Source of the DNA: Peristeroidobacter agariperforans
Lineage (GTDB): Bacteria > Pseudomonadota > Gammaproteobacteria > Steroidobacterales > Steroidobacteraceae
DNA: 64,000 nucleotides
NCBI RefSeq assembly: GCF_004138335.1
Contig: NZ_RYFW01000001.1
Span: forward strand, 1 to 64,000
Direction of reading: 5' to 3'
The translations under genes were made by a program, and so were the position numbers. Below are positions 1 through 64,000 of this stretch, one piece after another. Below the pieces are notes generated by a model. It had not been told where the DNA came from. It was given only the letters and a program-made list of their open reading frames with translations, and did not search any database. Every line of letters starts with the position of its first letter. Positions within the stretch are counted from its first letter, which is position 1.

Positions 1-97
1 GTTTGAATACATCGAGATCTACTACAATCGGCAGCGGCTTCACTCCTCGCTGGGCTATCTCAGCCCGGCAGAGTTCGAGCTGCCACGGGTCGCTTAG
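1..97 (+). CDS. IS3-family transposase (OrfB), C-terminal end, cut by window edge
   Basis: Frame 2 is open from the window start to TAG at 95-97 and reads [19 protein letters not shown], then LSPAEFE. This is the usual end of the DDE integrase core of IS3-family OrfB, with the conserved YYNxxRxHSxLGYxSPxxFE block just after the catalytic Glu. The rest lies upstream of the window. At about 101-125 the DNA reads GTGTCCGATTTTCCGGGGCA, which looks like an IS3-type terminal inverted repeat, so the element probably ends there. No direct repeat can be tested without the left end. Confidence 0.8.
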
Positions 98-286
98 ACG
101 AGTGTCCGATTTTCCGGGGCAAGATCAAGACGCCACCCTGGTCACAAAGATAACGGTATGCGAGCACGAAGAATCAGCCCCATCGCGCACCTGCCCGTTC
201 GGATCAGTGGCGATAGGGCTTGCCCTCCGACGATCCCGAATATATAAAACCGCAGGGACACTGCATTCATAAAACGAAACTACGGG
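98..286. other. Intergenic: IS3 right end and promoter region of the kinase pair
   Basis: No gene is seen. The first 30 bases look like the IS terminal repeat. An AT-rich stretch (AATATATAAAACC, about 239-251) lies some 35-45 bases before the start at 287 and may contain the -10 region of the two-gene operon that follows. Confidence 0.35.
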
Positions 287-757
287 ATGGAGCCATCAGT
301 GCGCACCATTGGAATACGCGCAGGATCATCATTCGTCACATTTGCGGTTTTCGACGCTAACGAGAACCGGATAGTGAATGTGGAGACCATCAACATCCCT
401 GTTGCATTGGATACTCCAGACTCGCTTAGGTACATAAGAAACACCGTTCTAGATCTACTGCGGGAGTACAGTATTGAACGCGCATGCATCCGCGAGACGG
501 AGCCCACCGCCCAGTCCTCGAACATACAGCGTATCCAGATCGAGGCAGTGATCCAGGAATCGTTCGCGAGTAGCTCGTTGACTGCGTACTTCGTGGGCCA
601 GATATCCAGCATCTCGTCGCGCATCGGAATCCATCGAGCAGACTTTAAGCCCTACGTCTCTGGCGAGAAGAATCTTGACGAGGTCGAGGATTGGGCAAGC
701 TTCGACAAAGAGGAGCGTGAGGCCATCCTTGCAGCGTTAGGGGCCAGGAATGCTTAA
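287..757 (+). CDS. Small RNase H/RuvC-like fold protein, partner of the downstream kinase
   Basis: 156 residues, not a family I can name. The start looks like a RuvC/RNase H-like fold: a first strand pair (TIGIRAGSSFVTFAVFD), a helix with LLREYSIERACIRETE where RuvC-like proteins carry their second acidic strand, and a later GQISSISSRIG turn. The usual first-strand Asp is replaced (IGIRAG rather than IGID), so nuclease activity may be lost. The C-terminus is acidic and helical (DKEEREAILAALGARN). It overlaps the kinase start by 8 bases, so the two are translationally coupled. The fold call is pattern recognition only. Confidence 0.6.
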   Translation: MEPSVRTIGIRAGSSFVTFAVFDANENRIVNVETINIPVALDTPDSLRYIRNTVLDLLREYSIERACIRETEPTAQSSNIQRIQIEAVIQESFASSSLTAYFVGQISSISSRIGIHRADFKPYVSGEKNLDEVEDWASFDKEEREAILAALGARNA

Positions 758-1811
758 GCCGTACAAGCGAGCAGAAGTCTCATTCGAGCTGCGTAAGAAT
801 ATCGGTCACGAGGGGAAGAACTCCGAGGTGCATCTTGCTTACGACCCGAATCTCGATGCCGAAATCGTCATCAAGAGGGTACTGAAAAGTGAGCTGGACG
901 TGCCGGCGTACTTTTCCGAATCCCAGCTGCTCTACAAGAGTGGCCACCCAAACGTCGTACCAATCCTCTACGCGTCCGAGGATGCCGACTGCATTTATCT
1001 CGCAATGCCGTACTTCCGGCGCGGCTCGCTGAATGCCGCGCTGTCCAAACGGTTCCTCACAGTACGCGAGGTTATTAGATATGCCACGCATTTCCTAGCC
1101 GGACTGCACAATGTACATTCAAAAGGCCTGGTGCACTTTGATGTTAAACCGGACAATATCTTGCTCACTGATCGTGATGAAGCCGTGCTGTCGGACTTTG
1201 GGCTTGCTAAGCAACTGAACCTCAACGGTGTAGCAGAGCAAGACCGTAGCTACTTCAAGATGCAACCCCCTGAGTTCTTCAACGATCAAGAGTTCGATGC
1301 AAGGTTCGACATATATCAGGTGGGCGTAACGCTCTATCGGCTAATCAACGGCAACAGCATGTTTTACGATCAGTTTGGAACGTATGGCGATCAAGCGAAC
1401 TTCGACTTCCAACAGTTCCGCTTTGACGTGATCAACGAGAGGTTCCCAGATCGCGCCCATCACCTTGAGCACGTACCCGCTCGGCTAAGGAATGTCATCA
1501 AGAAGTGCCTGAAGAGCGATCGAAGTGAGCGCTACAAATCTTCCACTGATGTTGTCAGTGATCTCGCCTCAATCGGCGGCGCGGACCTCGACTGGCGCTA
1601 CGAGCCCGGTATGGACGGCTGCCGACAGTGGACAAAAGTGCAAGCTGATCGAGAGATTCGCTTGCGAGTTGATGGCACGATGCAAAGCCATGCGGAAAAG
1701 AGATGCGGTGATGGGCCATTCAGGCGTATAAAGGCGTTCTGCATGGACAGCATCAGCGATCAAGAGATTAGGCAGTTCCTTAGGACGGACGGCAATGAAG
1801 AGACAAATTAA
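750..1811 (+). CDS. Hanks-type Ser/Thr protein kinase
   Basis: 353 residues. The kinase domain spans about residues 12-275. It has a degenerate glycine loop (IGHEGKNSEVHLAY), the ATP-anchoring Lys in IVIKRV (K42), a catalytic loop HFDVKPDN with D131 and N136 (HFD instead of HRD), the DFG motif at 149-151 and the helix F-type DIYQVGVTLYRLING. Phosphotransfer should be possible. The HFD variant is non-RD-like, often tied to activation without loop phosphorylation. The last 75 residues are not part of the kinase fold and contain no obvious membrane segment, so the protein is soluble. It is coupled by an 8-base overlap to the RuvC-like gene upstream. The setting beside an IS end and a relaxase fits a defence or island-maintenance pair, but this is inference. 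Confidence 0.85.
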   Translation: MLKPYKRAEVSFELRKNIGHEGKNSEVHLAYDPNLDAEIVIKRVLKSELDVPAYFSESQLLYKSGHPNVVPILYASEDADCIYLAMPYFRRGSLNAALSKRFLTVREVIRYATHFLAGLHNVHSKGLVHFDVKPDNILLTDRDEAVLSDFGLAKQLNLNGVAEQDRSYFKMQPPEFFNDQEFDARFDIYQVGVTLYRLINGNSMFYDQFGTYGDQANFDFQQFRFDVINERFPDRAHHLEHVPARLRNVIKKCLKSDRSERYKSSTDVVSDLASIGGADLDWRYEPGMDGCRQWTKVQADREIRLRVDGTMQSHAEKRCGDGPFRRIKAFCMDSISDQEIRQFLRTDGNEETN

Positions 1812-1980
1812 AGCCTCACCCGCTGCATTCGTACGGCGCGCCGATCTCATTACGACCAAGCAGTCGCGTGGGGATTCCTCAGTGCGTCTTGGCAATGATT
1901 CGAAGGCATGGAAATTCGACAATATCGATCAACATTGGTACGTTCGCGTGAACAGAGGTAACGCGCGCGGCGCAAAATAG
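1795..1980 (+). CDS. Possible small basic protein overlapping the kinase end
   Basis: 61 codons starting at an ATG 17 bases inside the kinase gene, an overlap typical of coupled genes. The product is basic (MKRQIKASPAAFVRRAD start) with WKFDNIDQHWYVRVNRG near the end. No family is recognised and there is no clear ribosome site of its own. It may be a real third gene of the operon or chance. Confidence 0.3.
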   Translation: MKRQIKASPAAFVRRADLITTKQSRGDSSVRLGNDSKAWKFDNIDQHWYVRVNRGNARGAK

Positions 1981-2304
1981 CTACCGCCCCAGCGGTGTAA
2001 CCGGTAATTTCCGGTCGATGGTCATCCGGAAATCTCTGCCAGATAGTTCAGTAATCGTGCCATTACGCCTTCGCCGGCTCTGACCGCTCCGGCAACGCGA
2101 AGCTAACTCGCATCCTCCAGACCCGGGACCCGCAGTAGCCGTCCGGGTTTCTCGCAGACACTGCTGGCACTATGTCTCTATTGGTCACCCGTTTTCCACC
2201 GGCCCGCTTCTGCCGCATTCACGCATCGCACTTCGTCTTTAAGCCAACGTCCGCTTGGACCATACAAGGGACATCGGGCAGCCTGCGCGCAGGGGACGCC
2301 AGTA
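1981..2304. other. Intergenic between convergent kinase operon and relaxase gene
   Basis: About 320 bases without a supportable gene. It contains short inverted copies of CCGGTAATTTCCGG and ATCCGGAAAT near 2000-2035. They could be a decayed transposon end or a terminator, but there is no T-run. Nothing else was identified. Confidence 0.3.
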
Positions 2305-3867
2305 CTAACGAACAGGGGGCCTGTCTTTCGACCGACCCTGGCGTGAAAGCTCGATCAACGCCTGCGCCAACCACGCCTTCTCTGTGCGGGGCGGCGGCAT
2401 TTGATTGACGAACCTTCTTACCTCCTCCGCCAGCTGATGCTGCCCGTCAACAAGCAGCCGATCCCGAATGGCGCTCCACCCGCTCACGACCTCCCTTCTC
2501 GTTTGCTTCAGGGGCGCAGCGCCCGATCCATCCAACAAGCCAGCTTTCAGCTCACGAGCGACCTCGCGTACTCGCGCAGCGATGTGCGACGACTCGCCAC
2601 GCTGAGCCGCTCTGAAAATTGAATCCAGCTTCGGCGCCCGGCTCTGCCCGCGAACGCTTCGCTCGGTCGCATTCGCCTCCACCCCATGCTCCCGCAGGTG
2701 GCGCGCAAACTCCTGGCGCCAGTGCCGCAGCGTGGCCTTGTGAATATTCAGTCGCACGCCGGCCTCACTGACCGCTTTCACGACCACATGTACATGCGGG
2801 TGGGGTTCATCCGTATGCAGCACCATAGCGTATCGATGCTGGAGCCCAAACTCCTCTCGGGCGAAGTCGCGGACGGCCGCGAGCACCTTCTTGGGTGGCG
2901 TGCCGGCCGGCATGGAGAAGATCAGCTTGTGGACCAGCTTCGGCGAGGCCCGCCGATTCGTCGCGAAGAGGTCCGGCCGCTCTCGATCTTCGTCCAGGTC
3001 CAGGTCCCAGTCGTGGATCAGATGCCGCCCAACGCCCCGGCCACTCAGGCGCTCGCCGTCGTCCGTCTCAATCTCAAGGTCACCCCGCCGGCCGATGTAA
3101 TCGAAATGGGCGTTGACGCCATGACTGGTATTGGCGCCACCGCCGCCGGTCACCTTGACCATCACCTCGGGCGTATGGCGCACGGTGCGGGCGATGAGCG
3201 CCACCTCCGCGGGAGACAACCGGTCGCGCTGTCCCGGTCCTCGACGAGCGTAGCTCGTCAGGTCCCATATGGCTCCGCTGCGATCAAGATGGAACGTTCC
3301 CATGGCCGACCCTCCATGACCCGGCTGGTGATGAGCCAGGCGAGTTAGCTGGTTGAGGTTGCGGCCGATCGCTCCCAGCTCCGCGACGGATCGCTTGAGC
3401 GCCATCAACTCCGCTTTGGGCAAGGGAGCAAGATCCCGCAGGTGGGCCCGGACCAGGACGGAGACATACGTGGCCGCCGGCATCTGCCGAGCTGCAGCTC
3501 GCTCCATAAGTAGCAACTGGTCTTCTGGATGTAGCCGGACATACAACCGCGCCGCTCGCAATCGCCGCCCTGGCGACCTCAGGACATCGCCGTCGGCGTG
3601 GCTCACTCGCTGCACGCTCAGCTCAATGAGCTGCTTCAAAAGCGCCGACTCCGTCATCTGCTGATGTTCCGCGAGCCATTGTGTCGGCCGCACACTCTCG
3701 GTACTTCTGAGGCAAGCCCTGCGTGCATCGTGAGCGCAGAGCGCATCGCTGCCCGATATCGCGCGCATCTTCTGCCGCGCTGGCATGACTTTCCCGCGTA
3801 CTGGAACAATCTCCTCATGGCCGCGCGCGACAACGATGAAGCGGCCCTCGAGGAATCTCGTCTCCAC
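2305..3867 (-). CDS. Relaxase with fused MobC-like N-terminal domain
   Basis: 520 residues, two parts in one frame. Residues about 100-180 (RLYVRLHPEDQLLLMERAAA to IGRNLNQLTRLAHH) match the MobC/relaxosome accessory type, a ribbon-helix-helix protein with the NLNQL motif. Residues about 189-400 match a MobA/VirD2-type relaxase: HFDYIGRRGDLEIETDDGER, then KLIFSMPAGT, then the metal-binding histidines in HTDEPHPHVHVVVK (H351, H356, H358, H360). Free-standing relaxases of this type begin close to the internal Met189, so the ORF looks like an in-frame fusion. It would nick oriT and pilot DNA. No T4SS genes are present, so the island is at most mobilisable. The first 70 residues are poorly supported and the true start may be internal. 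Confidence 0.85.
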   Translation of the reverse strand: METRFLEGRFIVVARGHEEIVPVRGKVMPARQKMRAISGSDALCAHDARRACLRSTESVRPTQWLAEHQQMTESALLKQLIELSVQRVSHADGDVLRSPGRRLRAARLYVRLHPEDQLLLMERAAARQMPAATYVSVLVRAHLRDLAPLPKAELMALKRSVAELGAIGRNLNQLTRLAHHQPGHGGSAMGTFHLDRSGAIWDLTSYARRGPGQRDRLSPAEVALIARTVRHTPEVMVKVTGGGGANTSHGVNAHFDYIGRRGDLEIETDDGERLSGRGVGRHLIHDWDLDLDEDRERPDLFATNRRASPKLVHKLIFSMPAGTPPKKVLAAVRDFAREEFGLQHRYAMVLHTDEPHPHVHVVVKAVSEAGVRLNIHKATLRHWRQEFARHLREHGVEANATERSVRGQSRAPKLDSIFRAAQRGESSHIAARVREVARELKAGLLDGSGAAPLKQTRREVVSGWSAIRDRLLVDGQHQLAEEVRRFVNQMPPPRTEKAWLAQALIELSRQGRSKDRPPVR

Positions 3868-3939
3868 GGGGTGCTCATGATCGGCGGTGCGCTGCTGCCT
3901 TTATTGGAGGGCAAGGCGGTATGAGCATCGTCCGAGTCC

Positions 3940-4581
3940 TCACGTTGAAACAAACGCGAGCCGTTCCCGCATCAAGGCGCAGTATTTCTGGTCGAGCTCG
4001 ATGCCGAGATATCTCCGACCAGTGATCTGTGCCGCGACCAGCGTACTGCCGGAGCCGGCAAAGGGATCCAGCACCAACTGTCCGGACTGCGAGAAGGTCT
4101 CGATGAGCGGCGTGAGGATGCGCACCGCCTTCTGTGTCGGATGATCCGTGTTACCGGAATACAGCCAGGTCTGGATGTCATCGAGCGGCCTGCTTGGCAG
4201 TGACGGCTGCCCCTTCGCGAGCAGGTACGCTGACTCGTGTCTGTAGCGCAGGAAACGTTCGCGCGAGGCGTAGTCCTTGACCCAGACGATATGGCCCACG
4301 GGTTTGAAACCTGCACGGCGCCAGGCGCGAAAGAAATCATCGACCAAGCCCCACCCGTAGAACGAAATGCACACGCTGTTGGGCTTCAGAACTCGGTACA
4401 GATCGGTGAAGGCGCCGAGGATGCGGTTGGGATCATCGTCATTGGCGACGGTGCGGCCGAGGCGGTCTTGATAGCGAACACCGTACGGCGGATCGGTCAC
4501 GATCAAGTCGACGAAGGCATCCGGCAGTTGTTTTAGCACGCGGGTGCAATCACCGTGCAGGATCTCGTTGCTCGGGAACAT
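3940..4581 (-). CDS. Orphan DNA (adenine-N6 or cytosine-N4) methyltransferase, beta class
   Basis: 213 residues from the chosen start (MFPSNEILHGDC), with GGAG about nine bases upstream. An upstream in-frame ATG at 4629 is an alternative. Motif IV DPPY is at residues 30-33 and the AdoMet motif DPFAGSGSTLVAA is near the C-terminus, so the order is beta class, typical of site-specific modification enzymes such as solitary phage or plasmid methylases. HPTQKAVRILTPLIE is the usual segment before the AdoMet motif. No cognate restriction gene is adjacent, so it likely protects the mobile DNA or regulates it. The leader upstream contains palindrome copy A. Confidence 0.9.
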   Translation of the reverse strand: MFPSNEILHGDCTRVLKQLPDAFVDLIVTDPPYGVRYQDRLGRTVANDDDPNRILGAFTDLYRVLKPNSVCISFYGWGLVDDFFRAWRRAGFKPVGHIVWVKDYASRERFLRYRHESAYLLAKGQPSLPSRPLDDIQTWLYSGNTDHPTQKAVRILTPLIETFSQSGQLVLDPFAGSGSTLVAAQITGRRYLGIELDQKYCALMRERLAFVST

Positions 4582-4643
4582 GGCAGTGACTCCAGTGAGC
4601 TCGGCGGCTTGCCGATGCGTGTCCCCCATCACGTCGCGCGCAG

Positions 4644-4750
4644 CCGTCAACTGAGAGATGGCGAGTCCGTGGAATAAATGGCGGGGACCCGCGTCTTCGC
4701 GGGGTGGCGGCCGTTTATGCCGCGAAAGCTCGCCGTGTCTCGGTTGACGG
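4644..4750. repeat. 107-bp palindromic element, copy A (attC-like hairpin)
   Basis: Long imperfect hairpin. The outer arm CCGTCAACTGAGA (4644-4656) pairs with TCTCGGTTGACGG (4738-4750), and GGCGAG pairs with CTCGCC inside it. A conserved core follows, with ATAAATGGC opposite GCCGTTTAT and CCCGCG/CGCGGG around a TCTT tip. Copy B has the same core but different arm sequences that still pair. The element ends 62 bases before the methyltransferase ATG. Confidence 0.8.
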
Positions 4751-4950
4751 GGAGCACGACGTGATACGCTGGACCAGCATAGGCAAGCCCCACACTCTTC
4801 TCCTCCTCTTGATGTTTTCGCTCCCGCATTCTCGGCGTCCTGCTGCTCAGGAGCGCAAGGTGTGGCCGACGTGGCAATGAGCGGTTGTATCCTCAGTCGA
4901 GAAAATCGAGGCTGCAGCACCAAATGCGTGCCGCAGCCCCGATGTCTACG

Positions 4951-5181
4951 TCACCGAGCTTTCAAGCGATGAAGCACGACCACTGCGCCATATAGCGCCG
5001 TGACGTCTTCCAGGATTGCATCCAACCCAAACACCGTACCAATCGCCTCGTTGTGTTGACCGCATTGACTGAGCAGGCAGGCCTCAGCACTCTGCTTCGT
5101 TGCAACTGCAAGCAACGCTTGCATCGCTTTGAGGTTGGCGGTCACTGCTTGAACCTTGACCTCGGCCGGCATGGCGCTCAT
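4951..5181 (-). CDS. Small protein of unknown function in a palindrome-bounded cassette
   Basis: 76 residues beginning MSAMPAEVKVQAVTANLKAM, mostly helical, with two Cys (ACLLSQCGQ). The start is well supported by AAGGAG seven bases upstream of the ATG. No family is recognised. It lies between palindrome copies B (its own leader) and A (the leader of the next gene), in the same orientation as the methyltransferase. The arrangement resembles a gene cassette. Confidence 0.6.
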   Translation of the reverse strand: MSAMPAEVKVQAVTANLKAMQALLAVATKQSAEACLLSQCGQHNEAIGTVFGLDAILEDVTALYGAVVVLHRLKAR

Positions 5182-5247
5182 GAGAGTCTCCTTGGGAATG
5201 TTCGTCGGCGGGAGTGCCGACGCGTCCCCGCACCACGGCGCGCACAG

Positions 5248-5355
5248 CGGTCAAGGTGACGGTCGCGGAACCGTGGAATAAATGGCTCGACGACCCGCGT
5301 CCTCGCGGGGTGGCGCCGTTTATGCCGCGAAAGTCCGCGGCCGTTGCCTTGACCG
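5248..5355. repeat. 108-bp palindromic element, copy B (attC-like hairpin)
   Basis: Same architecture as the copy at 4644-4750. The outer arm CGGTCAAGG (5248-5256) pairs with CCTTGACCG (5347-5355), then ACGG/CCGT and CGCGG/CCGCG, around the shared core CCGTGGAATAAATGGC to GCCGTTTATGCCGCGAAAG. Arm bases differ between the copies yet remain complementary, which argues for a selected structure. It ends 66 bases before the 76-residue gene, and its outer edge coincides with the predicted 3' end of the group II intron. Confidence 0.8.
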
Positions 5356-5505
5356 GTAGAGTCGAGATGTGGCGCGGTGGCGTTTAGGATCTTCTCAACT
5401 GTTGCCGCCCCTTTCGGTTGGCGGTGCCTCAATTGAAGATCCTTGACTCCGTTTCCACATCCCGCTCATCGAACCGGACTGGCAGATTTCCCGCATCCGG
5501 CTCTC
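5356..5505 (-). ncRNA. Group II intron domains V and VI (3' end of intron)
   Basis: On the minus strand, domain V lies at 5503-5471: GAGCCGGATGCGGGAAATCT followed by GCCAGTCCGGTTC, the standard AGC-containing catalytic hairpin. Domain VI follows. GAG-CGG-GATGTGG (5467-5455) pairs with CCACATC-TCG-A-CTC (5373-5359), with a bulged A at 5362, the expected branch point. The intron should end with TAC at 5356, seven bases from the branch, matching the usual AY end. Domain VI is unusually long because a 56-base hairpin (5387-5442, GGATCTTC arms) is inserted in it. Confidence 0.85.
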
Positions 5506-5515
5506 GGACGAGAAC

Positions 5516-6313
5516 TCATGTTTTCGCCCACGGGAGATTACGCGTCAGCAGAGGCATTCGGACCAGACCGAGATCGCGATGAAGCGCCTCGTTCGTCCAG
5601 CGTCTTGCGCTCGGATGTTTGTCACGTAACCAGCGGCGGAGCCGAGTTGTGGTGTATCGGTCAATCAACTGATACGACCGCCCGACCGGACCCAATTTGA
5701 AGTAGTTGGCCCAACCGTACAGTGATCGATTGATCCCGAGAACCACGGTCTCGGCCGCCAGCCAGGTGCGGTTGTGCGCCGTCTGCTCGCCTATATTTGC
5801 GAGCAATCGTTGCACACTCTTCTTGGACGGGCGCGTGCCGATGAAGGCCCGCCCATTCCGCGTCGAGTAACACCGGCCGAACGTATAACCTAAGAAGTCG
5901 AAGTGCTCTTCCGGCACGCGACAAATGTGAGTCTTGCGCTCGTTTACCGTCAGCTTCAGCCGCGTCATGATGAGCCGCATCGCGTGCAATGCCTGTTCGG
6001 CACTACCTTTGCAGCAGATCACCAAATCATCGGCATAGGTAACAACGCGCGCCCCGAGGCGTCGCTCGTATCCCAAGTGCTTCCACCCCATCACAAACCG
6101 CCGCATGTAGATATTCGACAGCAGCGGCGATAGCGGTGAACCTTGAGGCGTGCCACGCTTCTCGTCGCGGTTTTGGGTCGTACGCTGCGTTCGTCCACGC
6201 TCGTCTGTTTCCTCCACGGGCGCATGCAGCCACATCTTGATCAACATCATGCGTAACAACGACTGAAAGTCCATAGGGTGAACCCGACGGCCTGCGCTGA
6301 ATGCTGGCGCCAC
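5516..6313 (-). pseudogene. Group II intron reverse transcriptase/maturase, 5'-truncated
   Basis: The readable part starts near the RT3/4 junction (LLRMMLIKMWLHAPVEE), continues through RGTPQGSPLSPLLSNIYMRR and the catalytic YADD box (VTYADDLVICC), then FLGYTFGR, the thumb and maturase X domain (LYGWANYF), and ends [17 protein letters not shown]. There is no C-terminal HNH endonuclease domain. A full maturase has about 150 more residues before this, including the first catalytic Asp. None of the frames upstream of about 6280 encode them, so the intron lost its 5' part and should be immobile. Domains V and VI follow the stop codon directly. Confidence 0.88.
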
Positions 6314-6530
6314 AACGAGGGGACAGGAGCGCGCTCGGCCGCACCTGCGGGCGCGCCGTGACTACGACAGCGCGTTGACGCTTGAACGGAAAAGCACCCG
6401 CATCCTGGCCGCAGGAACTGCGTGTACCCCCTTTCTTCGCGAGCAGTCCACCAGCAGCCGCTGAGTGCTACTCGGTTCCTGCCTTCGTCCATGCAGTTTT
6501 TCAAACGCACGGCCGCCGGCTGGACGTGTA

Positions 6531-7886
6531 TCAGATCTGTTTACGGACCGAGCCACGACGTTTCCGTTGCGATCTGCGCGCCTGCTCTTGTAGACGCTCA
6601 ATAAGGTGCTCGACGGTGGCGGCGCCGAAGTCGCCCTTGACGTCATCGTGATAGCGCGCGCCCTCGCGCGTCAGATGCAAAGTTCCGACGCTTTGGCCCG
6701 AAGGAAACGCCAGCGTATCGGCCAGGGAGATTGCATCGAGGAGTTCAGCACCCGTAAGCCGATGGGTGGCCAAAGGCATCGTGAACTCATCGTCTCGGGC
6801 GAGTTGCTCCATCCATCTATCTGCCAACTCCTGTTTGGAAAAAAGCTCTAGCACGTAAGCAAAGGCATAAGGCCCCCATGAGTGGAATACGCTCCTCTGA
6901 ATCATGGCGAGCGCGCCCCGCTCGTTCAAATGCACCCACGCGCTTAGATCTTTGGCGGCTTCGGTCAGCGGATGCTTCGGGCCGCGTGAGATCTCCAGCA
7001 TGCCATTAGGGCCGCGCCGGGATACGTGCGGGGCGAGCACCACTCGCGAGATGTCCATCCCATCAAGCATGTGCAAAGGAGCAAATGGGCGGCCAAACTG
7101 AAAGTGGACGCCCGCGAGCGTGAGGCCGGCTCCGGCATGAGCGGTGAACTTGTCGGTCTCGCGGCGCTGCGTGCGGAGATAGGCCCATGCATGGGGAACG
7201 AGCTTGCGAGTCTTTTCTCCCCAACCGAAGTTGTTAAGCACATGAGCCTCTAGGGATGTCAGATCCGTAAGGACGCCTTCACCTTCGTAAGGCAGAAAGC
7301 GCCACGCGATATGACCTTTGTCGTATGCCTCCAGCAAATCTTCTTGTGTCTCAATCCCCGCATACAGCTGATGGGGACGAAGCGGAACCAAGTCCCGAGG
7401 CCGCTCGAATCGCACTGCCTGAGGGTTGACCGGAATGGCACTGATGGCCGCTCGCCAATCCTTCCCTGGCGCCCAAACCTCGCAAGCCTCCGGGAACGCT
7501 ACCCTTGAGCTGTTGGTCTCCGGTGTTCCGTGATGCCAGTGCAGATTTTGGATGTGGCCGAATGCAAGACGCGCAAGCCCGCGGTGAGTGCGCGGCTCCT
7601 TGCCTGTGGCTGTTCGGGTCTCCAACAGCACATCGAGATCTCCGCACGTAAGCATGCCTCGCGCGTACGAGCCTACCACCCACATGCGCGTAATGAAAAC
7701 CGTCTCGCTGGCCGCGGCTGGGTCCAGTTCGTTTGCTTCAATCGCCCAACGGAGATACCTGTCGCGATCGCGGATCTCGAAGCTTGCGCAGGCATCGAGT
7801 CGCTCACACATGCGAATCAGCAGTGCAGTGAATTTCTCCCGCGGCTGGCGATTCTCAGGCACAGAAGATGCCACGCTCATTTTCAT
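6531..7886 (-). CDS. Pol-beta-fold nucleotidyltransferase, putative defence effector
   Basis: 451 residues from the ATG at 7886. The open frame extends further upstream to 8024, but the earlier part overlaps the preceding gene. The nucleotidyltransferase signature is VVGSYARGMLTCGDLDVLLE (GSxxRG, ten residues, then DxD), at about residues 66-90. The remaining roughly 350 residues have no recognised domain and include a basic tail (RRSQRKRRGSVRKQI). The gene follows the HTH gene by 7 bases on the same strand, so they form a pair. Such nucleotidyltransferases occur in toxin or abortive-infection systems and in CD-NTase signalling. The sequence alone does not say which. Confidence 0.7.
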   Translation of the reverse strand: MKMSVASSVPENRQPREKFTALLIRMCERLDACASFEIRDRDRYLRWAIEANELDPAAASETVFITRMWVVGSYARGMLTCGDLDVLLETRTATGKEPRTHRGLARLAFGHIQNLHWHHGTPETNSSRVAFPEACEVWAPGKDWRAAISAIPVNPQAVRFERPRDLVPLRPHQLYAGIETQEDLLEAYDKGHIAWRFLPYEGEGVLTDLTSLEAHVLNNFGWGEKTRKLVPHAWAYLRTQRRETDKFTAHAGAGLTLAGVHFQFGRPFAPLHMLDGMDISRVVLAPHVSRRGPNGMLEISRGPKHPLTEAAKDLSAWVHLNERGALAMIQRSVFHSWGPYAFAYVLELFSKQELADRWMEQLARDDEFTMPLATHRLTGAELLDAISLADTLAFPSGQSVGTLHLTREGARYHDDVKGDFGAATVEHLIERLQEQARRSQRKRRGSVRKQI

Positions 7887-7893
7887 TACCCGG

Positions 7894-8928
7894 TCAGGAA
7901 TCCTGAGGACTTCCGTTCGGGTGAGGAACCTTCCCGGCGTCGACACGAGCCCAAAATCCCGCCGGTGGTTTCTTGATCCCGACCTGTCTACAGCGCTTCC
8001 CGATCGCAGAATCCGAGACACCAAATTGCTCGGCGATCTTTGTTGTTGGCATCGACCAAACTAGCCGCTCGAGTTCCTGATGCGACAATCGGTCCCACTC
8101 TTCACATCGCGGGTGCGCTTTTAACCGATCAAGCCTCTTTTGCTCTTGTATCGCTTGCTTCTCTTGCCATTGCAGCTTCCACTGCCGTGATCGTTCCGCC
8201 TCCGCTTCCTGCTTATCTCTGAAACTCTTCTCCACTGATGCATCGCACTCGGACGAGAAACTAACTATGACTGGACAGGACTGGCTGAACACCGCAGCGT
8301 GCTCTTCCGCTAAGTAGCGGATGAGAGTGTCAAGAGTCGTTATCGAGTAATCCCAATCGTGGCTGATAAATGGAAGTACTACGGTGCAGGTATCTGCCCA
8401 CGGAACATAAAACTGCTCACCTTGCCACCGCCGATAGGCCATCTGTTCCAACACCTCGACACATCGGAAAGGCGGCCATCGATCACGAGGGAAGTCCCGC
8501 CGGTTACTCCTAAGCCGAGCGAAGAGCGAGGCAGCGATGAGTATGGCCGCTACATTCTCGGCATCGTCTTTAGACTCGTATATGTGCTGAAGGGTATCGA
8601 GCTCCCCTTTCCGCTGATTCTCGACATGAATCGGGCCGTGCGTTCCCGGCCACCGCAGAAAATGGTGTTGGACGTACTCTTGGCGCTCACGGATTCGGCG
8701 CCGCGGCCACCACGAAAGCTCCGGTTCTCTGCCGGTCGGATACGCCGGATCATGCACTGAAACCTGCACGAAAAGGTCCGCCGGATCTATCGCAAAGTCC
8801 TCCAGGCGTGATTTCCAATGCAAGAACACGCCGGACCAGTCCCAATCTTTCCGAAATTCTTCTAATTCCCGTCGTCGCGCTTCCTCAGCCCAATCCACGC
8901 GACTTTTGCTTGCTCGCCGTACCGCCAT
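7894..8928 (-). CDS. Uncharacterised protein with C-terminal helix-turn-helix
   Basis: 344 residues from the ATG at 8928, chosen because GAGG lies seven bases upstream; an earlier non-ATG start at 8955 is possible. The C-terminus (about 280-335) is a recurring module: LVWSMPTTKIAEQFGVSDSA, then IGKRCRQVGIKKPPAGFWAR, a helix-turn-helix followed by the K-P-P-x-G-[FY]-W signature found at the end of many unrelated bacterial proteins. The middle contains a basic, coiled-coil-like stretch (KQEAEAERSRQWKLQWQEKQ). The N-terminal 230 residues are unrecognised. It is paired with the nucleotidyltransferase, so it may sense or regulate it. Confidence 0.6.
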   Translation of the reverse strand: MAVRRASKSRVDWAEEARRRELEEFRKDWDWSGVFLHWKSRLEDFAIDPADLFVQVSVHDPAYPTGREPELSWWPRRRIRERQEYVQHHFLRWPGTHGPIHVENQRKGELDTLQHIYESKDDAENVAAILIAASLFARLRSNRRDFPRDRWPPFRCVEVLEQMAYRRWQGEQFYVPWADTCTVVLPFISHDWDYSITTLDTLIRYLAEEHAAVFSQSCPVIVSFSSECDASVEKSFRDKQEAEAERSRQWKLQWQEKQAIQEQKRLDRLKAHPRCEEWDRLSHQELERLVWSMPTTKIAEQFGVSDSAIGKRCRQVGIKKPPAGFWARVDAGKVPHPNGSPQDS

Positions 8929-8955
8929 TTTGGACCTCAAAGCATTGGCACCCAA

Positions 8956-9186
8956 GGCAGTGCCTGAAGGAGGTATAAGCCGCTAAGAATCCGATTATGC
9001 GCCTGCACCCATGGAACCGCAGGGTTGACCTTGCAGAAACAGTTTCACGGGCGAGCAACGAAGTTGAAAGACAAGATCTAAGACTCCCTCACGGCTCGGC
9101 ATTTACCCTGAGTCGCGAGCGGGATTGCTGGCAACTGCCCCTTGCCGGCCGTGGACCTCACCTTAGTGGCCGCGGCTGGCGTTCTG
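8956..9186. other. Intergenic
   Basis: No supportable gene. It contains the promoter side of the HTH gene on the minus strand. No repeat or structured element was noticed. Confidence 0.3.
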
Positions 9187-9663
9187 TCATGTCCCCCCTT
9201 GGCGATGTGCTTGCAACCCCTGATTGGATTGCTTAACAGATCGGCGGCGGTTTTGCCGACGAACAGCGGCATGTGCCAGCTCCAGCAAGCCTTTGAGATT
9301 TGACCTTCGAGCGTTTGGCCTGCGACTTTCTTTGAGCCGCCGATACAGTTGCTGTGCCTTGCCCGCCTCGCGTTCGCCGTGGCAAAACCAGAGCGCCTGG
9401 TCAGCATGCGCCCATTGGGTGCTCGCCGAATCCCACGATCCCGGATAAGAAACATCCTCCAACGGCAGCGGGCGACGTTGCGCCTGAAGAAGTCGGCGAG
9501 TCTTGAACCGCTTCGGGTCGATTTTCCCCTCGAAGAATTTGGGCGGCGGCAGGAATTTCTTAATCGATGGCGGCGGCGCGGGATGCCGCATCTGCGGATC
9601 GCTCGCATACCCCGAGTAGTCGGGTCCATGTCGTGTAATCACACGATGGAAATCACCCTTCAA
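9187..9663 (-). CDS. Hypothetical basic protein
   Basis: 158 residues, Arg-rich, starting MKGDFHRVITRHGPDYSGYA. PPPKFFEGKIDPKRFKTRRL and ALWFCHGEREAGKAQQLYRR look like genuine protein segments, but no family is recognised. The start overlaps the end of the upstream FAD-type gene by 11 bases. A second frame (9078-9629) is open over the same DNA and is considered a shadow. The C-terminal third is less convincing, so a frameshift near 9250 is possible. Confidence 0.45.
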   Translation of the reverse strand: MKGDFHRVITRHGPDYSGYASDPQMRHPAPPPSIKKFLPPPKFFEGKIDPKRFKTRRLLQAQRRPLPLEDVSYPGSWDSASTQWAHADQALWFCHGEREAGKAQQLYRRLKESRRPNARRSNLKGLLELAHAAVRRQNRRRSVKQSNQGLQAHRQGGT

Positions 9664-10540
9664 TGAAGGGGTCGGCGAACTGACACCGCGTGAGGTTGTT
9701 GACCAGGCGACTGCGGGTGAGATGGGTTTGATGATACTGAATCGACCCGTACTCCATCAGCACACGCAGCAAGAACCAATTCAATGGCGCTTGCCGGGTG
9801 GAGTAAATGGTGGGTGAGCGTCCCGTGACCGTAACGTGGAGGTCGGTTCTAAACGCGTCCCGAATCTTCTCAGAAAAGATCTTCGACAGAATGAAACTGT
9901 CTAGGCACGCCTTGATTTCGTGGCTGGCCATGTCATCGAATTGGGCTTGCAGCGCCGAGAGAGAGGCACTCAGCGCCTCATCGACCGCAGCGTTCTCATT
10001 GAAATTCTTCAGCAGCCGATGGACGGCACGGTAGAGCTTGCCGCTGGGCTGAGATTGCCGCCCAGATCCGAACGGGTTGGCCCGCGCAGTGAGATCTGCG
10101 AGGCCACGCGTACGCCAATACCACTGAATGATGCCCTCGTGGCGAGCAATTTGGCGATGCGTTAGATGTTGGATCGCCCTCGTGTATTGAGTACTCAAGC
10201 CTTTCGCGAGCGTGTTGCTCGGCAGGAAACTAAAGATGTTCTCATGGGTGAAGTCGCGAATCAGCAATTGTGCCAGTTCAATGATCGCGCTATCGCCGTT
10301 GCCAGAAACCAGTACCCGCTCCACGCCGCCTTTGCGCAACGGGGAGCGCCGGTAGGTCAGCGGATTGCCGGAGAGCCAATACGAGATGTCGTTCGTCACA
10401 GCATTGTCATCCAGTGCATCTTCGCCGAATCCTGTCGCAAGGATGACGGCATCGAACCTCATCGGCGCTCGCGACGGCTTCAGGATGGGCAGCTCAACGC
10501 TGCGGTCTGCGGATTGTGGTGTGCCGACGGTGGTGTTCAA
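9653..10540 (-). pseudogene. FAD/NAD(P)-binding protein, N-terminally truncated
   Basis: 295 residues remain. VILATGFGEDALDD near residue 33 is the ATG motif of two-dinucleotide-binding flavoproteins. RVLVSGNGDSAIIELAQLL near 75 is a second Rossmann GxGxxA-type turn, here GNGDSA. The FAD-binding GxGxxG that should open the protein is missing. Upstream the DNA switches to a winged-helix gene on the other strand, so a recombination junction near 10,540-10,580 probably removed the 5' part. The C-terminal 200 residues are unfamiliar and mostly helical. Substrate unknown. Confidence 0.6.
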
Positions 10541-10578
10541 GTGCAGGGCGATGGGCAGCGTTGCGCGGTAATGATCGA

Positions 10579-11424
10579 ATGTCCCAGTTCGAGCTGCCCG
10601 GCTGGGCGAAGCTACCGCGCGCGCATCTGCTCCACGAGAATCACTTCCGGGGCCTCGGGCTGCGCGGCGCGGCCGCCCTCAATGCGCTGAAGCTGTATCT
10701 GGCGCTGGTGACCTTCCGACCGAACCAGTCGCGGCATGTGCTGCTCTCCTACGATCGCATCGAGCACTACACCGGGATCCCCCGACCACGCATCCGGCAC
10801 GCGATCGATGTGCTGCTCAACCACGATTGGATTTCGATCGGCACACACGGGGTCGCGTCGATCGCGGCCGAGGTCAACGAGCATCGCAAGCCCACCAATG
10901 TTTATATCTTGCGCGGCGATTTTTGGGGCCGCCCCCAGCAGACCTATCCGCGTGCCGCCGTCGCCGTCGAGCCGCCCTTCTATGCTTGCAGGCCGGCATG
11001 GCCCTGCGGGCGGCACGGACCTGCGGGCGGCAAGCTATGCTGGTCGCAGGCCCGTGCCGATCAGCAACGCGGTGTTGGAGCTTGCAAGCGACGACTGTCT
11101 TCGTGGTGCCGGCCGCAGGCCCCCCTAGACTGGCTTCGAGTTCGTCTCCCGCCGGACCTGCTCAAAGATTTCTTCGCGGTGAACCGCGACGTCCTCCGGT
11201 GCCTCGGTGCCGATTCGCACCTGGTTGCCTTTCACGCCGAGCACGACCACGGTGATGTCGGCGCCGATGTGAATGGCCTCGCCAACCCGTCGCGTCAAAA
11301 TGAGCATCGTTTAACGTCCCTGAATCGATCCGTTACGCCGGACCGTGCGGGCGAGGACTGTAGACCGATGGCTTGCCATGCTGAGATAAATCGCTGGCCA
11401 CATCGCTGGAAATTCATCGACTGA
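10579..11424 (+). pseudogene. Winged-helix (plasmid Rep-like) protein, half-length copy with run-on tail
   Basis: Residues 1-130 (MSQFELPGWAKLPRAHLL to PTNVYILRGDFWGR) align closely with the second half of the 230-residue protein at 57351: WAKLPRAHLL, ALKLYLALV, LLSYDRIEHYTGIPRPRIRH and AIDVLLN are shared. The first winged-helix half is absent and is replaced by the antisense of the truncated flavoprotein. After GDFWGR the frame runs on, without resemblance to the paralogue, into the antisense of csrA. The natural stop therefore seems lost. Confidence 0.55.
11125..11307 (-). CDS. csrA: CsrA/RsmA family translational regulator
   Basis: 60 residues of full CsrA length: [20 protein letters not shown], then [20 protein letters not shown], then [11 protein letters not shown]. 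The RNA-contacting N-terminal LILTRR and the Arg of VHREEI are both present. CsrA dimers bind GGA-containing hairpins in mRNA leaders and block or stabilise translation. A copy in accessory DNA is probably in addition to the chromosomal one, as seen on ICEs and phages, and may tune the island or the host. It lies antisense to the run-on tail of the winged-helix ORF. Confidence 0.95.
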
Positions 11425-11790
11425 ATCCGCTTCATTTGTGGTAGGCGCTTGATCTCCACTGAGGACGCAAGTGGGCTGGTTCGTGGCCCGACACGCAAGA
11501 ACGCGGCGAGAGGAAGACGGCCTAGAATGCCCGCGATCCGAGGCAAGGCGCACCGCGCATCTATCATCGACCGAGGAGGAACGGACCAAGAGGCGCGGCC
11601 TGCCGAACGCAAGGAGCGCAGCCCCCTCGGCCCATCGGGTGAGAACAGTCAGACGCTTCAGAGGATAAGGTTCCTTGCTTGCCCGCAGCATCCAACGCCG
11701 CTGTACATTGCGATCCGCCATCAGGCTGGCAAGCTGCGAGGGCGGATAGCGAACAGGAGGGATAATCATAGACAGAGAGGATACTGAAGG
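11308..11790. other. Intergenic upstream of csrA and the CoiA-like gene
   Basis: About 480 bases between the divergent csrA and CoiA-like genes. Open frames here have no protein-like composition. It should hold both promoters. A purine-rich GACAGAGAGG lies about 20 bases before the ATG at 11791. No repeats were recognised. Confidence 0.35.
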
Positions 11791-12687
11791 ATGACCCGTA
11801 CGCTGACCCCACGCGATCTTCCCCACGATGACCGATATATTGGCTACTGCCTCAATGAGTCGGACGAACTCGTGCATATTGATAGCGTGCCCCGCGGCAA
11901 AGCGTGCGGTTGTCGGTGCGTCAGTTGCGCCGAACCGCTCATTGCTAGAAAGGGTGACATCCGCGTTCATCATTTTGCCCATGCACAGCAGAATCAATGC
12001 ACCGGCGCGCTCGAGACGCTCCTGCATCTGCTCGCCAAGGAGATTCTGCGCACCGCTTCCGTCCTTGCCCTGCCTGATTACACCTGGCGCCGCGAGCAGT
12101 CCCTTGGAGATCGACTGATACATCTTGAACAGGCGATTGTTGCCGGCGGGCGTGCCCGGCTGTCGCAAGTCTTGATCGAGCCTCGTACGTTCGAGGGCAT
12201 CATCCCCGACGTTGTATTTGCGACGCAGGCGCGCGACGGATCCGCCCGCACGATCTTGCTTGAAGTTACAGTGAGTCACCCCGTCGACGCCGAAAAGCTC
12301 AAGCGCCTACGGGCGCTGAATCTTCCTGCGCTCGAACTGACGTTGAAACCAGCGCACGCACGATTGACGCGCGCGGAGCTCGAAAAGCGCATCTTGCAAG
12401 GATCGGCCGGCAAACGATGGCTCTTTCATCCGCGTGAGTTGGATTGCGAACGACGATTTGACGAGCGCTATCGTCAAGCACGAGATCGCCTTGAACAAGA
12501 GCAAGCCGAGCGCGCTAAGGCAGAGAAGGATCGCGGTGAGCGCATGCGCCGGGCGTCGAGCTTCGACGGCACCCGCGAGAGTGCAAACCTGATTGCGGAG
12601 TTCTTTGCTCGCCATGGCCGCTTCCCGACGATGTCGGAGACCTCCGCCATGTTTCAAGAAGCACTCGCCAAGCGAAAACTGAAATAG
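11791..12687 (+). CDS. CoiA-like protein: zinc motif plus PD-(D/E)xK nuclease-like domain
   Basis: 298 residues. The N-terminus has the CoiA-type zinc block, CGCRCVSCAEPLIARKGD followed by RVHHFAHAQQNQC (HFAH signature). A restriction-endonuclease-like core follows: EGIIPDVVFATQ with the Asp of strand 2, then ILLEVTVSH with the ExT of strand 3. After about residue 215 there is a charged coiled coil (RLEQEQAERAKAEKDRGERM). CoiA itself aids recombination of transformed DNA in Gram-positives. Distant relatives like this one are frequent on mobile elements and their job is not established. Confidence 0.7.
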   Translation: MTRTLTPRDLPHDDRYIGYCLNESDELVHIDSVPRGKACGCRCVSCAEPLIARKGDIRVHHFAHAQQNQCTGALETLLHLLAKEILRTASVLALPDYTWRREQSLGDRLIHLEQAIVAGGRARLSQVLIEPRTFEGIIPDVVFATQARDGSARTILLEVTVSHPVDAEKLKRLRALNLPALELTLKPAHARLTRAELEKRILQGSAGKRWLFHPRELDCERRFDERYRQARDRLEQEQAERAKAEKDRGERMRRASSFDGTRESANLIAEFFARHGRFPTMSETSAMFQEALAKRKLK

Positions 12688-12757
12688 CGGGTTGAGCGCC
12701 AGGAGTGCCCCCTCCGTAACCGCGCAAAGCGTGGTCAGGAAGTGCGAAAATGCCGCG

Positions 12758-13168
12758 ATGAAATCTATTCTCTGGGTCCTCGCGCTGACTGCAGCTACAC
12801 TCTTCGCACACTCAACAGCAGCGCTCTCCGAAGGGCGCTCCGTCCTCGCTGGACGCGTGGTCAAGGTCATCGATGGCGACACGATCGACGTTCGGCTCCA
12901 GTCTGGCCTGATTCGAGTGCGCTTCCACGGTGTGGATGCGCCAGAGAATGCCCAGAATCACGGGAAGGAGGCGACAGCGGCGCTCTCGCTTTTGGTGATG
13001 GACAAGGATGTGCAGATTGAACCTTTCGAGCAGGACCGATATGACCGCCTCGTCGGAATCGTCTTCATCGGCGAGCTGAACGTGAATTCGGCAGCCGTTC
13101 GCAACGGTCACGCTTGGGCGATGCGACGCTATATGCGCAAGGCCGATGCTGTACTGGTACCGCTTTAA
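12758..13168 (+). CDS. Secreted thermonuclease (SNase-like), shortened C-terminus
   Basis: 136 residues from the ATG at 12758. An in-frame start at 12692 would place extra residues before the signal peptide (MKSILWVLALTAATLFAHS, cleavage near TAALS). The SNase core is clear: VVKVIDGDTIDVRL, RVRFHGVDAPE with the catalytic Arg and Glu, and DRYDRLVG with the third catalytic Arg. Typical relatives continue 20-30 residues past the RRYMRKAD segment. Here a different ending, AVLVPL, comes at once, which suggests a recombination break close to 13145. The product would be a periplasmic or secreted nuclease. Confidence 0.85.
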   Translation: MKSILWVLALTAATLFAHSTAALSEGRSVLAGRVVKVIDGDTIDVRLQSGLIRVRFHGVDAPENAQNHGKEATAALSLLVMDKDVQIEPFEQDRYDRLVGIVFIGELNVNSAAVRNGHAWAMRRYMRKADAVLVPL

Positions 13169-13277
13169 CAGTTCACCGAAAAGTTTCCTGCCGACCAGAA
13201 CGGACTATTTACAGCCCGCCCCCTTCAATCTCGACAAGACCCAGAAGCAGATCAAGGCGGCGGTTGTCGGAGCTTAG
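13146..13277 (+). pseudogene. Possible remnant of another gene's C-terminus
   Basis: A 43-codon frame overlapping the nuclease end reads LYWYRFNSSPKSFLPTRTDY and ends NLDKTQKQIKAAVVGA. It looks more protein-like than chance and begins where the nuclease loses similarity to its family. It could be the tail of an unrelated gene joined at the island boundary. No function is proposed. Confidence 0.25.
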
Positions 13278-13357
13278 CGCTGAAAGACTGCGGCGGCAGG
13301 AAGCTCGCCGCCGGTTGCACGGCGGCGAGCTGAGTGTGACGTCGCCGTCACCTCGCG

Positions 13358-15934
13358 CTAGTTCACGGGCCTCAGTTGGAAGTAGTCGGCGTTCCACTGC
13401 CAGTTGCTGGGACCGCTGCTCAACATGCGAATCGTGTGATCGCCGCTGGTGAGCTGCAGCGCCGGCGTCAGCCTCAACGGCACGAAGTGATCCCAGCTGC
13501 CGTTGTTGGGTACTGCGGTGGTGGAGATGTGCTGCCCATCGACCAGCAGCGTGGCCTGCGCGCCATTCATCGGAGTCGAGATCGTGATGTCGACGGCGTA
13601 GCTGCCGGCCACAGGCACATTGACGCGATAGTCCGCCCAGTCTCCCACCTGATTCCAGTTGATCGCGGTCACTCCATTGACGTTGTACACCTGGAAGCCA
13701 CCGTAGGCGCCGCCGGTTTGCGTGAACGCCTCCATTTGCACCGTCTGAGCGCTCGGAGTACCGCCACCATTGCAGTTTGGCGTGCAAGGCGGATTAGTCG
13801 ATCGACCCGGCGCCTGACTCATGTCCCATACCTGCAAGCCAGCCGCGGCGTATTCGGCGCGGTTGAGGAAAGTGGCTTCGATGGTATTGTTGGTGCGCAG
13901 GTACTGCAGCGGAACGGGGATCTCCAGCGTAGCAAAGAACGTATTGCGCCCCGGATCCTCGCCGCGCCAGTCGGGATTCACAGCGATCGAATGCCCATTG
14001 AGCTTCACCGCGACCCGGCCGTCTTGCCGGATGATGTCCTGGTAGATGAAGTTGCCTGTCAGGCGGATCTGAGCCTCGCCCACTGCGGGCACCGCCACGT
14101 TGTTCACTCGCGCGGTCAGGGGAGTGTACGAAGTGGTGACTCGATGGGGTGACGACGGAGTCAGCGGCTCGCTGTAGTATCGTCGCTCCTTGGACGTCGC
14201 ATTGATGGCGACCGGATCCCGGTAGGTGATCGCCAGGATCATAGTTGCATCGGCGGCGACCGTGACCGTGCCGGGAACTGTTGTCAGCGACCGTTGATCC
14301 AGACGGGGCCGTCCATCGGTACCCAGCGATCGATCCAGGAACAGATGTCGCTGCTGCACCGAGGTGACTGGATTGCCTTGCGCCCCGAACAACGACAGCT
14401 GCAGCTGCGTGTCCTGGTGCTGCAGGCTGTTCAAGATCAGATACACCGTCCTGCCGTTGACGTACGCATCGACCTGGATATCTCTATCCGACGCGGCAGT
14501 GTCTATGCGCGTACCCGTGACGCCTTTCCACAACTCGTACCACTTGATATATGACGACCACTCCCATTGACACTGCGTGCGGTCGGCGTTGCAGGTGTCG
14601 AGCTTGCGATTCATCATTTTGTACGGGTACGGGCGATTCGCATCCCAATCGCCCCAGGTCGCCTTGATGGGAGTGAACGGCATCGAGCGCACCACCTGGT
14701 CGGGTCGCTCCAGGAATTGCATCAGCATGGACGAGAAGGGCTTGAGATCCTCCCATTCGCGGCGCGCCGCATCGATGGTGTAACCGCGCTCGATATATGC
14801 GCCGTTGACCGAACCGTATTCGGAAAGAACGACCGGCTTGGTCGTGCCGAACTTCTTGACGTTGTACCACTGCAGCAGATCGAGCGTGGCTTCCACCGCG
14901 CCGCCCGTGCGAGTGACACTGCCCCCGCCGACCGCCCAGTTCGGCCAGTCATACAAGTGGACCGAATAGAAATCCATGTTCTGGCCGGCGGTGTCGATGA
15001 AGCCCTTCCAGATCACATCCCACTGGAACCAGTTGTTATCGCCGAGCCCCCAGTAGCTCGAACTCGTCTGTTCGCGCGCGTACGCTCTGGCCTCGACATC
15101 CTCCGGCCGATAAAAGGCATCGGTGTAACCGTGCTGCTTGAAGCGCGTGCCGAGGTCTCGGTCGGGCAGGTCGTGCAATCCCCAAGTCATGCCGCCGATC
15201 AGCGGCGCCTTGCTGCCCAGTCTGGAACGCACCTCCTGTGCGACCAGGTTGTGATATTGGAAGATGTCTTCCCAACTCGACATCATGAACTGGCCGGTGT
15301 TGAGGAGCATGTCCGGCTCGTTGACAACCTCCCAGTACTTCGGCAGCGATGCGCCGGAGTCGGTCGCGTATTTGGCGAAGAACTGATCGAGATACTGACC
15401 CACCCATTCTGCCGACGTCTCGATGTCTCTGGTCAGCCACTTGCCGTTGCCGCCGGAGGCCGGCTCGGAGCCGGCCCAGCAGTGCGCGTAGTAGCACAAC
15501 GTCGGATAAGTTGGATGGGGATTGGTTCCCATGATCATATTCTGGGCGCGATCGCGAAAGGACAGCAGGAACGGGTTCTGCGCGGAGTACTGCGATCGGA
15601 CCCAGCCGCCGAAATCGGCCATCTGCTCGTGGTCGGGACGACCGGGCCTCGCCGGATCCTGCTCGGTCGCGGCGAAGATCCACGAAGCGGTGCCGTTGTC
15701 TCTTCCCATGTAGGCATCGAGCGTGCGAAAGAGGTAGGTCATCTTGTCCTCCTCGCCCTGCCAGTCCGGCTCCGTCAAGTTGGTGTGCACGATGATATGG
15801 CGATCGCGTCCGAAGTCCGATACGCCGTTGACACTGTGCTTCATGTTGAGATTCACATCCACCGCCACCGTGCTCGCATGCGCGCTTGCGACGAGCAGGG
15901 TGGTGGCGAGACTCGCTCTTCCTATAACTTTCAT
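13358..15934 (-). CDS. GH86-type beta-agarase/porphyranase with C-terminal CBM6
   Basis: 858 residues from the ATG at 15934 (GGAG 11 bases upstream), giving a signal peptide MKVIGRASLATTLLVASAHA. The N-terminal half matches GH86: FGRDRHIIVHTNLTEPDW, AYMGRDNGTASWIF, the acid/base Glu in YWEVVNEPD and the nucleophile Glu in VLSEYGSVNG of a TIM barrel. A beta-sandwich region follows. After a Pro/Cys/Gly linker near 745 the last 130 residues form a CBM6 (TVQMEAFTQTGGAYGGFQVY to IRMLSSGPSNWQWNADYFQL). It should cleave agar or porphyran endo-wise outside the cell or in the periplasm. It is the second gene after the TonB receptor, under operator 1. Agarase versus porphyranase cannot be settled here. 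Confidence 0.88.
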   Translation of the reverse strand: MKVIGRASLATTLLVASAHASTVAVDVNLNMKHSVNGVSDFGRDRHIIVHTNLTEPDWQGEEDKMTYLFRTLDAYMGRDNGTASWIFAATEQDPARPGRPDHEQMADFGGWVRSQYSAQNPFLLSFRDRAQNMIMGTNPHPTYPTLCYYAHCWAGSEPASGGNGKWLTRDIETSAEWVGQYLDQFFAKYATDSGASLPKYWEVVNEPDMLLNTGQFMMSSWEDIFQYHNLVAQEVRSRLGSKAPLIGGMTWGLHDLPDRDLGTRFKQHGYTDAFYRPEDVEARAYAREQTSSSYWGLGDNNWFQWDVIWKGFIDTAGQNMDFYSVHLYDWPNWAVGGGSVTRTGGAVEATLDLLQWYNVKKFGTTKPVVLSEYGSVNGAYIERGYTIDAARREWEDLKPFSSMLMQFLERPDQVVRSMPFTPIKATWGDWDANRPYPYKMMNRKLDTCNADRTQCQWEWSSYIKWYELWKGVTGTRIDTAASDRDIQVDAYVNGRTVYLILNSLQHQDTQLQLSLFGAQGNPVTSVQQRHLFLDRSLGTDGRPRLDQRSLTTVPGTVTVAADATMILAITYRDPVAINATSKERRYYSEPLTPSSPHRVTTSYTPLTARVNNVAVPAVGEAQIRLTGNFIYQDIIRQDGRVAVKLNGHSIAVNPDWRGEDPGRNTFFATLEIPVPLQYLRTNNTIEATFLNRAEYAAAGLQVWDMSQAPGRSTNPPCTPNCNGGGTPSAQTVQMEAFTQTGGAYGGFQVYNVNGVTAINWNQVGDWADYRVNVPVAGSYAVDITISTPMNGAQATLLVDGQHISTTAVPNNGSWDHFVPLRLTPALQLTSGDHTIRMLSSGPSNWQWNADYFQLRPVN

Positions 15935-16091
15935 ACTGGCTACTCCGACGTTGGTAGTGCCAGGCGGCATTACACCTGGCCGTGCATCGAGCCGTTGGAT
16001 GCCGGCTCCCGTGCCATGTCACTGCTGCTCGCAGGCGTCGAACACCACCTCCTTATTGGTCTGCGCTCGCGATTCGACGGCGTGCGTTCGG

Positions 16092-19000
16092 TCAGAAATT
16101 GAAACGGAAGCCGAGCCGGTAGATCGGCCCGGTCTTGTATTGCTCCACGGTGCGGCGCTTCGAGGCACCGTCGCCCAGCGGACTGCCCTCGTCGAACAGC
16201 ACCGGGTTGCCGTCGCCGTCCACGTCGCCGAGATCGATGAAGCGGCTGGTGAAATAGGTGCGGTGGTCCTGATCGGTCAGATTGACGGCATCGAAGGAGA
16301 TCGACAGCGAATCGTTGACGGCATAGATGGCCGAGAAATCCAGCGTGCTTCTGCCCTCCTGCCACAGCGCACCGTTGTTCCATGCACGCTGCGCGAGGAC
16401 ATCGGACGCCCCCTGATAGGCCAGGCGCAATTGATGGCCGCGCAGGCCCCAGAAAATGGTCGCGTTGTAACTGTGCTCGGGCGTGTAGGTCACCGGCAGG
16501 GCCGGCAGCAGCACGGAAGTATCGAGGGATGAGACTTCCTGATCGAACTCGCTCTTCTGATAGGTGTAGTTCATCTGCACGCCGAGCCCGGACAGGAAGC
16601 CGGGCAGCCCGCGATACTGCTGGATGTACTGCAGCTCCACGCCACGGATATCCGCGCCCTTGCCGTTCTTGATACGCGTGGTCACGAACTGGTTGCACAG
16701 CTGCGCCAGATCGTCCGAGAACACCCAGTCCTGCGCCAATTGGTTGCCACCCTGAATGCGCCTGGGCATGCAGCCGGCGAGATCATCCTCGGTGCGTATC
16801 AACCGGCTCAAATCGTAGGCAGGGGCATTCGGATCGAGCCCCAATCCGCGCAAGTCGTCCATATAGGTCACGATCTGCTCGGACTCCTCGAAGTTGGTCA
16901 TGTCCTTGTGGAACAGCCCCATCGACAGCAACGCGCCGGCGTCGAAGTACCATTCGAGGGAAACATCGAGGTTGACCGATTCGAGCGGATCCAGTTGCGG
17001 GTTGTAGAGCGTGATGGTGTTTCCGGCACGCACTCGGTCATCCCCCCAGACGGATTCCGTGACCTTGAAACCGGGGCGCAGCGAATCTATCTGCGGTCGT
17101 GACATCGTCTTGGAGGCGGCAAAGCGCGCCACGAGATTGTCGGCGAGGCGGTAGTTGACGTTCAGTGCCGGCAGGAAACGGTGGTACTCGTGCTCGCCCT
17201 CCACCTTGAACGAGCGCCGACTCTGATTGCTGGCCACCGGCCGACCGTTCGCATCGAGCGGGCGGTCCCCATAGACGTGGGCCGCCTCGGTGGAAACATC
17301 GCTGTGACGCCACAGCCACCACTCGGAATATTCCGGATGATTGCGCTCGGCGCGTGCATCGTAGCAAGGACGTTCGTCCGGGAGCCGCACATCGTCCGCG
17401 TACGAGGCAGTGCCGGATGTATCCCAGCCCTGTCCGTCGACGCGTGACCACCGAGTCTCTTCGTTATAGTCGGTGCCATAGAAGCGGATGTCGCTGCACG
17501 CCGGGTTCGATGGATCGCGCAACTGTTGAAGCACGAACGGATCGAAGACTCTGCCCAGGTTGCCCGGATCGAAATGGAAGTTGACGCCGGACGAGCCGCT
17601 CGCTTCGAGGTCTGTCCGCACGTAGCGAACGCCGACGTCGCCGTTCAAGCGATCGTCGAAATGGGCGAAGTTCAGCTTGAGATAGGTGGCGAAGTTTTCG
17701 AGTCGGGCGGCGCGCGTCTCGCTGTCATCCGGTATGAATGCGACATTGCGATTCCCAAGCGCGACGTCGAAGGCTCGAAACGCGGACACTGTCGGCCAGC
17801 CCCGCGTGACGGAATCGCGGGGATAGCCCAGCGACGACATGAAGTCACTCGCGCCGAGATTCCCGCCGGTGGCGATCAAGGTTGCCGGTATGTCCGAGAG
17901 GCCGTTCGGGGCGACCAGGGGCAAGCCGGTCTGTGGATTGGTCACGATGACGCCCTCGCCTACGGCGTTGAACGTGCCTGCCTGATTGTCCACGTACTTA
18001 TCGATGGTCGAGTAACGTGCGCCGAACTCGATGCCGCGAATGCTGCCGGCGTCGACGAGCCAGTCGAAGTCCAGATAGGCGCTCTCCTGCTTGTCTTCCA
18101 CGGTGACGACGTTACGTTGCATGAACGCCAGGTGTTGCGCCTGCAGGTCGCTCGGGTTGAAGCCCGTAGTGGAGCTGTTGTCCCAGACATGTCCGTTGCC
18201 CGGCAGCGGTTCGGTGGTGGGGCCGTAATCCACCTGGCCCTGCCCCGCCACCAGGCGGCAGCGTCCCTGGGTGCAGTCGTAGCCCACCGGCTCGAGCTGG
18301 GACGGGTCGGTCCAGAACAGCAGCCAGGGATTGATGCTCGCGTAGTTCTGCAGATTGACGTAGACGGACTGGTCCGGGATCCGCTCGGCCTTGGTGCGGC
18401 TCACGCCCGTCCGGAGGCTCAGCCGGTCGGTCAAGTCCTGCGCCAGATCCACGGACAGCAGCGCGTTGCGATTGGTGTACTCGCTCTGCGATTGCGACAG
18501 ATCGCCCAACGCGTTGCGATTGAGATATTTGGTGAATGTGCGTGTGTCTGGATCGTAGGTATGCCAGTCCTGCTGGGGATCGGTGTACGGCGCCGGAATG
18601 CCCGTGAACAGGCTCGCCAGCGGCTCGCCTGCCACCAGATTGTCGTGATCGGGAGCGCGCGTTTTTACTCCGTGCATCGACTCCTTGACCGCTTGTTCGC
18701 TCCACGTGGCATTCAGCGATAGCAGTGTGCGGTCGGTCGCCTGCCACTGCGCGGCGAAATCGATGCCGTGACGGTTGCGCTCGTTTCTGAAGAGCTCGTA
18801 GTTGGAGTCCTGCGCGACCAGCCCGGTCACATCGTTGAGGAGATTGCCCGCGGGGTCGCTCGCCAGGCGTGAGTTGCGGGCGATATAACTGGAGACGCGA
18901 AACTGATCGCGCCGGATCGAATATGTCTCGTCGAACGCGGTCAACAGCAATCCGAGCGTGTCGCCCGCGAACTTCTGCGAGATGCTGCCCGAAAGCTTGT

Positions 19001-19598
19001 AATCCTCGCTGCCGGACAGCTCTCCGTAACGACCTTGCAGGGTCACGACGCGGACATTGCGGTCGAGTTCGAGCGGCTTGGGGGTCTCCAGGTACACCAG
19101 GCCGCCGAGCGCACCTTCGATATGGTCAGCGCTCGGCGCCTTGATCACCACGATCTTCTGGATGATGTCCGATGAGTACGCGGACAGATCGATGCCTTGG
19201 CTGAAGTCCGTGGTGCTCATCTGCACGCCGTTCAGCAAGATGACATTCTGCTGAGGATTGGCGCCGCGGATCGAGATCTGCGTTCCCTCACCGTCGACGC
19301 TCTGCGTGGTCACGCCGGTCACCCTGGACAGGGCGTCGGCGATGCTCTGGTCGGTGGACTTGCCGATATCCTCGGCATTGATCGTATCGCCGATATTGGC
19401 GTTGGCGCGCTTGTCCTCGATCGATTCCTCGATGCTGCGCCGGATGCCCTGAACCACCACCTCTTCGAGCACGGGAGTCGTGCTGGTCGTGCTTCGCGGC
19501 GGATCGGCTGCCGTTGCGCTCGCCGACGCACAACACCAAGCGGCAGTGACCGCCGCGGGAACTACGCAACGACACGCCGCAGCGCTAGCAATCTTCAT
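16092..19598 (-). CDS. TonB-dependent receptor, oligosaccharide uptake (large)
   Basis: 1168 residues, starting at the ATG at 19598 after a strong GGAGGGGGAG. A signal peptide with an Ala-rich core comes first, then a TonB box-like segment (VLEEVVVQG), the plug (IGDTINAEDIGKSTDQSIAD to QISIRGANPQQNVILLNGVQ), and a 22-strand barrel ending in the aromatic signature GFRFNF. It belongs to the large carbohydrate-type receptors of Xanthomonadales and Caulobacterales. It heads the operon with the GH86 gene, about 100 bases behind the palindrome at 19701, so it most likely imports agaro- or porphyran-oligosaccharides. Confidence 0.9.
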   Translation of the reverse strand: MKIASAAACRCVVPAAVTAAWCCASASATAADPPRSTTSTTPVLEEVVVQGIRRSIEESIEDKRANANIGDTINAEDIGKSTDQSIADALSRVTGVTTQSVDGEGTQISIRGANPQQNVILLNGVQMSTTDFSQGIDLSAYSSDIIQKIVVIKAPSADHIEGALGGLVYLETPKPLELDRNVRVVTLQGRYGELSGSEDYKLSGSISQKFAGDTLGLLLTAFDETYSIRRDQFRVSSYIARNSRLASDPAGNLLNDVTGLVAQDSNYELFRNERNRHGIDFAAQWQATDRTLLSLNATWSEQAVKESMHGVKTRAPDHDNLVAGEPLASLFTGIPAPYTDPQQDWHTYDPDTRTFTKYLNRNALGDLSQSQSEYTNRNALLSVDLAQDLTDRLSLRTGVSRTKAERIPDQSVYVNLQNYASINPWLLFWTDPSQLEPVGYDCTQGRCRLVAGQGQVDYGPTTEPLPGNGHVWDNSSTTGFNPSDLQAQHLAFMQRNVVTVEDKQESAYLDFDWLVDAGSIRGIEFGARYSTIDKYVDNQAGTFNAVGEGVIVTNPQTGLPLVAPNGLSDIPATLIATGGNLGASDFMSSLGYPRDSVTRGWPTVSAFRAFDVALGNRNVAFIPDDSETRAARLENFATYLKLNFAHFDDRLNGDVGVRYVRTDLEASGSSGVNFHFDPGNLGRVFDPFVLQQLRDPSNPACSDIRFYGTDYNEETRWSRVDGQGWDTSGTASYADDVRLPDERPCYDARAERNHPEYSEWWLWRHSDVSTEAAHVYGDRPLDANGRPVASNQSRRSFKVEGEHEYHRFLPALNVNYRLADNLVARFAASKTMSRPQIDSLRPGFKVTESVWGDDRVRAGNTITLYNPQLDPLESVNLDVSLEWYFDAGALLSMGLFHKDMTNFEESEQIVTYMDDLRGLGLDPNAPAYDLSRLIRTEDDLAGCMPRRIQGGNQLAQDWVFSDDLAQLCNQFVTTRIKNGKGADIRGVELQYIQQYRGLPGFLSGLGVQMNYTYQKSEFDQEVSSLDTSVLLPALPVTYTPEHSYNATIFWGLRGHQLRLAYQGASDVLAQRAWNNGALWQEGRSTLDFSAIYAVNDSLSISFDAVNLTDQDHRTYFTSRFIDLGDVDGDGNPVLFDEGSPLGDGASKRRTVEQYKTGPIYRLGFRFNF

Positions 19599-19700
19599 GG
19601 TCTCCCCCTCCAGCGATTTTATTCTTGAGCCGCTTGCGGGACGCAGCCAGAGGCGCGTTCTCCGTGCAGCCTGGTCATATGTTGTAATGCTACTTGTCAA

Positions 19701-19717
19701 TTGTCAACAGTCGACAG
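19701..19717. promoter_or_regulatory. Putative GntR operator 1 (TBDR-GH86 promoter)
   Basis: TTGTCAACAGTCGACAG, matching TTGTC-N7-GACAA with one mismatch, 103 bases upstream of the receptor start. It lies in an AT-rich patch, and extra half-sites (TTGTCAA before it, AGTCAACAA after it) extend it on both sides. Near-identical sites precede four other transcription units of this locus. Confidence 0.65.
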
Positions 19718-19946
19718 TCAACAACTGGCTACAGACCGAAAACACGCGGCTGAACGAGCAGGCACGCGGCGTCTCGTGCGCCGAGGACGGGGGGATCGAA
19801 AAGGCAGGTGCGTTCGGCGGGGTGTCGAGAGATGGAAATCGAGTACCGGGCGATTGCCCGCCGGCTATGCGCGCTGAACGGGCGGCAGCGGTGCTCGTGG
19901 CTCGGCGCCGGCGCTGAGCATGTCGCGCCGGGAATGCCTGGCTCTG

Positions 19947-20558
19947 CTAGCGAATATTGGCTTCGAGCGCGGCGACGGCCGCGCTCGCATCCGCCTTGCG
20001 GATGGCATCGAGAATTTTCTTGTGCTCGGCAATCGCCTGTTTCGGCGTGCTGATCCGCTTGTAGTTCATGCGCATTCGCAACACGATCGGTTGCCAGAGG
20101 TTCACCAGGTCCTCACCGCCCGCCGCCATGACGATGACTCTGTGAAAAGCGATGTCGGCGTGCGTGACTTCCGCGAAATCCCCTGCCTCCAGCCGCTCCG
20201 AAAGATCCTTGAAGGCCGCCGTAAGATCATCGAGCAATTGCGTGGGACGCGCACGGATCGCCTGTCGGATCGCGAACGTCTCGATTGCCAGACGCAGCTT
20301 GATCATCAACGCTTGCAGATCGGTCGAGGGCACGTTGTTGACCGTGCTGCCGCGATTGGCTCGGTTGACGATCAAGCCCTCCTTGGACAACTCCAGCAAG
20401 ACATCGCGAATGCGGCCGCGGGACACACCGAACCGCTGCGCCAGCGCCTCCTCGGTGATCTTCTGATTGGGCGCCAAGGCTCCGGAAATGATGTCGAGAC
20501 GCAGCCGTTCGGCAATCTGCTCACGTACCTGGACGATCACGGCACCGTTTGTTTTCAT
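19947..20558 (-). CDS. GntR-family regulator, FCD (FadR) subfamily; likely regulator of the locus
   Basis: 203 residues. The N-terminal winged helix (ERLRLDIISGALAPNQKITE, EEALAQRFGVSRGRIRDVL) is the GntR signature. The C-terminal all-helical FCD domain has the metal/ligand residues HADIAFHRVI and AEHKKILDAI. FCD regulators usually bind sugar acids or other small acids and repress catabolic operons. It is the last gene of the GH50 operon on the minus strand, about 90 bases after the ACS transporter. The palindromes upstream of five locus promoters are the obvious candidate targets. A 2-keto-3-deoxy acid or galactonate is a plausible inducer. Confidence 0.9.
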   Translation of the reverse strand: MKTNGAVIVQVREQIAERLRLDIISGALAPNQKITEEALAQRFGVSRGRIRDVLLELSKEGLIVNRANRGSTVNNVPSTDLQALMIKLRLAIETFAIRQAIRARPTQLLDDLTAAFKDLSERLEAGDFAEVTHADIAFHRVIVMAAGGEDLVNLWQPIVLRMRMNYKRISTPKQAIAEHKKILDAIRKADASAAVAALEANIR

Positions 20559-20648
20559 CTTCGCAGTGGCCCCCTCTGGGCCGTCGTTCGCGTAGCGGCG
20601 AGTGTCGGGAGAACGAGCATGCGCCCCGCCGCCTGCGCGAGATTTTCC

Positions 20649-21980
20649 CTATGGATGGGATTGGCCGATCGCATTCGGCAATCTGCCGTCGATCCCGCTC
20701 ATCAGCACGGTATAGCAAGCGAAGCCAACCATGCCGACCGCGCCAATATACGCCATGGCGGCGCTGAAGTCTCCGCCGCGCACGAGCATTCCGATCGCGA
20801 TCGGAGTCACCGCCGCCGACAGTCCTCCGACCAGATTGAAGACTCCTCCGACCAGACCGAGGTGACCGGGCGGCGCGAGCATCGAAACGAACACCCAGTT
20901 GATGGAGGCCAGCCCGTTGCCGAAAAAGGCGATTGCCATGATCGCCAGCACCGTCGCGTCATCGCCAACGTAAGGGATCGCGAGCACGGCGCCTGACAGC
21001 GCCATGCCGGTCAACACGGGAGCCTTGCGAGCCAGTCCATTGGATACGCCGTTGCGCACCAGCCAGTCGGACACCAGCCCGGCAAGCACCACGCCGCCCA
21101 TTGCGGCGAGGAAGGGCACGGCAGTCATTGCGCCGATACTCTCGAACTGCATCCCTCTTGCTTGCACCAGGTACGACGGGAACCAGGTGAGAAAGAACGC
21201 GGTGAGCGTGCCGATACAGAACTGCCCGCAGTACAGGCCCCAAAGCGCTCGGTGCGAGAACGCATGCTTCAGATCGCTCGCGACGAACACGAATCGGGGT
21301 GCTTGCGTCGGCCGCTTCCAATCCAGCAGAGCTCCACCGGAGCGCAACGCCGAGAGATCGGCGTCAGTGAGTTTCGAATCCTGGTCCGGATCCCGATAGA
21401 ACGAGTGCCACACCCAGGCCCAGAGGATACCGATCGCGCCGCAGGCGAAAAACAGCGCGCGCCAGCCAAAGGTCGCCTGGAAGGCCACCAGCACCGGCGC
21501 CAATCCGGCCAGGCCCAGAAACTGGCCGGAGGTATAGATGCCGATCGCTCCAGCTCTACGGTCCGCGACGAACCAGCTGCTGACCACCCGGTTGTTGATG
21601 GGATAGGAGGGTGCCTCGAAGATACCGACGAGAACCCGACACACCACCAGCCACGCGAACGACGCTGCCATTCCCTGCGCGAGCGTAGCCAGGGACCAGC
21701 ACACTAGCAGCGCAGGATAGAGCACGCGCGGCCGCACCCGATCCGCCAGAATTCCGCCGGGCAACTGGCAGAGGGAATAGCTCCAGGCGAAAGCAGAGAA
21801 GAGCAGTCCCATCTGCGCCGGGGACAGGGCCAGCTCCGCCGCCAGGCCGATCGCGGCGATCGAGATGTTGGTACGGTCGAGATAGTTGATGACGACGGTG
21901 ACGAGCACCGCCACGAGCATCAGGCGCGAGCGCCGCGTAACTGAAGGTGAATGCACGATGGTGATCGACCACGGCGACAC
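20649..21980 (-). CDS. MFS transporter, ACS (sugar-acid:H+ symporter) family
   Basis: 443 residues with twelve predicted membrane helices. INYLDRTNISIAAIG in helix 1 and the DRVRPR loop between helices 2 and 3 match the anion:cation symporter family that includes DgoT, GudP and ExuT. The likely substrate in this setting is galactonate or another sugar acid derived from agar. It lies between the galactonate dehydratase-like gene (17 bases upstream) and the GntR gene. The start at 21980 is a GTG with GAGGAG upstream; a later in-frame GTG at 21956 would also spare helix 1. Confidence 0.85.
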   Translation of the reverse strand: MSPWSITIVHSPSVTRRSRLMLVAVLVTVVINYLDRTNISIAAIGLAAELALSPAQMGLLFSAFAWSYSLCQLPGGILADRVRPRVLYPALLVCWSLATLAQGMAASFAWLVVCRVLVGIFEAPSYPINNRVVSSWFVADRRAGAIGIYTSGQFLGLAGLAPVLVAFQATFGWRALFFACGAIGILWAWVWHSFYRDPDQDSKLTDADLSALRSGGALLDWKRPTQAPRFVFVASDLKHAFSHRALWGLYCGQFCIGTLTAFFLTWFPSYLVQARGMQFESIGAMTAVPFLAAMGGVVLAGLVSDWLVRNGVSNGLARKAPVLTGMALSGAVLAIPYVGDDATVLAIMAIAFFGNGLASINWVFVSMLAPPGHLGLVGGVFNLVGGLSAAVTPIAIGMLVRGGDFSAAMAYIGAVGMVGFACYTVLMSGIDGRLPNAIGQSHP

Positions 21981-21996
21981 TTGCGGCGCCTACTCC

Positions 21997-23142
21997 TCAC
22001 CAGTTTGTATAAGAACCGTCCGGCTTGTAGCGGCGCGGCGGCTCCCAGTACGAGAAGCTCGCCGAGCGCACCGCGGACTCATCGACCTCGATGCCCAGAC
22101 CGGGGGACTGATTCACCAGGAAGTGAGTTCCCTCCAGGCGCGGGCGCACTGGAAACAGACGATCGTACGCCGACGTGTCGAGACCGTAGGGATCGACTTC
22201 GCACCAGGCGAGGTTGGGTATCGCGGCACATAGTTGTATGGTGGCCGCCGTACAGAGCGGGCTCAGCGGATCGTGCGGCATCACGTCGATGTAGTGAGTT
22301 TCGGCCAGCGAGGCAATGCGCATGGCTTCGCTGAGGCCGCCGACGTTGCAGACGTCGATGCGTGCGAAGCTCGTTATATCCTGTTCGATGTACGGCGCAA
22401 AATCCCAGCGGGATGCGAACTCTTCACCAATGGCCAAAGGGATCTGAGTCATGTGCTTCAGCGCCTGGTATGCCCCGGGCGTTTGCTGGCGAATCGGCTC
22501 CTCCAGGAAATCCAACGTCCCCGGCGGCATGCGCTGACAGAACGACGCAGCCTCGGCGACCTGCAGCCGGTGATGAAAGTCGATGCCCAGGACGATACTG
22601 CTGCCCAGCGCCGTGCGAAGCTCCGTCAGGGCCGTCGCCGCCTGGGCCAACGCCTTGCGAGGATCGAAGATCGACTCGTCACCGCGGCCCGCGATGGTTG
22701 CGCGAATGCAGTCCCAACCCAGATCGCGCAGCGCGATTCCGTCGGCGATCAGACGGTCATCCATCGGCGCCGTGCTGGTGATGAAACAAGGGATGCGATC
22801 GCGCTGCATGCCGCCCAGCAATCGGTGCACCGGAACGCCCAGCGCCTTGCCTGCGATGTCCCATAACGCGATGTCGATCGCGGAGATCGCCGCGGTGATC
22901 GTGCGGCCGCCCTCAAAATACTGGCCGCGATACAGTTCCTGCCAGATGGCGCCGATACGCGTGGCGTCTTTTCCCACCAGGAATTCCTTGAAGTGACGGA
23001 CCATGCCCGCGACGGCCTGCTCCCGGCTCGACAGCCCCGCCTCGCCCCACCCGGCGATTCCGGCGTCGGTGTCGACCTTCACCAGACAGATATTTCGATG
23101 GCCCGCGTTGATCGCAAAGGCCGTGACATCGCTGATTTTCAT
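21997..23142 (-). CDS. dgoD: D-galactonate dehydratase-like enzyme (enolase superfamily)
   Basis: 381 residues. The capping domain begins MKISDVTAFAINAGHRNICL. Hallmarks of galactonate dehydratase are visible: VLGIDFHHR (metal Asp plus the catalytic His of DgoD), DFLEEPI and AIGEEF (metal Glu residues), and DVMPHDPLSPL with the second catalytic His. The end GLGIEVDESAV also fits. Unlike DgoD, the KxK-type strand reads DCIRATIAG and the DLSHAGG strand reads DVCNVGG, so a related sugar acid is possible. It should convert galactonate to 2-keto-3-deoxygalactonate, feeding DgoK and DgoA in the divergent operon. Confidence 0.75.
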   Translation of the reverse strand: MKISDVTAFAINAGHRNICLVKVDTDAGIAGWGEAGLSSREQAVAGMVRHFKEFLVGKDATRIGAIWQELYRGQYFEGGRTITAAISAIDIALWDIAGKALGVPVHRLLGGMQRDRIPCFITSTAPMDDRLIADGIALRDLGWDCIRATIAGRGDESIFDPRKALAQAATALTELRTALGSSIVLGIDFHHRLQVAEAASFCQRMPPGTLDFLEEPIRQQTPGAYQALKHMTQIPLAIGEEFASRWDFAPYIEQDITSFARIDVCNVGGLSEAMRIASLAETHYIDVMPHDPLSPLCTAATIQLCAAIPNLAWCEVDPYGLDTSAYDRLFPVRPRLEGTHFLVNQSPGLGIEVDESAVRSASFSYWEPPRRYKPDGSYTNW

Positions 23143-23185
23143 TTGCCGTACTGCTGCACGTAGAACGCCGCCATGTGGTCAATCG

Positions 23186-23974
23186 TCATTTCAGCTGGGA
23201 ATCCCGGCACAGCTGCGCCGCCAGCCCGTGGTCGGCGATCAACTCTGCGCCCGTCATCGCCGCCGCGCCGTCTGAAACCAGGAACGCTGCAAGCGCGCCG
23301 ATCTCGTGAACAGTGGCAAAGCGCGCGTCGGCGTGCATCGCGTTGAACGTACTTTCCAGCGACGGCGTATCGGCAATGATCTTTTCGACCGCTTCGGTGC
23401 GGGTCAGGCCCGGGCTCAGGGTGTTCACGCGAATACCGCGTGGCCCGAGACTCCAGCACATCGCACGCGTCATCGCGGAGATAGCGCCCTTGGTGGCCGC
23501 ATACATTTCGTAGCCCGCAACGCTCGATACCGAGTGGTTGGAGGAAATGTTCAGGATTGCGGAGCCCCGCGGCATGGCAGGAACGAGTGCGCGGGACAGC
23601 AAAAAGATCGAGCGAACATTCGTTTGCCACAGCACGTCCAGGTCGCTTTCCGAGAACTCCAGGAAGTCGCCCTCGATGGTCACTCCCGCATTGTTGATTA
23701 ACGCATCGACTCTGCCATACGTCGCAACGGCGCAGGCGGCAAACTCCCGGATGCTGCCAGGATCGGCTACGTCGAGACGGTGGAACTTCGCTTCAGCGCC
23801 CTGCTCGCGGAGCTGCCGCGCCTTGGCCTCCCCTTCCGGATTGCGCTGACCGAAGAAGACCGTCGCCCCCGCCTGCGCGCAGCACTGAGCGATGCCCCAG
23901 CCGATGCCGGCGCCGCCCCCGGTGAGTACCACAACCTTGCCGGCAAGAGAGCTGCCCGGTAGCTGCCCATTCAT
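23186..23974 (-). CDS. SDR-family dehydrogenase, candidate galactose 1-dehydrogenase
   Basis: 262 residues from the ATG at 23974, whose A is the last base of the preceding transporter's TGA. The NAD(P) motif is TGGGAGIG (VVVLTGGGAGIGWGI); INNAGV, the catalytic Ser in ISSNHS and YAATK complete the classical SDR set. FFGQRN after the second strand suggests an Arg that could favour NADP. In an operon with a galactonate dehydratase and near an SMP-30 lactonase, oxidation of D-galactose to the lactone is the most economical role. The sequence itself does not fix the substrate. Confidence 0.75.
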   Translation of the reverse strand: MNGQLPGSSLAGKVVVLTGGGAGIGWGIAQCCAQAGATVFFGQRNPEGEAKARQLREQGAEAKFHRLDVADPGSIREFAACAVATYGRVDALINNAGVTIEGDFLEFSESDLDVLWQTNVRSIFLLSRALVPAMPRGSAILNISSNHSVSSVAGYEMYAATKGAISAMTRAMCWSLGPRGIRVNTLSPGLTRTEAVEKIIADTPSLESTFNAMHADARFATVHEIGALAAFLVSDGAAAMTGAELIADHGLAAQLCRDSQLK

Positions 23975-25596
23975 CAATGCGCTCCTCTCATCTCGGTGGC
24001 GATCTGCTCGATCGAACGGCCCTTGGTTTCCGGCAGCAGCCGCACCAGCACGGCGAGCCCGATCAGAACCGAGGCGGCATAAGACACGAAAATCGCTACT
24101 GCGCCCCAGGTGGCGAGTTGCCACGGAAAGAACTGCTGGACCAGATAACTCAGCACGCTGGTGATCAGTGCACAGGCCGGAATCGCGACACCCCGCACGT
24201 CTGTCGGAAAGATCTCGGAAAGTATCACCCACATGATGGGTCCGATGGAAAACTGAAAGGCGGCGATGAAGGCCATGATGCCGCCCAGGACCAGCCACAC
24301 GTTGATGTGAGTGGCGGCCTGCATCAGCTCCGCCTGGTGTACATGCGCGACCGATCGACCCAGCGCGGCCGACAGCTCACTCTTGAGCTCCACGTCGTTG
24401 GCGAATGTGCGTCCGACCAGTGACGCGAGCGCCGTACGATCGATGGTTGCAGGCAATACCTCGACCGCTGGCGCCTCGATCCTGTACGTAGCCATCGCGA
24501 ATCCGATCGCGCACGCCGCAAGGCTGACGGCCGCTGTTCCCAGTCCGATCACCAGCAGCGTCTTGCGGCCGAGCCTGTCGATGAGCCCCAGCGCGAGCGC
24601 AGTCGCCAGCACGCTGACCACGCCGATCAACACCGATTGCAGGAACGAGGCGTCGACCCCCACGCCCAATTGCTCGAACACGTGCGGGGCGTAGAACATG
24701 ATGGCGTTGATCCCGGTCGTGGGCTGCACGGCGGCAATTACGACACCTACTACAGTGGCGCGGCGTAGGGCTGGTTGGAACATGTGCCGCAGCTGCTGAG
24801 CCGTGCTTGCGCTCCGCGTCTCGGTCCGTCCCTTGTCGAGTGTCCCCTCGATCTCACGCAAGGCCTCCGGAACCGCAGACTCGGGCATCAATCGGCAGAG
24901 CACGCTGCGCGCCCGCTCTCGCTCTCCTTTCAACATCAGCCAGCGGGGGCTTTCAGGAATGCGCCACAACAGCGCGATCCACAGGATCGCAGGTGGAATT
25001 TGCATGCCGAGCATCCACTGCCAGGTATATCGGTCCAGCCCGAGCTGGGGCGCCCATTCGCTGCTGGCCCAACCTTGAATGAGATAGTTGAGCAGGTACG
25101 CCGCGAACAGACCCAGCACGATGTTGAGCTGATTGATGGCTACGAGCCGGCCGCGTCTGGCGGGCGGAGCAATCTCCCCCACATACATCGACGAAACCGA
25201 CAGCGAGGCAAATGCCAAGCCACCGAGGAAGCGCGCCGCCGTGAGCTGCACGAAGCTCTGCGAGAGGACCGATGCCACTGCAGAGAGCAGGTACAAGGAT
25301 CCGATGATCAGCAACGTCTTGCGCCGACCCAGCCGGTCGCAAACATACCCGGTTGCCAGCAACGCGAAGATCACACCGAAGCCAGGTGCGCTGACGATGG
25401 CGCCGAGCTGGATGGCGTCGAGATCGAACTGCTGCATGATGTAACGGACGGTCCCGGAGATCAGCGCGGCGTCGAGGCCGAACACGAAACCGCCGAACGA
25501 CACCATGATCGCCAGCACCAGGGCGCGGCGATCGGTGGGTATCGCCGAGCCGCGCTCCACCGGCGCCGCCAGGATCGCCCCCATGTCATTTGCCAT
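23974..25596 (-). CDS. MFS sugar porter (SP family), galactose-type symporter
   Basis: 540 residues. Sugar-porter signatures are present: GFVFGLDAALISG in helix 1, DRLGRRKTLL, PESPRWLMLKGE after helix 6, QPTTGINAIMFYAP in helix 7 and LLPETKGRSIE at the end. It is about 60-70 residues longer than typical members because of an insertion between helices 9 and 10 (about 370-435, from YRIEAPAVEVLP to HQAELMQAATH). It should carry galactose or a small agar saccharide across the inner membrane. It overlaps the GH50 stop by 11 bases at its start and touches the SDR start at its end. Confidence 0.9.
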   Translation of the reverse strand: MANDMGAILAAPVERGSAIPTDRRALVLAIMVSFGGFVFGLDAALISGTVRYIMQQFDLDAIQLGAIVSAPGFGVIFALLATGYVCDRLGRRKTLLIIGSLYLLSAVASVLSQSFVQLTAARFLGGLAFASLSVSSMYVGEIAPPARRGRLVAINQLNIVLGLFAAYLLNYLIQGWASSEWAPQLGLDRYTWQWMLGMQIPPAILWIALLWRIPESPRWLMLKGERERARSVLCRLMPESAVPEALREIEGTLDKGRTETRSASTAQQLRHMFQPALRRATVVGVVIAAVQPTTGINAIMFYAPHVFEQLGVGVDASFLQSVLIGVVSVLATALALGLIDRLGRKTLLVIGLGTAAVSLAACAIGFAMATYRIEAPAVEVLPATIDRTALASLVGRTFANDVELKSELSAALGRSVAHVHQAELMQAATHINVWLVLGGIMAFIAAFQFSIGPIMWVILSEIFPTDVRGVAIPACALITSVLSYLVQQFFPWQLATWGAVAIFVSYAASVLIGLAVLVRLLPETKGRSIEQIATEMRGAH

Positions 25597-27895
25597 GACG
25601 GCGCTCGTAGATACCGTAGTTGATCCGCTTGGCCGCCTCGACCATCTCTGGATAAGGAATATCGGTATTGGTCACGAACCCGACGTTGTAGTTCTCGCCG
25701 TCGTAGGCGCGGCCCGTTACCGGGTCATCGATGTACTGGAACCAGTGCGCACCCACCATCGCCGGGTTGTCGATCACCGTTTCCATGTACTGCTGGTAGA
25801 TCCGCGCACGATCGGCTTGATTCGTGCCGTGGACCAATCCCGGATGATACAGGCCGGTATCCGCCGTGGAGCCGATGTGGAACTCGCCGATGATCGTCGG
25901 CACATCCAGATTCTTCAGGAAACCCCAGGTATCCGGGTGCATGGCCTCACGATAATTGTTGAAGCTCATCACGTCGACATACTTCTTGGCCGCGCGGATC
26001 GTTTCCTCCGGCATGCCCCATTCGGCCATGCGCACTCCCATGTACATATGATTCGGCATGGCTTTGGCAAGCTCATCGTGCACGACACGGAAGTAGCGAT
26101 CGGAGAAATCGAAGAGCAGCTGCGACAGATCCGATTTCATCGCCGGCGTGATCGTCTGCACTTTCGCCGTCGCGGCAAACTGCTCCCAGCTCTTGAAATC
26201 GGTCTTCCATGCGTCGTTCAGTGCACCGACCTGCGGGTAGCGCGCTTGCAAAATGCTCACGAACCGCGCCTTCGCCGGACTGTCCGCAGCGGATCTCGAC
26301 AGTGCGTCGAGCGCGATGGCGAAGTGCGCGCGATCGCTGTCGAGACGTCCCCAGCTCTTCTCATTGTCGATGAAGACTCCCACGCACCATGGCGAGCCCT
26401 TGACCTCGCGCGCCACCTGCTCGATCGTGAGGCGAGCGCGCCGCACGAACTCCGGATCGTACGGATCGGGCATCGGCGCCCACACGTCGCTGCCGGAGGA
26501 CACGGTCTTGTAGTTGCCGATGATCCAGCCGTTGGCAAAGTAAGGAACCTTCTCATTGTCGTAGAACATCGGATCGATCCAGTTCCCTAACGACGTGAAT
26601 CCCCAGTCGCGCATCCGATCGATGGTGACCTGGCGCCACGTGCGCATGTAGGAGCCTGGCGAGCTCTCGCCGTAGCGGCGCTCGAGATTGGCCCGGTAGA
26701 AGCTGTAGATCTCGCCGTGCTCGAGCGGCCCCATGTGGAAGGTGCGGCGGTAACCATAGTGCTCTCCCAGCGGGTCGTCGTAGGCCGGCAGCCATTCAAA
26801 CATCTGACGGCGCAGCGGCGATGCGAGAAAGCGCGTGTTCAGAGCGTCCCCCTTCACCGGCACGATATCGGCCGAGTCTTCGGGAGTGAGTTCCTCGCCA
26901 TCGATGTGGCGCACGCGCGCGCTGCCGAAGTCATAGCCAGTGACTGTGTCGAGATTCGCCATGCGCACATTGGCGAGGGCGCTCGAGAAGTGCAGGTAGC
27001 CCTCCGGATCGATCAGCCACCATTTGCCATCCACTTTCTCGGCGCGGAAGTATCCGGTGGCCTTGCGCTTGGGTCCCTCGCTCCAACCGCCGAATCGGGA
27101 GCGGCCGGCGGGGCCCTTCGAGTTGGCCAATTGAGCCAACTCCGTGCGGGCGGCTTGCTGGAGTTCCTGCAAGGAGTGGATCTTGGTCGGATACTGCAAG
27201 CGTGCGTTCTGTCCAAACTCGTCCACCAAGCCGCTCAGGTAAAACGGGTCCACGGGCGGGTTGACTCGCAGGCGCACGTTGTCGACCACCAGGCGCCGCG
27301 GTGCCATGAGCGACTGCGTGGCAAGTACGATCTTTTTCACGCGGGTGAGATCGAATTTTTTATCGCCCCAGCGCCACGACATCTTGCTCTCGACGGATTG
27401 CCACGCTGGCGGAGTCTCTCTCATGCCCGCATCCACCGTGCCCACGAATCCATTCAGCACTGCATAAACCGTCTGCGACGTGCCCGCCGGAATGACGGTG
27501 GCGCGCGATTGGCTGGCGCCACGCTCGTCGATGAGAACTACATAGAGCTGGGTCGAAAGCTTGCTGAGGTTGGTGACATCGAGCGCCAGATTGACATCGC
27601 CGTGTCCGCTCCAATCCCACGTCTGCGGCGCTTGCAGCGTTACGGTGCTCTCCTCGCGTGGCTCGAAGTCGATCTGCAGCGCTCGCGTGCCTTCAGTCAC
27701 GCCGTTGCCACCGATGCGCTGGATGCCAGCGTGCTGCACGGAGAGGCGCTCGGGCGCCGCAGTTTCGAATGTCTCGACTGTCATCGACGAAGTCGGTACT
27801 GCCGACGCGGCGGCGAGCGACGTGACACAGAGCAGTGCGCAGGTGCCAATCGAACCCATGCCACCCCCGAAGCGAACATCGTTCAATCTCTTCAT
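25586..27895 (-). CDS. GH50 beta-agarase
   Basis: 769 residues from the ATG at 27895, with a signal-peptide-like N-terminus (GSIGTCALLCVTSLAAASA). An N-terminal CBM-like beta-sandwich (about 40-230) precedes the GH50 barrel, recognisable from GYFRAEKVDGKWWLIDPEGY, YGYRRTFHMGPLEHGE, WCVGVFIDNEKSWG and IIGEFHIGS, which hold the candidate catalytic Glu residues. The end is FQYIDDPVTGRAYDGENYNV. GH50 enzymes release neoagarobiose or neoagarotetraose from agar, often exo-wise. First gene of the operon GH50-transporter-SDR-DgoD-ACS transporter-GntR; operator 2 lies 38 bases upstream of the start. Confidence 0.93.
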   Translation of the reverse strand: MKRLNDVRFGGGMGSIGTCALLCVTSLAAASAVPTSSMTVETFETAAPERLSVQHAGIQRIGGNGVTEGTRALQIDFEPREESTVTLQAPQTWDWSGHGDVNLALDVTNLSKLSTQLYVVLIDERGASQSRATVIPAGTSQTVYAVLNGFVGTVDAGMRETPPAWQSVESKMSWRWGDKKFDLTRVKKIVLATQSLMAPRRLVVDNVRLRVNPPVDPFYLSGLVDEFGQNARLQYPTKIHSLQELQQAARTELAQLANSKGPAGRSRFGGWSEGPKRKATGYFRAEKVDGKWWLIDPEGYLHFSSALANVRMANLDTVTGYDFGSARVRHIDGEELTPEDSADIVPVKGDALNTRFLASPLRRQMFEWLPAYDDPLGEHYGYRRTFHMGPLEHGEIYSFYRANLERRYGESSPGSYMRTWRQVTIDRMRDWGFTSLGNWIDPMFYDNEKVPYFANGWIIGNYKTVSSGSDVWAPMPDPYDPEFVRRARLTIEQVAREVKGSPWCVGVFIDNEKSWGRLDSDRAHFAIALDALSRSAADSPAKARFVSILQARYPQVGALNDAWKTDFKSWEQFAATAKVQTITPAMKSDLSQLLFDFSDRYFRVVHDELAKAMPNHMYMGVRMAEWGMPEETIRAAKKYVDVMSFNNYREAMHPDTWGFLKNLDVPTIIGEFHIGSTADTGLYHPGLVHGTNQADRARIYQQYMETVIDNPAMVGAHWFQYIDDPVTGRAYDGENYNVGFVTNTDIPYPEMVEAAKRINYGIYERRHGK

Positions 27896-27932
27896 TTGTC
27901 GTTTCTCGATAAAGACCGGGACCGGACCCAGT

Positions 27933-27949
27933 ATGTCAATTGTCGACAA
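27933..27949. promoter_or_regulatory. Putative GntR operator 2 (GH50 promoter)
   Basis: ATGTCAATTGTCGACAA, centred on the perfect 12-bp palindrome ATTGTCGACAAT. Only 64 bases separate the GH50 start from the end of the SMP-30 gene, so the promoter must overlap this site or lie inside the SMP-30 gene. Confidence 0.65.
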
Positions 27950-27959
27950 TCTACACAAG

Positions 27960-29003
27960 TCATCCGGGCGCGCGAGTGAGGGTGCGAAGCTGCAGCAGGC
28001 ACTTGTCGGCCGTTACGAACAAAGTCCGGCCGTCCTCGCCAAAACAGCAATTCGCGGTCGCACGGCCGGTAAAGATACGACCGAGCGCACTTCCATCCGG
28101 TGAAATCACGATCACTCCTCCCGGTGCCGTCGCGAATACGGTGCCGTCATGCGCGACGGTCATGCCATCGGGCAGCCCGGGGCTGTCGGCCGAACGGTGC
28201 GCTGCCATGTCGTACCACACTTCCCCATCGTCCACGGCCCGGCCATCCTCCAACCTGAAGCGCCGGATGAGCGGCGCCTGTTCGTCGGACTGGGAGACAT
28301 ACAAATAGCGCTCATCCACCGACAGCGCGATCCCATTTGGGTAGCTCATCGCTCGTGACACCAGTCGCGCGCCTCCCGAGCCGTCGCTCTGGTACACCCC
28401 GTTGAAGGCGCGCCGCCGCGCGGCCGAGCGATTGCCCTTCCTGAGGCCGTACGGCGGGTCGGTGAAATAGATAACGCCGCCGCGCGAAACGACGAGATCG
28501 TTCGGACTGTTGAATGGCGTGCCGCCCGAGTCCAGCACCTCGCTGAGCGCACCGCTCGCGAGCGACAACTTCCGCAGCGAGCGGCTGTCCTGATCGCAGA
28601 TCAACAGCGCGTCCTCCTCCGGCAGATACAACAGCCCATTGGTCCCCGGCATGACTTCCGGATCGACCGCAGCCTCGCCCAGCGAGCCGGCAGGCGCGCG
28701 CCGGACGGTCAGGCCGCCGGCCGAGCTCCACTGGTAGATCCGATTCGCGGGTATGTCCGAGAAATACAGGCAATTGCGCTTGGAATCCCAGGTCGGTCCT
28801 TCGGGCCAGATGAGTCCATCGGCCAGAACGATCGGCCGGCGACTGGCGTCGAGGTACCGATCGAGCCGAGGATGCCAGCGCTCGATGGCGCCAATGTGTC
28901 GTTCCGCAGTTTCACCGCTTCGTCCTGCACTCATCGCGCTGCCTCCCAAGATACCTGTCACCGCGATCAAGAACTGCCTTCGATCGGTCGTGCCCGCCCG
29001 CAT
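27960..29003 (-). CDS. SMP-30/gluconolactonase-family sugar lactonase, exported
   Basis: 347 residues from the ATG at 29003. The N-terminus has a twin-arginine-like DRRQFLIAVTGILGG, so a periplasmic site is likely. A six-bladed propeller follows, with EGPTWD carrying the metal Glu, NSPNDLVVSRGGVIYFTDPP with the metal Asn and substrate-binding loop, and GLPDGMTVAHDG with the metal Asp. These are the family's metal ligands. The probable role is opening of the galactono-lactone made by galactose dehydrogenase. It is transcribed away from the cycloisomerase gene, with operator 3 between them. Confidence 0.85.
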   Translation of the reverse strand: MRAGTTDRRQFLIAVTGILGGSAMSAGRSGETAERHIGAIERWHPRLDRYLDASRRPIVLADGLIWPEGPTWDSKRNCLYFSDIPANRIYQWSSAGGLTVRRAPAGSLGEAAVDPEVMPGTNGLLYLPEEDALLICDQDSRSLRKLSLASGALSEVLDSGGTPFNSPNDLVVSRGGVIYFTDPPYGLRKGNRSAARRRAFNGVYQSDGSGGARLVSRAMSYPNGIALSVDERYLYVSQSDEQAPLIRRFRLEDGRAVDDGEVWYDMAAHRSADSPGLPDGMTVAHDGTVFATAPGGVIVISPDGSALGRIFTGRATANCCFGEDGRTLFVTADKCLLQLRTLTRAPG

Positions 29004-29075
29004 GCCGCTGCCCTCCGCTCGTCCACAAAACCCGATCGTTCCCGACCGCATGTTGAATGTCTACACTTGACTAGA

Positions 29076-29092
29076 TTGTAGATAGTTGACAA
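29076..29092. promoter_or_regulatory. Putative GntR operator 3 (divergent SMP-30 / cycloisomerase promoter)
   Basis: TTGTAGATAGTTGACAA, matching TTGTC-N7-GACAA except at the fifth base, ends 10 bases before the ATG at 29103. A further half-site pair (GTCTACACTTGAC, 29059-29071) is adjacent. The site can serve both divergent genes. Confidence 0.6.
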
Positions 29093-29102
29093 TCTGCCGT
29101 CC

Positions 29103-30251
29103 ATGCAAACACCAACCGACGCGGCCGCGGACGAAATATCCCGCAACAGCCGGGCAACCCAGATAGTCCGCATCGAAAATCTGCTGTACCGCGTGCCGCT
29201 GCGTCAGGTCCTGGTCGACGCGGGCCACGGCGACCACACGCATTTCGAGCTGGTGATCAGCAAAGTGCACTGCGCCGACGGCGCATGCGGCGTCGGTTAC
29301 ACCTACACGGGCGGCAAGGGCGGCACCGCGATTCGAGCGCTATTGCGCGATGAGATCGCTGGCTTGCTGCATGGAGCGAACTCCGCCGACATTGCCGGTC
29401 TGTGGAAAAAAATGCGGCAAAGTCTGCATTACCTCGGCTGCGGCGGCGTCGTGGGCTTCGCGATCTCGGCCGTCGACGTGGCTCTGTGGGACCTGCACTG
29501 CCGACGCCTGGGCCAGCCTTTGTGGCGCGTCGCAGGCGGCCACGCGAACACCGTGCCTTGCTACCGTGGACTCATCGACCTCGGCTTCTCCGAGGAACAA
29601 TTGGTGGAAGTTGTCGCCGCAGAGATCGCTCGCGGCCATACGGGCATCAAGTTGAAAGTGGGCCGTCCCGATTACCAGACCGACGTTCGCAGAGTGCGTC
29701 GCGTGCGCGACGTGATCGGCCCGGCAGCGGTCATGATGGCCGACGCCAACTACAGTTGGGACGCCAGCACCGCCATCGCATTCGCGAAAGAGGTGGCGGG
29801 CGCCCGGCTGCATTGGTTCGAGGAGCCGGTCGACCCCCACGACTTCGACAGCTACGCAGCGATTGCACAGGCCGTGGATATTCCACTCGCCTCCGGCGAG
29901 AACCTGCGAACGTTCGCCGAATTCCGTGAGGCCATTCGTCATGCGCGCCTCGGTTATTTGCAGCCGGACGCGTCCAATCTCGGCGGCATCACCGGCTGGC
30001 TGGAGGTGGCGCGACATGCCGCATTACATGGTCTGAAAGTCGCCAGTCACGGCATGCACGAGCTTCACGTGTCGCTCATGGCCGCTCAGCCGAACGCCTC
30101 ATTGCTCGAGGTGCACTCCTTCCCCATCGATGAGTACACGCACCGCCCGTTCGAGGTCGCGAATGGCATCGCCACCGCGCCCGAGGTTCCCGGCACCGGC
30201 GTCGAGTTCGACTTTGCGCGCCTGAAGCCGTATCTGGTTCACGAAGGATAG
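29103..30251 (+). CDS. 3,6-anhydro-alpha-L-galactonate cycloisomerase (enolase superfamily)
   Basis: 382 residues. The sequence follows the known marine Vibrio cycloisomerase closely as I recall it: PLRQVLVDAGHGDHTHFELV, GYTYTGGKGG, WFEEPVDPHDFDSY, LQPDASNLGGITGWLE, SHGMHELHVSL and EVHSFPIDEYTHRP. Active-site residues visible are KLKVGR (catalytic Lys), DANYSW, FEEP and SGENL (metal acids) and SHGMHE (catalytic His). It converts anhydrogalactonate to 2-keto-3-deoxy-L-galactonate, the diagnostic step of agar catabolism. First of seven genes on the plus strand, directly behind operator 3. Confidence 0.93.
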   Translation: MQTPTDAAADEISRNSRATQIVRIENLLYRVPLRQVLVDAGHGDHTHFELVISKVHCADGACGVGYTYTGGKGGTAIRALLRDEIAGLLHGANSADIAGLWKKMRQSLHYLGCGGVVGFAISAVDVALWDLHCRRLGQPLWRVAGGHANTVPCYRGLIDLGFSEEQLVEVVAAEIARGHTGIKLKVGRPDYQTDVRRVRRVRDVIGPAAVMMADANYSWDASTAIAFAKEVAGARLHWFEEPVDPHDFDSYAAIAQAVDIPLASGENLRTFAEFREAIRHARLGYLQPDASNLGGITGWLEVARHAALHGLKVASHGMHELHVSLMAAQPNASLLEVHSFPIDEYTHRPFEVANGIATAPEVPGTGVEFDFARLKPYLVHEG

Positions 30252-30260
30252 TCAGCTGTC

Positions 30261-31280
30261 ATGCAGAAAGCAGAGTACCTGGGCAACCGTCGATTCGAGA
30301 TCGGCGTCGGCCACATGGCGCAACCGGCGCCGGATGAAGTCACATTGCGCGTTGCATATGTCGGGCTGTGCGGCACCGATCTGCACATCTACCACGGCAA
30401 GATGGATCATCGCGTCCATCCCCCCGGCATCATCGGACATGAAATGTCCGGCACGGTCGCCGTGCTCGGCGAGTCGGTCAAGGGCTTCGCCGTCGGCGAC
30501 AACGTCGTCGTCCGCCCGCTCGACTACTGCGGCTCCTGCCCGGCGTGTACTGCAGGCCATTCTCATGTCTGCCATCGACTCAAGTTCATGGGTGTCGATA
30601 GCACCGGCGCACTCCAGTCGTACTGGACCGTCAAGGCGCGCAGCCTGCACCGACTGCCCGACAACGTCGATTTGAAACGCGGGGCGCTCGTGGAGCCGCT
30701 GGCTGTAGCCTGCCATGACGTAGCACGCTCACGCCTTCGAGCGGGCGAGAGAGCCGTCGTACTCGGCGGCGGGCCCATCGGCCAGCTCATTGCTCTCGTG
30801 GGCAAAGCGCTCGGGGCGCACGTTCTGGTCTCCGAGCCGCATGCGTTGCGTCGGACTTATGCCGCCGACGCCGGCATCGAGGTCTTCGATCCCACCGGCG
30901 CGAATCTTGCCGAGCACGTGGAGGCGTGGACCGGAAGCAAGGGCGCCGATGTTGTCTTTGAAGTCGCGGGCGTGCCTCAAACTGTACAGATGATGACCAA
31001 GATCGCCGCGGTACGCGGCCGCATCTGCATGGTCGCGATCCATTCGTCCCAGCCGCCCGTCGATCTGTTTCGTTTCTTCTGGCGCGAACTGGAGCTGCTC
31101 GGTGCGCGCGTCTACCAGGCCGAGGATTTCGACCGCGCCATCGAGCTGATCGCCAGCGGACAGATTCCGGTCGACCCCTTGATTACATCAGTCCGGCCGC
31201 TTGCGGACGTCCAGCGCGCCTTCGAGATGCTCGATACCGGCCAGGCCGGCATGAAAACGCTTTTGGAGTGCCGCGCATGA
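30261..31280 (+). CDS. Zinc-dependent alcohol dehydrogenase, candidate 2-keto-3-deoxy-L-galactonate 5-dehydrogenase
   Basis: 339 residues, medium-chain dehydrogenase. The catalytic zinc Cys is in VGLCGTDLHIYHG and the His/Glu in GHEMSGTV. Structural zinc cysteines are CGSCPACTAGHSHVC. The Rossmann turn is VLGGGPIGQL. It belongs to the sorbitol/threonine/L-galactonate dehydrogenase group. In agar degraders this step oxidises C5 of 2-keto-3-deoxy-L-galactonate. It starts nine bases after the cycloisomerase stop, and its TGA overlaps the next ATG, so it is tightly coupled to the KduD-like gene. Confidence 0.82.
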   Translation: MQKAEYLGNRRFEIGVGHMAQPAPDEVTLRVAYVGLCGTDLHIYHGKMDHRVHPPGIIGHEMSGTVAVLGESVKGFAVGDNVVVRPLDYCGSCPACTAGHSHVCHRLKFMGVDSTGALQSYWTVKARSLHRLPDNVDLKRGALVEPLAVACHDVARSRLRAGERAVVLGGGPIGQLIALVGKALGAHVLVSEPHALRRTYAADAGIEVFDPTGANLAEHVEAWTGSKGADVVFEVAGVPQTVQMMTKIAAVRGRICMVAIHSSQPPVDLFRFFWRELELLGARVYQAEDFDRAIELIASGQIPVDPLITSVRPLADVQRAFEMLDTGQAGMKTLLECRA

Positions 31281-32044
31281 GCATCCAATCCTTCGATCTG
31301 AGCGGCAAGGTCGCGCTCGTTACCGGTTGCCGAAGAGGCATCGGCCAGGCGATGGCCATCGGCCTCGCCGAAGCGGGCGCGGACATCATCGGCATGTCCG
31401 CGTCGCTCGACCCCGATTCCGACTCAGTCGCCCGAGGCGTACGCGCAACTTCGCGCTCGTTCACAGGATACAAATGCGATTTCGCTGACCGTGGTGCACT
31501 GCATGCGGCGATCTCGAGCGTCATGCAGGCGCACCCGCGCATCGACATCCTGGTCAACAATGCAGGCACGATCCTACGCGCGCCGGCAGCCGAGCACAGC
31601 GACGAGTACTGGGACCAGGTTCTCGAGGTGAACCTGAGAGCACAGTTCGTGATGACGCGAGAAATTGGCCGACGCATGGTTCAGCACGGCGGCGGCAAGA
31701 TCATCTTCACCGCCTCCCTGTTGTCTTTTCAAGGAGGCATCCTGGTGCCAGGCTACGCCGCCAGCAAAGGCGGCATCCGGCAGCTCACGATGGCCTTCTC
31801 CAATGAGTGGGCCTCGCGGGGCGTGAACGTAAACGCGATCGCTCCCGGCTACATCGCGACGGATAATACCGCAGCCCTGCGCAGCGACGCCGTCCGTTCC
31901 GAAGCGATCCTGGCCCGCATTCCGGCCGGTCGCTGGGGCGAGCCAGAGGACTTCGCCGGCCCGGTAGTCTTCCTCGCCTCCGACGCTGCACGCTACGTTC
32001 ACGGCACCACTCTGGTGGTGGATGGCGGATGGATGGGTCGATGA
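31277..32044 (+). CDS. kduD: KduD-like SDR, candidate 2,5-diketo-3-deoxygalactonate reductase
   Basis: 255 residues from the ATG that overlaps the upstream stop (ATGA). Motifs are LVTGCRRGIGQAMA, VNNAGTI, the Ser of IIFTASLLSFQGG and YAASKGG, ending DGGWMGR as in KduD (2-keto-3-deoxygluconate 5-dehydrogenase). KduD interconverts 5-keto and 5-hydroxy 3-deoxy acids. Together with the preceding dehydrogenase it would invert C5 and yield 2-keto-3-deoxy-D-gluconate. Adjacency and order fit the pathway described for agarolytic bacteria. Confidence 0.85.
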   Translation: MSIQSFDLSGKVALVTGCRRGIGQAMAIGLAEAGADIIGMSASLDPDSDSVARGVRATSRSFTGYKCDFADRGALHAAISSVMQAHPRIDILVNNAGTILRAPAAEHSDEYWDQVLEVNLRAQFVMTREIGRRMVQHGGGKIIFTASLLSFQGGILVPGYAASKGGIRQLTMAFSNEWASRGVNVNAIAPGYIATDNTAALRSDAVRSEAILARIPAGRWGEPEDFAGPVVFLASDAARYVHGTTLVVDGGWMGR

Positions 32045-32081
32045 AGTCGCCGGCGCTCCAGTTGACAGTCGACCACGCATC

Positions 32082-32927
32082 ATGAAATCAGATATACGCA
32101 CCCGGTATGAGATCGACGGTTACTACGCACCGATCACTGTGCTGAACGAGGCGGAAGCCGCATCCATGCGCGCGCACCTCGACGCGCACGAAGCAGCGCA
32201 CGGTCCACTATCCCCCGCTCATCGCAACAACCCTCACCTGCTGTTCACTTGGCTGAACGATCTCATCCGCAAGGACACGATTCTCGACGCCGTCGGCGCC
32301 CTCATTGGCGATGACATCCTGGTCTGGGGCACGACGCTCTTCATCAAGGAGCCGCGTCATCCGGGGTTCGTCTCCTGGCACCAGGATTCGACCTACTGGG
32401 GACTCGACCCGGCCGATGTCGTCACTGCCTGGGTCGCCCTGTCGGAGAGCAACTCACAGAACGGGGCGTTGTGCGTGGTTCCCGGCAGTCACGCACTCGA
32501 TCAGCGCCCGCACATCGATACTTTCGATTCGGCGAATATGCTTTCACGCGGCCAGGAAATCGCCGTGAAGGTGGATCCCGCCACCGCGATGACCTTGACT
32601 CTCGACCCCGGCCAGATGTCGCTGCATCACGTGCGCATGATTCATGGCTCGGGTTCCAATGTCTCGGATCGGCGTCGCATCGGATTCGCCATCCGCTATC
32701 TCCCGCCGCACGTCCGCCAGCTGAGCGGGAATCGCGACACGGCCACACTTGTGCGTGGCAGGGATCGCCACGGGAACTTCGACATGGAGCAGGTGCCGCG
32801 CCGAGATTTTGGCGCAGAGGAGCAGCAGTTTCACGAGCACGTCGCGAAGCTGCAAAATCAGATCATCATGGCTGGAGCCACCGTCGATCCTCGGCGCAAA
32901 GCCACTGAAACCGCAACGAAGAGTTAG
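32082..32927 (+). CDS. Phytanoyl-CoA dioxygenase (PhyH)-like Fe(II)/2-oxoglutarate oxygenase
   Basis: 281 residues from the ATG at 32082. The iron-binding HxD is in FVSWHQDSTYWGL and the distal His in SLHHVRMIHGSG, followed by RRRIGFAIRYL, whose Arg should hold 2-oxoglutarate. Members hydroxylate or dealkylate small molecules. No known agar step needs an oxygenase. Within the anhydrogalactose operon it could remove O-methyl groups from methylated galactose, or act on a side substrate. The stop is four bases before the aldehyde dehydrogenase ATG. Confidence 0.85.
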   Translation: MKSDIRTRYEIDGYYAPITVLNEAEAASMRAHLDAHEAAHGPLSPAHRNNPHLLFTWLNDLIRKDTILDAVGALIGDDILVWGTTLFIKEPRHPGFVSWHQDSTYWGLDPADVVTAWVALSESNSQNGALCVVPGSHALDQRPHIDTFDSANMLSRGQEIAVKVDPATAMTLTLDPGQMSLHHVRMIHGSGSNVSDRRRIGFAIRYLPPHVRQLSGNRDTATLVRGRDRHGNFDMEQVPRRDFGAEEQQFHEHVAKLQNQIIMAGATVDPRRKATETATKS

Positions 32928-32931
32928 AGGC

Positions 32932-34368
32932 ATGGACTACTATCGCTGTTTCGTCAACGGGCGCTGGATCGATGCGCAGCACGCGCGTCGCCTTACCGTC
33001 GTCGACCCCTCCAACAACGAGCCCTGGGCGGAAGTGCCGGACTGCTCGCCCGAAGACGCGCAGACCGCCCTGGCCGCCGCCGCGCAAGCGCAGAAGGCAT
33101 GGCAATCGCTGCCTGCCATCGAACGCGCTCTATACATCGAAGCAATCAGTGTGGCACTCGAATCCGACCGCGATCATTTCGCCCGACTGCTGGTCCGCGA
33201 ACAGGGCAAAACGCTGCGCGAGGCGCATGCCGAGGTTTCCGACACCATCGGTTACATGCGCTACGCAGCTCAATCCGCACGCTGGTTGCGTGGCGACATC
33301 TGGCCGGCCGATAGCCCGAACGAGCATCTGTTCACCTTCCGTGTGCCCTATGGCGTCGTCGTCGCCCTATGCGCTTACAACTATCCGCTCGCACTGATCG
33401 GCCGCAAGGTCGGCCCTGCCCTCGTGACGGGAAACACGATCGTCATCAAGCCGCATGAAGCCACTCCGGTGACCGCAGCGGAGTTCTGCAGGCTGGTCGC
33501 AAGCGTCGGTGTGCCGGCGGGCGTCGTCAACATGGTCACGGGCGGCGGGGCCACGACAGGCGCGGCCCTCGTCAAGAGTTCCATGACGCGGATGATTACT
33601 CTCACAGGCAGCGCCGCTGCCGGCAGGAAAGTCGCGGAGCTGGCTGCAGGCAATCTGGCCGCGCTGAGCCTGGAGCTCGGGGGCAAAGCGCCTTTCATCG
33701 TTCTGCCGGACGCCGATGTGGATGCCGCCGTCGAAGCAGCCGCAGTTGCCCGCTTCAGCAACTCCGGACAAGTCTGCATCTGCAACGAGATGCTGCTGGT
33801 CCACCGAGCCATCGCGCAGGAGTTCATCGACAAGCTGGTGACGCGGGTCGGCCGCATCAAAGTCGGCAATCCAATGGATGATCCCGACATGGGCCCGCTG
33901 GCGACGCCACAAGCACTCGAGCGAGTGGCGTCGCTGGTCGAAGCGTCGCGGCAAGCCGGCGGGCAGGTCGTGCTCGGCGGCACGCGACCGGAGGTGCCGG
34001 GCCGTCGAGGCGGCAACTGGTACGCCCCGACGGTAATCGTCGACACCACGGCGACGATGCCAGTGATCAAGGAAGAAATATTCGGTCCGGTACTGCCGGT
34101 GCTCACGATCGACAGCGCCTCTCAAGCCGTCGCACTGGTCAATTCTCGCGAGGACGGCCTTTCCGCCTACCTCTGGAGCAGAGACAACTCGACCATCATG
34201 CAAATGATCGGCGAGCTGCAGACAGGCACCGTATTCGTCAACAAGGGCATCTCAGGCTCGGTGCACGGCTATCACACCGGACACAAGCTGAGCGGGCTCG
34301 GCGGCGAGGATGGTCCGTACGGGCTCGAGAACTACATGCAAAAGCGCACGGTCTATATGAAGTATTGA
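32932..34368 (+). CDS. Aldehyde dehydrogenase, candidate 3,6-anhydro-L-galactose dehydrogenase
   Basis: 478 residues from the ATG at 32932 with AGAGG before it. ALDH features are KPHEATPVTA, ITLTGSAAAGRKVAEL, the general base Glu in LSLELGGKAPFIV and the catalytic Cys in NSGQVCICNEM. It is of the lactaldehyde/succinate-semialdehyde type, as are the characterised anhydrogalactose dehydrogenases. It would oxidise anhydrogalactose to anhydrogalactonate, the substrate of the cycloisomerase heading the operon. Cofactor preference is not read from the sequence. Confidence 0.87.
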   Translation: MDYYRCFVNGRWIDAQHARRLTVVDPSNNEPWAEVPDCSPEDAQTALAAAAQAQKAWQSLPAIERALYIEAISVALESDRDHFARLLVREQGKTLREAHAEVSDTIGYMRYAAQSARWLRGDIWPADSPNEHLFTFRVPYGVVVALCAYNYPLALIGRKVGPALVTGNTIVIKPHEATPVTAAEFCRLVASVGVPAGVVNMVTGGGATTGAALVKSSMTRMITLTGSAAAGRKVAELAAGNLAALSLELGGKAPFIVLPDADVDAAVEAAAVARFSNSGQVCICNEMLLVHRAIAQEFIDKLVTRVGRIKVGNPMDDPDMGPLATPQALERVASLVEASRQAGGQVVLGGTRPEVPGRRGGNWYAPTVIVDTTATMPVIKEEIFGPVLPVLTIDSASQAVALVNSREDGLSAYLWSRDNSTIMQMIGELQTGTVFVNKGISGSVHGYHTGHKLSGLGGEDGPYGLENYMQKRTVYMKY

Positions 34369-34393
34369 TGCGCTCGTCGAACCGATCTTAGAC

Positions 34394-35278
34394 ATGAGGC
34401 GTGCATCCGAATCATTCATCGCCGTCGATTGGGGTACCACCAATCGACGCGCCTATCTCATCGAGAACGGTGCAGTCACCAGGACTCATCGTCGGCAGGA
34501 AGGCGTGTCCATATCGTCGCGTACCACGTATGCCGGCCAGGTGGCGGCCATTCGCGACGAACTCGGAAATCATCCGATGCTTCTGGCCGGCATGATCGGT
34601 TCGAACATCGGTTGGCACCAAGCAGGGTATGCACAGTGCCCCGCGGATATCGCGAGCATTTCGTCACAGCTCCTGCACGTCGATTCGCAGACTGCAATCG
34701 TCCCGGGCGTGGCAACGAACCTTCACGGCCACGTCGACGTCATGCGCGGCGAGGAAGTCCAGCTGCTTGGCGCGCCGGCCGCTGGCCTGACACCGGATAG
34801 CGGGCTGTTCTGTCAGCCCGGCACCCACAGCAAGTGGGCCAAAATCCAAGCCGGTCGCATCGTGGACTTCAGCACGTCGATGACAGGGGAGTTGTTCGCG
34901 CTGCTTCGAACGCATAGCCTGCTCGCTGCGCATTTGAAGAGCCCGACGCACGCGGATGATGGCTTTCATTGCGGACTCAAGCGCGCGGAGCGCATGGACC
35001 TGACCTGCGCGCTATTCGAGATTCGCGCCGCGGCCGCGGTCCGCAAGGATGATCGAGATGGCGACGCAAGCTCTTATGCAAGCGGACTGTTGATCGGCAG
35101 CGAAGTCTCCGTTTGCCTGCGAGGCGCGGCCGACCGCCGCGTCTACCTCCTCAGCGACCAGACGCTCGCGCCCCTGTATGCGGCGGCCCTGGAACATCAC
35201 GGCCGGGAAGTCGTGCACATCGACAGCCAACACGCCTTCGTGGCGGGAAGTCTGGCAATTTACGAACAATGGCAATGA
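34394..35278 (+). CDS. dgoK: 2-keto-3-deoxygalactonate kinase
   Basis: 294 residues, the usual DgoK length. The actin-fold phosphate motif IAVDWGTTNRRAYLIENG opens the protein, and MIGSNIGWHQAGY, LFCQPGTHSKWAKI and STSMTGELFALLR are typical DgoK segments. It phosphorylates 2-keto-3-deoxygalactonate on O6. The ATGA overlap with the aldolase gene couples the two. It serves the galactose branch directly; it could also take the anhydrogalactose-derived acid if the C5 inversion is not used. Confidence 0.93.
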   Translation: MRRASESFIAVDWGTTNRRAYLIENGAVTRTHRRQEGVSISSRTTYAGQVAAIRDELGNHPMLLAGMIGSNIGWHQAGYAQCPADIASISSQLLHVDSQTAIVPGVATNLHGHVDVMRGEEVQLLGAPAAGLTPDSGLFCQPGTHSKWAKIQAGRIVDFSTSMTGELFALLRTHSLLAAHLKSPTHADDGFHCGLKRAERMDLTCALFEIRAAAAVRKDDRDGDASSYASGLLIGSEVSVCLRGAADRRVYLLSDQTLAPLYAAALEHHGREVVHIDSQHAFVAGSLAIYEQWQ

Positions 35279-35910
35279 AAGCTTCGATCGAATTCAACGC
35301 GGCACTCGCTCAATGTCCCCTGATCGCCATTCTCCGCGGCATCACGCCCGAGGAAGCCGAAGTCATAGGCGATACGCTATGGCAATGTGGCCTGAGGATC
35401 ATCGAAGTCCCTCTCAACTCCCCGCGCCCGCTGGAAAGCATCGAACGAATCGCACGCCGACTCGAAGGCAGAGCCGTTGTTGGCGCGGGGACGGTGACGA
35501 GCGTCGCGCAGATCGAGGCAGTCGCCGCCGCCGGCGGATCGTTGATTGTCTCGCCGCACCTGGACCTTAGAATCGTGCAGGCGTGCGCTGCGCAGCGCAT
35601 CCTTTGCGTACCGGGTGTGAGCACGCCTTCGGAATGTTTCCTCGCCATCGAAGCCGGTGTGCACGCGCTGAAGCTGTTCCCTGCCGAAGCAAGCAGTCCA
35701 GCCGCATTGAAATCCCTGCGCGCGGTCCTTCCTCGCGACACCCGCGTACTGCCTGTCGGAGGAATCACGCCCGAGACCATGGCAACTTGGCTCGCGGCAG
35801 GCGCGGATGGCTTCGGCATTGGATCTGCACTCTTCCGCCCCGGCCTGACAGCAGCCGAAGTAGCGACTCGAGCGGACGCTTTCGTCTCCCACCTGAAAGC
35901 CCACCCCTGA
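35275..35910 (+). CDS. dgoA: 2-keto-3-deoxy-6-phosphogalactonate aldolase
   Basis: 211 residues from the ATG overlapping the kinase stop; another ATG six bases earlier (35269) is possible. PLIAILRGITPEEA, IIEVPLNSPRP, VGAGTVTSVAQ and the Schiff-base Lys in HALKLFPAEASSP identify the KDPG/KDPGal class I aldolase family, and PLNSP points to the DgoA branch. It yields pyruvate and glyceraldehyde 3-phosphate. Last gene of the plus-strand operon; a perfect 7-bp hairpin spans its stop codon. Confidence 0.93.
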   Translation: MKASIEFNAALAQCPLIAILRGITPEEAEVIGDTLWQCGLRIIEVPLNSPRPLESIERIARRLEGRAVVGAGTVTSVAQIEAVAAAGGSLIVSPHLDLRIVQACAAQRILCVPGVSTPSECFLAIEAGVHALKLFPAEASSPAALKSLRAVLPRDTRVLPVGGITPETMATWLAAGADGFGIGSALFRPGLTAAEVATRADAFVSHLKAHP

Positions 35911-35927
35911 GACGAATGCGCTCAGGG
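35905..35927. terminator. Hairpin between convergent dgoA and SapC-like genes
   Basis: CCCTGAG (35905-35911) and CTCAGGG (35921-35927) form a 7-bp stem with a 9-base loop in the 17-base gap between two converging genes. There is no T-run, so it may be a bidirectional stall or an mRNA end-protecting stem rather than a strong intrinsic terminator. Confidence 0.5.
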
Positions 35928-36656
35928 TCAAGTCCGCTGCGTTTTCATTTCGATCAGCTTTCTGATGTGGCCCAGCGACGCCAGCAACAGATAGCTCGCC
36001 TGCAGATAGCCCAGCGTATGCAGGCGTTGCAACGTGTCCGGCGGGAGGGTTTGGAGACGGTCGCTATTGATGCCATAAGCCCCCGCATAGCTGCGCCGTG
36101 TGCCGGTGGTCAGCGCGACATCCAGGCGCAAGGGTTCGATCAAATCGTAACCGGCCAGGACGCCGATGAAGGATTGGGTGGACCGGGCGCCGGCAGTCAG
36201 CCGTTCCAACAGCGACCGCGCGCTCAGCAGATACTCTGTTTCCCTTCCGTCTTCGGTATATAGCCGCTCCCCCTCGCTCATCTGCACGCGACTGTTGTTC
36301 AGATCAATCGCAATCCGCGGCGGGCAGCCGAGGTCGCCTTCGGCTCCGGGCGTTCTGATAGTCACAAAAGGCTGCCGACGAAAATGCAGCGGCAAGTAAC
36401 GCGCCTGCCAGGCGCCTCGGTGCAGATACAGATTCTCGCCCTCCTCGAAACCGAGCAACGCATACAAGCCGAAGCGGCCGGTATCCGCATCCTTCATCAG
36501 GCAGACCGGATACTCGAGGACCAGGTGAACCAACTCATCGGCGATCACTGGCGCATAGTGCGTGGTAGCGCCGGCCACCGCGCCGCACGCTGCAACCCGC
36601 AAGTCACGATGCAGAGTGTTGTCGAGCGGGGCGTGTTGCGCAGATTGAGGATTCAC
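35928..36656 (-). CDS. SapC-family protein
   Basis: 242 residues, full SapC-like length: FVTIRTPGAEGDLGCPPRIA, IDLNNSRVQMSEGERLY, then GLYALLGFEEGENLY. The family is named after a Campylobacter S-layer export protein. In Gammaproteobacteria and Caulobacterales it occurs beside halogenase-like flavoproteins and TonB receptors in polysaccharide loci. Its biochemical role is unknown. It begins 9 bases after the halogenase stop codon and closes the TBDR-halogenase-SapC operon. Confidence 0.88.
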   Translation of the reverse strand: MNPQSAQHAPLDNTLHRDLRVAACGAVAGATTHYAPVIADELVHLVLEYPVCLMKDADTGRFGLYALLGFEEGENLYLHRGAWQARYLPLHFRRQPFVTIRTPGAEGDLGCPPRIAIDLNNSRVQMSEGERLYTEDGRETEYLLSARSLLERLTAGARSTQSFIGVLAGYDLIEPLRLDVALTTGTRRSYAGAYGINSDRLQTLPPDTLQRLHTLGYLQASYLLLASLGHIRKLIEMKTQRT

Positions 36657-36665
36657 GAGTTACGC

Positions 36666-38210
36666 CTAGACGGACTGCAGTCCGTAACGCCGGATCTTGT
36701 CGAGCAGCGCGCGATTGGCCGGCATACGGGCCAGAAGTTGTCGGGTCAATGCCTCGTTCCGCTGGAAGAGCTCGTCGGTAGTCGGACTGTGCCGAGGCGG
36801 CCGCGCACGGCGCTCGCACTGCGCATCGAAGCCCATGCCGTAGAGCACATACTGGTAGCTGGCAGCAGGAAATACCTCGATTGCGTGCTCGAGATCATCC
36901 ACCCAGGGATCGTGATAGCGCCACAAGGTCAGCAGTTCCTTCAGGCTGCCGGGCACGGACTCGGCCGCACGGTTGTCCAGCCAGAAGCTGTTGTCCGAGC
37001 GCTGGCTCAACACGTAGTGCAGCTTCAGGAAGTCGATGATGCGATCCCAGCGATACAGGAAGGCCGCATTGAACCGCCGGGACAGCACGTCCATGGACTC
37101 GCGCGTGTTTGGAAACTTGTCCGCGATCGCGGCGGCTGCGATTTCGATCAACAAAATTGCGGAAGCTTCCAGGGGCTCGAGAAACCCGGCAGATAGACCC
37201 ACCGCGACACAGTTTCGCTCCCAGAATCTGGTCCGATGACCCGGTTCGATGCCGATCTTGCGCACCGACAGCTCTTCGCATCGAGGTACTGCGGGCCGCA
37301 AGTAGTCGTACAACCGGCGGCGGGCCCGCTCCTCACTCGTGTGCGCGCTCGAGTAGACATGACCGACTCCCCGCCGCGACCACAAACCGATGTCCCAGAT
37401 CCAGCCGGCTTCCTGCGCCGTTGAAATCGTGTGTGAAGCGATCGGAGCCTGTTCGTCCTCGTAGGGCACCTGCACCGCCAGGGCGGTGTCGATGAACAGG
37501 ATGTCCTTGCACGATTTGAACGGCACGCCGAAATGCCGGCCCAGCAACAGCGACCTGAAGCCGGTGCAGTCCACGAAGAAGTCCGCGCCGATCTCGTCGC
37601 TGGAGAGCGTCGCGACCGAGCAGATGTCCCCGCTGGGAGTCGAGTTCACACCGACGACATCAGCCAGAACGTGCTTGACTCCGAGGCGCTCAACGCAGTG
37701 CTCCCTGAGAAAGTCCGCGAACAGCCCGGCATCCAGGTGATAAGCGTAGTTGAGAACGCCGTCGTACTCGGCAGTCGTTATTTGCTTGGGTGAGAGACCG
37801 GCTTCGCAGACGCGCTCCTGAGCGCAGACGCTCGCCGCGAATGACTGTCCGCGCGCGCCGCTTGCCCAATGCGGCCCGAGATTCACCTCGCTTCGACCCT
37901 CCGGCAGGACCAGCGGGTGATAATAGAAATCCTCCGGCACGTCCTTCGCCCAGCGTGAAAACCTGGCCCCTTGCTTGAGCGAGGCATTGCATCTGCGAAT
38001 GAAGTCCGTCTCGCGTATGCCCATCCGCTTCAGGCTTCGGCGCATCGTGGGCCAGGTGCCCTCTCCGACACCGATCGAGGCGACGGTGGGAGACTCGACC
38101 AGCGTCACCGTCACGCCGGACTCGCGAACGGCCGAAGCCAGGATGCCCGCCGTCAGCCAACCCGCTGTCCCGCCGCCGATGATCGCCACACTACGAGTCT
38201 GCTGTGCCAT
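36666..38210 (-). CDS. Tryptophan-halogenase-like flavoprotein of the TBDR/SapC cluster
   Basis: 514 residues. The FAD motif GGGTAGWLTAGILA starts at about residue 12 and the Lys of the halogenase active site is at position 79 (CNASLKQGARF), as in PrnA/RebH. The WxWxIP signature appears as GWIWDIGLWSRRG, with Pro replaced by Gly. FLEPLEASAI and YGLQSV match the family's end region. The association with a TonB receptor and SapC in a sugar locus argues against natural-product halogenation; modification of a cell-surface protein residue is a hypothesis. It lies about 100 bases after the receptor stop. Confidence 0.87.
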   Translation of the reverse strand: MAQQTRSVAIIGGGTAGWLTAGILASAVRESGVTVTLVESPTVASIGVGEGTWPTMRRSLKRMGIRETDFIRRCNASLKQGARFSRWAKDVPEDFYYHPLVLPEGRSEVNLGPHWASGARGQSFAASVCAQERVCEAGLSPKQITTAEYDGVLNYAYHLDAGLFADFLREHCVERLGVKHVLADVVGVNSTPSGDICSVATLSSDEIGADFFVDCTGFRSLLLGRHFGVPFKSCKDILFIDTALAVQVPYEDEQAPIASHTISTAQEAGWIWDIGLWSRRGVGHVYSSAHTSEERARRRLYDYLRPAVPRCEELSVRKIGIEPGHRTRFWERNCVAVGLSAGFLEPLEASAILLIEIAAAAIADKFPNTRESMDVLSRRFNAAFLYRWDRIIDFLKLHYVLSQRSDNSFWLDNRAAESVPGSLKELLTLWRYHDPWVDDLEHAIEVFPAASYQYVLYGMGFDAQCERRARPPRHSPTTDELFQRNEALTRQLLARMPANRALLDKIRRYGLQSV

Positions 38211-38310
38211 GGTCGAATCCCGACTGGTTGGTTGTGCTTTGAGTGATCCGGTGCGAGCCCGCCCAACGCCGGGCTCGCATCATCCTCGCCGGATCACCAG
38301 ATGTCGCGCA

Positions 38311-41067
38311 TCAGAACTTCATGCGCACACCGAAAGCGTAGCGCCGACCGTACTCCTCGTAGTCGACGAGCTGATTCTCGAAGCGGCCGTAGCGGTGCGT
38401 TGCCTCCTCGGTGAGATTCAGCGCATTGGCGAATACCGACATCCACGGAGTCACCTGGTAACTGGCACTGAGATCCACCTGTCCATACTCCGCCGTGAAT
38501 ACCGGCTCGGTACCTAGCGACAGCAGGAAATCGTCGCGCCAGTTGTATGCTGCGCGAATCTGAAAGCGCGAGTTCTCATAGAACAGGACGGCATTGGCCG
38601 AGTCCGCCAGACCTGTCAGCGCCAGCGACTGTTCGAAGCTGTAGCGGTTGAAGCCGACATTGCTGTTGACGAGGGTAGCATTGATGATGCCGCCGAAGCC
38701 GGAGTTGCCGAACATGTGCTGCAGGTTGAGCTCCCACCCGTCGACCTCCGCCGTCTTCAGATTGGCGTACGTCGAAATATCGAAGGTGATGGCGGGATCG
38801 CCGGGCTGATTCAAGCACGCGGGATTCGGCGTGGCCGATCCGTCCGGACAGCCGGGCCGAGGATTGATGCTGGGATTGGTCAACGGATTACCGTTCACGT
38901 CGTCGATGGTCTGACGTACCACGGTCGACCCGATGAAGTTCTCCACGTATTTCCGGAAGTAGCCGACCGAAGCATAGCTGCCCTTCGCGTAGTACCACTC
39001 CAGCGACAGATCGAAGTTGTCCGACTCGAGCGGCAGCAGCGCGGGATTGCCCTGCGATCCGATGAATGGGCCGTTGGGGCGTGCATTGATGGACAGCGAT
39101 GGAATGAGCCCACCGATGGAGGGCCGGGACAAAGTCCGGCTGTACGAGAAGCGCGCGACCAGGTCGTCGGTAGCCTCGATGCTGAAATCCGCATTCGGCA
39201 GTACGGACGTGTAGCCGCCTTCCAGCTCCTGGCGCTTGGGAACATCGTCGTACACGACTTGCAGTTCCGCCGCCTGCCGGTAGTTGAGGTTCGCGATGCT
39301 GTTCTGGACCGAATAGGAGGTGACATCGGTATCCTCCAGGCGCACCCCGACATTCACCTTCACCGGCCGCTGATTGAAGGTGGTGGCGAAGTCGGTGGCG
39401 ATATAACCCGCCATCGTGTCCTCCTCGACGCCGTTGACGGTGGGAGGATTGAGGTAGAACAGCCCGGCATCGCGCACGATATCCAGGAATCTCTCGGCAT
39501 CGTATTGCGGGATGAACGGGAAACTGCCGCCGCCGTAACCGCCGGGAATGAAGCTCAACCCGAGTCCCGACAGATCCAGATCGACGCCGGCGAAGTCGGG
39601 ATCGACGAAGGCGAATGTCTGAGTCAGATGAGTATCGATCTGATACTTGGTTGTTTCGACGCCGAACACCACGCGCTCGAGCGCGCCGCCGTCGGTGTTG
39701 TTCCATTGCGCCTGCAGCTGCACCTGGCGAATCTCATTTTCCATCTCGTAGCCGCGCTTCTGGAACAAATCCGCCACGATGTTATCGGAATTGTAGGCGC
39801 CGCCAGGCAGCGTCGAGTCGTCCACGATCACCTCTGGCAGGCGACCGTCGAAGTTGGCGCCGATCAGCCGCACGCTACCCGCGGGATTCTTCAGATTGGC
39901 GATGGTCTCCGATGTCTGGCCGTCCGGCTGCGAGTGAGAAGTCGACTGGTGCGCGTCGAGACTGAGGATCAGCGTATCGGTGGCCCGCCATTCCAGGTTC
40001 AACCCGATCGAATCGTTGTGCGTCTCGAACAAATAATTCCAAGCCCAGAAATTCAACTCGTCGTTTGGATTGGCGATTTCCACCATCGTGCCGTTGGCAT
40101 CGGTCCGTCCGCTGGGACGATCGAACCAGTAGCTCTGCCGGTTCATGTCGATGTCTTCCTTGATCCTCGACACGTTGTAGTCGACCGTCGCGGTCAACCC
40201 GTCGAAAGGCGCGAACTGCAGCACGGCCTGGCCGTTCTGCCGGGTGCGGTGATAATTCCAATCGTCGAGATCGATCGTGAACGGCGTCCAGTAGGTTCGA
40301 GTGGGATTGCGCGAAGTGTCGATGGCGCTCGTATCGGCGACTCCGTAGTTGCGCTGCCAGCCCTGCTGCGTGCCCAGGCGGTCCTTGTGGCTGTCACGCT
40401 CGGAATCGGAGCCTGACAACAAAACACCGAACCGGCCATCGGCGAACGTATGACTGATCAGGCCCGACAGTTCGGGCGTCACGTCATCCCCGGTCCGCAC
40501 GCTGCTATCGGAATTACCCTGGATGCTGAACGCTGTCGTGAATCCGTCGTAGTCGAACGGCCGCGGTGTTCTGATGTTGATCGTGGCGCCGATACCGCCG
40601 GAGGGAACGTCCGCCCTGCCGGTCTTATACACCTCCACCGCCGAGACGGACTCCGAGGCGAGCTCACGGAAGTTGAAGCTGCGCGAAATGCCGTCCGATT
40701 GCAGCGCGGAAGTATTGGGCATCTGACGGCCATTCAAGGTCACCAGGTTGAAGCTCGGGCCGAAGCCGCGCACGGTGACCTGATTGCCTTCGTTGTTGGA
40801 GCGATCGATCGACAGGCCGGTGACTCGCTGCAACGACTCGGCGAGGTTGGTGTCCGGAAACTTGCCGATATCCTCCGCGGTGATCGCGTCGACCACACCC
40901 GAAGATTCCCGCTTGAGCGCGGTGGCGGACTCCAGCGACGTCCTGATTCCGGTGACCACGACCTCTTCGAGCGCCGTGGTGGACTCCTGCGCAGTCGCTG
41001 CCTGCGCCATGGCCACCGAAACGGCAATGGCTACCTTTGTCGTACGGGCACGGTGCCTGTGAACCAT
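38311..41067 (-). CDS. TonB-dependent receptor, oligosaccharide uptake (second)
   Basis: 918 residues from the ATG at 41067, just after GGGGG. The signal peptide ends AATAQ. LEEVVVTGIRTSLESATALK is the TonB-box/plug entry, with AITAEDIGKFPDTNLAESLQ, VTVRGFGPSFNLVTLNGRQM and the GGIGATINIRT plug end. The barrel ends in FGVRMKF. It shares the sugar-type receptor architecture with the one at 16092-19598 but is clearly diverged. First gene of the TBDR-halogenase-SapC operon, with operator 4 about 70 bases upstream of the start. Confidence 0.92.
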   Translation of the reverse strand: MVHRHRARTTKVAIAVSVAMAQAATAQESTTALEEVVVTGIRTSLESATALKRESSGVVDAITAEDIGKFPDTNLAESLQRVTGLSIDRSNNEGNQVTVRGFGPSFNLVTLNGRQMPNTSALQSDGISRSFNFRELASESVSAVEVYKTGRADVPSGGIGATINIRTPRPFDYDGFTTAFSIQGNSDSSVRTGDDVTPELSGLISHTFADGRFGVLLSGSDSERDSHKDRLGTQQGWQRNYGVADTSAIDTSRNPTRTYWTPFTIDLDDWNYHRTRQNGQAVLQFAPFDGLTATVDYNVSRIKEDIDMNRQSYWFDRPSGRTDANGTMVEIANPNDELNFWAWNYLFETHNDSIGLNLEWRATDTLILSLDAHQSTSHSQPDGQTSETIANLKNPAGSVRLIGANFDGRLPEVIVDDSTLPGGAYNSDNIVADLFQKRGYEMENEIRQVQLQAQWNNTDGGALERVVFGVETTKYQIDTHLTQTFAFVDPDFAGVDLDLSGLGLSFIPGGYGGGSFPFIPQYDAERFLDIVRDAGLFYLNPPTVNGVEEDTMAGYIATDFATTFNQRPVKVNVGVRLEDTDVTSYSVQNSIANLNYRQAAELQVVYDDVPKRQELEGGYTSVLPNADFSIEATDDLVARFSYSRTLSRPSIGGLIPSLSINARPNGPFIGSQGNPALLPLESDNFDLSLEWYYAKGSYASVGYFRKYVENFIGSTVVRQTIDDVNGNPLTNPSINPRPGCPDGSATPNPACLNQPGDPAITFDISTYANLKTAEVDGWELNLQHMFGNSGFGGIINATLVNSNVGFNRYSFEQSLALTGLADSANAVLFYENSRFQIRAAYNWRDDFLLSLGTEPVFTAEYGQVDLSASYQVTPWMSVFANALNLTEEATHRYGRFENQLVDYEEYGRRYAFGVRMKF

Positions 41068-41137
41068 TTCGTTTTTCCCCCTAAAAACTGCTATCGATCT
41101 TGAGTACCAGCGGTTCATGGTACTCTGAGATGCACGA

Positions 41138-41154
41138 TTGTCAACATTCGACAA
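41138..41154. promoter_or_regulatory. Putative GntR operator 4 (divergent TBDR2 / epimerase promoter)
   Basis: TTGTCAACATTCGACAA is the best match to the shared TTGTC-N7-GACAA palindrome. TCAACTATCTACAG follows it, similar to the flank of operator 3. It lies between two divergent genes and can control both. Confidence 0.68.
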
Positions 41155-41216
41155 TCAACTATCTACAGTATCGACCGCCGTCGCCGTGCGGCGCCCTTCT
41201 TCTACGATTGTGGCAA

Positions 41217-42260
41217 ATGCATCATGTCGAACAGATGCGCTGGGGCCAGCTGGGCGCTCGCAGCGTGTATCAAATCGCCGTCACCAATGCCAACGGCCTC
41301 GTGCTGAAAATGACCAACTGCGGTGCGAGAATCACCGCGCTTCTGGTTCCTGACCGTGGCGGTGGTCTCGACGATGTGGTGCTCGGCTTCGACCACCTCG
41401 CTCAGTATCTGGAGTCGGATCCATATTTCGGCGCGACCATCGGCCGCGTCGCCAACAGAATTCGCTCCGCCCGATTCATGATCGATCGCAACATCTTTCT
41501 GCTCACGGCCAACGACGGCGAGCACGCGCTGCACGGCGGCGGCGAATTCGCCACCGCCGTCTGGGATGTGGACGTCGTCAAACAGGCGCGCGCAACCGAG
41601 CTGCGCTTCGCATATTGCTCGGCCGACGGCAGCCACGGCTTTCCCGGCAATCTGCGCTGTCACGTCACATACACATTGGGAGACGACAACGCGATTGGCA
41701 TACGCTTCGAGGCCGAGACGGATCGCGCCACCCATGTGAATATGACGCATCACGGTTATTTCAATCTCAATGGTGGACGCTCGCCGATCTACGATCACCG
41801 CGTCCGCATCGACGCGCGCCGCTACCTGAAACTGGATGGCGCAGGCGCTGCAACGGGTGAAATCGGCCGCTTACGAGGCGCGCCGTGGGATCTGTCTCGC
41901 TCGACGAGACTGGGCGACTGCATCCATCGAATTCCCCTGCGTGGCTATCATCACAACTACATCTTCAGTCGAACGGCGCGTGCACTCCGGCACGTCGCCG
42001 AGGTGATCGAGCCGGACTCCGGGCGAATCCTCGACGTGGCCACGACGCAGCCGGGCATCGTGTTTTACGCCGCGAACGGTTTCACGGGAGAGCTTGTCGG
42101 CAAGGGCGGAACGATCTATTCGCGGCATGCCGGCCTGTGTCTGGAGACGCAGCACCACACCGATGCCTGCAACTTTGCGCAGTTCCCGAGCACGCTCCTG
42201 CGACCGGGCGAGCGCTACTGCGAGCACGTGCGATATTCTTTTCGGTTGCTGCCCGCATGA
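41217..42260 (+). CDS. Aldose 1-epimerase (galactose mutarotase)
   Basis: 347 residues from the ATG at 41217; 41235 is an alternative, and the longer open frame from 41100 would run through the operator. NCGARITALLVPDRGG, FGATIGRVANRIRSARF, NDGEHALHGGG, HVNMTHHGYFNLNGG (catalytic His) and LCLETQHHTDACNF with the catalytic Glu match GalM. It interconverts alpha and beta galactose and so feeds galactose dehydrogenase. Transcribed divergently from the second receptor, sharing operator 4. Confidence 0.9.
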   Translation: MHHVEQMRWGQLGARSVYQIAVTNANGLVLKMTNCGARITALLVPDRGGGLDDVVLGFDHLAQYLESDPYFGATIGRVANRIRSARFMIDRNIFLLTANDGEHALHGGGEFATAVWDVDVVKQARATELRFAYCSADGSHGFPGNLRCHVTYTLGDDNAIGIRFEAETDRATHVNMTHHGYFNLNGGRSPIYDHRVRIDARRYLKLDGAGAATGEIGRLRGAPWDLSRSTRLGDCIHRIPLRGYHHNYIFSRTARALRHVAEVIEPDSGRILDVATTQPGIVFYAANGFTGELVGKGGTIYSRHAGLCLETQHHTDACNFAQFPSTLLRPGERYCEHVRYSFRLLPA

Positions 42261-42277
42261 ATGCGGACGTTGTGTGG

Positions 42278-43000
42278 TCAATAGGTCGCGCGGCCTCCGG
42301 ATAGATCGAAGACCGCTCCCGTCGTAAACGAGTTCTCGGTGGACGCCAGCCAGGCGACCATCGAGGCCACTTCGCTCACCTCGAGGAAGCGGCCGCGCGG
42401 TATCTTGGACAACATGAAGGTGATGAAGTCTTCGCTCACCGCGTCGAATATTTTCGTCTTGGCCGCCGCCGGAGTGATGCAATTCACCGCGATGGGCTCG
42501 GCGGCAAGTTCCTTCCCCAGCGATTTGGTGAGTGCAATGACCGCAGCCTTGGAGGCGCTGTAAGCGGCGGCCTTCGGGTTGCCTTCCTTGCCGGCGATGG
42601 ATGCTATGTTGACGATGCGGCCGTACCGGTGCCGCAACATCGCCGGCACCACCGCTCGACAGCAAAGGAACGTGCCATCGAGGTTCACGCGCTGCACCCG
42701 CTGCCAGTCAAAGAGAGAATATTCCCAGGTATTGGCCGTCGGTCCGGCGATTCCCGCGCTGTTCACCAGAATGTCGACTCGGCCATGCCGCTCCATCGTC
42801 AAGCGCATGGCGCTGCCGACGCTCGACTCGTCGGCTACATCGGTGGTCAGGAACTCGCCGAGCTGATGCTCGGCACGCTCGAGATCCCAGATGACGACCG
42901 TCGCACCGGACGCGATGAAATTCTGCGCAATCGCCGCGCCGATGCCGGATGCCCCGCCGGTCACGACCGCGATCCGCCCTTCCAGATCGATCCTGTTCAT
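42278..43000 (-). CDS. SDR dehydrogenase, candidate 2-keto-3-deoxy-sugar-acid 4-dehydrogenase
   Basis: 240 residues from the ATG at 43000, which overlaps the FAH-family stop (ATGA). VVTGGASGIGAAIAQNF, VNSAGIAG, the Ser of IVNIASIAG and YSASKAAV are the SDR motifs, and the end is FDLSGGRATY. Acidic DLERAEHQ after the second strand suggests NAD. Being coupled to an FAH-family hydrolase is typical of the L-fucose/L-rhamnose diketo route, where this SDR oxidises C4. Last gene of the kinase-enolase-FAH-SDR operon. Confidence 0.8.
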   Translation of the reverse strand: MNRIDLEGRIAVVTGGASGIGAAIAQNFIASGATVVIWDLERAEHQLGEFLTTDVADESSVGSAMRLTMERHGRVDILVNSAGIAGPTANTWEYSLFDWQRVQRVNLDGTFLCCRAVVPAMLRHRYGRIVNIASIAGKEGNPKAAAYSASKAAVIALTKSLGKELAAEPIAVNCITPAAAKTKIFDAVSEDFITFMLSKIPRGRFLEVSEVASMVAWLASTENSFTTGAVFDLSGGRATY

Positions 43001-43833
43001 GCGCTCTCCACTCGCTGCTTCTGCTTGCCCAGCAGCTCGATGCCCAGCGTCACCACATCGCCGCTGCGGAGGAATTGAGGCGGCTTCATGCCTGCTCCGA
43101 CGCCCGGTGGCGTGCCGGTACAGATGAGATCGCCGGGCTCCAGGCGCGCGAACTGACTCAGATAACTGACCAGCTTGGCGACCGGGAAAATCATCGATGA
43201 GGTGCTGCCACGCTGCTTTGGCACCGCGTTGACATCGAGCCACAGCTGCAGCGACTGCAAGTCGGGAATTTCATCCCCCGTCACAAGCCACGGGCCGAGG
43301 GGACAGAAGTTGGGATGACTCTTGCCTTTCATCCACTGCCCGCCCCGCTCGAGCTGCCAGGCGCGCTCGGACACGTCGTTGACCACGGTATATCCGAAGA
43401 CGTGCTCCAGCGCTTGCGCCTCGGTCACTCGAAAGGCGCGCCGGCCGATGACGACCCCCAGCTCGACCTCCCAATCCAGCTTGGCCATCGCGGCTGTGAT
43501 CGGAATCGAATCGTTCGGTCCACAGACGGTACTGGCTGCCTTGCTGAAAACAACTGGCTCCGTCGGCACCGCCATGCCGGCCTCCTTCGCGTGGTCGACG
43601 TAGTTGAGCCCGATGCACCAGATCGTGCCGACTCTCGCCAGCACCGGACCTATTCGAGGAGTGCCCGTGACTTCCGGCTGTTCCTCCACCTGCCTCAATC
43701 GCGAAACGAGATCGTCACCGAGCGTGCTCGGGTCATAGTCGCTCACCAGGGACGACACGTCGCGGATCTTGCCGGAAGCATCCAGGACCGCGGGTTTCTC
43801 GCGACCCGCCTCGCCATAGCGCATCAGTTTCAT
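42997..43833 (-). CDS. Fumarylacetoacetate hydrolase-family enzyme (2,4-diketo-3-deoxy acid hydrolase type)
   Basis: 278 residues from the ATG at 43833. IWCIGLNYVDHAKEAGM, VVFSKAASTVCGPND, KLDWEVELGVVIGRRA (metal Glu residues), FGYTVVNDVSERAWQ and TGTPPGVGAGMKPP are the FAH-fold signatures. The best-fitting subgroup is 2,4-diketo-3-deoxy-L-fuconate or -rhamnonate hydrolase, which yields pyruvate and a hydroxy acid. It sits between the enolase paralogue (two-base gap) and the SDR (overlapping). Confidence 0.87.
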   Translation of the reverse strand: MKLMRYGEAGREKPAVLDASGKIRDVSSLVSDYDPSTLGDDLVSRLRQVEEQPEVTGTPRIGPVLARVGTIWCIGLNYVDHAKEAGMAVPTEPVVFSKAASTVCGPNDSIPITAAMAKLDWEVELGVVIGRRAFRVTEAQALEHVFGYTVVNDVSERAWQLERGGQWMKGKSHPNFCPLGPWLVTGDEIPDLQSLQLWLDVNAVPKQRGSTSSMIFPVAKLVSYLSQFARLEPGDLICTGTPPGVGAGMKPPQFLRSGDVVTLGIELLGKQKQRVESA

Positions 43834-43835
43834 CG

Positions 43836-45170
43836 TCAATTCGCTCCACTACTCGATTTGGCGGCGCGCTGCCCGGATCGTGCCCACCAGGTGTTCGTCA
43901 ACGGCTCACCGGCCACGAAAGCCTTGCTTCCCAAGGCCTGCTCGATACGCACGCACTCGTTCCACTTCGCCATCCGCTCGCTGCGAGCGAAGGAGCCGAC
44001 CTTGAGCTGCCCGGCGCCGAGCCCGACAGCCAGATGGACGATCGAGACATCCTCGCTTTCACCCGATCGTGCCGAGACGATCGTGCGCCACCCTGCTCGG
44101 TGCGCCTCATCGAGCGCGGCAACCGCTCTGCTCACGGTGCCGGCCTGGTTGACCTTGATCAGTGCCGTATTGCAGGCACCCGCCGCCGCCGCCTCGCGCA
44201 CTCGCAAAGCATTCGTCACCAGCAAATCATCACCGACGACCTGAATAGCTGCCGTGCGTTGCCGGAAGCGCGCGAAATTCTCGTAAGCATCCTCGGCGAA
44301 CGGATCTTCGATCGCGACGATGGGATAGCGCTCGATCCAGCGCGCAATTCGCTCCGAAAAGCCGTCGGCGTCGAGCAGTGCGCCTTCGAGCGCCATCCTG
44401 TAGCCGCTGCCGTGACGCAGTTGCGTGGCCGCGATGTCGAGCGAGATCACGACGCGCTCTCCCGGGGTTTCGCCCGCTGCCTCTATCGCCCGCATCAACA
44501 TATCCAGTGCCTGCTCATTGGAGTCGAAATTCGGCCACCATCCGCCCTCGTCAGCGACACCGGCCAGCCGCCCCTGCTCCGCCATGCAGCGACCGGCGGC
44601 GCGATAGATTTCCGCGGTCACGACCATCGACTCGTCGAACGAGCCTGCGCCGGGCACCATGATCATGAAGTCCTGCACGTCCACTCGGCCCGACGCGTGA
44701 GCACCGCCACCGAATATCTGCGTCTCCGCCAGGGGAATCGATGGCGCCCTGTCGAACGTATCGGCAACGTGACGCCACAATGGAACACCCGTCGATTGTG
44801 CGCCGGCGTGCAACACCGCCAGGGAAGTCGCGACACTGGCGTTGGCTCCCAACGTGCGAAACGCTCCGGAACTGTCCAGCCCATCCAGTTTCGCGTCGAC
44901 TCCACATTGATCTCGCGCATCGACGCCGCGAAGCGCTGGCGCAATCAATTCCTCGACGTTGGCGACGGCGCGAGAGACGTCCTTGCCTCCGAGTCGATCT
45001 CCGCCATCGCGAAGTTCGACGGCTTCGTGCGTCCCGCAGGAAGCCCCCGCCGGCGCGATCGCGCGCCCGAGACCGCCGCTCCTTGTTCGGACCTCCACCT
45101 CCACCGTCGGCAAGCCACGTGAATCCCACACGCGGCGCGCCTGTACATCGGAAATCTCAGAGTTGCTCAT
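43836..45170 (-). CDS. Enolase paralogue with altered active site, catabolic
   Basis: 444 residues from the ATG at 45170. It is a full-length enolase. Kept (E. coli numbering in brackets): H158 [159], E208 [209], metal ligands D245 [246], E288 [290] and D314 [317], K339 [342], RS at 368-369 and K390 [393]. Changed: E168 is Asp (VQDFMIM), H369 of SHRSGE is Ala (SARSGE), the lid loop PSGASTG reads PAGASCG, and ASEF reads ATQL. Metal binding and the Lys/Glu pair persist, but residues around the phosphate and the distal end of the substrate differ, so a substrate other than 2-phosphoglycerate is likely. Between the APH-type kinase (18 bases) and the FAH gene (two bases). A housekeeping enolase is expected elsewhere. 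Confidence 0.88.
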   Translation of the reverse strand: MSNSEISDVQARRVWDSRGLPTVEVEVRTRSGGLGRAIAPAGASCGTHEAVELRDGGDRLGGKDVSRAVANVEELIAPALRGVDARDQCGVDAKLDGLDSSGAFRTLGANASVATSLAVLHAGAQSTGVPLWRHVADTFDRAPSIPLAETQIFGGGAHASGRVDVQDFMIMVPGAGSFDESMVVTAEIYRAAGRCMAEQGRLAGVADEGGWWPNFDSNEQALDMLMRAIEAAGETPGERVVISLDIAATQLRHGSGYRMALEGALLDADGFSERIARWIERYPIVAIEDPFAEDAYENFARFRQRTAAIQVVGDDLLVTNALRVREAAAAGACNTALIKVNQAGTVSRAVAALDEAHRAGWRTIVSARSGESEDVSIVHLAVGLGAGQLKVGSFARSERMAKWNECVRIEQALGSKAFVAGEPLTNTWWARSGQRAAKSSSGAN

Positions 45171-45188
45171 GATGTCATCCAACAAGCA

Positions 45189-46208
45189 TCACTTATCGGG
45201 TCGGATGAGATCGCTCAGTGCGCCCGGAGGGCTCGTAAGCGATTCCAATGCCTGCTCTCGCACCAGCCGTGCTGTCGCAGGCAACAAATATTCGAGGCGC
45301 GACTTCCCAGAGATGCGCGCCAGCATCAGCGCCGGAACGAGCGCCGCCACGCGTCGCTCCAGGTTCTCGGGAGCTTCCCAATCGATACCAGCTGCATACG
45401 ACTGCCACAGCACGCCGGCCGCAGCCTTCAACGCACCCGCGCAGGCAGGCAGATGCTGAGCCTTGATGAGCAGATGATTCAGGCAGAAGGCGACGTCGAA
45501 CGCAGGATCGCCATGCGTGGCGCATTCCGCATCGATGAACATCGGCCCATACCCGCTGCAGAGAATGTTCTTGGGACTGACATCACCGTGAATGAGGGTG
45601 CAACGCGCGTCTTCGAGGTGCTTCGCGACGTGCAGGATTTGCACTGCTGCGGCAGGTTCCCGCTCGGCCGTAAAACGCAAGTAGGGTTCCACACGCAATG
45701 CTCGAAAATCTTCGGCATGGTCCATTTCCTTCAAGAACGCAGGCTCTCGGAAGGACGCCGCGTGAATGAGAGATAGACGCACGCCCACCTCCGCGGCGAA
45801 TGGCTTGGACACGTCACCTGCGAGCAGCCGCTCCTTCCACGTCGTGTTGTCGCCGGCCGCCAGGTATTCCATGACGATTGCGTGATTGACGGAGTCATAG
45901 CCCAACACTTGGGGCACGCAGCCGCGCGACTGAGCGGCGGCGAACGAGAGCCATCGGTACTCCGCGAAAGTCCGGTGCACCGGAGCGCACCAGCGCTCTT
46001 CGGTTTTCAGTTGCGCCAGCGCGCTCTTCACACAGACGACACGACCGGCGAGCGTCACTTTGTAAATGTCCGACGAGACTCCGCCCGTCAGCGGCTCCAC
46101 CGAACGCACTGTGCGCCAGTCGGACAGGCCGCAATTCCTGAGAATCTCCTCGAACTTACTCGACAAGGTCGACACACCGCGATGACAGTCGCGCCAGATT
46201 GTCAACAT
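45189..46208 (-). CDS. APH-fold phosphotransferase (small-molecule kinase)
   Basis: 339 residues. VEPLTGGVSSDIYKVTLAGR, the Lys in VVCVKSALAQ, CTLIHGDVSPKNILCSG (Brenner motif HGDxxxxN) and MFIDAECATHGDPAFDVAFC (DxE variant of DxD) are the APH/choline-kinase landmarks. Homologues phosphorylate hydroxyls of antibiotics, choline, methylthioribose or homoserine. As first gene of the enolase-FAH-SDR operon it should phosphorylate the pathway substrate. The ATG at 46208 lies inside operator 5; the GTG at 46175 is an alternative start. Neither has a good ribosome site. Confidence 0.85.
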   Translation of the reverse strand: MLTIWRDCHRGVSTLSSKFEEILRNCGLSDWRTVRSVEPLTGGVSSDIYKVTLAGRVVCVKSALAQLKTEERWCAPVHRTFAEYRWLSFAAAQSRGCVPQVLGYDSVNHAIVMEYLAAGDNTTWKERLLAGDVSKPFAAEVGVRLSLIHAASFREPAFLKEMDHAEDFRALRVEPYLRFTAEREPAAAVQILHVAKHLEDARCTLIHGDVSPKNILCSGYGPMFIDAECATHGDPAFDVAFCLNHLLIKAQHLPACAGALKAAAGVLWQSYAAGIDWEAPENLERRVAALVPALMLARISGKSRLEYLLPATARLVREQALESLTSPPGALSDLIRPDK

Positions 46209-46215
46209 TTGACAT
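46199..46215. promoter_or_regulatory. Putative GntR operator 5 (divergent kinase-enolase / PhoD promoter)
   Basis: TTGTCAACATTTGACAT, two mismatches from the palindrome, followed at 46240-46251 by the direct repeat TTGTCGATTGTC. It separates two divergent units and ties the kinase-enolase operon and the phosphatase to the agar regulon. Confidence 0.6.
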
Positions 46216-46278
46216 TCATGTCAAGGCAACTCAATGTGATTGTCGATTGTCAACTAATGTTCGCTACCCTACGGTCGA

Positions 46279-48624
46279 ATGATGAACCGACGCAATTTCA
46301 TTGGCGCGGCCGCGGCAGCCGCCGGATCCGCGCTCGCCGCGCTGAAAGATGCTCACGCCGCAGCCAGGCGAGAGGTCGTACTCAGGCCCGTGCAGACATT
46401 GCCGGGCGATGTCGAGCGCGTGTGGCTCGGCGAGGCCTTCTGGGCGAATCGGCTGCAGGATTGGCGCCTCGCCAATGGCCGCATCGAGTGTCTGAACGGC
46501 AGAGAGAGCTTTGAAGCGCGCACGGTCGCACTTTTGACTCGCAGCATGAATCGCAAGCGGGCGCCCGCAAGGATCAGCGTGCGACTCGGACTCGTTGAGC
46601 CCGGACGGCCGGGCTTCGCAGGCTTCCTCCTCGGCATCGGCGCTGGAAAGCTGGATTATCGTAGCTGCGCGCTAGCGCACGCGCGCGGCGGAGAAGGCGG
46701 CGGCTTCATGGCGGTCATGGATGATCGCGGTGAACTATGCTTTCGTGACTTCTCTGCAGATCAGCGCGCGAACGCCTTCGTGCCGCAGAAACGGGATGCG
46801 CACCAATCGACTGGAGCGCTGGGATCGCGGGAGATCGTGCTCGCTTGCTGTATCGAACCGGCTGGCCGTGGCCGGTTCAACGTCGAGTTGGTTGCCCGTG
46901 ACGGAGCGACAGGCGAGAAGATCGGCTTCGCATTGCGCCGGGACGTGGCGGAGCGCGAGTTGTGCGGAGGAATCTCGCTCATCTCTTCCCCACCCTCGCA
47001 GCAAGCCGGCGCCCGCTGGTGGTTCTCCGAGGTCGCGACCGGCGGTGCGAAGATCGACGAGCATCCTGAGCGCGCCCTGGGCCCTGTAATGGGTTGTCTG
47101 CACAGCCTCAATCGAAATGTACTCAAGCTCACCGCACAGCTTCTGCCTGTGTCGGCGAAGGAGCACTGCGAACTCAGGCTCGACTATCGAGCGCTGCCTC
47201 GCGGGCATTGGATTCAAGGGCCGCGTGCCGCGCTCGGCGATGGATATGTAGCGGCATTCAGACTCGATCGGTGGGATGCCGACACACCGCATCAGTACCG
47301 CATCATCGACCCGGCGTGCGCGGACCGCGTGCTCTATGAGGGAAGGATCGCTGCCGATCCTGCGAGCAAGCGGGAACTTAGAATCGCGTTGTACTCCTGC
47401 ATCCTGCCCACCGCGAGAAGACTCGACGAGGATTCATACGACCCATGGATCGCCGAGGAACGGGTGCCGGGGCGCTACACGCCCGAGAACATTTTGTTTC
47501 CACATCGGCGCCTCATTGCGAACTGCGACCGTCACGACCCCGATCTGTACGTGTTCTGCGGCGACCAGTTCTACGAAGGCTATCCGACGCGATCGGCACG
47601 CGACACGTCCGAGGCGAAGCTCGACACGCTTTACCGCTGGTACCTTTGGTACTGGGCATTCAGGGACTGCGTGCGCGACAAGCCGACGATCGTGCTCGCC
47701 GACGACCACGATGTACTGCAGGGAAATCTGTGGGGCAACGCGGGCGCGGGCTCCCGGCTTCCGCGCGAGGAGGATGGCGGGTTCAAGTGGAGCAAGGATC
47801 TGATTCGCATGATCTATCGCATCGAGCAGGGCCACAATCCCGACTCGTACGATCCGACACCCATCGAGTACGACATTCCGGTCGGTTACGGAGAATTCGT
47901 CTATGGCGGCGTGAGTTTCTGTCTGCTCGAGGATCGCAAGTTCAAGTCGCCACCGGATATGAGCGTTGCACCTGCCTCGGCACGCGGCGAACTGCTCGGC
48001 CCCCGCCAGGAGGAGTTCCTGGAGTACTGGAGCCGCACGAGCACGGATCTGCCAAAGATCTGTCTCACGGCATCGGTATGGGCGTCGGCTCAGACCGATC
48101 ACGAAGGCCAACCGCTCCTGGATTACGACTCGAACGGCTATCCGCCGGATGGGCGCACACGCGCGGTGAAGCTGCTTGCAAGAGCAAAGGCACTGGTGCT
48201 CACCGGCGATCAGCATCTCGCGCTGCTTGCGCGACAGGGCATCGAGGGTCATGACGACGGACCGCTGTTCTTCGCCGGTCCGGCCGCAGCCGCATTCTGG
48301 CAACGCTGGTTCGAAGGCCGTGGCAAGCTGCGAAACCGGCGAGACGATGATCCGGACACCGGAGACTTCACGGATGCGTTCGGCAACCGCATGCGCATCC
48401 TCGCGGCCGCCAATCCAAAGATCCCCCACGCCGAGTTTCAACGCCGTAATCGCACCTGGGGCAAGTTCCTCTCGGACAGCCGGATGAAGAGCGAGGGATA
48501 CGGTCTCATTCGCGTCGATCATCGCTCGCGCACGGCACGAATCGAATGCTGGCCCTGGGACCAGGACCCCCACTCGGGTCGCCAATTCGCAGGCTGGCCC
48601 TACCTGCACAAGCTCCGATCATGA
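46279..48624 (+). CDS. PhoD-like Tat-exported phosphatase/phosphodiesterase with extra N-terminal domain
   Basis: 781 residues. It starts MMNRRNFIGAAAAAAGSALA, a clear twin-arginine signal. The last two thirds match the PhoD metallophosphatase: YVFCGDQFYEGYPTR, TIVLADDHDVLQGNLWGN, ICLTASVWASAQTD, LVLTGDQHLALLARQGIEG and LFFAGPAAAAFW. The region from about 40 to 300 is not standard for PhoD (about 550 residues) and looks like a beta-rich ligand domain, starting DVERVWLGEAFWANRLQDWR. PhoD enzymes cleave phosphomono- or diesters in the periplasm with Ca/Fe. It is divergent from the kinase-enolase operon across operator 5, so it may generate or recover a phosphorylated substrate. Confidence 0.85.
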   Translation: MMNRRNFIGAAAAAAGSALAALKDAHAAARREVVLRPVQTLPGDVERVWLGEAFWANRLQDWRLANGRIECLNGRESFEARTVALLTRSMNRKRAPARISVRLGLVEPGRPGFAGFLLGIGAGKLDYRSCALAHARGGEGGGFMAVMDDRGELCFRDFSADQRANAFVPQKRDAHQSTGALGSREIVLACCIEPAGRGRFNVELVARDGATGEKIGFALRRDVAERELCGGISLISSPPSQQAGARWWFSEVATGGAKIDEHPERALGPVMGCLHSLNRNVLKLTAQLLPVSAKEHCELRLDYRALPRGHWIQGPRAALGDGYVAAFRLDRWDADTPHQYRIIDPACADRVLYEGRIAADPASKRELRIALYSCILPTARRLDEDSYDPWIAEERVPGRYTPENILFPHRRLIANCDRHDPDLYVFCGDQFYEGYPTRSARDTSEAKLDTLYRWYLWYWAFRDCVRDKPTIVLADDHDVLQGNLWGNAGAGSRLPREEDGGFKWSKDLIRMIYRIEQGHNPDSYDPTPIEYDIPVGYGEFVYGGVSFCLLEDRKFKSPPDMSVAPASARGELLGPRQEEFLEYWSRTSTDLPKICLTASVWASAQTDHEGQPLLDYDSNGYPPDGRTRAVKLLARAKALVLTGDQHLALLARQGIEGHDDGPLFFAGPAAAAFWQRWFEGRGKLRNRRDDDPDTGDFTDAFGNRMRILAAANPKIPHAEFQRRNRTWGKFLSDSRMKSEGYGLIRVDHRSRTARIECWPWDQDPHSGRQFAGWPYLHKLRS

Positions 48625-49184
48625 GCGCACGAAGGACACCTCGATAGCGTAGTGTCTGAACAGTCCGTCGTTGGCGTCCGCTTCTCGATGATAGAAGTTG
48701 AGCATTTCCACCAAGCCTCTCCCGACAGCTCTGTTCGACCTGTCTGTGGCGAATTGATAATCAGGGGGCCGGCGCTGTTGGCCGCTTGTACGGCGAAACT
48801 CCAGCTACAATGATCGTGGACGAGTTTCGCCGATAAATCGGTGAAACTCCTGCTAGGCGCTACAAACTTGACCTAGTCGAAATGCTGGACGGACACTGGT
48901 ACCAAGGGGAATCACCGCCGGTACACGAGAAATCCTGTCACCCCGACCATCTCTATCTGCGGCACGTAACAATACGTCCAGTCGCATGTCGAGTTCGCCC
49001 AAAACCTGATCGCCGTCGGTCTTGATAGTGACCGGCCCGATCAGGTCGCGCAGAATCGATCTCCCTTTCCCGTCGCCTCCGCCCCCCGCATCGTCGCGGG
49101 CGATCGATCCCGATGTGACGCAGGCCCGCGATCTGTGCGCCGGTACCGCAGTAAAAACCTGATCAGTGAAACAAAGGTGACCCG
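48625..49184. other. Intergenic with a perfect 11-bp inverted repeat
   Basis: No gene is supported. CGGCGAAACTC (48791-48801) and GAGTTTCGCCG (48822-48832) form a perfect stem, and a third near-copy, CGGTGAAACTC, follows at 48839. This could be a decayed insertion-element end. It marks the right border of the agar locus. Confidence 0.4.
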
Positions 49185-49634
49185 ATGCCGGATCCGCAGC
49201 AGAGTATCAGCACGTTCTTCAATCAGACCCTGCGGGCGCCGCTTCACAACAATCGTTGGTCCTGGGGCGCCGTCCATCCGGAAACCGGTCAGCTTTTTCT
49301 GCGGGTTTGGGACGATGAGCGGCACAGCGTCCGGGGCGTGCCTTGCGTGATCGTCCACACCGACACCTGGAAGAGCGCCTCCACGGGTCGTCCGGAGAGA
49401 GCGCGGCACGTCGAACTCATGAGAAATGGCACACAGGCCTATGGTGTCGTGTGCTTTCCTGATGAGACTGCATCGCGGGGTCACCGGACAATCAGACGAT
49501 TTGAGACACAGACGCTGCTCAGATTCAGCGGCGTGATCGATCGGCAGGAAGGCGTGTACGCCGTGATTGCCGGAACGGTCCCGACGCAGGCCGTCCATCA
49601 TCGCGTGCGCATCCCGGCGGGAATTCTCCGCTGA
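49185..49634 (+). CDS. Conserved hypothetical protein paired with an HNH endonuclease
   Basis: 149 residues. RAPLHNNRWSWGAVHPETGQ and RARHVELMRNGTQAYGVVCF resemble a widespread uncharacterised family often next to restriction or DNA-processing genes; I recall no function. The HNH gene starts one base after its stop, so they are coupled. A role in recognising modified or foreign DNA together with the nuclease is plausible but not shown. Confidence 0.6.
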   Translation: MPDPQQSISTFFNQTLRAPLHNNRWSWGAVHPETGQLFLRVWDDERHSVRGVPCVIVHTDTWKSASTGRPERARHVELMRNGTQAYGVVCFPDETASRGHRTIRRFETQTLLRFSGVIDRQEGVYAVIAGTVPTQAVHHRVRIPAGILR

Positions 49635-49635
49635 C

Positions 49636-50325
49636 GTGAGAGATGCACTGCGGCGTCTGTCGCAGGGTGAAGCGCATCCCTTCGACGTATCAACCGGCTG
49701 GGACGTTGTCTGGGAGCACGCGCGTTATCCACAGAAAGCGGTGCTGGGGCTTGCCGCCGGGCGGCTCGCCGAGCGACCGCTCGGTCCCTACGATTTCAAA
49801 GCCGGCGAATGCCGTCGAATCCTGACGCGGCTTGGATTTGCACCTGTCCCCAAACGCAGCGGTGGGCAGGAAAGCGACGATGCGGACGATGCCGCGGAGG
49901 CCGACCTCCGGCAGCGCACCGGGCTCGGGCCAACGGAGAAAGCCAGTCTCATCCGCGCGCGCCGTGGTCAAGGCATCTTCCGCCAGAACCTCGAACGCGT
50001 AGAGAAAAGGTGCCGGATCACCGGGCTACGCGATCGGATACACCTTCGTGCAAGCCACATCAAGCCCTGGCGAAGCTGCTCGGACCACGAGAAGCTCGAC
50101 GGGAATAACGGACTGCTGCTCTCCCCGCACGCGGATCATCTACTTGACCGCGGCTTTATCTCCTTCGAAGACTCCGGCGCGCTGCTCATCGCGGATGCGC
50201 TTGACACACGGGTGCTCGATCAATGGCGCATTTCGCAGCCACGTAACGCTAGCGCATTCCGCGCCGCGCAGTGCAAATATCTCAGCTATCACCGCGAGCA
50301 TATCTTCCTCGGACGGGAAGACTGA
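49636..50325 (+). CDS. HNH endonuclease
   Basis: 229 residues with a GTG start (49636) directly after the previous stop. The C-terminal half carries the HNH core RCRITGLRDRIHLRASHIKP, then WRSCSDHEKLDGNNGLLLSP, then HADHLLDRGFISFED, the ASHIxPW...N.L.L.phxdxLFD type found in McrA-like and phage/plasmid restriction nucleases. The usual first zinc cysteines are reduced. The N-terminal 120 residues are unrecognised. With the upstream gene this may be a small restriction module. Confidence 0.8.
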   Translation: MRDALRRLSQGEAHPFDVSTGWDVVWEHARYPQKAVLGLAAGRLAERPLGPYDFKAGECRRILTRLGFAPVPKRSGGQESDDADDAAEADLRQRTGLGPTEKASLIRARRGQGIFRQNLERVEKRCRITGLRDRIHLRASHIKPWRSCSDHEKLDGNNGLLLSPHADHLLDRGFISFEDSGALLIADALDTRVLDQWRISQPRNASAFRAAQCKYLSYHREHIFLGRED

Positions 50326-50329
50326 CCAC

Positions 50330-50850
50330 TTACAGCGCGCAGCAGGCCGGCTGCGACATTCGTGATTTGGTGAGCGATGCGTCCGGTAGCCAAAGCGAGA
50401 GGATCCGCCGCTTCATCTCGACGATCGCTGCGATCAGTTCTCGGCTCGACCCTTTCGGGCCCGGCTTCCGCCGTCTCGGCGCGAAGAGCAACCGTTGCTT
50501 ACGACTCATCACCGCTCGGTGAAACGTCATGAGCGTCGACGGCTGCAACCCGATGGTCGAACGCAGCAAGCGAGCAGGCATCACGCGCAGAGACTGGCGA
50601 TGATGTGGTCGATCGGCCGCAGTTTCGGTCCCCTGACCGCGACCGATTCATGATCAATCGCTGGTGTTTCAGCAGCAGCGCGTCTGAGAGGACAGATCGA
50701 GCGCCGCCGGGGCAGCAGCCTGCCAATCGTCGCAATGAGATGGACGGCGAGAATGGCCAGATGCATCCAGTGATGCTAACGATCGTCGTCGGCGGCTCAA
50801 GATGTGGATCGTCGCGGAATCTATGCGATGAATTCGAGTCACCACACATA
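50330..50850 (-). pseudogene. Transposase/integrase remnant (integrase-core family), N-terminal part, frameshifted
   Basis: Pieces in different frames read LLLKHQRLIMNRSR, then GPKLRPIDHIIASLCA, then LLRSTIGLQPSTLMTFHRAV and RKPGPKGSSRELIAAIVEMK. Together they form the N-terminal half of an integrase-core transposase common in soil gammaproteobacteria. The catalytic core is missing. A C-terminal fragment of what looks like the same family lies at 59777-59953 on the other strand. Confidence 0.6.
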
Positions 50851-50859
50851 GAAGCTCAA

Positions 50860-51478
50860 CTTCTTTCATCGAGCAGCGGCCTGACTGCATTCTCAGACAT
50901 ACTTGGACGCCCCCTGTTGCCAAGCGCTTTCCTGCGCTTCGGGATCAGGGGAGATTGCAGCCCATACATCCGCCTCGGTTTGCGACACGAGGCCGCGGGC
51001 CCTGATGGAATTCGCTGGTCGATGCCTGGCTTGGGCATCACCAAGCCACTGAGCAACCCGCGCAATTGATTGGCTTGCGCCGTGCGCTCAGCCACAAAGC
51101 TCTGGCGGGCCCGATGTAGGCTCAACACCGCCTGCTGCTCGACCGTTTTGACAGGCGCAAAGCGCATGCTCGGCCGGCTGACGGCCTCACAAATCGCTTC
51201 GACATCCCGCGCATTGTTCTTGTTTCCTTTCACCTACGGCTTGACGAACTGAGGTGCGACCAATTTCACGGTGTGTCCGAACTCAGCGAGCTTGCGCGCC
51301 TAGTAGTGAGCTCCTGGGCAGGCTTCCATCCCGATCAGGCAGGGCACCAGCGTTGCAAAAAACTTCGCCACGTCAGCGCGCTTCAACTTCTTGCGCAGCA
51401 CGGCGTTACCCGCTCAATGACCCGATGCACTTGAAACAGGTTCTTTGCCAGATCAAGCCCGATCGTCGTAATGTTCAT
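50860..51478 (-). pseudogene. IS110-family transposase pseudogene
   Basis: Begins MNITTIGLDLAKNLFQVH, the DEDD-motif start of IS110 transposases. Further on, IGMEACPGAHY, ARKLAEFGHTVKLVAPQFVK and KGNKNNARDVEAICEAVSRP are recognisable, but a TAG sits after AHY and another after VKP, and a frameshift follows FQVHRV. After about LSLHRARQSF the match fades and the C-terminal Ser-transposase domain is absent. A dead, truncated copy. Confidence 0.8.
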
Positions 51479-51574
51479 CCTGACGCCCCTGCTGGTTTGA
51501 TTAGTCGCTAACACCTCTACTCTGGCACATCTGATGCCGTGACCGAGCAGGGGCGTCCATGCCATTACTACGGT

Positions 51575-52495
51575 CTATGACCGCCACTTCTTTTTACCCG
51601 ACTGTGCGATCTGAACGGTCACTTTCCTCGGTTCGATCTGCTCCAGCTTAAGATCTTCATAACGAAGTTTCGCATAATGCAGCGGTGCAAGCACAATTGC
51701 ATTGCCCATCAGCGCCGCAAAGATTACTCGCCGCGACACGGCTCGTCGCCTTCTCTTTTCATCGCGCTGCTCAGTGATGCCGAGGATGCGGGAGACAGTT
51801 TGACCTGCACGCCAGAAGCGAATCCACATCCACACCACCGCCAACCAAAAACAATACCAGAGCCAGCCTACTTCATACTGGCGCCGGCATCCCTGCTCCG
51901 CCATCTCAGCCGCCGCCGCAATGGCCAACATGGGCAGGAAGACGAACGCCGTAGTTATATATAGATAGGCACGCTCTGCCTCACGACCGTTGCTGGCCGT
52001 GCGAAATTTTCGGCGAATCAAGAAGCCAAAGATTGCGGCGCCGACCACCATCTGCGAAACAGCCCAGACAGGGGGAACGATGAATCTGTCAATGAACTCC
52101 TCCCCAAATACATCACGCCGCGCAGATCTAGTAGGTGCGCCCACGATGATTTCGAAAGCCTCATCCAAGAATCCCGGGACATAGTAGGCGGCGCGGTTCC
52201 GAGCTTCTTCGGCTTCGGCTTCTCGCAATCCAATTTGTGCGCATGTGTCGAGAGGCTGGATTGCGTCAACAAGAGAACTGGCAAGCACTAGCACGCCGAT
52301 ACTCCACAACATTCCTTGAATAGCGAAGGTCACCGCGCCCTGGGGCAGTGTCCTCTCGGACACCGCGAGCTCAGGTTGTTTCAAGAGGAGCGACCGCTGG
52401 CTCAGAAATCTGCTGAGATCGAGAAAGCGACCGACCACGCCATCGCGAAGTTCTTGCCAGAATGAAGGTCGACCTGGAGAGCGATTCATTCCCAT
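51575..52495 (-). CDS. Multi-pass membrane protein of unknown function (third gene of operon)
   Basis: 306 residues with at least four or five hydrophobic segments: GAVTFAIQGMLWSIGVLVLA, VSQMVVGAAIFGFLI, YITTAFVFLPMLAIAAAA, VGWLWYCFWLAVVWMWI and VIFAALMGNAIVLAPL. Ends are basic (SGKKKWRS). No family is recognised; the arrangement recalls Yip1-like membrane proteins only loosely. It lies 115 bases after the 52611-53579 gene on the same strand, so it may share its transcript. Confidence 0.55.
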   Translation of the reverse strand: MGMNRSPGRPSFWQELRDGVVGRFLDLSRFLSQRSLLLKQPELAVSERTLPQGAVTFAIQGMLWSIGVLVLASSLVDAIQPLDTCAQIGLREAEAEEARNRAAYYVPGFLDEAFEIIVGAPTRSARRDVFGEEFIDRFIVPPVWAVSQMVVGAAIFGFLIRRKFRTASNGREAERAYLYITTAFVFLPMLAIAAAAEMAEQGCRRQYEVGWLWYCFWLAVVWMWIRFWRAGQTVSRILGITEQRDEKRRRRAVSRRVIFAALMGNAIVLAPLHYAKLRYEDLKLEQIEPRKVTVQIAQSGKKKWRS

Positions 52496-52610
52496 CGTCG
52501 CATTCTCGTTAGCTGCCTTGGTGAGGCGTTACTGTAGTTCTTGCAAACGCGTTAGGTCGCGCGGGAGGACCGGCGTGGATAGTGATAAGGAAGCTTCCGC
52601 CTCGCCCGGC

Positions 52611-53579
52611 TCAATCGCGTCTTAGTTCCACAATCGCATTCGCTGTCATGTCAACGAGCCAGTCGGTGCCCTTCTGCACCATGGATCCGAGCAAGAACTC
52701 ACCGGCGATCGCGAAGGCGACAGAAAGGCCGATCAGGACGAGCCCGGAAGGCGTGAACGCCAGAAAGGCGACGAGGCACGTCTGCGCGGCGAGCGTGGAC
52801 ACGCCTCGTGCCGCCCACAAGGCCCCCGTTCGTAGCGCGGTCGACACGACTGGCTTGATGAGGGTCGTGCCCACTTCCTTGGCAACGACCTTCGCGCCGT
52901 TGCGCAGCGCCCGCTCCTGATCCTCAGCCGACGTAGAAGTCAGAAGCGTCGCGACCTCGGGGGCGAGGTCCACCGAAACACCGAAGTACTTCACTCCTTT
53001 GATATAAGCCTGCGCGCGAGCGAGCTTCGCGGGTGAAATGAGATGAGGTGCGCCGACTGGGGTGCGAAGGGCCGCCTTCGTGACGCGCTCGAGCGGCGCC
53101 CCTTGCGTAACAGGCGACCGTTCGATGAGCCCAAGGCGCAGGGCGGCTGCCCCATTGACGACGGCGATGCGGCTCGAGGGAAACATCCGGAAGTCTCGTC
53201 CGACCGTCTGCTGAATCGCCTTCTTTCCATCGATGATCGCCTGGGCGACTTGCGGATTCATCCCGCCCTTCTCGATGTACAGTTTCGTGAGCTTCTGCGT
53301 TTCGGCATAGATGTACTGTCGCTTCTCGAGAAGGAAATCCAGGACTTGCTGATTGGATTTCGCGACAGCCTTGGCGGCGTACTTGAGGTAGTGGCGCCCG
53401 CTCGCGTCCGGTTTGCCATCGGCGATGGCGTCCACACTGTGAAACGCCTCAGGCAAGACCCCAGGCACCACCACATGCGGCAGTCCGGAGCCTTCCTCGT
53501 AGGGCACCAGATAGAGCTCTTCCTCCCTGCGTGGTGCAGCCCGTAGGATCGACGGCGGTACCGTCCAGGCGTTACTCAT
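52611..53579 (-). CDS. Unknown protein with C-terminal hydrophobic hairpin (second gene of operon)
   Basis: 322 residues from the ATG at 53579, which overlaps the upstream stop by eight bases. The N-terminal 200 residues are soluble and helical (YLKYAAKAVAKSNQQVLDFL). Near residues 250-310 there is a long hydrophobic double segment (LAAQTCLVAFLAFTPSGLVL then IGLSVAFAIAGEFLLGSMV) that resembles a membrane hairpin such as those of pore-forming toxins or immunity proteins. No family is recognised. Confidence 0.55.
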   Translation of the reverse strand: MSNAWTVPPSILRAAPRREEELYLVPYEEGSGLPHVVVPGVLPEAFHSVDAIADGKPDASGRHYLKYAAKAVAKSNQQVLDFLLEKRQYIYAETQKLTKLYIEKGGMNPQVAQAIIDGKKAIQQTVGRDFRMFPSSRIAVVNGAAALRLGLIERSPVTQGAPLERVTKAALRTPVGAPHLISPAKLARAQAYIKGVKYFGVSVDLAPEVATLLTSTSAEDQERALRNGAKVVAKEVGTTLIKPVVSTALRTGALWAARGVSTLAAQTCLVAFLAFTPSGLVLIGLSVAFAIAGEFLLGSMVQKGTDWLVDMTANAIVELRRD

Positions 53580-56430
53580 TGACGAGCTCACAGCGAGAGA
53601 AAAGATCGGCGTCCGAGAGCGAGAGATACGGGGCCGCTTTCTCACCGTTCAACGTCACGACGATTAACACGGCGTCGCCCGAGGCGCTCACTTCGTCGAC
53701 GGGCATCTTGAATGAGCTGCTCGCATCGCGAAGGTGCCATCCTTTTGTCGGCAGTGCCTCCCCTGAGAGGATGAACGTGATGAGGAGGCGAGAGGGTCCC
53801 CGGCGCACGAATCGAGCGAGCGTGCGGCCATCTTGGGCCCCACTCCGAGCGAGGCCAGCCGCCGACATCAGCAGCGCGGCACGCCCCCGAGTGAGTTCGA
53901 TGTCCGCGGACTTCGTGTTCGTCTCGAGCGTGCGCATTTGCAGCGCGAAGTCTTCCAGTCCGTCTCGCGCGCCCAACTGACAGTCCGCGTACAACGCGCC
54001 GGAATCGTACGCGAACGTCATCTCCTGGATGATCGGCTGGTTCGTTCCCTCGAACGCCGCTAGGGCCTGCATGTCGAGTGTCCGAGCCGCCACCGCGTCC
54101 ATCGTGGCACGCTCGGTTTCGACGCTTGCGAGCATCACCGTTGGACTCTTAGCTTCTGCGGATACGGCGAATTTGGCGGGCGCGAAGATCGCGGCGTTGA
54201 ACTTCAACAGCGGCTTGGACTCCGGCTTCATAGGCAGCGTCGCCTTCGCAAGTGCAGGCGCCTCCCCGCGGGCGACCTCGTAGTCGGCAGCGATCGCCTC
54301 GCGTAGGCTTCGCGTGACCTCCGCGCCAAGCTCCGCGCGGCGAGCCGGGTCAATGTCGAATCCATACTGCGCATTGGCGAGGTAGTCCCCCATCGCCTGC
54401 ATCTCCTCGGCCGTTTTGCGGAACGTTCGTCTCACTCGAAGGCCGGTACCTTCGATCAATTCGGGACCTGCCTCGACGACGCACGAAAAATCGCTTAGAT
54501 ATAGGGCGCTTCGATACTCATTCATCAGCCTGAAGATGAGAATGTTGAGCGTCCTGCCGGTGTTGATGTTCGAAACCTTGTAGGAGGTGGAGTCGCTCAG
54601 GCTCTCCTTGATGCTCGAACTCATCGAGACATTCACCTCCTGACGGCGCTTGGAGGTGATCTCACTCGAGGCGCGTTGGACCGCCCGGTTGAGCGTTCTC
54701 GCGACATCCCGCGTGCGCTGGGTCTGTGAAAAGCTCGCGCCACCCGAGACCATTCCGCCGTAGGAGCCGGACGCCTCAGCGCTCATCGTTCGAGTCTTCT
54801 CAGCTTCCTTGGTTATCTCCGACTCGAAGGTCGACTCGAAATCCTGGCGCGTGACCGTGTTGAGCTCCAGGATCGAGCCGCTGCTCTCGGTTCGTGAGTT
54901 CTCCTTGCTGACCGAGCGCGTGATGGTGACCGATCGCTCCTCACCGGGCGCGAGTGGAATATTTGCAGCGAGCTCTCCCAAGCGCACGCCCTGCCAAGCA
55001 AAGCGATAGGTCAGTTGTTCGTTGACGAATATGGAGGGTGGCGCGCTCGGCAGGATGGCCGGTAGCGGGCGGAAATAGAAACGATAGCCGCGCACGATGG
55101 GATTGCCGTGCAACGTATCCTCGAGCGTCGGAATGCCGACGACACATCGACGTCGGTAACCTTCATCCCGCGCGCACTGCTCGACGACCTCGGCAAGGGT
55201 GCGACCGTCCTCAGCGACGAAACCATCCGCCGTCGATCGCATCATCGCCACATCGAAACCATCCGCTTGGTACTGCGCCACGGCCTCCACCCACGGGTCC
55301 CAATCGGGTGTCACGCGTTCGTAATACTGAAAGACGTGCGTGTTCAGCTGCCTTCGGCGCTTTTTCTTTCCGTACCAAGTGTAACCATTGTGATGCGTCG
55401 TCCACCAGGAGGCGCTTTTTGGATACTTATAATTGAGCGCGCCTGGCTCGAGCGAGACCTTCTGGGGCTGCGCACTGCCATCGTGAAAGTGCTCGACAGT
55501 CATCTTCTCGGTGATGAGTTCGTAGCGTAGCGAGGCCGCGCGGTCACGTAGGACATCCGCCATTCCGAGCAACTCCTCGTTGGAGGCGAGCTCGACGTAG
55601 CGCTGGGAAATCTCGGCCCAGGCCTCCGAGGACAAATTCTCCTTGACCGCGGCGTCGAGCATGCCCTGGGCCGCGCCGCGCCGCGCTGTCGCCGTCGCGT
55701 TCTTGATGGAGAAGCGATTCCACTCGCGGATGATGTGCGCCGCCGCCGCATCGACCTCGTCCATGGCGGAAAAACTGCGCACCGCCTCCGTCGCCGCCGC
55801 CTGAATGCCCTCGGGCTTCAGCGCGACGTACACCTGCTGCAGCCCCCGCACGCGTGTCCAGGAATCCACGTGCGCGGAGTGACTCGGATCGCGCAGGGCA
55901 TCATCCCTGAAGTACTCGACCTTGCCATGCACCGACAGACCAAAGGGAAGGAAATAGCGGTCGATGGACGCGGTCGGAAGGCGCAGCACGCACACGGTGC
56001 CAATTCCCTTGAGGTCGACGTGGCGCTTGGCGTACGGGGCCCTCCGTGCGGTGAGCCCCTCCACGCGAATGGGAAACTTCTTCTCCGCGATTTGCTTCTG
56101 AACGCCTTCGGACACGGCGACCACGCTTGCAAGATCGGGAAGGAAGATCTGCTCCCCAGGCAGCATCACTGCCCGATCCTCCTTCGCGACGGTCACCCAG
56201 TGCGTCATGAAGTGTCGCTGCAAGTATTCGCCGGGCAAGTGCCCATCCGCGGCGCTCAGCGCGGCAGCCGCCGCCTTATCCACAAAGGGTCCAACGACGT
56301 CCCGCCAGGGAACATCCACGAACTTGCTACGCTCGAAGTGAAATCCCGTCGACATGCTCTCGAGCGACGTGGGACCGCCCAGGGCCATCACGTCGGCGAG
56401 TTCGGAGGACAGGCGCATCATATCCATCAT
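53572..56430 (-). CDS. Large uncharacterised protein, 952 residues (first gene of operon)
   Basis: Start chosen at the ATG at 56430; AAGGAG is only three bases away, so the ATG three bases on may be used. There is no signal peptide. The middle (about 480-650) is distinctive: LAPGEERSVTITRSVSKENS, a long Ser/Thr/Glu-rich helical stretch (SEITKEAEKTRTMSAEASGS) and repeats rich in Ser and Thr such as NVSMSSSIKESLSDSTSYKV, which resemble shaft or self-associating segments. A conserved-looking RTLNILIFRLMNEYRSALYL follows. I know no matching family. Length, repeats and the two membrane-type partners could fit an injection, toxin or surface complex, but this is inference. Confidence 0.6.
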   Translation of the reverse strand: MMDMMRLSSELADVMALGGPTSLESMSTGFHFERSKFVDVPWRDVVGPFVDKAAAAALSAADGHLPGEYLQRHFMTHWVTVAKEDRAVMLPGEQIFLPDLASVVAVSEGVQKQIAEKKFPIRVEGLTARRAPYAKRHVDLKGIGTVCVLRLPTASIDRYFLPFGLSVHGKVEYFRDDALRDPSHSAHVDSWTRVRGLQQVYVALKPEGIQAAATEAVRSFSAMDEVDAAAAHIIREWNRFSIKNATATARRGAAQGMLDAAVKENLSSEAWAEISQRYVELASNEELLGMADVLRDRAASLRYELITEKMTVEHFHDGSAQPQKVSLEPGALNYKYPKSASWWTTHHNGYTWYGKKKRRRQLNTHVFQYYERVTPDWDPWVEAVAQYQADGFDVAMMRSTADGFVAEDGRTLAEVVEQCARDEGYRRRCVVGIPTLEDTLHGNPIVRGYRFYFRPLPAILPSAPPSIFVNEQLTYRFAWQGVRLGELAANIPLAPGEERSVTITRSVSKENSRTESSGSILELNTVTRQDFESTFESEITKEAEKTRTMSAEASGSYGGMVSGGASFSQTQRTRDVARTLNRAVQRASSEITSKRRQEVNVSMSSSIKESLSDSTSYKVSNINTGRTLNILIFRLMNEYRSALYLSDFSCVVEAGPELIEGTGLRVRRTFRKTAEEMQAMGDYLANAQYGFDIDPARRAELGAEVTRSLREAIAADYEVARGEAPALAKATLPMKPESKPLLKFNAAIFAPAKFAVSAEAKSPTVMLASVETERATMDAVAARTLDMQALAAFEGTNQPIIQEMTFAYDSGALYADCQLGARDGLEDFALQMRTLETNTKSADIELTRGRAALLMSAAGLARSGAQDGRTLARFVRRGPSRLLITFILSGEALPTKGWHLRDASSSFKMPVDEVSASGDAVLIVVTLNGEKAAPYLSLSDADLFSRCELVNE

Positions 56431-57350
56431 GGACTCCTTACACTTTCCACCACTGCGCACCGAAACAGCGCGGCCCACTGGCGCACTTTTGACGCACACA
56501 CGCAGGTCGTCTTGCCATCGCGGCCAAGACCGGCGACCACCGGTTCGCTCATAACGAACCTGGCTGCGCGCCCGTCAAAAGCTCAGTGTCGAGTGACCGT
56601 CCCGTCGCCCTGGCTGCTCCCGATGTCGGTCGGACTGAAGTTGCACCTCAGTCACTTTCCGTGCATCCGCTGTATATTTTTCGACAGCCTCGTTGCCTCC
56701 GATCATGAAATAACTTCTCGGTCCTGTCCATCCTGCAGCTGCGACTTGTAAGAAGATCCGTCAATCTCTCTTGTTTCTTTCTCAACGGTCGTTGTCATGC
56801 CGTAGAAACATTCGTCTCGAGGATCGGGCGTGAGGGACCTGTGACGCCGGGCGTGCTGGCAATCGGTGATCGGCCGTCGCTGCTGTTATAACTTTGCCTG
56901 CGAGGCAACGAAGCGGCGGGGAGCGTTTTTGTTATTAACGCTTGTTTCAACACAGCGCACGTGGCCGATGACCACGGTGCTCACTCAAGCCGGTTTGGAT
57001 GGATCCGATTCGGAGGCGTCGACAGGCGGCGCCCGCGACTGCACCTGGCACCATTGGTGAAAGGACGATCGGTATGTCGGTAGCTCAAGAGAAACAGCTC
57101 CGCTGGTTTACCAACGTGGTGCGCCCGATCACCAACCGGGCGAACTCTTTTTGTTCTTATGATCAGGATCTTAGCGCGTCACCCGCTGTCATCGAGGAGT
57201 GCACTGATTCTAGATGTTCCTATGTTGTTTTGATCAAAGGTCCCCCGGCGGCCCCCAGGGCGCCGGTCCCGCCCCGACGAGGTCCGTGCGCCGTGCGTCG
57301 CCGTCGGCCGATCGCGCCGGGTCGCACCATCGGTCCACGGTGAGCACGGC
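56431..57350. other. 920-base gap between divergent operons
   Basis: No supportable gene. It should hold the promoter of the three-gene operon on the minus strand and that of the winged-helix gene on the plus strand. Several AT-rich patches (for example TTTTTGTTATTAACGCTTG near 56927-56945) contrast with the GC-rich surroundings. No repeats were noticed. Confidence 0.4.
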
Positions 57351-58043
57351 ATGAAGACGGTTTGGTCCAAGATGCCGTCCCGCTGGATCCGCGACGGCGC
57401 CTTGCACGCGTTTCGCGCGAACGCGGGCAGCGGCGATGCGGCCGCGCTGAAGCTCTACATGGCCCTGGCGATGTTTGCGGGCTTCCGCGCCACGCCGACC
57501 GCGCCGGTGGCCGGCGCCGTGCGCTTGTCCTTCTCCGATCTGGAACAGCTTTGTGACATCTCACGCCGCTACATCGCCCGCGGCCTGCGCCGATTGGAGA
57601 CGACAGGGCACATCAGCATCCATCGCGTCGGCCGGGCGCATCGCTACGTGCTCTCTAACTACGAGGCGTGCGGCTGGGCGAAGCTGCCGCGCGCCCATCT
57701 GCTCGAGGACCAGCGATTCCGGGGCGTCGGGATCCGCGGCGCGCGGCAGTTGGACGCGCTGAAGCTGTACCTCGCGCTCGTGAGCTTCCGGGCCAACGAC
57801 TCGTCACATGCGCTGCTGTCCTACGACAAGATCGAGCACTACACCGGCATCGGGCGCCCTCACATCCGGCGCGCGATCGATGTGTTGTTGAATTATGAGT
57901 GGGTGTCGATGCGTTCACACACGCCCGAATCGCGGCCTCAGCAGCCGATGAATATCTATGTGCTCCGAGGCGATTTCTGGGGACGCCGGCCAGGAAACTA
58001 CATCCGCGCCACCGCCTCGACGGTGCGGCGCGACCGCCCCTAA
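57351..58043 (+). CDS. Duplicated winged-helix protein (plasmid replication initiator-like)
   Basis: 230 residues with two homologous halves. Half 1: AALKLYMALAMFAG, LSFSDLEQLCDISRRYIARG, LRRLETTGHISIHR, RYVLSNYE. Half 2: DALKLYLALVSFRA, LLSYDKIEHYTGIGRPHIRR, AIDVLLNYEWVSM, NIYVLRGDFWGR. Each half is a winged helix in which a recognition helix follows an LxxxxGIxR turn. Plasmid Rep proteins of the RepA/RepB type are built this way, so a role in DNA binding at an island origin or promoter is reasonable. A half copy exists at 10579. Confidence 0.65.
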   Translation: MKTVWSKMPSRWIRDGALHAFRANAGSGDAAALKLYMALAMFAGFRATPTAPVAGAVRLSFSDLEQLCDISRRYIARGLRRLETTGHISIHRVGRAHRYVLSNYEACGWAKLPRAHLLEDQRFRGVGIRGARQLDALKLYLALVSFRANDSSHALLSYDKIEHYTGIGRPHIRRAIDVLLNYEWVSMRSHTPESRPQQPMNIYVLRGDFWGRRPGNYIRATASTVRRDRP

Positions 58044-58353
58044 GCGCTGCCGACCCAAGATTCCATTCAAGCGGCGGCCCTAGATGAGCGTGCAACGGCG
58101 CGACGAGCGATCGGCCTCTTGCGCCTGCCCAGACCGCCCTGCGCCACGCCGGGTGTCTCCGACACGGCCACCGCGTACCGGGCCAGGCGGCGCGCTGACG
58201 GAATCTTGCCGACTTCTCTCAATGATCGCGGCCTAGCACACGGGCGCTCGTCGGTGGGCGCGTTTTGGTGGTGATTTCCTCACTCGAACCGCGCCCCGGG
58301 TCGAACCAACGCGCCTCATGATGTGTTCCACCCCAGGACGGCACGGTGATGCG
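58044..58353. other. Intergenic before the zinc-finger/ligase pair
   Basis: No supportable gene. CCCAGGACGGCACGG precedes the Met start of the zinc-finger gene by few bases. Nothing else was identified. Confidence 0.3.
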
Positions 58354-58539
58354 ATGACCAAGTTGACTGATCTCACGCGCGGCATTGTCGGGCACGCGGC
58401 CGAGGGCGATGCTCAAGACGAGGCCGACGAGTACGAGGTGTGCCCGGTCTGCGGTGAAGCCTTTGATCGACGCCTTCTGCAAGAGGCGATGTACCACTTC
58501 GAGAGTGACAACCACGAACGATTGCATACGTGGCATTGA
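58354..58539 (+). CDS. Small zinc-finger protein upstream of DNA ligase
   Basis: 61 residues from the ATG at 58354; a longer frame from 58318 is possible. EVCPVCGEAFDRRLLQEAMY then HFESDNHERLHTWH has a CxxC pair and a trailing His cluster, a single zinc ribbon or C2H2-like finger. The acidic stretch AEGDAQDEADEYE precedes it. It ends nine bases before the ligase start, so it is co-translated with it. Such tiny fingers next to LigD-type genes may guide ligase or nuclease to DNA; not tested. Confidence 0.6.
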   Translation: MTKLTDLTRGIVGHAAEGDAQDEADEYEVCPVCGEAFDRRLLQEAMYHFESDNHERLHTWH

Positions 58540-58547
58540 GGTGTACT

Positions 58548-59552
58548 GTGGCCCGCCTCCCGTCGAGACCTCGCGCGGCGCCGATGCCGTCGTTCATTCC
58601 GCCCATGAAGGCGGAACCGGTCGATACTCTGCCGCGGAACAAGCGCAATGAGACGATCTGGGGCTACGAGCCAAAGATTGATGGTCATCGATTACAGATC
58701 CTCAAGAACGGCAACAGTATTCGGATTCGGACACGGAATGACCGTCAACCGTTGATCGATGTGCGTGCGATCGCGGCCCACGCAGCCCGACTGGCCGCGC
58801 CACAAGCCATCCTCGACGGTGAGGGTGCCGCCGTCGATGCGTCGGGGCGCATTCGTTGGGACGCCCTCGACCGCCGGGATGCCCACATCCCGGTCGTCTT
58901 CTTTGCTTTCGATCTGCTGTATCTCAACGGTCGTAGTCTGCTCACGGAACCGTTATCTCAACGCCAGGCGCTGCTCGCCGACGTGATTGCAGGCTCGGGC
59001 CTGCAGCGGTGCACCGCGCTGCCGGGCACCCTCGCCGAGATCACTCGCGTCGTCAAACGCATGGGGCTCGAGGGCATTGTCGCGAAGGATCAGCGCTCTG
59101 CCTATCGTCCCGATCGTCGGACGCTCGAGTGGCAGAAGAAACGCTTTAATTTGCAGCAGGAGTTTGTGATCGGCGGCTATCGCCCCAACGGAAACGATCG
59201 CGTCGACGCCTTGATCGTCGGGGTCTACAAGGACTCGGCGCTGATGTTTGCGTCCAAGGTACGCGCGGGGTTGGACAAGACCAACCGCGGGCCGCTGCGC
59301 CAGGCGTTGCAACCTCACGAGGTGGCGCGTTGCCCCTTTGGCGATCTGCCGACGCACCAACGACGCGGGAAGACGTCGTGGGACAGCGGTGGCGTGTCTG
59401 CCGAAGAGATGCATGAAATCCACTGGGTGCGGCCGCGACTGCTGGCAGAAGTTAAGTTTCTGCACTGGACCGAGAGCGGTCGACTTCGCCATCCCGCCTT
59501 CATTCGAGTGCGAAGTGATAAGCCGGCCACTGAGGTCGTGAGAGAAACATGA
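58548..59552 (+). CDS. ATP-dependent DNA ligase (LigD-type, stand-alone)
   Basis: 334 residues with a GTG start (58548) preceded by GAGG; a Met start at 58584 would still leave the domain intact. The adenylation domain begins FIPPMKAEPVDTLP; the nucleophilic Lys is in GYEPKIDGHR (KxDG). LDGEGAAVDASGRI, VVFFAFDLLYLNGR, LEGIVAKDQRSAYRPDRRTL and LEWQKKRFN complete motifs III-V. An OB-fold domain follows (EFVIGGYRPNGNDRVDALIV). It lacks the polymerase and nuclease domains of full LigD. It seals nicks or breaks with ATP and may serve island recombination or NHEJ-like repair. Confidence 0.88.
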   Translation: MARLPSRPRAAPMPSFIPPMKAEPVDTLPRNKRNETIWGYEPKIDGHRLQILKNGNSIRIRTRNDRQPLIDVRAIAAHAARLAAPQAILDGEGAAVDASGRIRWDALDRRDAHIPVVFFAFDLLYLNGRSLLTEPLSQRQALLADVIAGSGLQRCTALPGTLAEITRVVKRMGLEGIVAKDQRSAYRPDRRTLEWQKKRFNLQQEFVIGGYRPNGNDRVDALIVGVYKDSALMFASKVRAGLDKTNRGPLRQALQPHEVARCPFGDLPTHQRRGKTSWDSGGVSAEEMHEIHWVRPRLLAEVKFLHWTESGRLRHPAFIRVRSDKPATEVVRET

Positions 59553-59683
59553 GCCACCGGCCGCCGGTGAAGCTGACTTGGCGGACCTCCACCGGCAACC
59601 TGTGCCCGGCACGCCCGCCCCCTTCACCTCAATGAATTATTAGTGCGCGCTTCCGGAAAGGACTGCACGAGATCCGCAAATCC

Positions 59684-59953
59684 ATGGGTGTTCTCGCTCA
59701 AGTCCTCGAGCATCTGGGTGAAGTACAGCGTCAAGTGTTCCGCCGGAATACATTGCAAGGCGAGCTGCAAGGTCGTTTCGTCGAGCGCGCGCTCACGCAC
59801 CGTGTGGCGCACTATCATGACGAGCGTAATCATCAGGGGTTACAGAATCGCCCACTGAAGTGTTCCGATGGCCCCTTCAAGCCAGGTGGTCGAGTAGAGC
59901 GCCGGGCAAGACTCGGTGGAATGCTCAACTACTACCACCGCGCCGCCACCTGA
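59684..59953 (+). pseudogene. Transposase/integrase remnant, C-terminal part
   Basis: The frame contains FVERALTHRVAHYHDERNHQ followed by GLQNRP and, at the end, RVERRARLGGMLNYYHRAA. This is the last portion of an integrase-core transposase (the ERNHQGL and LGGLLxYYHRxA signatures). The catalytic part is lost. It looks like the missing end of the transposase whose N-terminal debris is at 50330-50850. Confidence 0.65.
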
Positions 59954-60033
59954 TCGACGTCGATCCTGTTTCTGGATAATTCGCCAGCCTCGACGATCTT
60001 CATCAGCACGGTCCGCGAGTTCGAAGCGACCCC

Positions 60034-60225
60034 TCACTCCCTTATCGACTCTTTGCCTGTGATTGCATCGTAGTAGGTCGCTTCACGGCGAAAAACGTCA
60101 CGATCGAGCGGCATCAACACCTCATCCAGCAGCGTGTTGAACGGCTGCGCGGGCAAATCGCCGAGATCGGATTTCTTCCAGGGCACCACGTACATCACTT
60201 TGGGCAGTTCGCGGTTACCCGCCAC
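60034..60225 (-). pseudogene. C-terminal fragment of a conserved hypothetical protein
   Basis: 63 codons reading LPKVMYVVPWKKSDLGDLPA, then QPFNTLLDEVLMPLDRDVFR, a block typical of the end of an uncharacterised gammaproteobacterial exported protein. Upstream in the same frame the reading continues (RLHLDTTTVAGNRELP) to a TAA at 60268-60270, the stop of the secreted-protein gene. So the piece lacks its proper beginning, or one stop codon separates two parts of a single gene. Confidence 0.5.
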
Positions 60226-60267
60226 GGTCGTTGTGTCGAGATGGAGTCGATCGGGCTGCTCGCTCGC

Positions 60268-60615
60268 TTAAGGCGGAAAACCGAAGCTGCATTTGCATCG
60301 GCTCATGTCTGCAAACACCCGGAGTTTTCCGGTGGCGTCGCGACGCTCGACCAAGTGACACGCCGAGGCGATGAGTGTCAGCCACGCTTCCTTGCCCGTG
60401 TACTCCCCGCGAGGCAGCGGGCCAACCATCTCATTCCCGCATGTGCCGGGGTCGGCCGTATAACCTGTGAACAAGAGAAGGCTGCTGGAGTGCTGGCCGG
60501 CCGGAGCGACGCCCGCGCGCAAGTCGAAGCGCTTTTCCTCGGTAGCGCTGGCGGGTGCCATTGATCCGACGATGAGCCCGCAAGCAGCGAGCATAGAGAC
60601 AAGGGTACACGTCAT
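60268..60615 (-). CDS. Small secreted protein, unknown function
   Basis: 115 residues from the ATG at 60615. The signal peptide is MTCTLVSMLAACGLIVGSMA with cleavage near APASA; a Cys in AAC could also make it a lipoprotein. The mature part has several Cys (DPGTCGNEMVG, IASACHLVERR, SRCKCSFGFPP), which suggests disulfides. No family is recognised. The longer frame to 60753 would put extra residues ahead of the signal peptide and is less likely. Confidence 0.5.
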   Translation of the reverse strand: MTCTLVSMLAACGLIVGSMAPASATEEKRFDLRAGVAPAGQHSSSLLLFTGYTADPGTCGNEMVGPLPRGEYTGKEAWLTLIASACHLVERRDATGKLRVFADMSRCKCSFGFPP

Positions 60616-60951
60616 GATGCGTCTGCAGTCGTTGATGACGACACAATAGACCGCCCAAGCTGTTCGCTTGAAACTGGCAGTACGATGGAGACCGGTCATC
60701 TCAGTGACTTTATCCTCCGCTGCCGTAGCTCGAGCGAACGCGGGGTTGATCAAGCGTAGTTAAACGGTCGAACCTTCATCGGCGCTATTCATCGCGATGA
60801 ATGGAATGCACCCGAAGCTTCTAGGGGTGAAGTCCGAAAGGAAGCGACTGTCGAGGTCGGCAAGCCCGCGATGCTGAAAGAAGAGAAAGACGGGCTCGGT
60901 GGGATTAACGATTAACTGCGCGCCCAACGTGGTCCAGCTCGACATTTGGGT

Positions 60952-60985
60952 AAAGCCCTGCAATCCCAGCAGGGCTTTTCTTTTT
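60952..60985 (+). terminator. Rho-independent terminator
   Basis: AAAGCCCTGC and GCAGGGCTTT form a perfect 10-bp stem with a 7-base loop (60952-60978), followed by TCTTTTT. This is a textbook intrinsic terminator on the plus strand. The transcript it ends is unclear; an open but start-less plus frame (ending KDGLGGIND, TAA at 60913-60915) lies just before it. Confidence 0.8.
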
Positions 60986-61876
60986 GACGACTTACTCACT
61001 TAAGAAACTTCATTTGCGGCGCAGGCCGAGTGAGGCTATAAGCGGCCAAGGCGACTGGGTTCTCGAACGCGTGATGCGGGCGAGGCCGCCGACAAGGCGA
61101 AGTTTGATGATGTCCTGCGGCGGATGCTCAGCACGCCTCCGCCGCCGCAAGACGCGCAGGTGGAAATGCCAAGCCAAGAGGAAAATCGCGCCGGACTAAG
61201 TAGCGTCCCGACTCGCCCGGCTCGCCCGGCTCGCCGTTAGATGGAGGAGGGAGCCGCGCGCATGGAGTGGTGTATATCGCCATGGTTGAGGCTTACCGCT
61301 CGGGCCAGTGCCACGGCGGAAAGGCTGCTCTCGTGCGCCAGAAGCCGCCTCCAGCAACGTTCGATAAGGTCGTGCGCCATATCCTCCAGCATCGCGGCGC
61401 TTAGGCGGAAGGCTTTCTTCAGGCGGCTCCCGTCGCTCATAAGTCAGCAGTCGCTTTGTAGGGTCGTCATCGTCAAATTCGACGAGTGAGCTTTGTGCCT
61501 GAAGCGTAGTTAGCCAGCTCGATGGTAATGAACGCGGCATGTAAGAGCAGGCAGGAAAGTCAAGCATGCGACAAGAGTTAGCCGTGCGTTAGTCATTATT
61601 CTCTCCTCCTCTTTCTCGAGGGCATGCACGAACCATTCCATCCTTTCTCGCCAATGGCTTGGCTTCCGGCTATCGGGAATTGTAAAGGCGACCTACACCT
61701 CTTGGTGTGTGCCCTGGGGGCGTGTTGTTAGCGCGAGGCAAGATCCATTGTGCAAAATGACGCCTCTGATCAGCCTCCCGTTGGCGTGAAATGCGCTGAT
61801 CTCCTGAACCCTCAATTGACTCCCGCGTAGCTCATGACACTATCAAGTAGCCCGACATACTTTACGGGAGAGTGTC
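60986..61876. other. Mostly non-coding stretch with possible gene fragments
   Basis: No confident gene. A plus frame near 61075-61210 reads AGEAADKAKFDDVLRRMLST then PPPPQDAQ, like the end of a small conserved protein, but lacks a start. A minus frame at 61237-61440 (start MSDGSRLKKAFRLSAAMLED) is protein-like but unrecognised. The promoter of the small gene at 61877 lies at the right end. Confidence 0.35.
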
Positions 61877-61879
61877 ATG
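61833..61879. promoter_or_regulatory. Inverted repeat enclosing the precursor gene's ribosome site and start
   Basis: CATGACACT (61833-61841) and AGTGTCATG (61871-61879) are perfectly complementary over 9 bases. The right arm includes the ATG, and GGGAG (61866-61870) lies in the loop. It may be an operator or an mRNA hairpin that limits translation. TTGACT at 61816-61821 could be the -35 of the promoter. Confidence 0.5.
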
Positions 61880-62035
61880 ACTGAGGAGCAAGAACCGACC
61901 GCAGATTTAGTTGACCCTGAGAAGCCATTGGCCTTGATGGACCTCGGCGACGCGATGCTTGAGACCAAGCAACTATCGTCGTTACCTGTTTATCCAGATT
62001 GCTACTTTGTTTGGGGTGCCAAGTTCGGCTGCTAG
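61877..62035 (+). CDS. Lasso-peptide-like RiPP precursor (52 residues)
   Basis: ATG at 61877, ribosome site GGGAG six bases upstream, TAG at 62033. The leader contains PLALMDLGDAMLETK, which matches the LxDLGxAxxET leader of proteobacterial (benenodin/astexin-type) lasso precursors, whose conserved Thr is at position -2 of the cut. The segment after it, QLSSLPVYPD then CYFVWGAKFGC, has one Asp and two Cys. With cleavage after Thr-Lys, Asp would be residue 10; a ring of 9 or 8 needs cleavage one or two residues later. Lasso B/C enzymes are not in the window. The gene abuts the stop codon of a convergent TonB receptor, a frequent partner of lasso clusters. Confidence 0.6.
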   Translation: MTEEQEPTADLVDPEKPLALMDLGDAMLETKQLSSLPVYPDCYFVWGAKFGC

Positions 62036-64000
62036 TTACAGTGTTCCGGAAACGCTCAGGTAGAGCGTGCGACCCACAAGATCGCCCTGCGAGAAGTCGA
62101 AGCCGACGGGTCCGTTTATTTCGGAGAACGGTGGCGAGCGGTTGAGAAGGTCGGAACCGCCGACCATTACATCGACATGCTCGCCAACCTTCCGTGACAC
62201 ATTGAGATCAATGGCGAGAGCCGGGCACACGCTCCGTCCGGTGAACCTGCCCATCGTTGTATTGAAATCCTCGTAGCAAGAATCTCGGCGTGCGAGGATA
62301 TTCGCCTTCCACTGGCGATGCTCATAGGCGAGCGAGCCACGCAGGCGCCATTGCATGATGGTGCCATGTTCGCTTGCTATTCCAGCTCGCTCCCGAGCGG
62401 GCACGTTGCTTCCAGGTAGGTCGGTAAATCTGAATCGATCAGTGTAGGTCACATCTAACCGCGGGCGAAATGAACCGACACTTGTTCGCAATTCGGATTC
62501 GACAGAGGCATCGATGCCGCGGGTGTCGGTTTCGCCAAAGTTTGCTCGAGTCATATCCAAAGAAAGCAAGCGGCCCGGTCGGTTTGTGGCAATATCCTCC
62601 GCGGTTGGCGAATCACGAACAACGCGGTCAGGTAAAGCAGCGCTGTTCGCAAGTAGTGTCCATGGTGGGACGACTGAAACGCGGTCTCTCAGCGTCATGC
62701 GCCAAAAATCGATGGATGCCCGCAATCCACCCCGATCTTCGAACTCGAACCCGATGCTGAACGATCTGCCCACAGATGGGCGCAAGTCGGGATTGCCGCC
62801 GGTCACGATGGTAGTTGACGCAATCTCCTGTCGCGCCGGGTCAAAGATTTCAGTTGGCAAGGCCACTCGGGGAAAGAACAGATCAATGAACAGCGGTGCG
62901 AAGAAGGCATCGTTGTAACTGGCGCGCACCTTCACATTCCGGATGGGTTGCCACGTTGTCGAATACTGATAGCTTGTCACCGGGGAGAGGTTCTCGTAGT
63001 CATCCCGCCTCACGCCAAACGACGTCTTCAGTTCCCCAAGCAGCGCAAGATCGGCGATAGCAAATTCAGACATGACATTCCGCGCCAGGTCGCTCGTGAG
63101 GTTCGCGTACTCGGCGAACTCTCGTTTCACGTCCACGCCGACATCTAAGGTCGCTGAGACTGCTGGAAGGTCAATAAGTTGCCTCCTTAACCGCGCGGTC
63201 GCTTGCGTACCTCCATGCTCGTAACGACTCGTCTGCTCCGGGGCAAGAATATTCGAGTTGCCTTTACCGGGGCTTGCGGACAAGACATTCAGCGTCGATG
63301 TTCGCCCCGACAGCGCCTCGATCAGCAGGAATGGGTCAACGGCATTCGTCCAAGTTGTCGCCGCGCGTTCAGTAGAGTGCGTAACGTAGGTCTCATAGGT
63401 CCAGTCGGCAATATCGCCGGTGAGTTGTACGACGCCGCGCCGTAGTTGCGACTCAATGCCTTGTGTTGGCGACGGAAGTCCACTCAAGGCACCACTGACC
63501 GCAACGGGAATACCGAACACATTCTGCGGATGATCCTGTCCGAGCACGAGTTGAGGAATAACCTCGGGACTGTATTGAAAGGATGTACTTTTGTCAGACA
63601 GGAGAAACTCAGTCCTAAATGTGCTTGACCCTATATTCTGTTCACCAATTGCAGAGACGCTGATGCGACGAATCTCGGGTACGATCGCTTGCCAAGCCAG
63701 CAGGCTTGTGCGGTTGACTTCACCGGCGCGAAATTCTGGGACGCCAGCATTCGAGATTGAAACTGCCGCAAACGGAGACGACATCCCTGGTAGATTGCTT
63801 CCGTCCAGCGTGCTCACATTGGGTGGCGTCGAGAACAGCGACCGATTATCTACACTGCCGAAGCGTGTGAAGTCCTGATTTGCCCACCGTGATCGTTCGC
63901 TGCCAAGCAATGAAGTTGTTTTGGAGTAGTCAAGCACGAGTGACGCTAGAGCATCGTCGGTTTTGATGCCAGCGCTTACCGAACCGCGGGTCACTCCAGC
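62036..64000 (-). CDS. TonB-dependent receptor, N-terminus beyond window edge
   Basis: About 655 codons, open to the window edge. No signal peptide or complete plug is present; the first GTG at 63994 is not the real start. The visible part is barrel: FQYSPEVIPQLVLGQ, repeated amphipathic strands, VKVRASYNDAFFAPLFIDLF, VTGGNPDLRPSVGRSFSIGF (the NPDLRPE-type motif of receptors) and the end VGRTLYLSVSGTL. It belongs to the group with NPxLxPE motifs found beside siderophore or lasso-peptide genes. Its TAA is at 62036-62038, directly after the precursor's stop on the other strand. Confidence 0.87.
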   Translation of the reverse strand, partial: AGVTRGSVSAGIKTDDALASLVLDYSKTTSLLGSERSRWANQDFTRFGSVDNRSLFSTPPNVSTLDGSNLPGMSSPFAAVSISNAGVPEFRAGEVNRTSLLAWQAIVPEIRRISVSAIGEQNIGSSTFRTEFLLSDKSTSFQYSPEVIPQLVLGQDHPQNVFGIPVAVSGALSGLPSPTQGIESQLRRGVVQLTGDIADWTYETYVTHSTERAATTWTNAVDPFLLIEALSGRTSTLNVLSASPGKGNSNILAPEQTSRYEHGGTQATARLRRQLIDLPAVSATLDVGVDVKREFAEYANLTSDLARNVMSEFAIADLALLGELKTSFGVRRDDYENLSPVTSYQYSTTWQPIRNVKVRASYNDAFFAPLFIDLFFPRVALPTEIFDPARQEIASTTIVTGGNPDLRPSVGRSFSIGFEFEDRGGLRASIDFWRMTLRDRVSVVPPWTLLANSAALPDRVVRDSPTAEDIATNRPGRLLSLDMTRANFGETDTRGIDASVESELRTSVGSFRPRLDVTYTDRFRFTDLPGSNVPARERAGIASEHGTIMQWRLRGSLAYEHRQWKANILARRDSCYEDFNTTMGRFTGRSVCPALAIDLNVSRKVGEHVDVMVGGSDLLNRSPPFSEINGPVGFDFSQGDLVGRTLYLSVSGTL

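Follow-up and report, generated by a model that had tools for sequence, protein, structure and literature searches.

Covarying hairpins in a degraded conjugative element of Peristeroidobacter agariperforans are probable single-stranded-DNA promoters

What is the role of two palindromes that covary and precede two unrelated genes of Peristeroidobacter agariperforans? The window, that is, the whole stretch of 64,000 nucleotides analysed here (contig NZ_RYFW01000001.1, positions 1 to 64,000), carries two such palindromes, A (4644-4750) and B (5248-5355). An earlier sequence-only reading had placed them 62 and 66 nt before their genes within a repeat unit of about 150 bp, and had suggested either sites of a cassette recombination system or structured mRNA leaders. 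The copies exist as it described them, and its distances, the location before unrelated genes and the rough size of the repeat unit are all correct; the palindromes themselves are there too, spanning about 140 nt (ATCACG..CGTGAT) instead of the 107-108 bp that it gave. The answer that we consider highly probable is that both are promoters of the single-stranded-DNA type, like the Frpo promoters of plasmid F, and belong to the leading region of a conjugative element that has integrated. Each would most likely be active as long as the incoming DNA has no second strand, and not afterwards. The features of the window on which this argument draws are the following.

2305..3867, minus strand: MobA/VirD2-type relaxase with a NikA-like N-terminal part in one frame (PF03432 above cut-off; PF21983 E 1.7e-4, below cut-off)
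3940..4581, minus strand: orphan N6/N4 DNA methyltransferase, adjoining hairpin A (PF01555 on frame 3940-4923)
4626..4773, plus strand: hairpin A, candidate single-strand promoter of the methyltransferase gene (R1 match E 3.3e-38, fold z -6.1)
4744..4749, plus strand: -35-like hexamer TTGACG in the 3' arm of hairpin A (sequence; related copies, same place)
4765..4770, plus strand: -10-like hexamer TACGCT of hairpin A (sequence; TTGACN-15-TASGCT in related copies)
4951..5181, minus strand: 76-aa gene, adjoining hairpin B (54% to an 82-aa gene in L020)
5230..5355, plus strand: hairpin B, candidate promoter of the 76-aa gene (sequence, Rfam intron match, R1)
5356..6313, minus strand: group II intron fragment abutting hairpin B (RF00029, RVT_1, GIIM)
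5356-5505, minus strand: intron domains DV/DVI (RF00029 41.9 bits, gathering 40)
5516-6313, minus strand: intron RT/maturase fragment (RVT_1 and GIIM)

Both adjoining genes lie on the minus strand. The 76-aa gene matched no Pfam family, and a relative of the methyltransferase in locus L020 scored above the cut-off of NF010253/PRK13699. The conjugative element of the window is degraded (3867-3960): the C-terminus of its methyltransferase is shorter than in L021, and the nic-like site described below is missing upstream of nikA. Hairpin A is identical to L021:9528-9675, and an uncut copy of hairpin B is found in the same-genus genome at L021:8923-9071. In the window, the 3' end of the intron fragment abuts hairpin B at 5355/5356, cutting it after TTGACCG, with the loss of the -10. 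Group II introns entered these hairpins twice, at different points, once in the window (5356-6313) and once at L027:9355-9432 / L028:9530-9679, which by eye look like two halves of one intron-split hairpin at contig ends of the same genome. Small CsrA-like reading frames were also seen by eye, in the window (11125-11307) and, near conjugation genes, in L022 (8021-8479).

When folded as single-stranded DNA, the plus strands of A and B did better than 200/200 dinucleotide shuffles (z -6.1 and -6.5), with weaker folding of the minus strands (z -3.8 and -3.1; 2/200 shuffles each). The claim that the palindromes covary and are selected for structure was borne out by an alignment of 11 copies from the genus, nine of them joined by two from genome G001, one with the sequence of A and one matching B exactly wherever B is uncut: in 18 of the 51 base pairs both partners have changed and still pair, 94% of the cells are paired, and 0/500 shuffles reached any of five measures.

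BLAST with A found four copies in its own genome. Two of them lie outside the window, each ahead of a relative of the window methyltransferase but among other genes. R1, a covariance model of the hairpins, matched 9/14 genomes of the genus and 12/296 genomes of the order, corresponding to 8/68 genera (the E value of 3.3e-38 for hairpin A is so by construction, because the identical G001 copy sits in R1). In other genera and in one other family, this search revealed a short form of about 100 nt that lacks the central module. The exact 3'-end pattern occurs in nine stretches, from contigs of Povalibacter uvarum, Peristeroidobacter soli and metagenome genomes labelled Steroidobacter, Steroidobacteraceae, Chromatiales and others. 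With R2, the model used for the searches across class and phylum, we obtained matches in 6/369 genomes of the class and 8/398 of the phylum, own genome included, a rarity that is expected because this is mobile DNA.

Several loci contain arrays of two to six hairpins, spaced mostly 0.5-1.5 kb apart, and the fuller loci are flanked by a T4SS coupling protein, LPD7/MobP1-like proteins, a NikA-like protein and a MOBP-type relaxase; we interpret these surroundings as those of a leading region in an integrated conjugative element. The genes that follow related hairpins differ, and include orphan DNA methyltransferases, DUF932 genes and small ORFs. The sequence-only reading had named, as what would speak against it, a lack of other copies or copies always found with the same two genes; neither is the case, as at least five gene families follow related hairpins in other genomes. 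We chose 48 hairpins from 107 R1 matches (E up to 0.043, stronger strand of each hairpin) and searched beside them for homologues of five query genes (methyltransferase, DUF932, s82, g109 and g127). Twenty-two had one on the expected side, 22/22 in the expected orientation, with the aligned gene start 10-234 nt from the hairpin match and one overlapping it; the remaining 26 had none of the five on that side. A further stretch, L078, was left out of the analysis as unrelated.

The orientation of the hairpins relative to the relaxase gene was uniform. All 20 loci that have both nikA and hairpins carry the hairpins on the opposite strand and on the upstream side of nikA (48/48 hairpins), counts that are not independent events because some loci are related (for example window/L021 and L064/L065). 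In 18/20 loci the 300 nt upstream of nikA contain the nic-like motif TATCCTGY on the hairpin strand, although these are again not independent since the positions of nic and nikA are linked within one relaxase family; on the other strand of the same interval it is found in 0/20, and 500 shuffles give 2 at most. The two loci without it upstream of nikA are the window and L030; in L020 and L064 nic-like motifs also occur on the other strand, inside or beyond the relaxase gene. The hairpins therefore occupy a leading-region, non-coding site upstream of nikA and beyond the nic-like site, next to the predicted oriT. In keeping with the known polarity of such relaxases, the nicked strand would leave toward the hairpins. 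Given this opposition to nikA and the position of TATCCTGY, the folded strand is the predicted transferred strand (T-strand) and the template of the adjacent gene; judging from the nic-like motif, it is predicted to be the plus strand of the window.

The 3' arm of most copies carries, at one fixed place, TTGACN, 15 nt and TASGCT, the latter beginning at the stem base in most of them. In hairpin A, TACGCT is preceded by TGA, as in an extended -10, and sits at and just outside the stem base. The -10 is weak, and the spacer is 15 in Steroidobacter-type copies versus the usual 17. In duplex DNA the hexamers point away from the adjacent gene; folding of the strand turns them toward it. The promoter score of the 3' arm exceeded that of the mirrored 5' arm in 58/63 copies, a result that is partly circular because R1 was trained on copies with these hexamers, and 5/63 did not favour the 3' arm; the 63 are the 81 R1 matches minus 16 reverse-strand matches of the same hairpins and minus the two window copies, of which A is identical to its L021 counterpart and B is intron-cut. 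The 3' arm was also favoured by 10/12 plasmid copies found by BLAST. Among the 26 copies that have the central module, a TTG with a properly spaced -10 was present on the 3' side in 16/22 TTG-bearing tails and on the mirror side in 0/19; in the arm-family analysis described below, TTG with NANNNT at the proper spacing is missing from L093-L097, from one of the two L088 copies and from F. A second stem outside the main one, GGCGGGATTGCC with GGCAATCCCGCC, can close an internal loop, and in the 41 copies with TTGAC-type ends its pairing beat all 20 shuffles in only 24. On prediction, then, the T-strand folds and displays a -35 and a -10 that read into the adjacent gene.

These features suggest the following model. 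The T-strand (plus strand of the window) would enter the recipient with the oriT-adjacent region first. Each hairpin would fold on it and rebuild a duplex promoter, with the -35 (TTGACN) in the stem and the TG-extended -10 (TASGCT) at the open stem base, often in an internal loop closed by the outer stem, much as in a bubble melted in advance. Starting at the folded hairpin, the RNA polymerase of the host would copy the T-strand toward oriT, so that the adjacent gene would be expressed in the recipient before second-strand synthesis; in duplex DNA the hairpin would be gone and the hexamers would face away from the gene, which would thus be silent. Repeated before several genes, the hairpin would create a modular array of establishment genes.

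There are precedents for such a promoter: Frpo1 and Frpo2 of F and ssi1-3 of the IncI1 plasmids, as presented in PMC9849209, PMC11541004 and PMC10104558, and by Masai and Arai 1997 as cited there. They too lie in the leading region, rebuild a -35 and a -10 in a T-strand hairpin and drive operons that read toward oriT; the F leading region, like the hairpin loci, also has a DNA methylase and a DUF932 gene. In contrast, taking Frpo1/2 to be the F repeats, R1 gave only 10.9 bits (E 4.3) near Frpo1 and no match with E<1 at Frpo1/2, so the hairpins would work like Frpo without shown homology. According to PMC7736820, the methyltransferase M.EcoGIX lies behind an Frpo (ssi) promoter, M.BceJIII comes from a Burkholderia cenocepacia J2315 plasmid, and both are silent in their original hosts. 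Single-strand promoters are, according to PMC11541004, known from a few enterobacterial plasmids and predicted more widely by similarity.

How far does the family extend? BLAST of one long copy against plasmids found its centre (query 67-137 among the matches listed) in 56 records, and the centre alone was found in 63. The hosts are Xanthomonas, Burkholderia, Eleftheria, Verminephrobacter, Paracoccus, Shinella, Citrobacter and Morganella, together with Actinobacteria, in Curtobacterium and Tomitella plasmids. The arms around the centre differ among plasmid copies yet pair, and CGTGGAATA and TATGCCGCGAAAG are nearly invariant across 16 diverse copies. The hairpins are a separate family with a nearly invariant core, searchable by pattern. 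They could serve to locate the leading region, to tell which strand is transferred and to point out early-expressed genes in conjugative elements of groups far from the enterobacterial models, Actinobacteria included. No description of the core CGTGGAATA...TATGCCGCGAAAG was found in the literature searched, mainly the main text of open-access papers. Two papers hold one of four core strings: in PMC12195874 it shares 12 letters with a CRISPR spacer, and the other paper is PMC10467102.

Several of the plasmid records have neighbours of leading-region type (ssb, DUF932, DNA methylase, ArdC-like or antirestriction genes), and others do not. Over the whole of F and ColIb-P9, R1 gave two matches with E<1 (0.0019 each), 97 nt upstream of a DNA methylase gene in each plasmid and distinct from Frpo1/2:

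L032:4001-4070, plasmid F about 54,000-54,069, strand opposite to the DNA methylase (R1)
L099:23713-23782, plasmid ColIb-P9, strand opposite to the DNA methylase (R1)

Since their sequences are identical, the two matches represent one origin. The site overlaps a listed hypothetical gene and carries no annotation as hairpin or promoter, and the F stretch that contains it is present in at least 5,000 plasmid records; recognition of folded single strands by RNA polymerase could be tested there, in plasmid F. On a B. cenocepacia J2315 plasmid, another form of the core precedes a DNA methyltransferase gene by about 90 nt; we infer that this gene is M.BceJIII. The core also precedes the leading-region methyltransferase gene of B. 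contaminans and, by eye, a methyltransferase-like ORF in Paracoccus. On a 30-kb Citrobacter plasmid, the core hairpin (L095:6984-7070) is found near Tn4401 with its carbapenemase gene.

One copy was taken from each of 14 arm families (14 of the 26 copies): with windows chosen after inspection of the data, TTG was found at +3-5 or +14-16 from GCGAAAG in 11, eight of them with a properly spaced NANNNT, against maxima of 5 and 2 in 5000 shuffle rounds. We also collapsed 79 tails from plasmids, elements and viral contigs into 44 clusters. TANNNT lies at +16/+26/+36 in 12 of them and at other phases in 0-4; within one base of these positions it is found in 17/44, against a shuffle mean of 3.9 and a maximum of 11. 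Because the hexamers are placed at steps of about 10 bp from the core, the core probably serves RNA polymerase or a partner as a point of contact, and the phasing probably reflects contact on the same face of the helix.

The core is not confined to plasmids. It was present in 45 IMG/VR stretches, on the majority coding strand in 39/45. In the 12 contigs with a Zot-like assembly ATPase (nine recognized by motif; L127, L138 and L164 by Pfam) it lies on the Zot strand in 12/12. The Zot strand is the strand packaged by filamentous phages. BLAST of a filamentous-phage-like hairpin against named phages returned 26 records, of which one microvirus and one 1.9-kb record had E 2e-4 and the other 24 were short matches outside the core (E 0.03); a second such query gave no match. 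It is tempting to see in CGTGGAATA...TATGCCGCGAAAG a general, cross-phylum recognition signal that guides bacterial RNA polymerase to single-stranded DNA. It would be shared by the conjugative plasmids and the integrated elements of both Proteobacteria and Actinobacteria, as well as by filamentous phages, a low-GC one included; it would lie on the strand that enters single and would set the start site by 10-bp phasing of the -35/-10 at +16, +26 or +36. We put this forward tentatively, giving it slightly less than even weight.

Some carriers of the core are of other kinds. The protein family search covered 14 of the 45 viral contigs, and six of these carry tailed-phage terminase or portal genes; one microvirus has the core on the strand opposite to its genes. 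Entry as a single strand is therefore no requirement for carrying the core, whose broader use may be priming. In the six terminase or portal contigs (L130, L132, L139, L150, L154 and L161) the core is on the coding strand; these are possibly satellites, or the core a replication priming site.

An alternative, which we regard as improbable, is that the hairpins serve single-strand initiation only, loading primase or RNA polymerase for second-strand priming while the genes are expressed otherwise. The need for priming is obvious in the filamentous-phage-like contigs, a small plasmid and the tailed-phage-like contigs that carry the core, and the hairpins resemble the minus-strand origin of M13 and the complementary-strand origin of G4 as single-strand sites that start RNA synthesis on incoming DNA. 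The M13 minus-strand origin is an RNA-polymerase hairpin, and CTG is the start triplet of primase. However, the M13 stretch had no R1 or R2 match and the G4 stretch no R2 match, and both an M13-type origin and a G4-type primase site were rejected on these grounds. Moreover, the -10-like hexamers keep the T, A and T of a -10 yet lose CTG (TAGAAT, TACCAT, TAGCAT), and priming alone gives no account of the repeated placement of hairpins 62-66 nt (window) or 10-234 nt (other loci) before genes. Frpo itself is described in PMC7736820 as a source of both primers and messages.

That the hairpins are instead RNA-level regulators, structured 5' leaders or terminators made from duplex DNA, is very unlikely, although they covary and stand upstream of genes. 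The T-strand folds better than its complement, the mRNA strand, in 26/26 central-module copies, and only slightly better in the short forms (23/30); the hexamers are on the T-strand, and no Rfam family reached its gathering score on the hairpins. The mRNA leader offered by the sequence-only reading was rejected on this strand bias.

The promoter reading is also to be preferred to cassette recombination, the least probable of these alternatives, in which folded bottom strands would be used by a tyrosine recombinase as in integrons. Here, as in integron attC sites, the strand that folds lies opposite to the genes, and like attC the hairpins are imperfect, with variable middles, lie between genes and accompany a gene order that varies among elements; unlike attC, the 41 copies with TTGAC-type ends all lack the outer boxes (RYYYAAC / GTTRRRY, 0/41; the missing GTTRRRY core had been seen already), and the geometry is that of promoters, since the hairpins go with gene starts, keep one orientation relative to nikA, conserve a -10-like hexamer outside the palindrome and, in L002 and L003, have a divergent gene on their far side.
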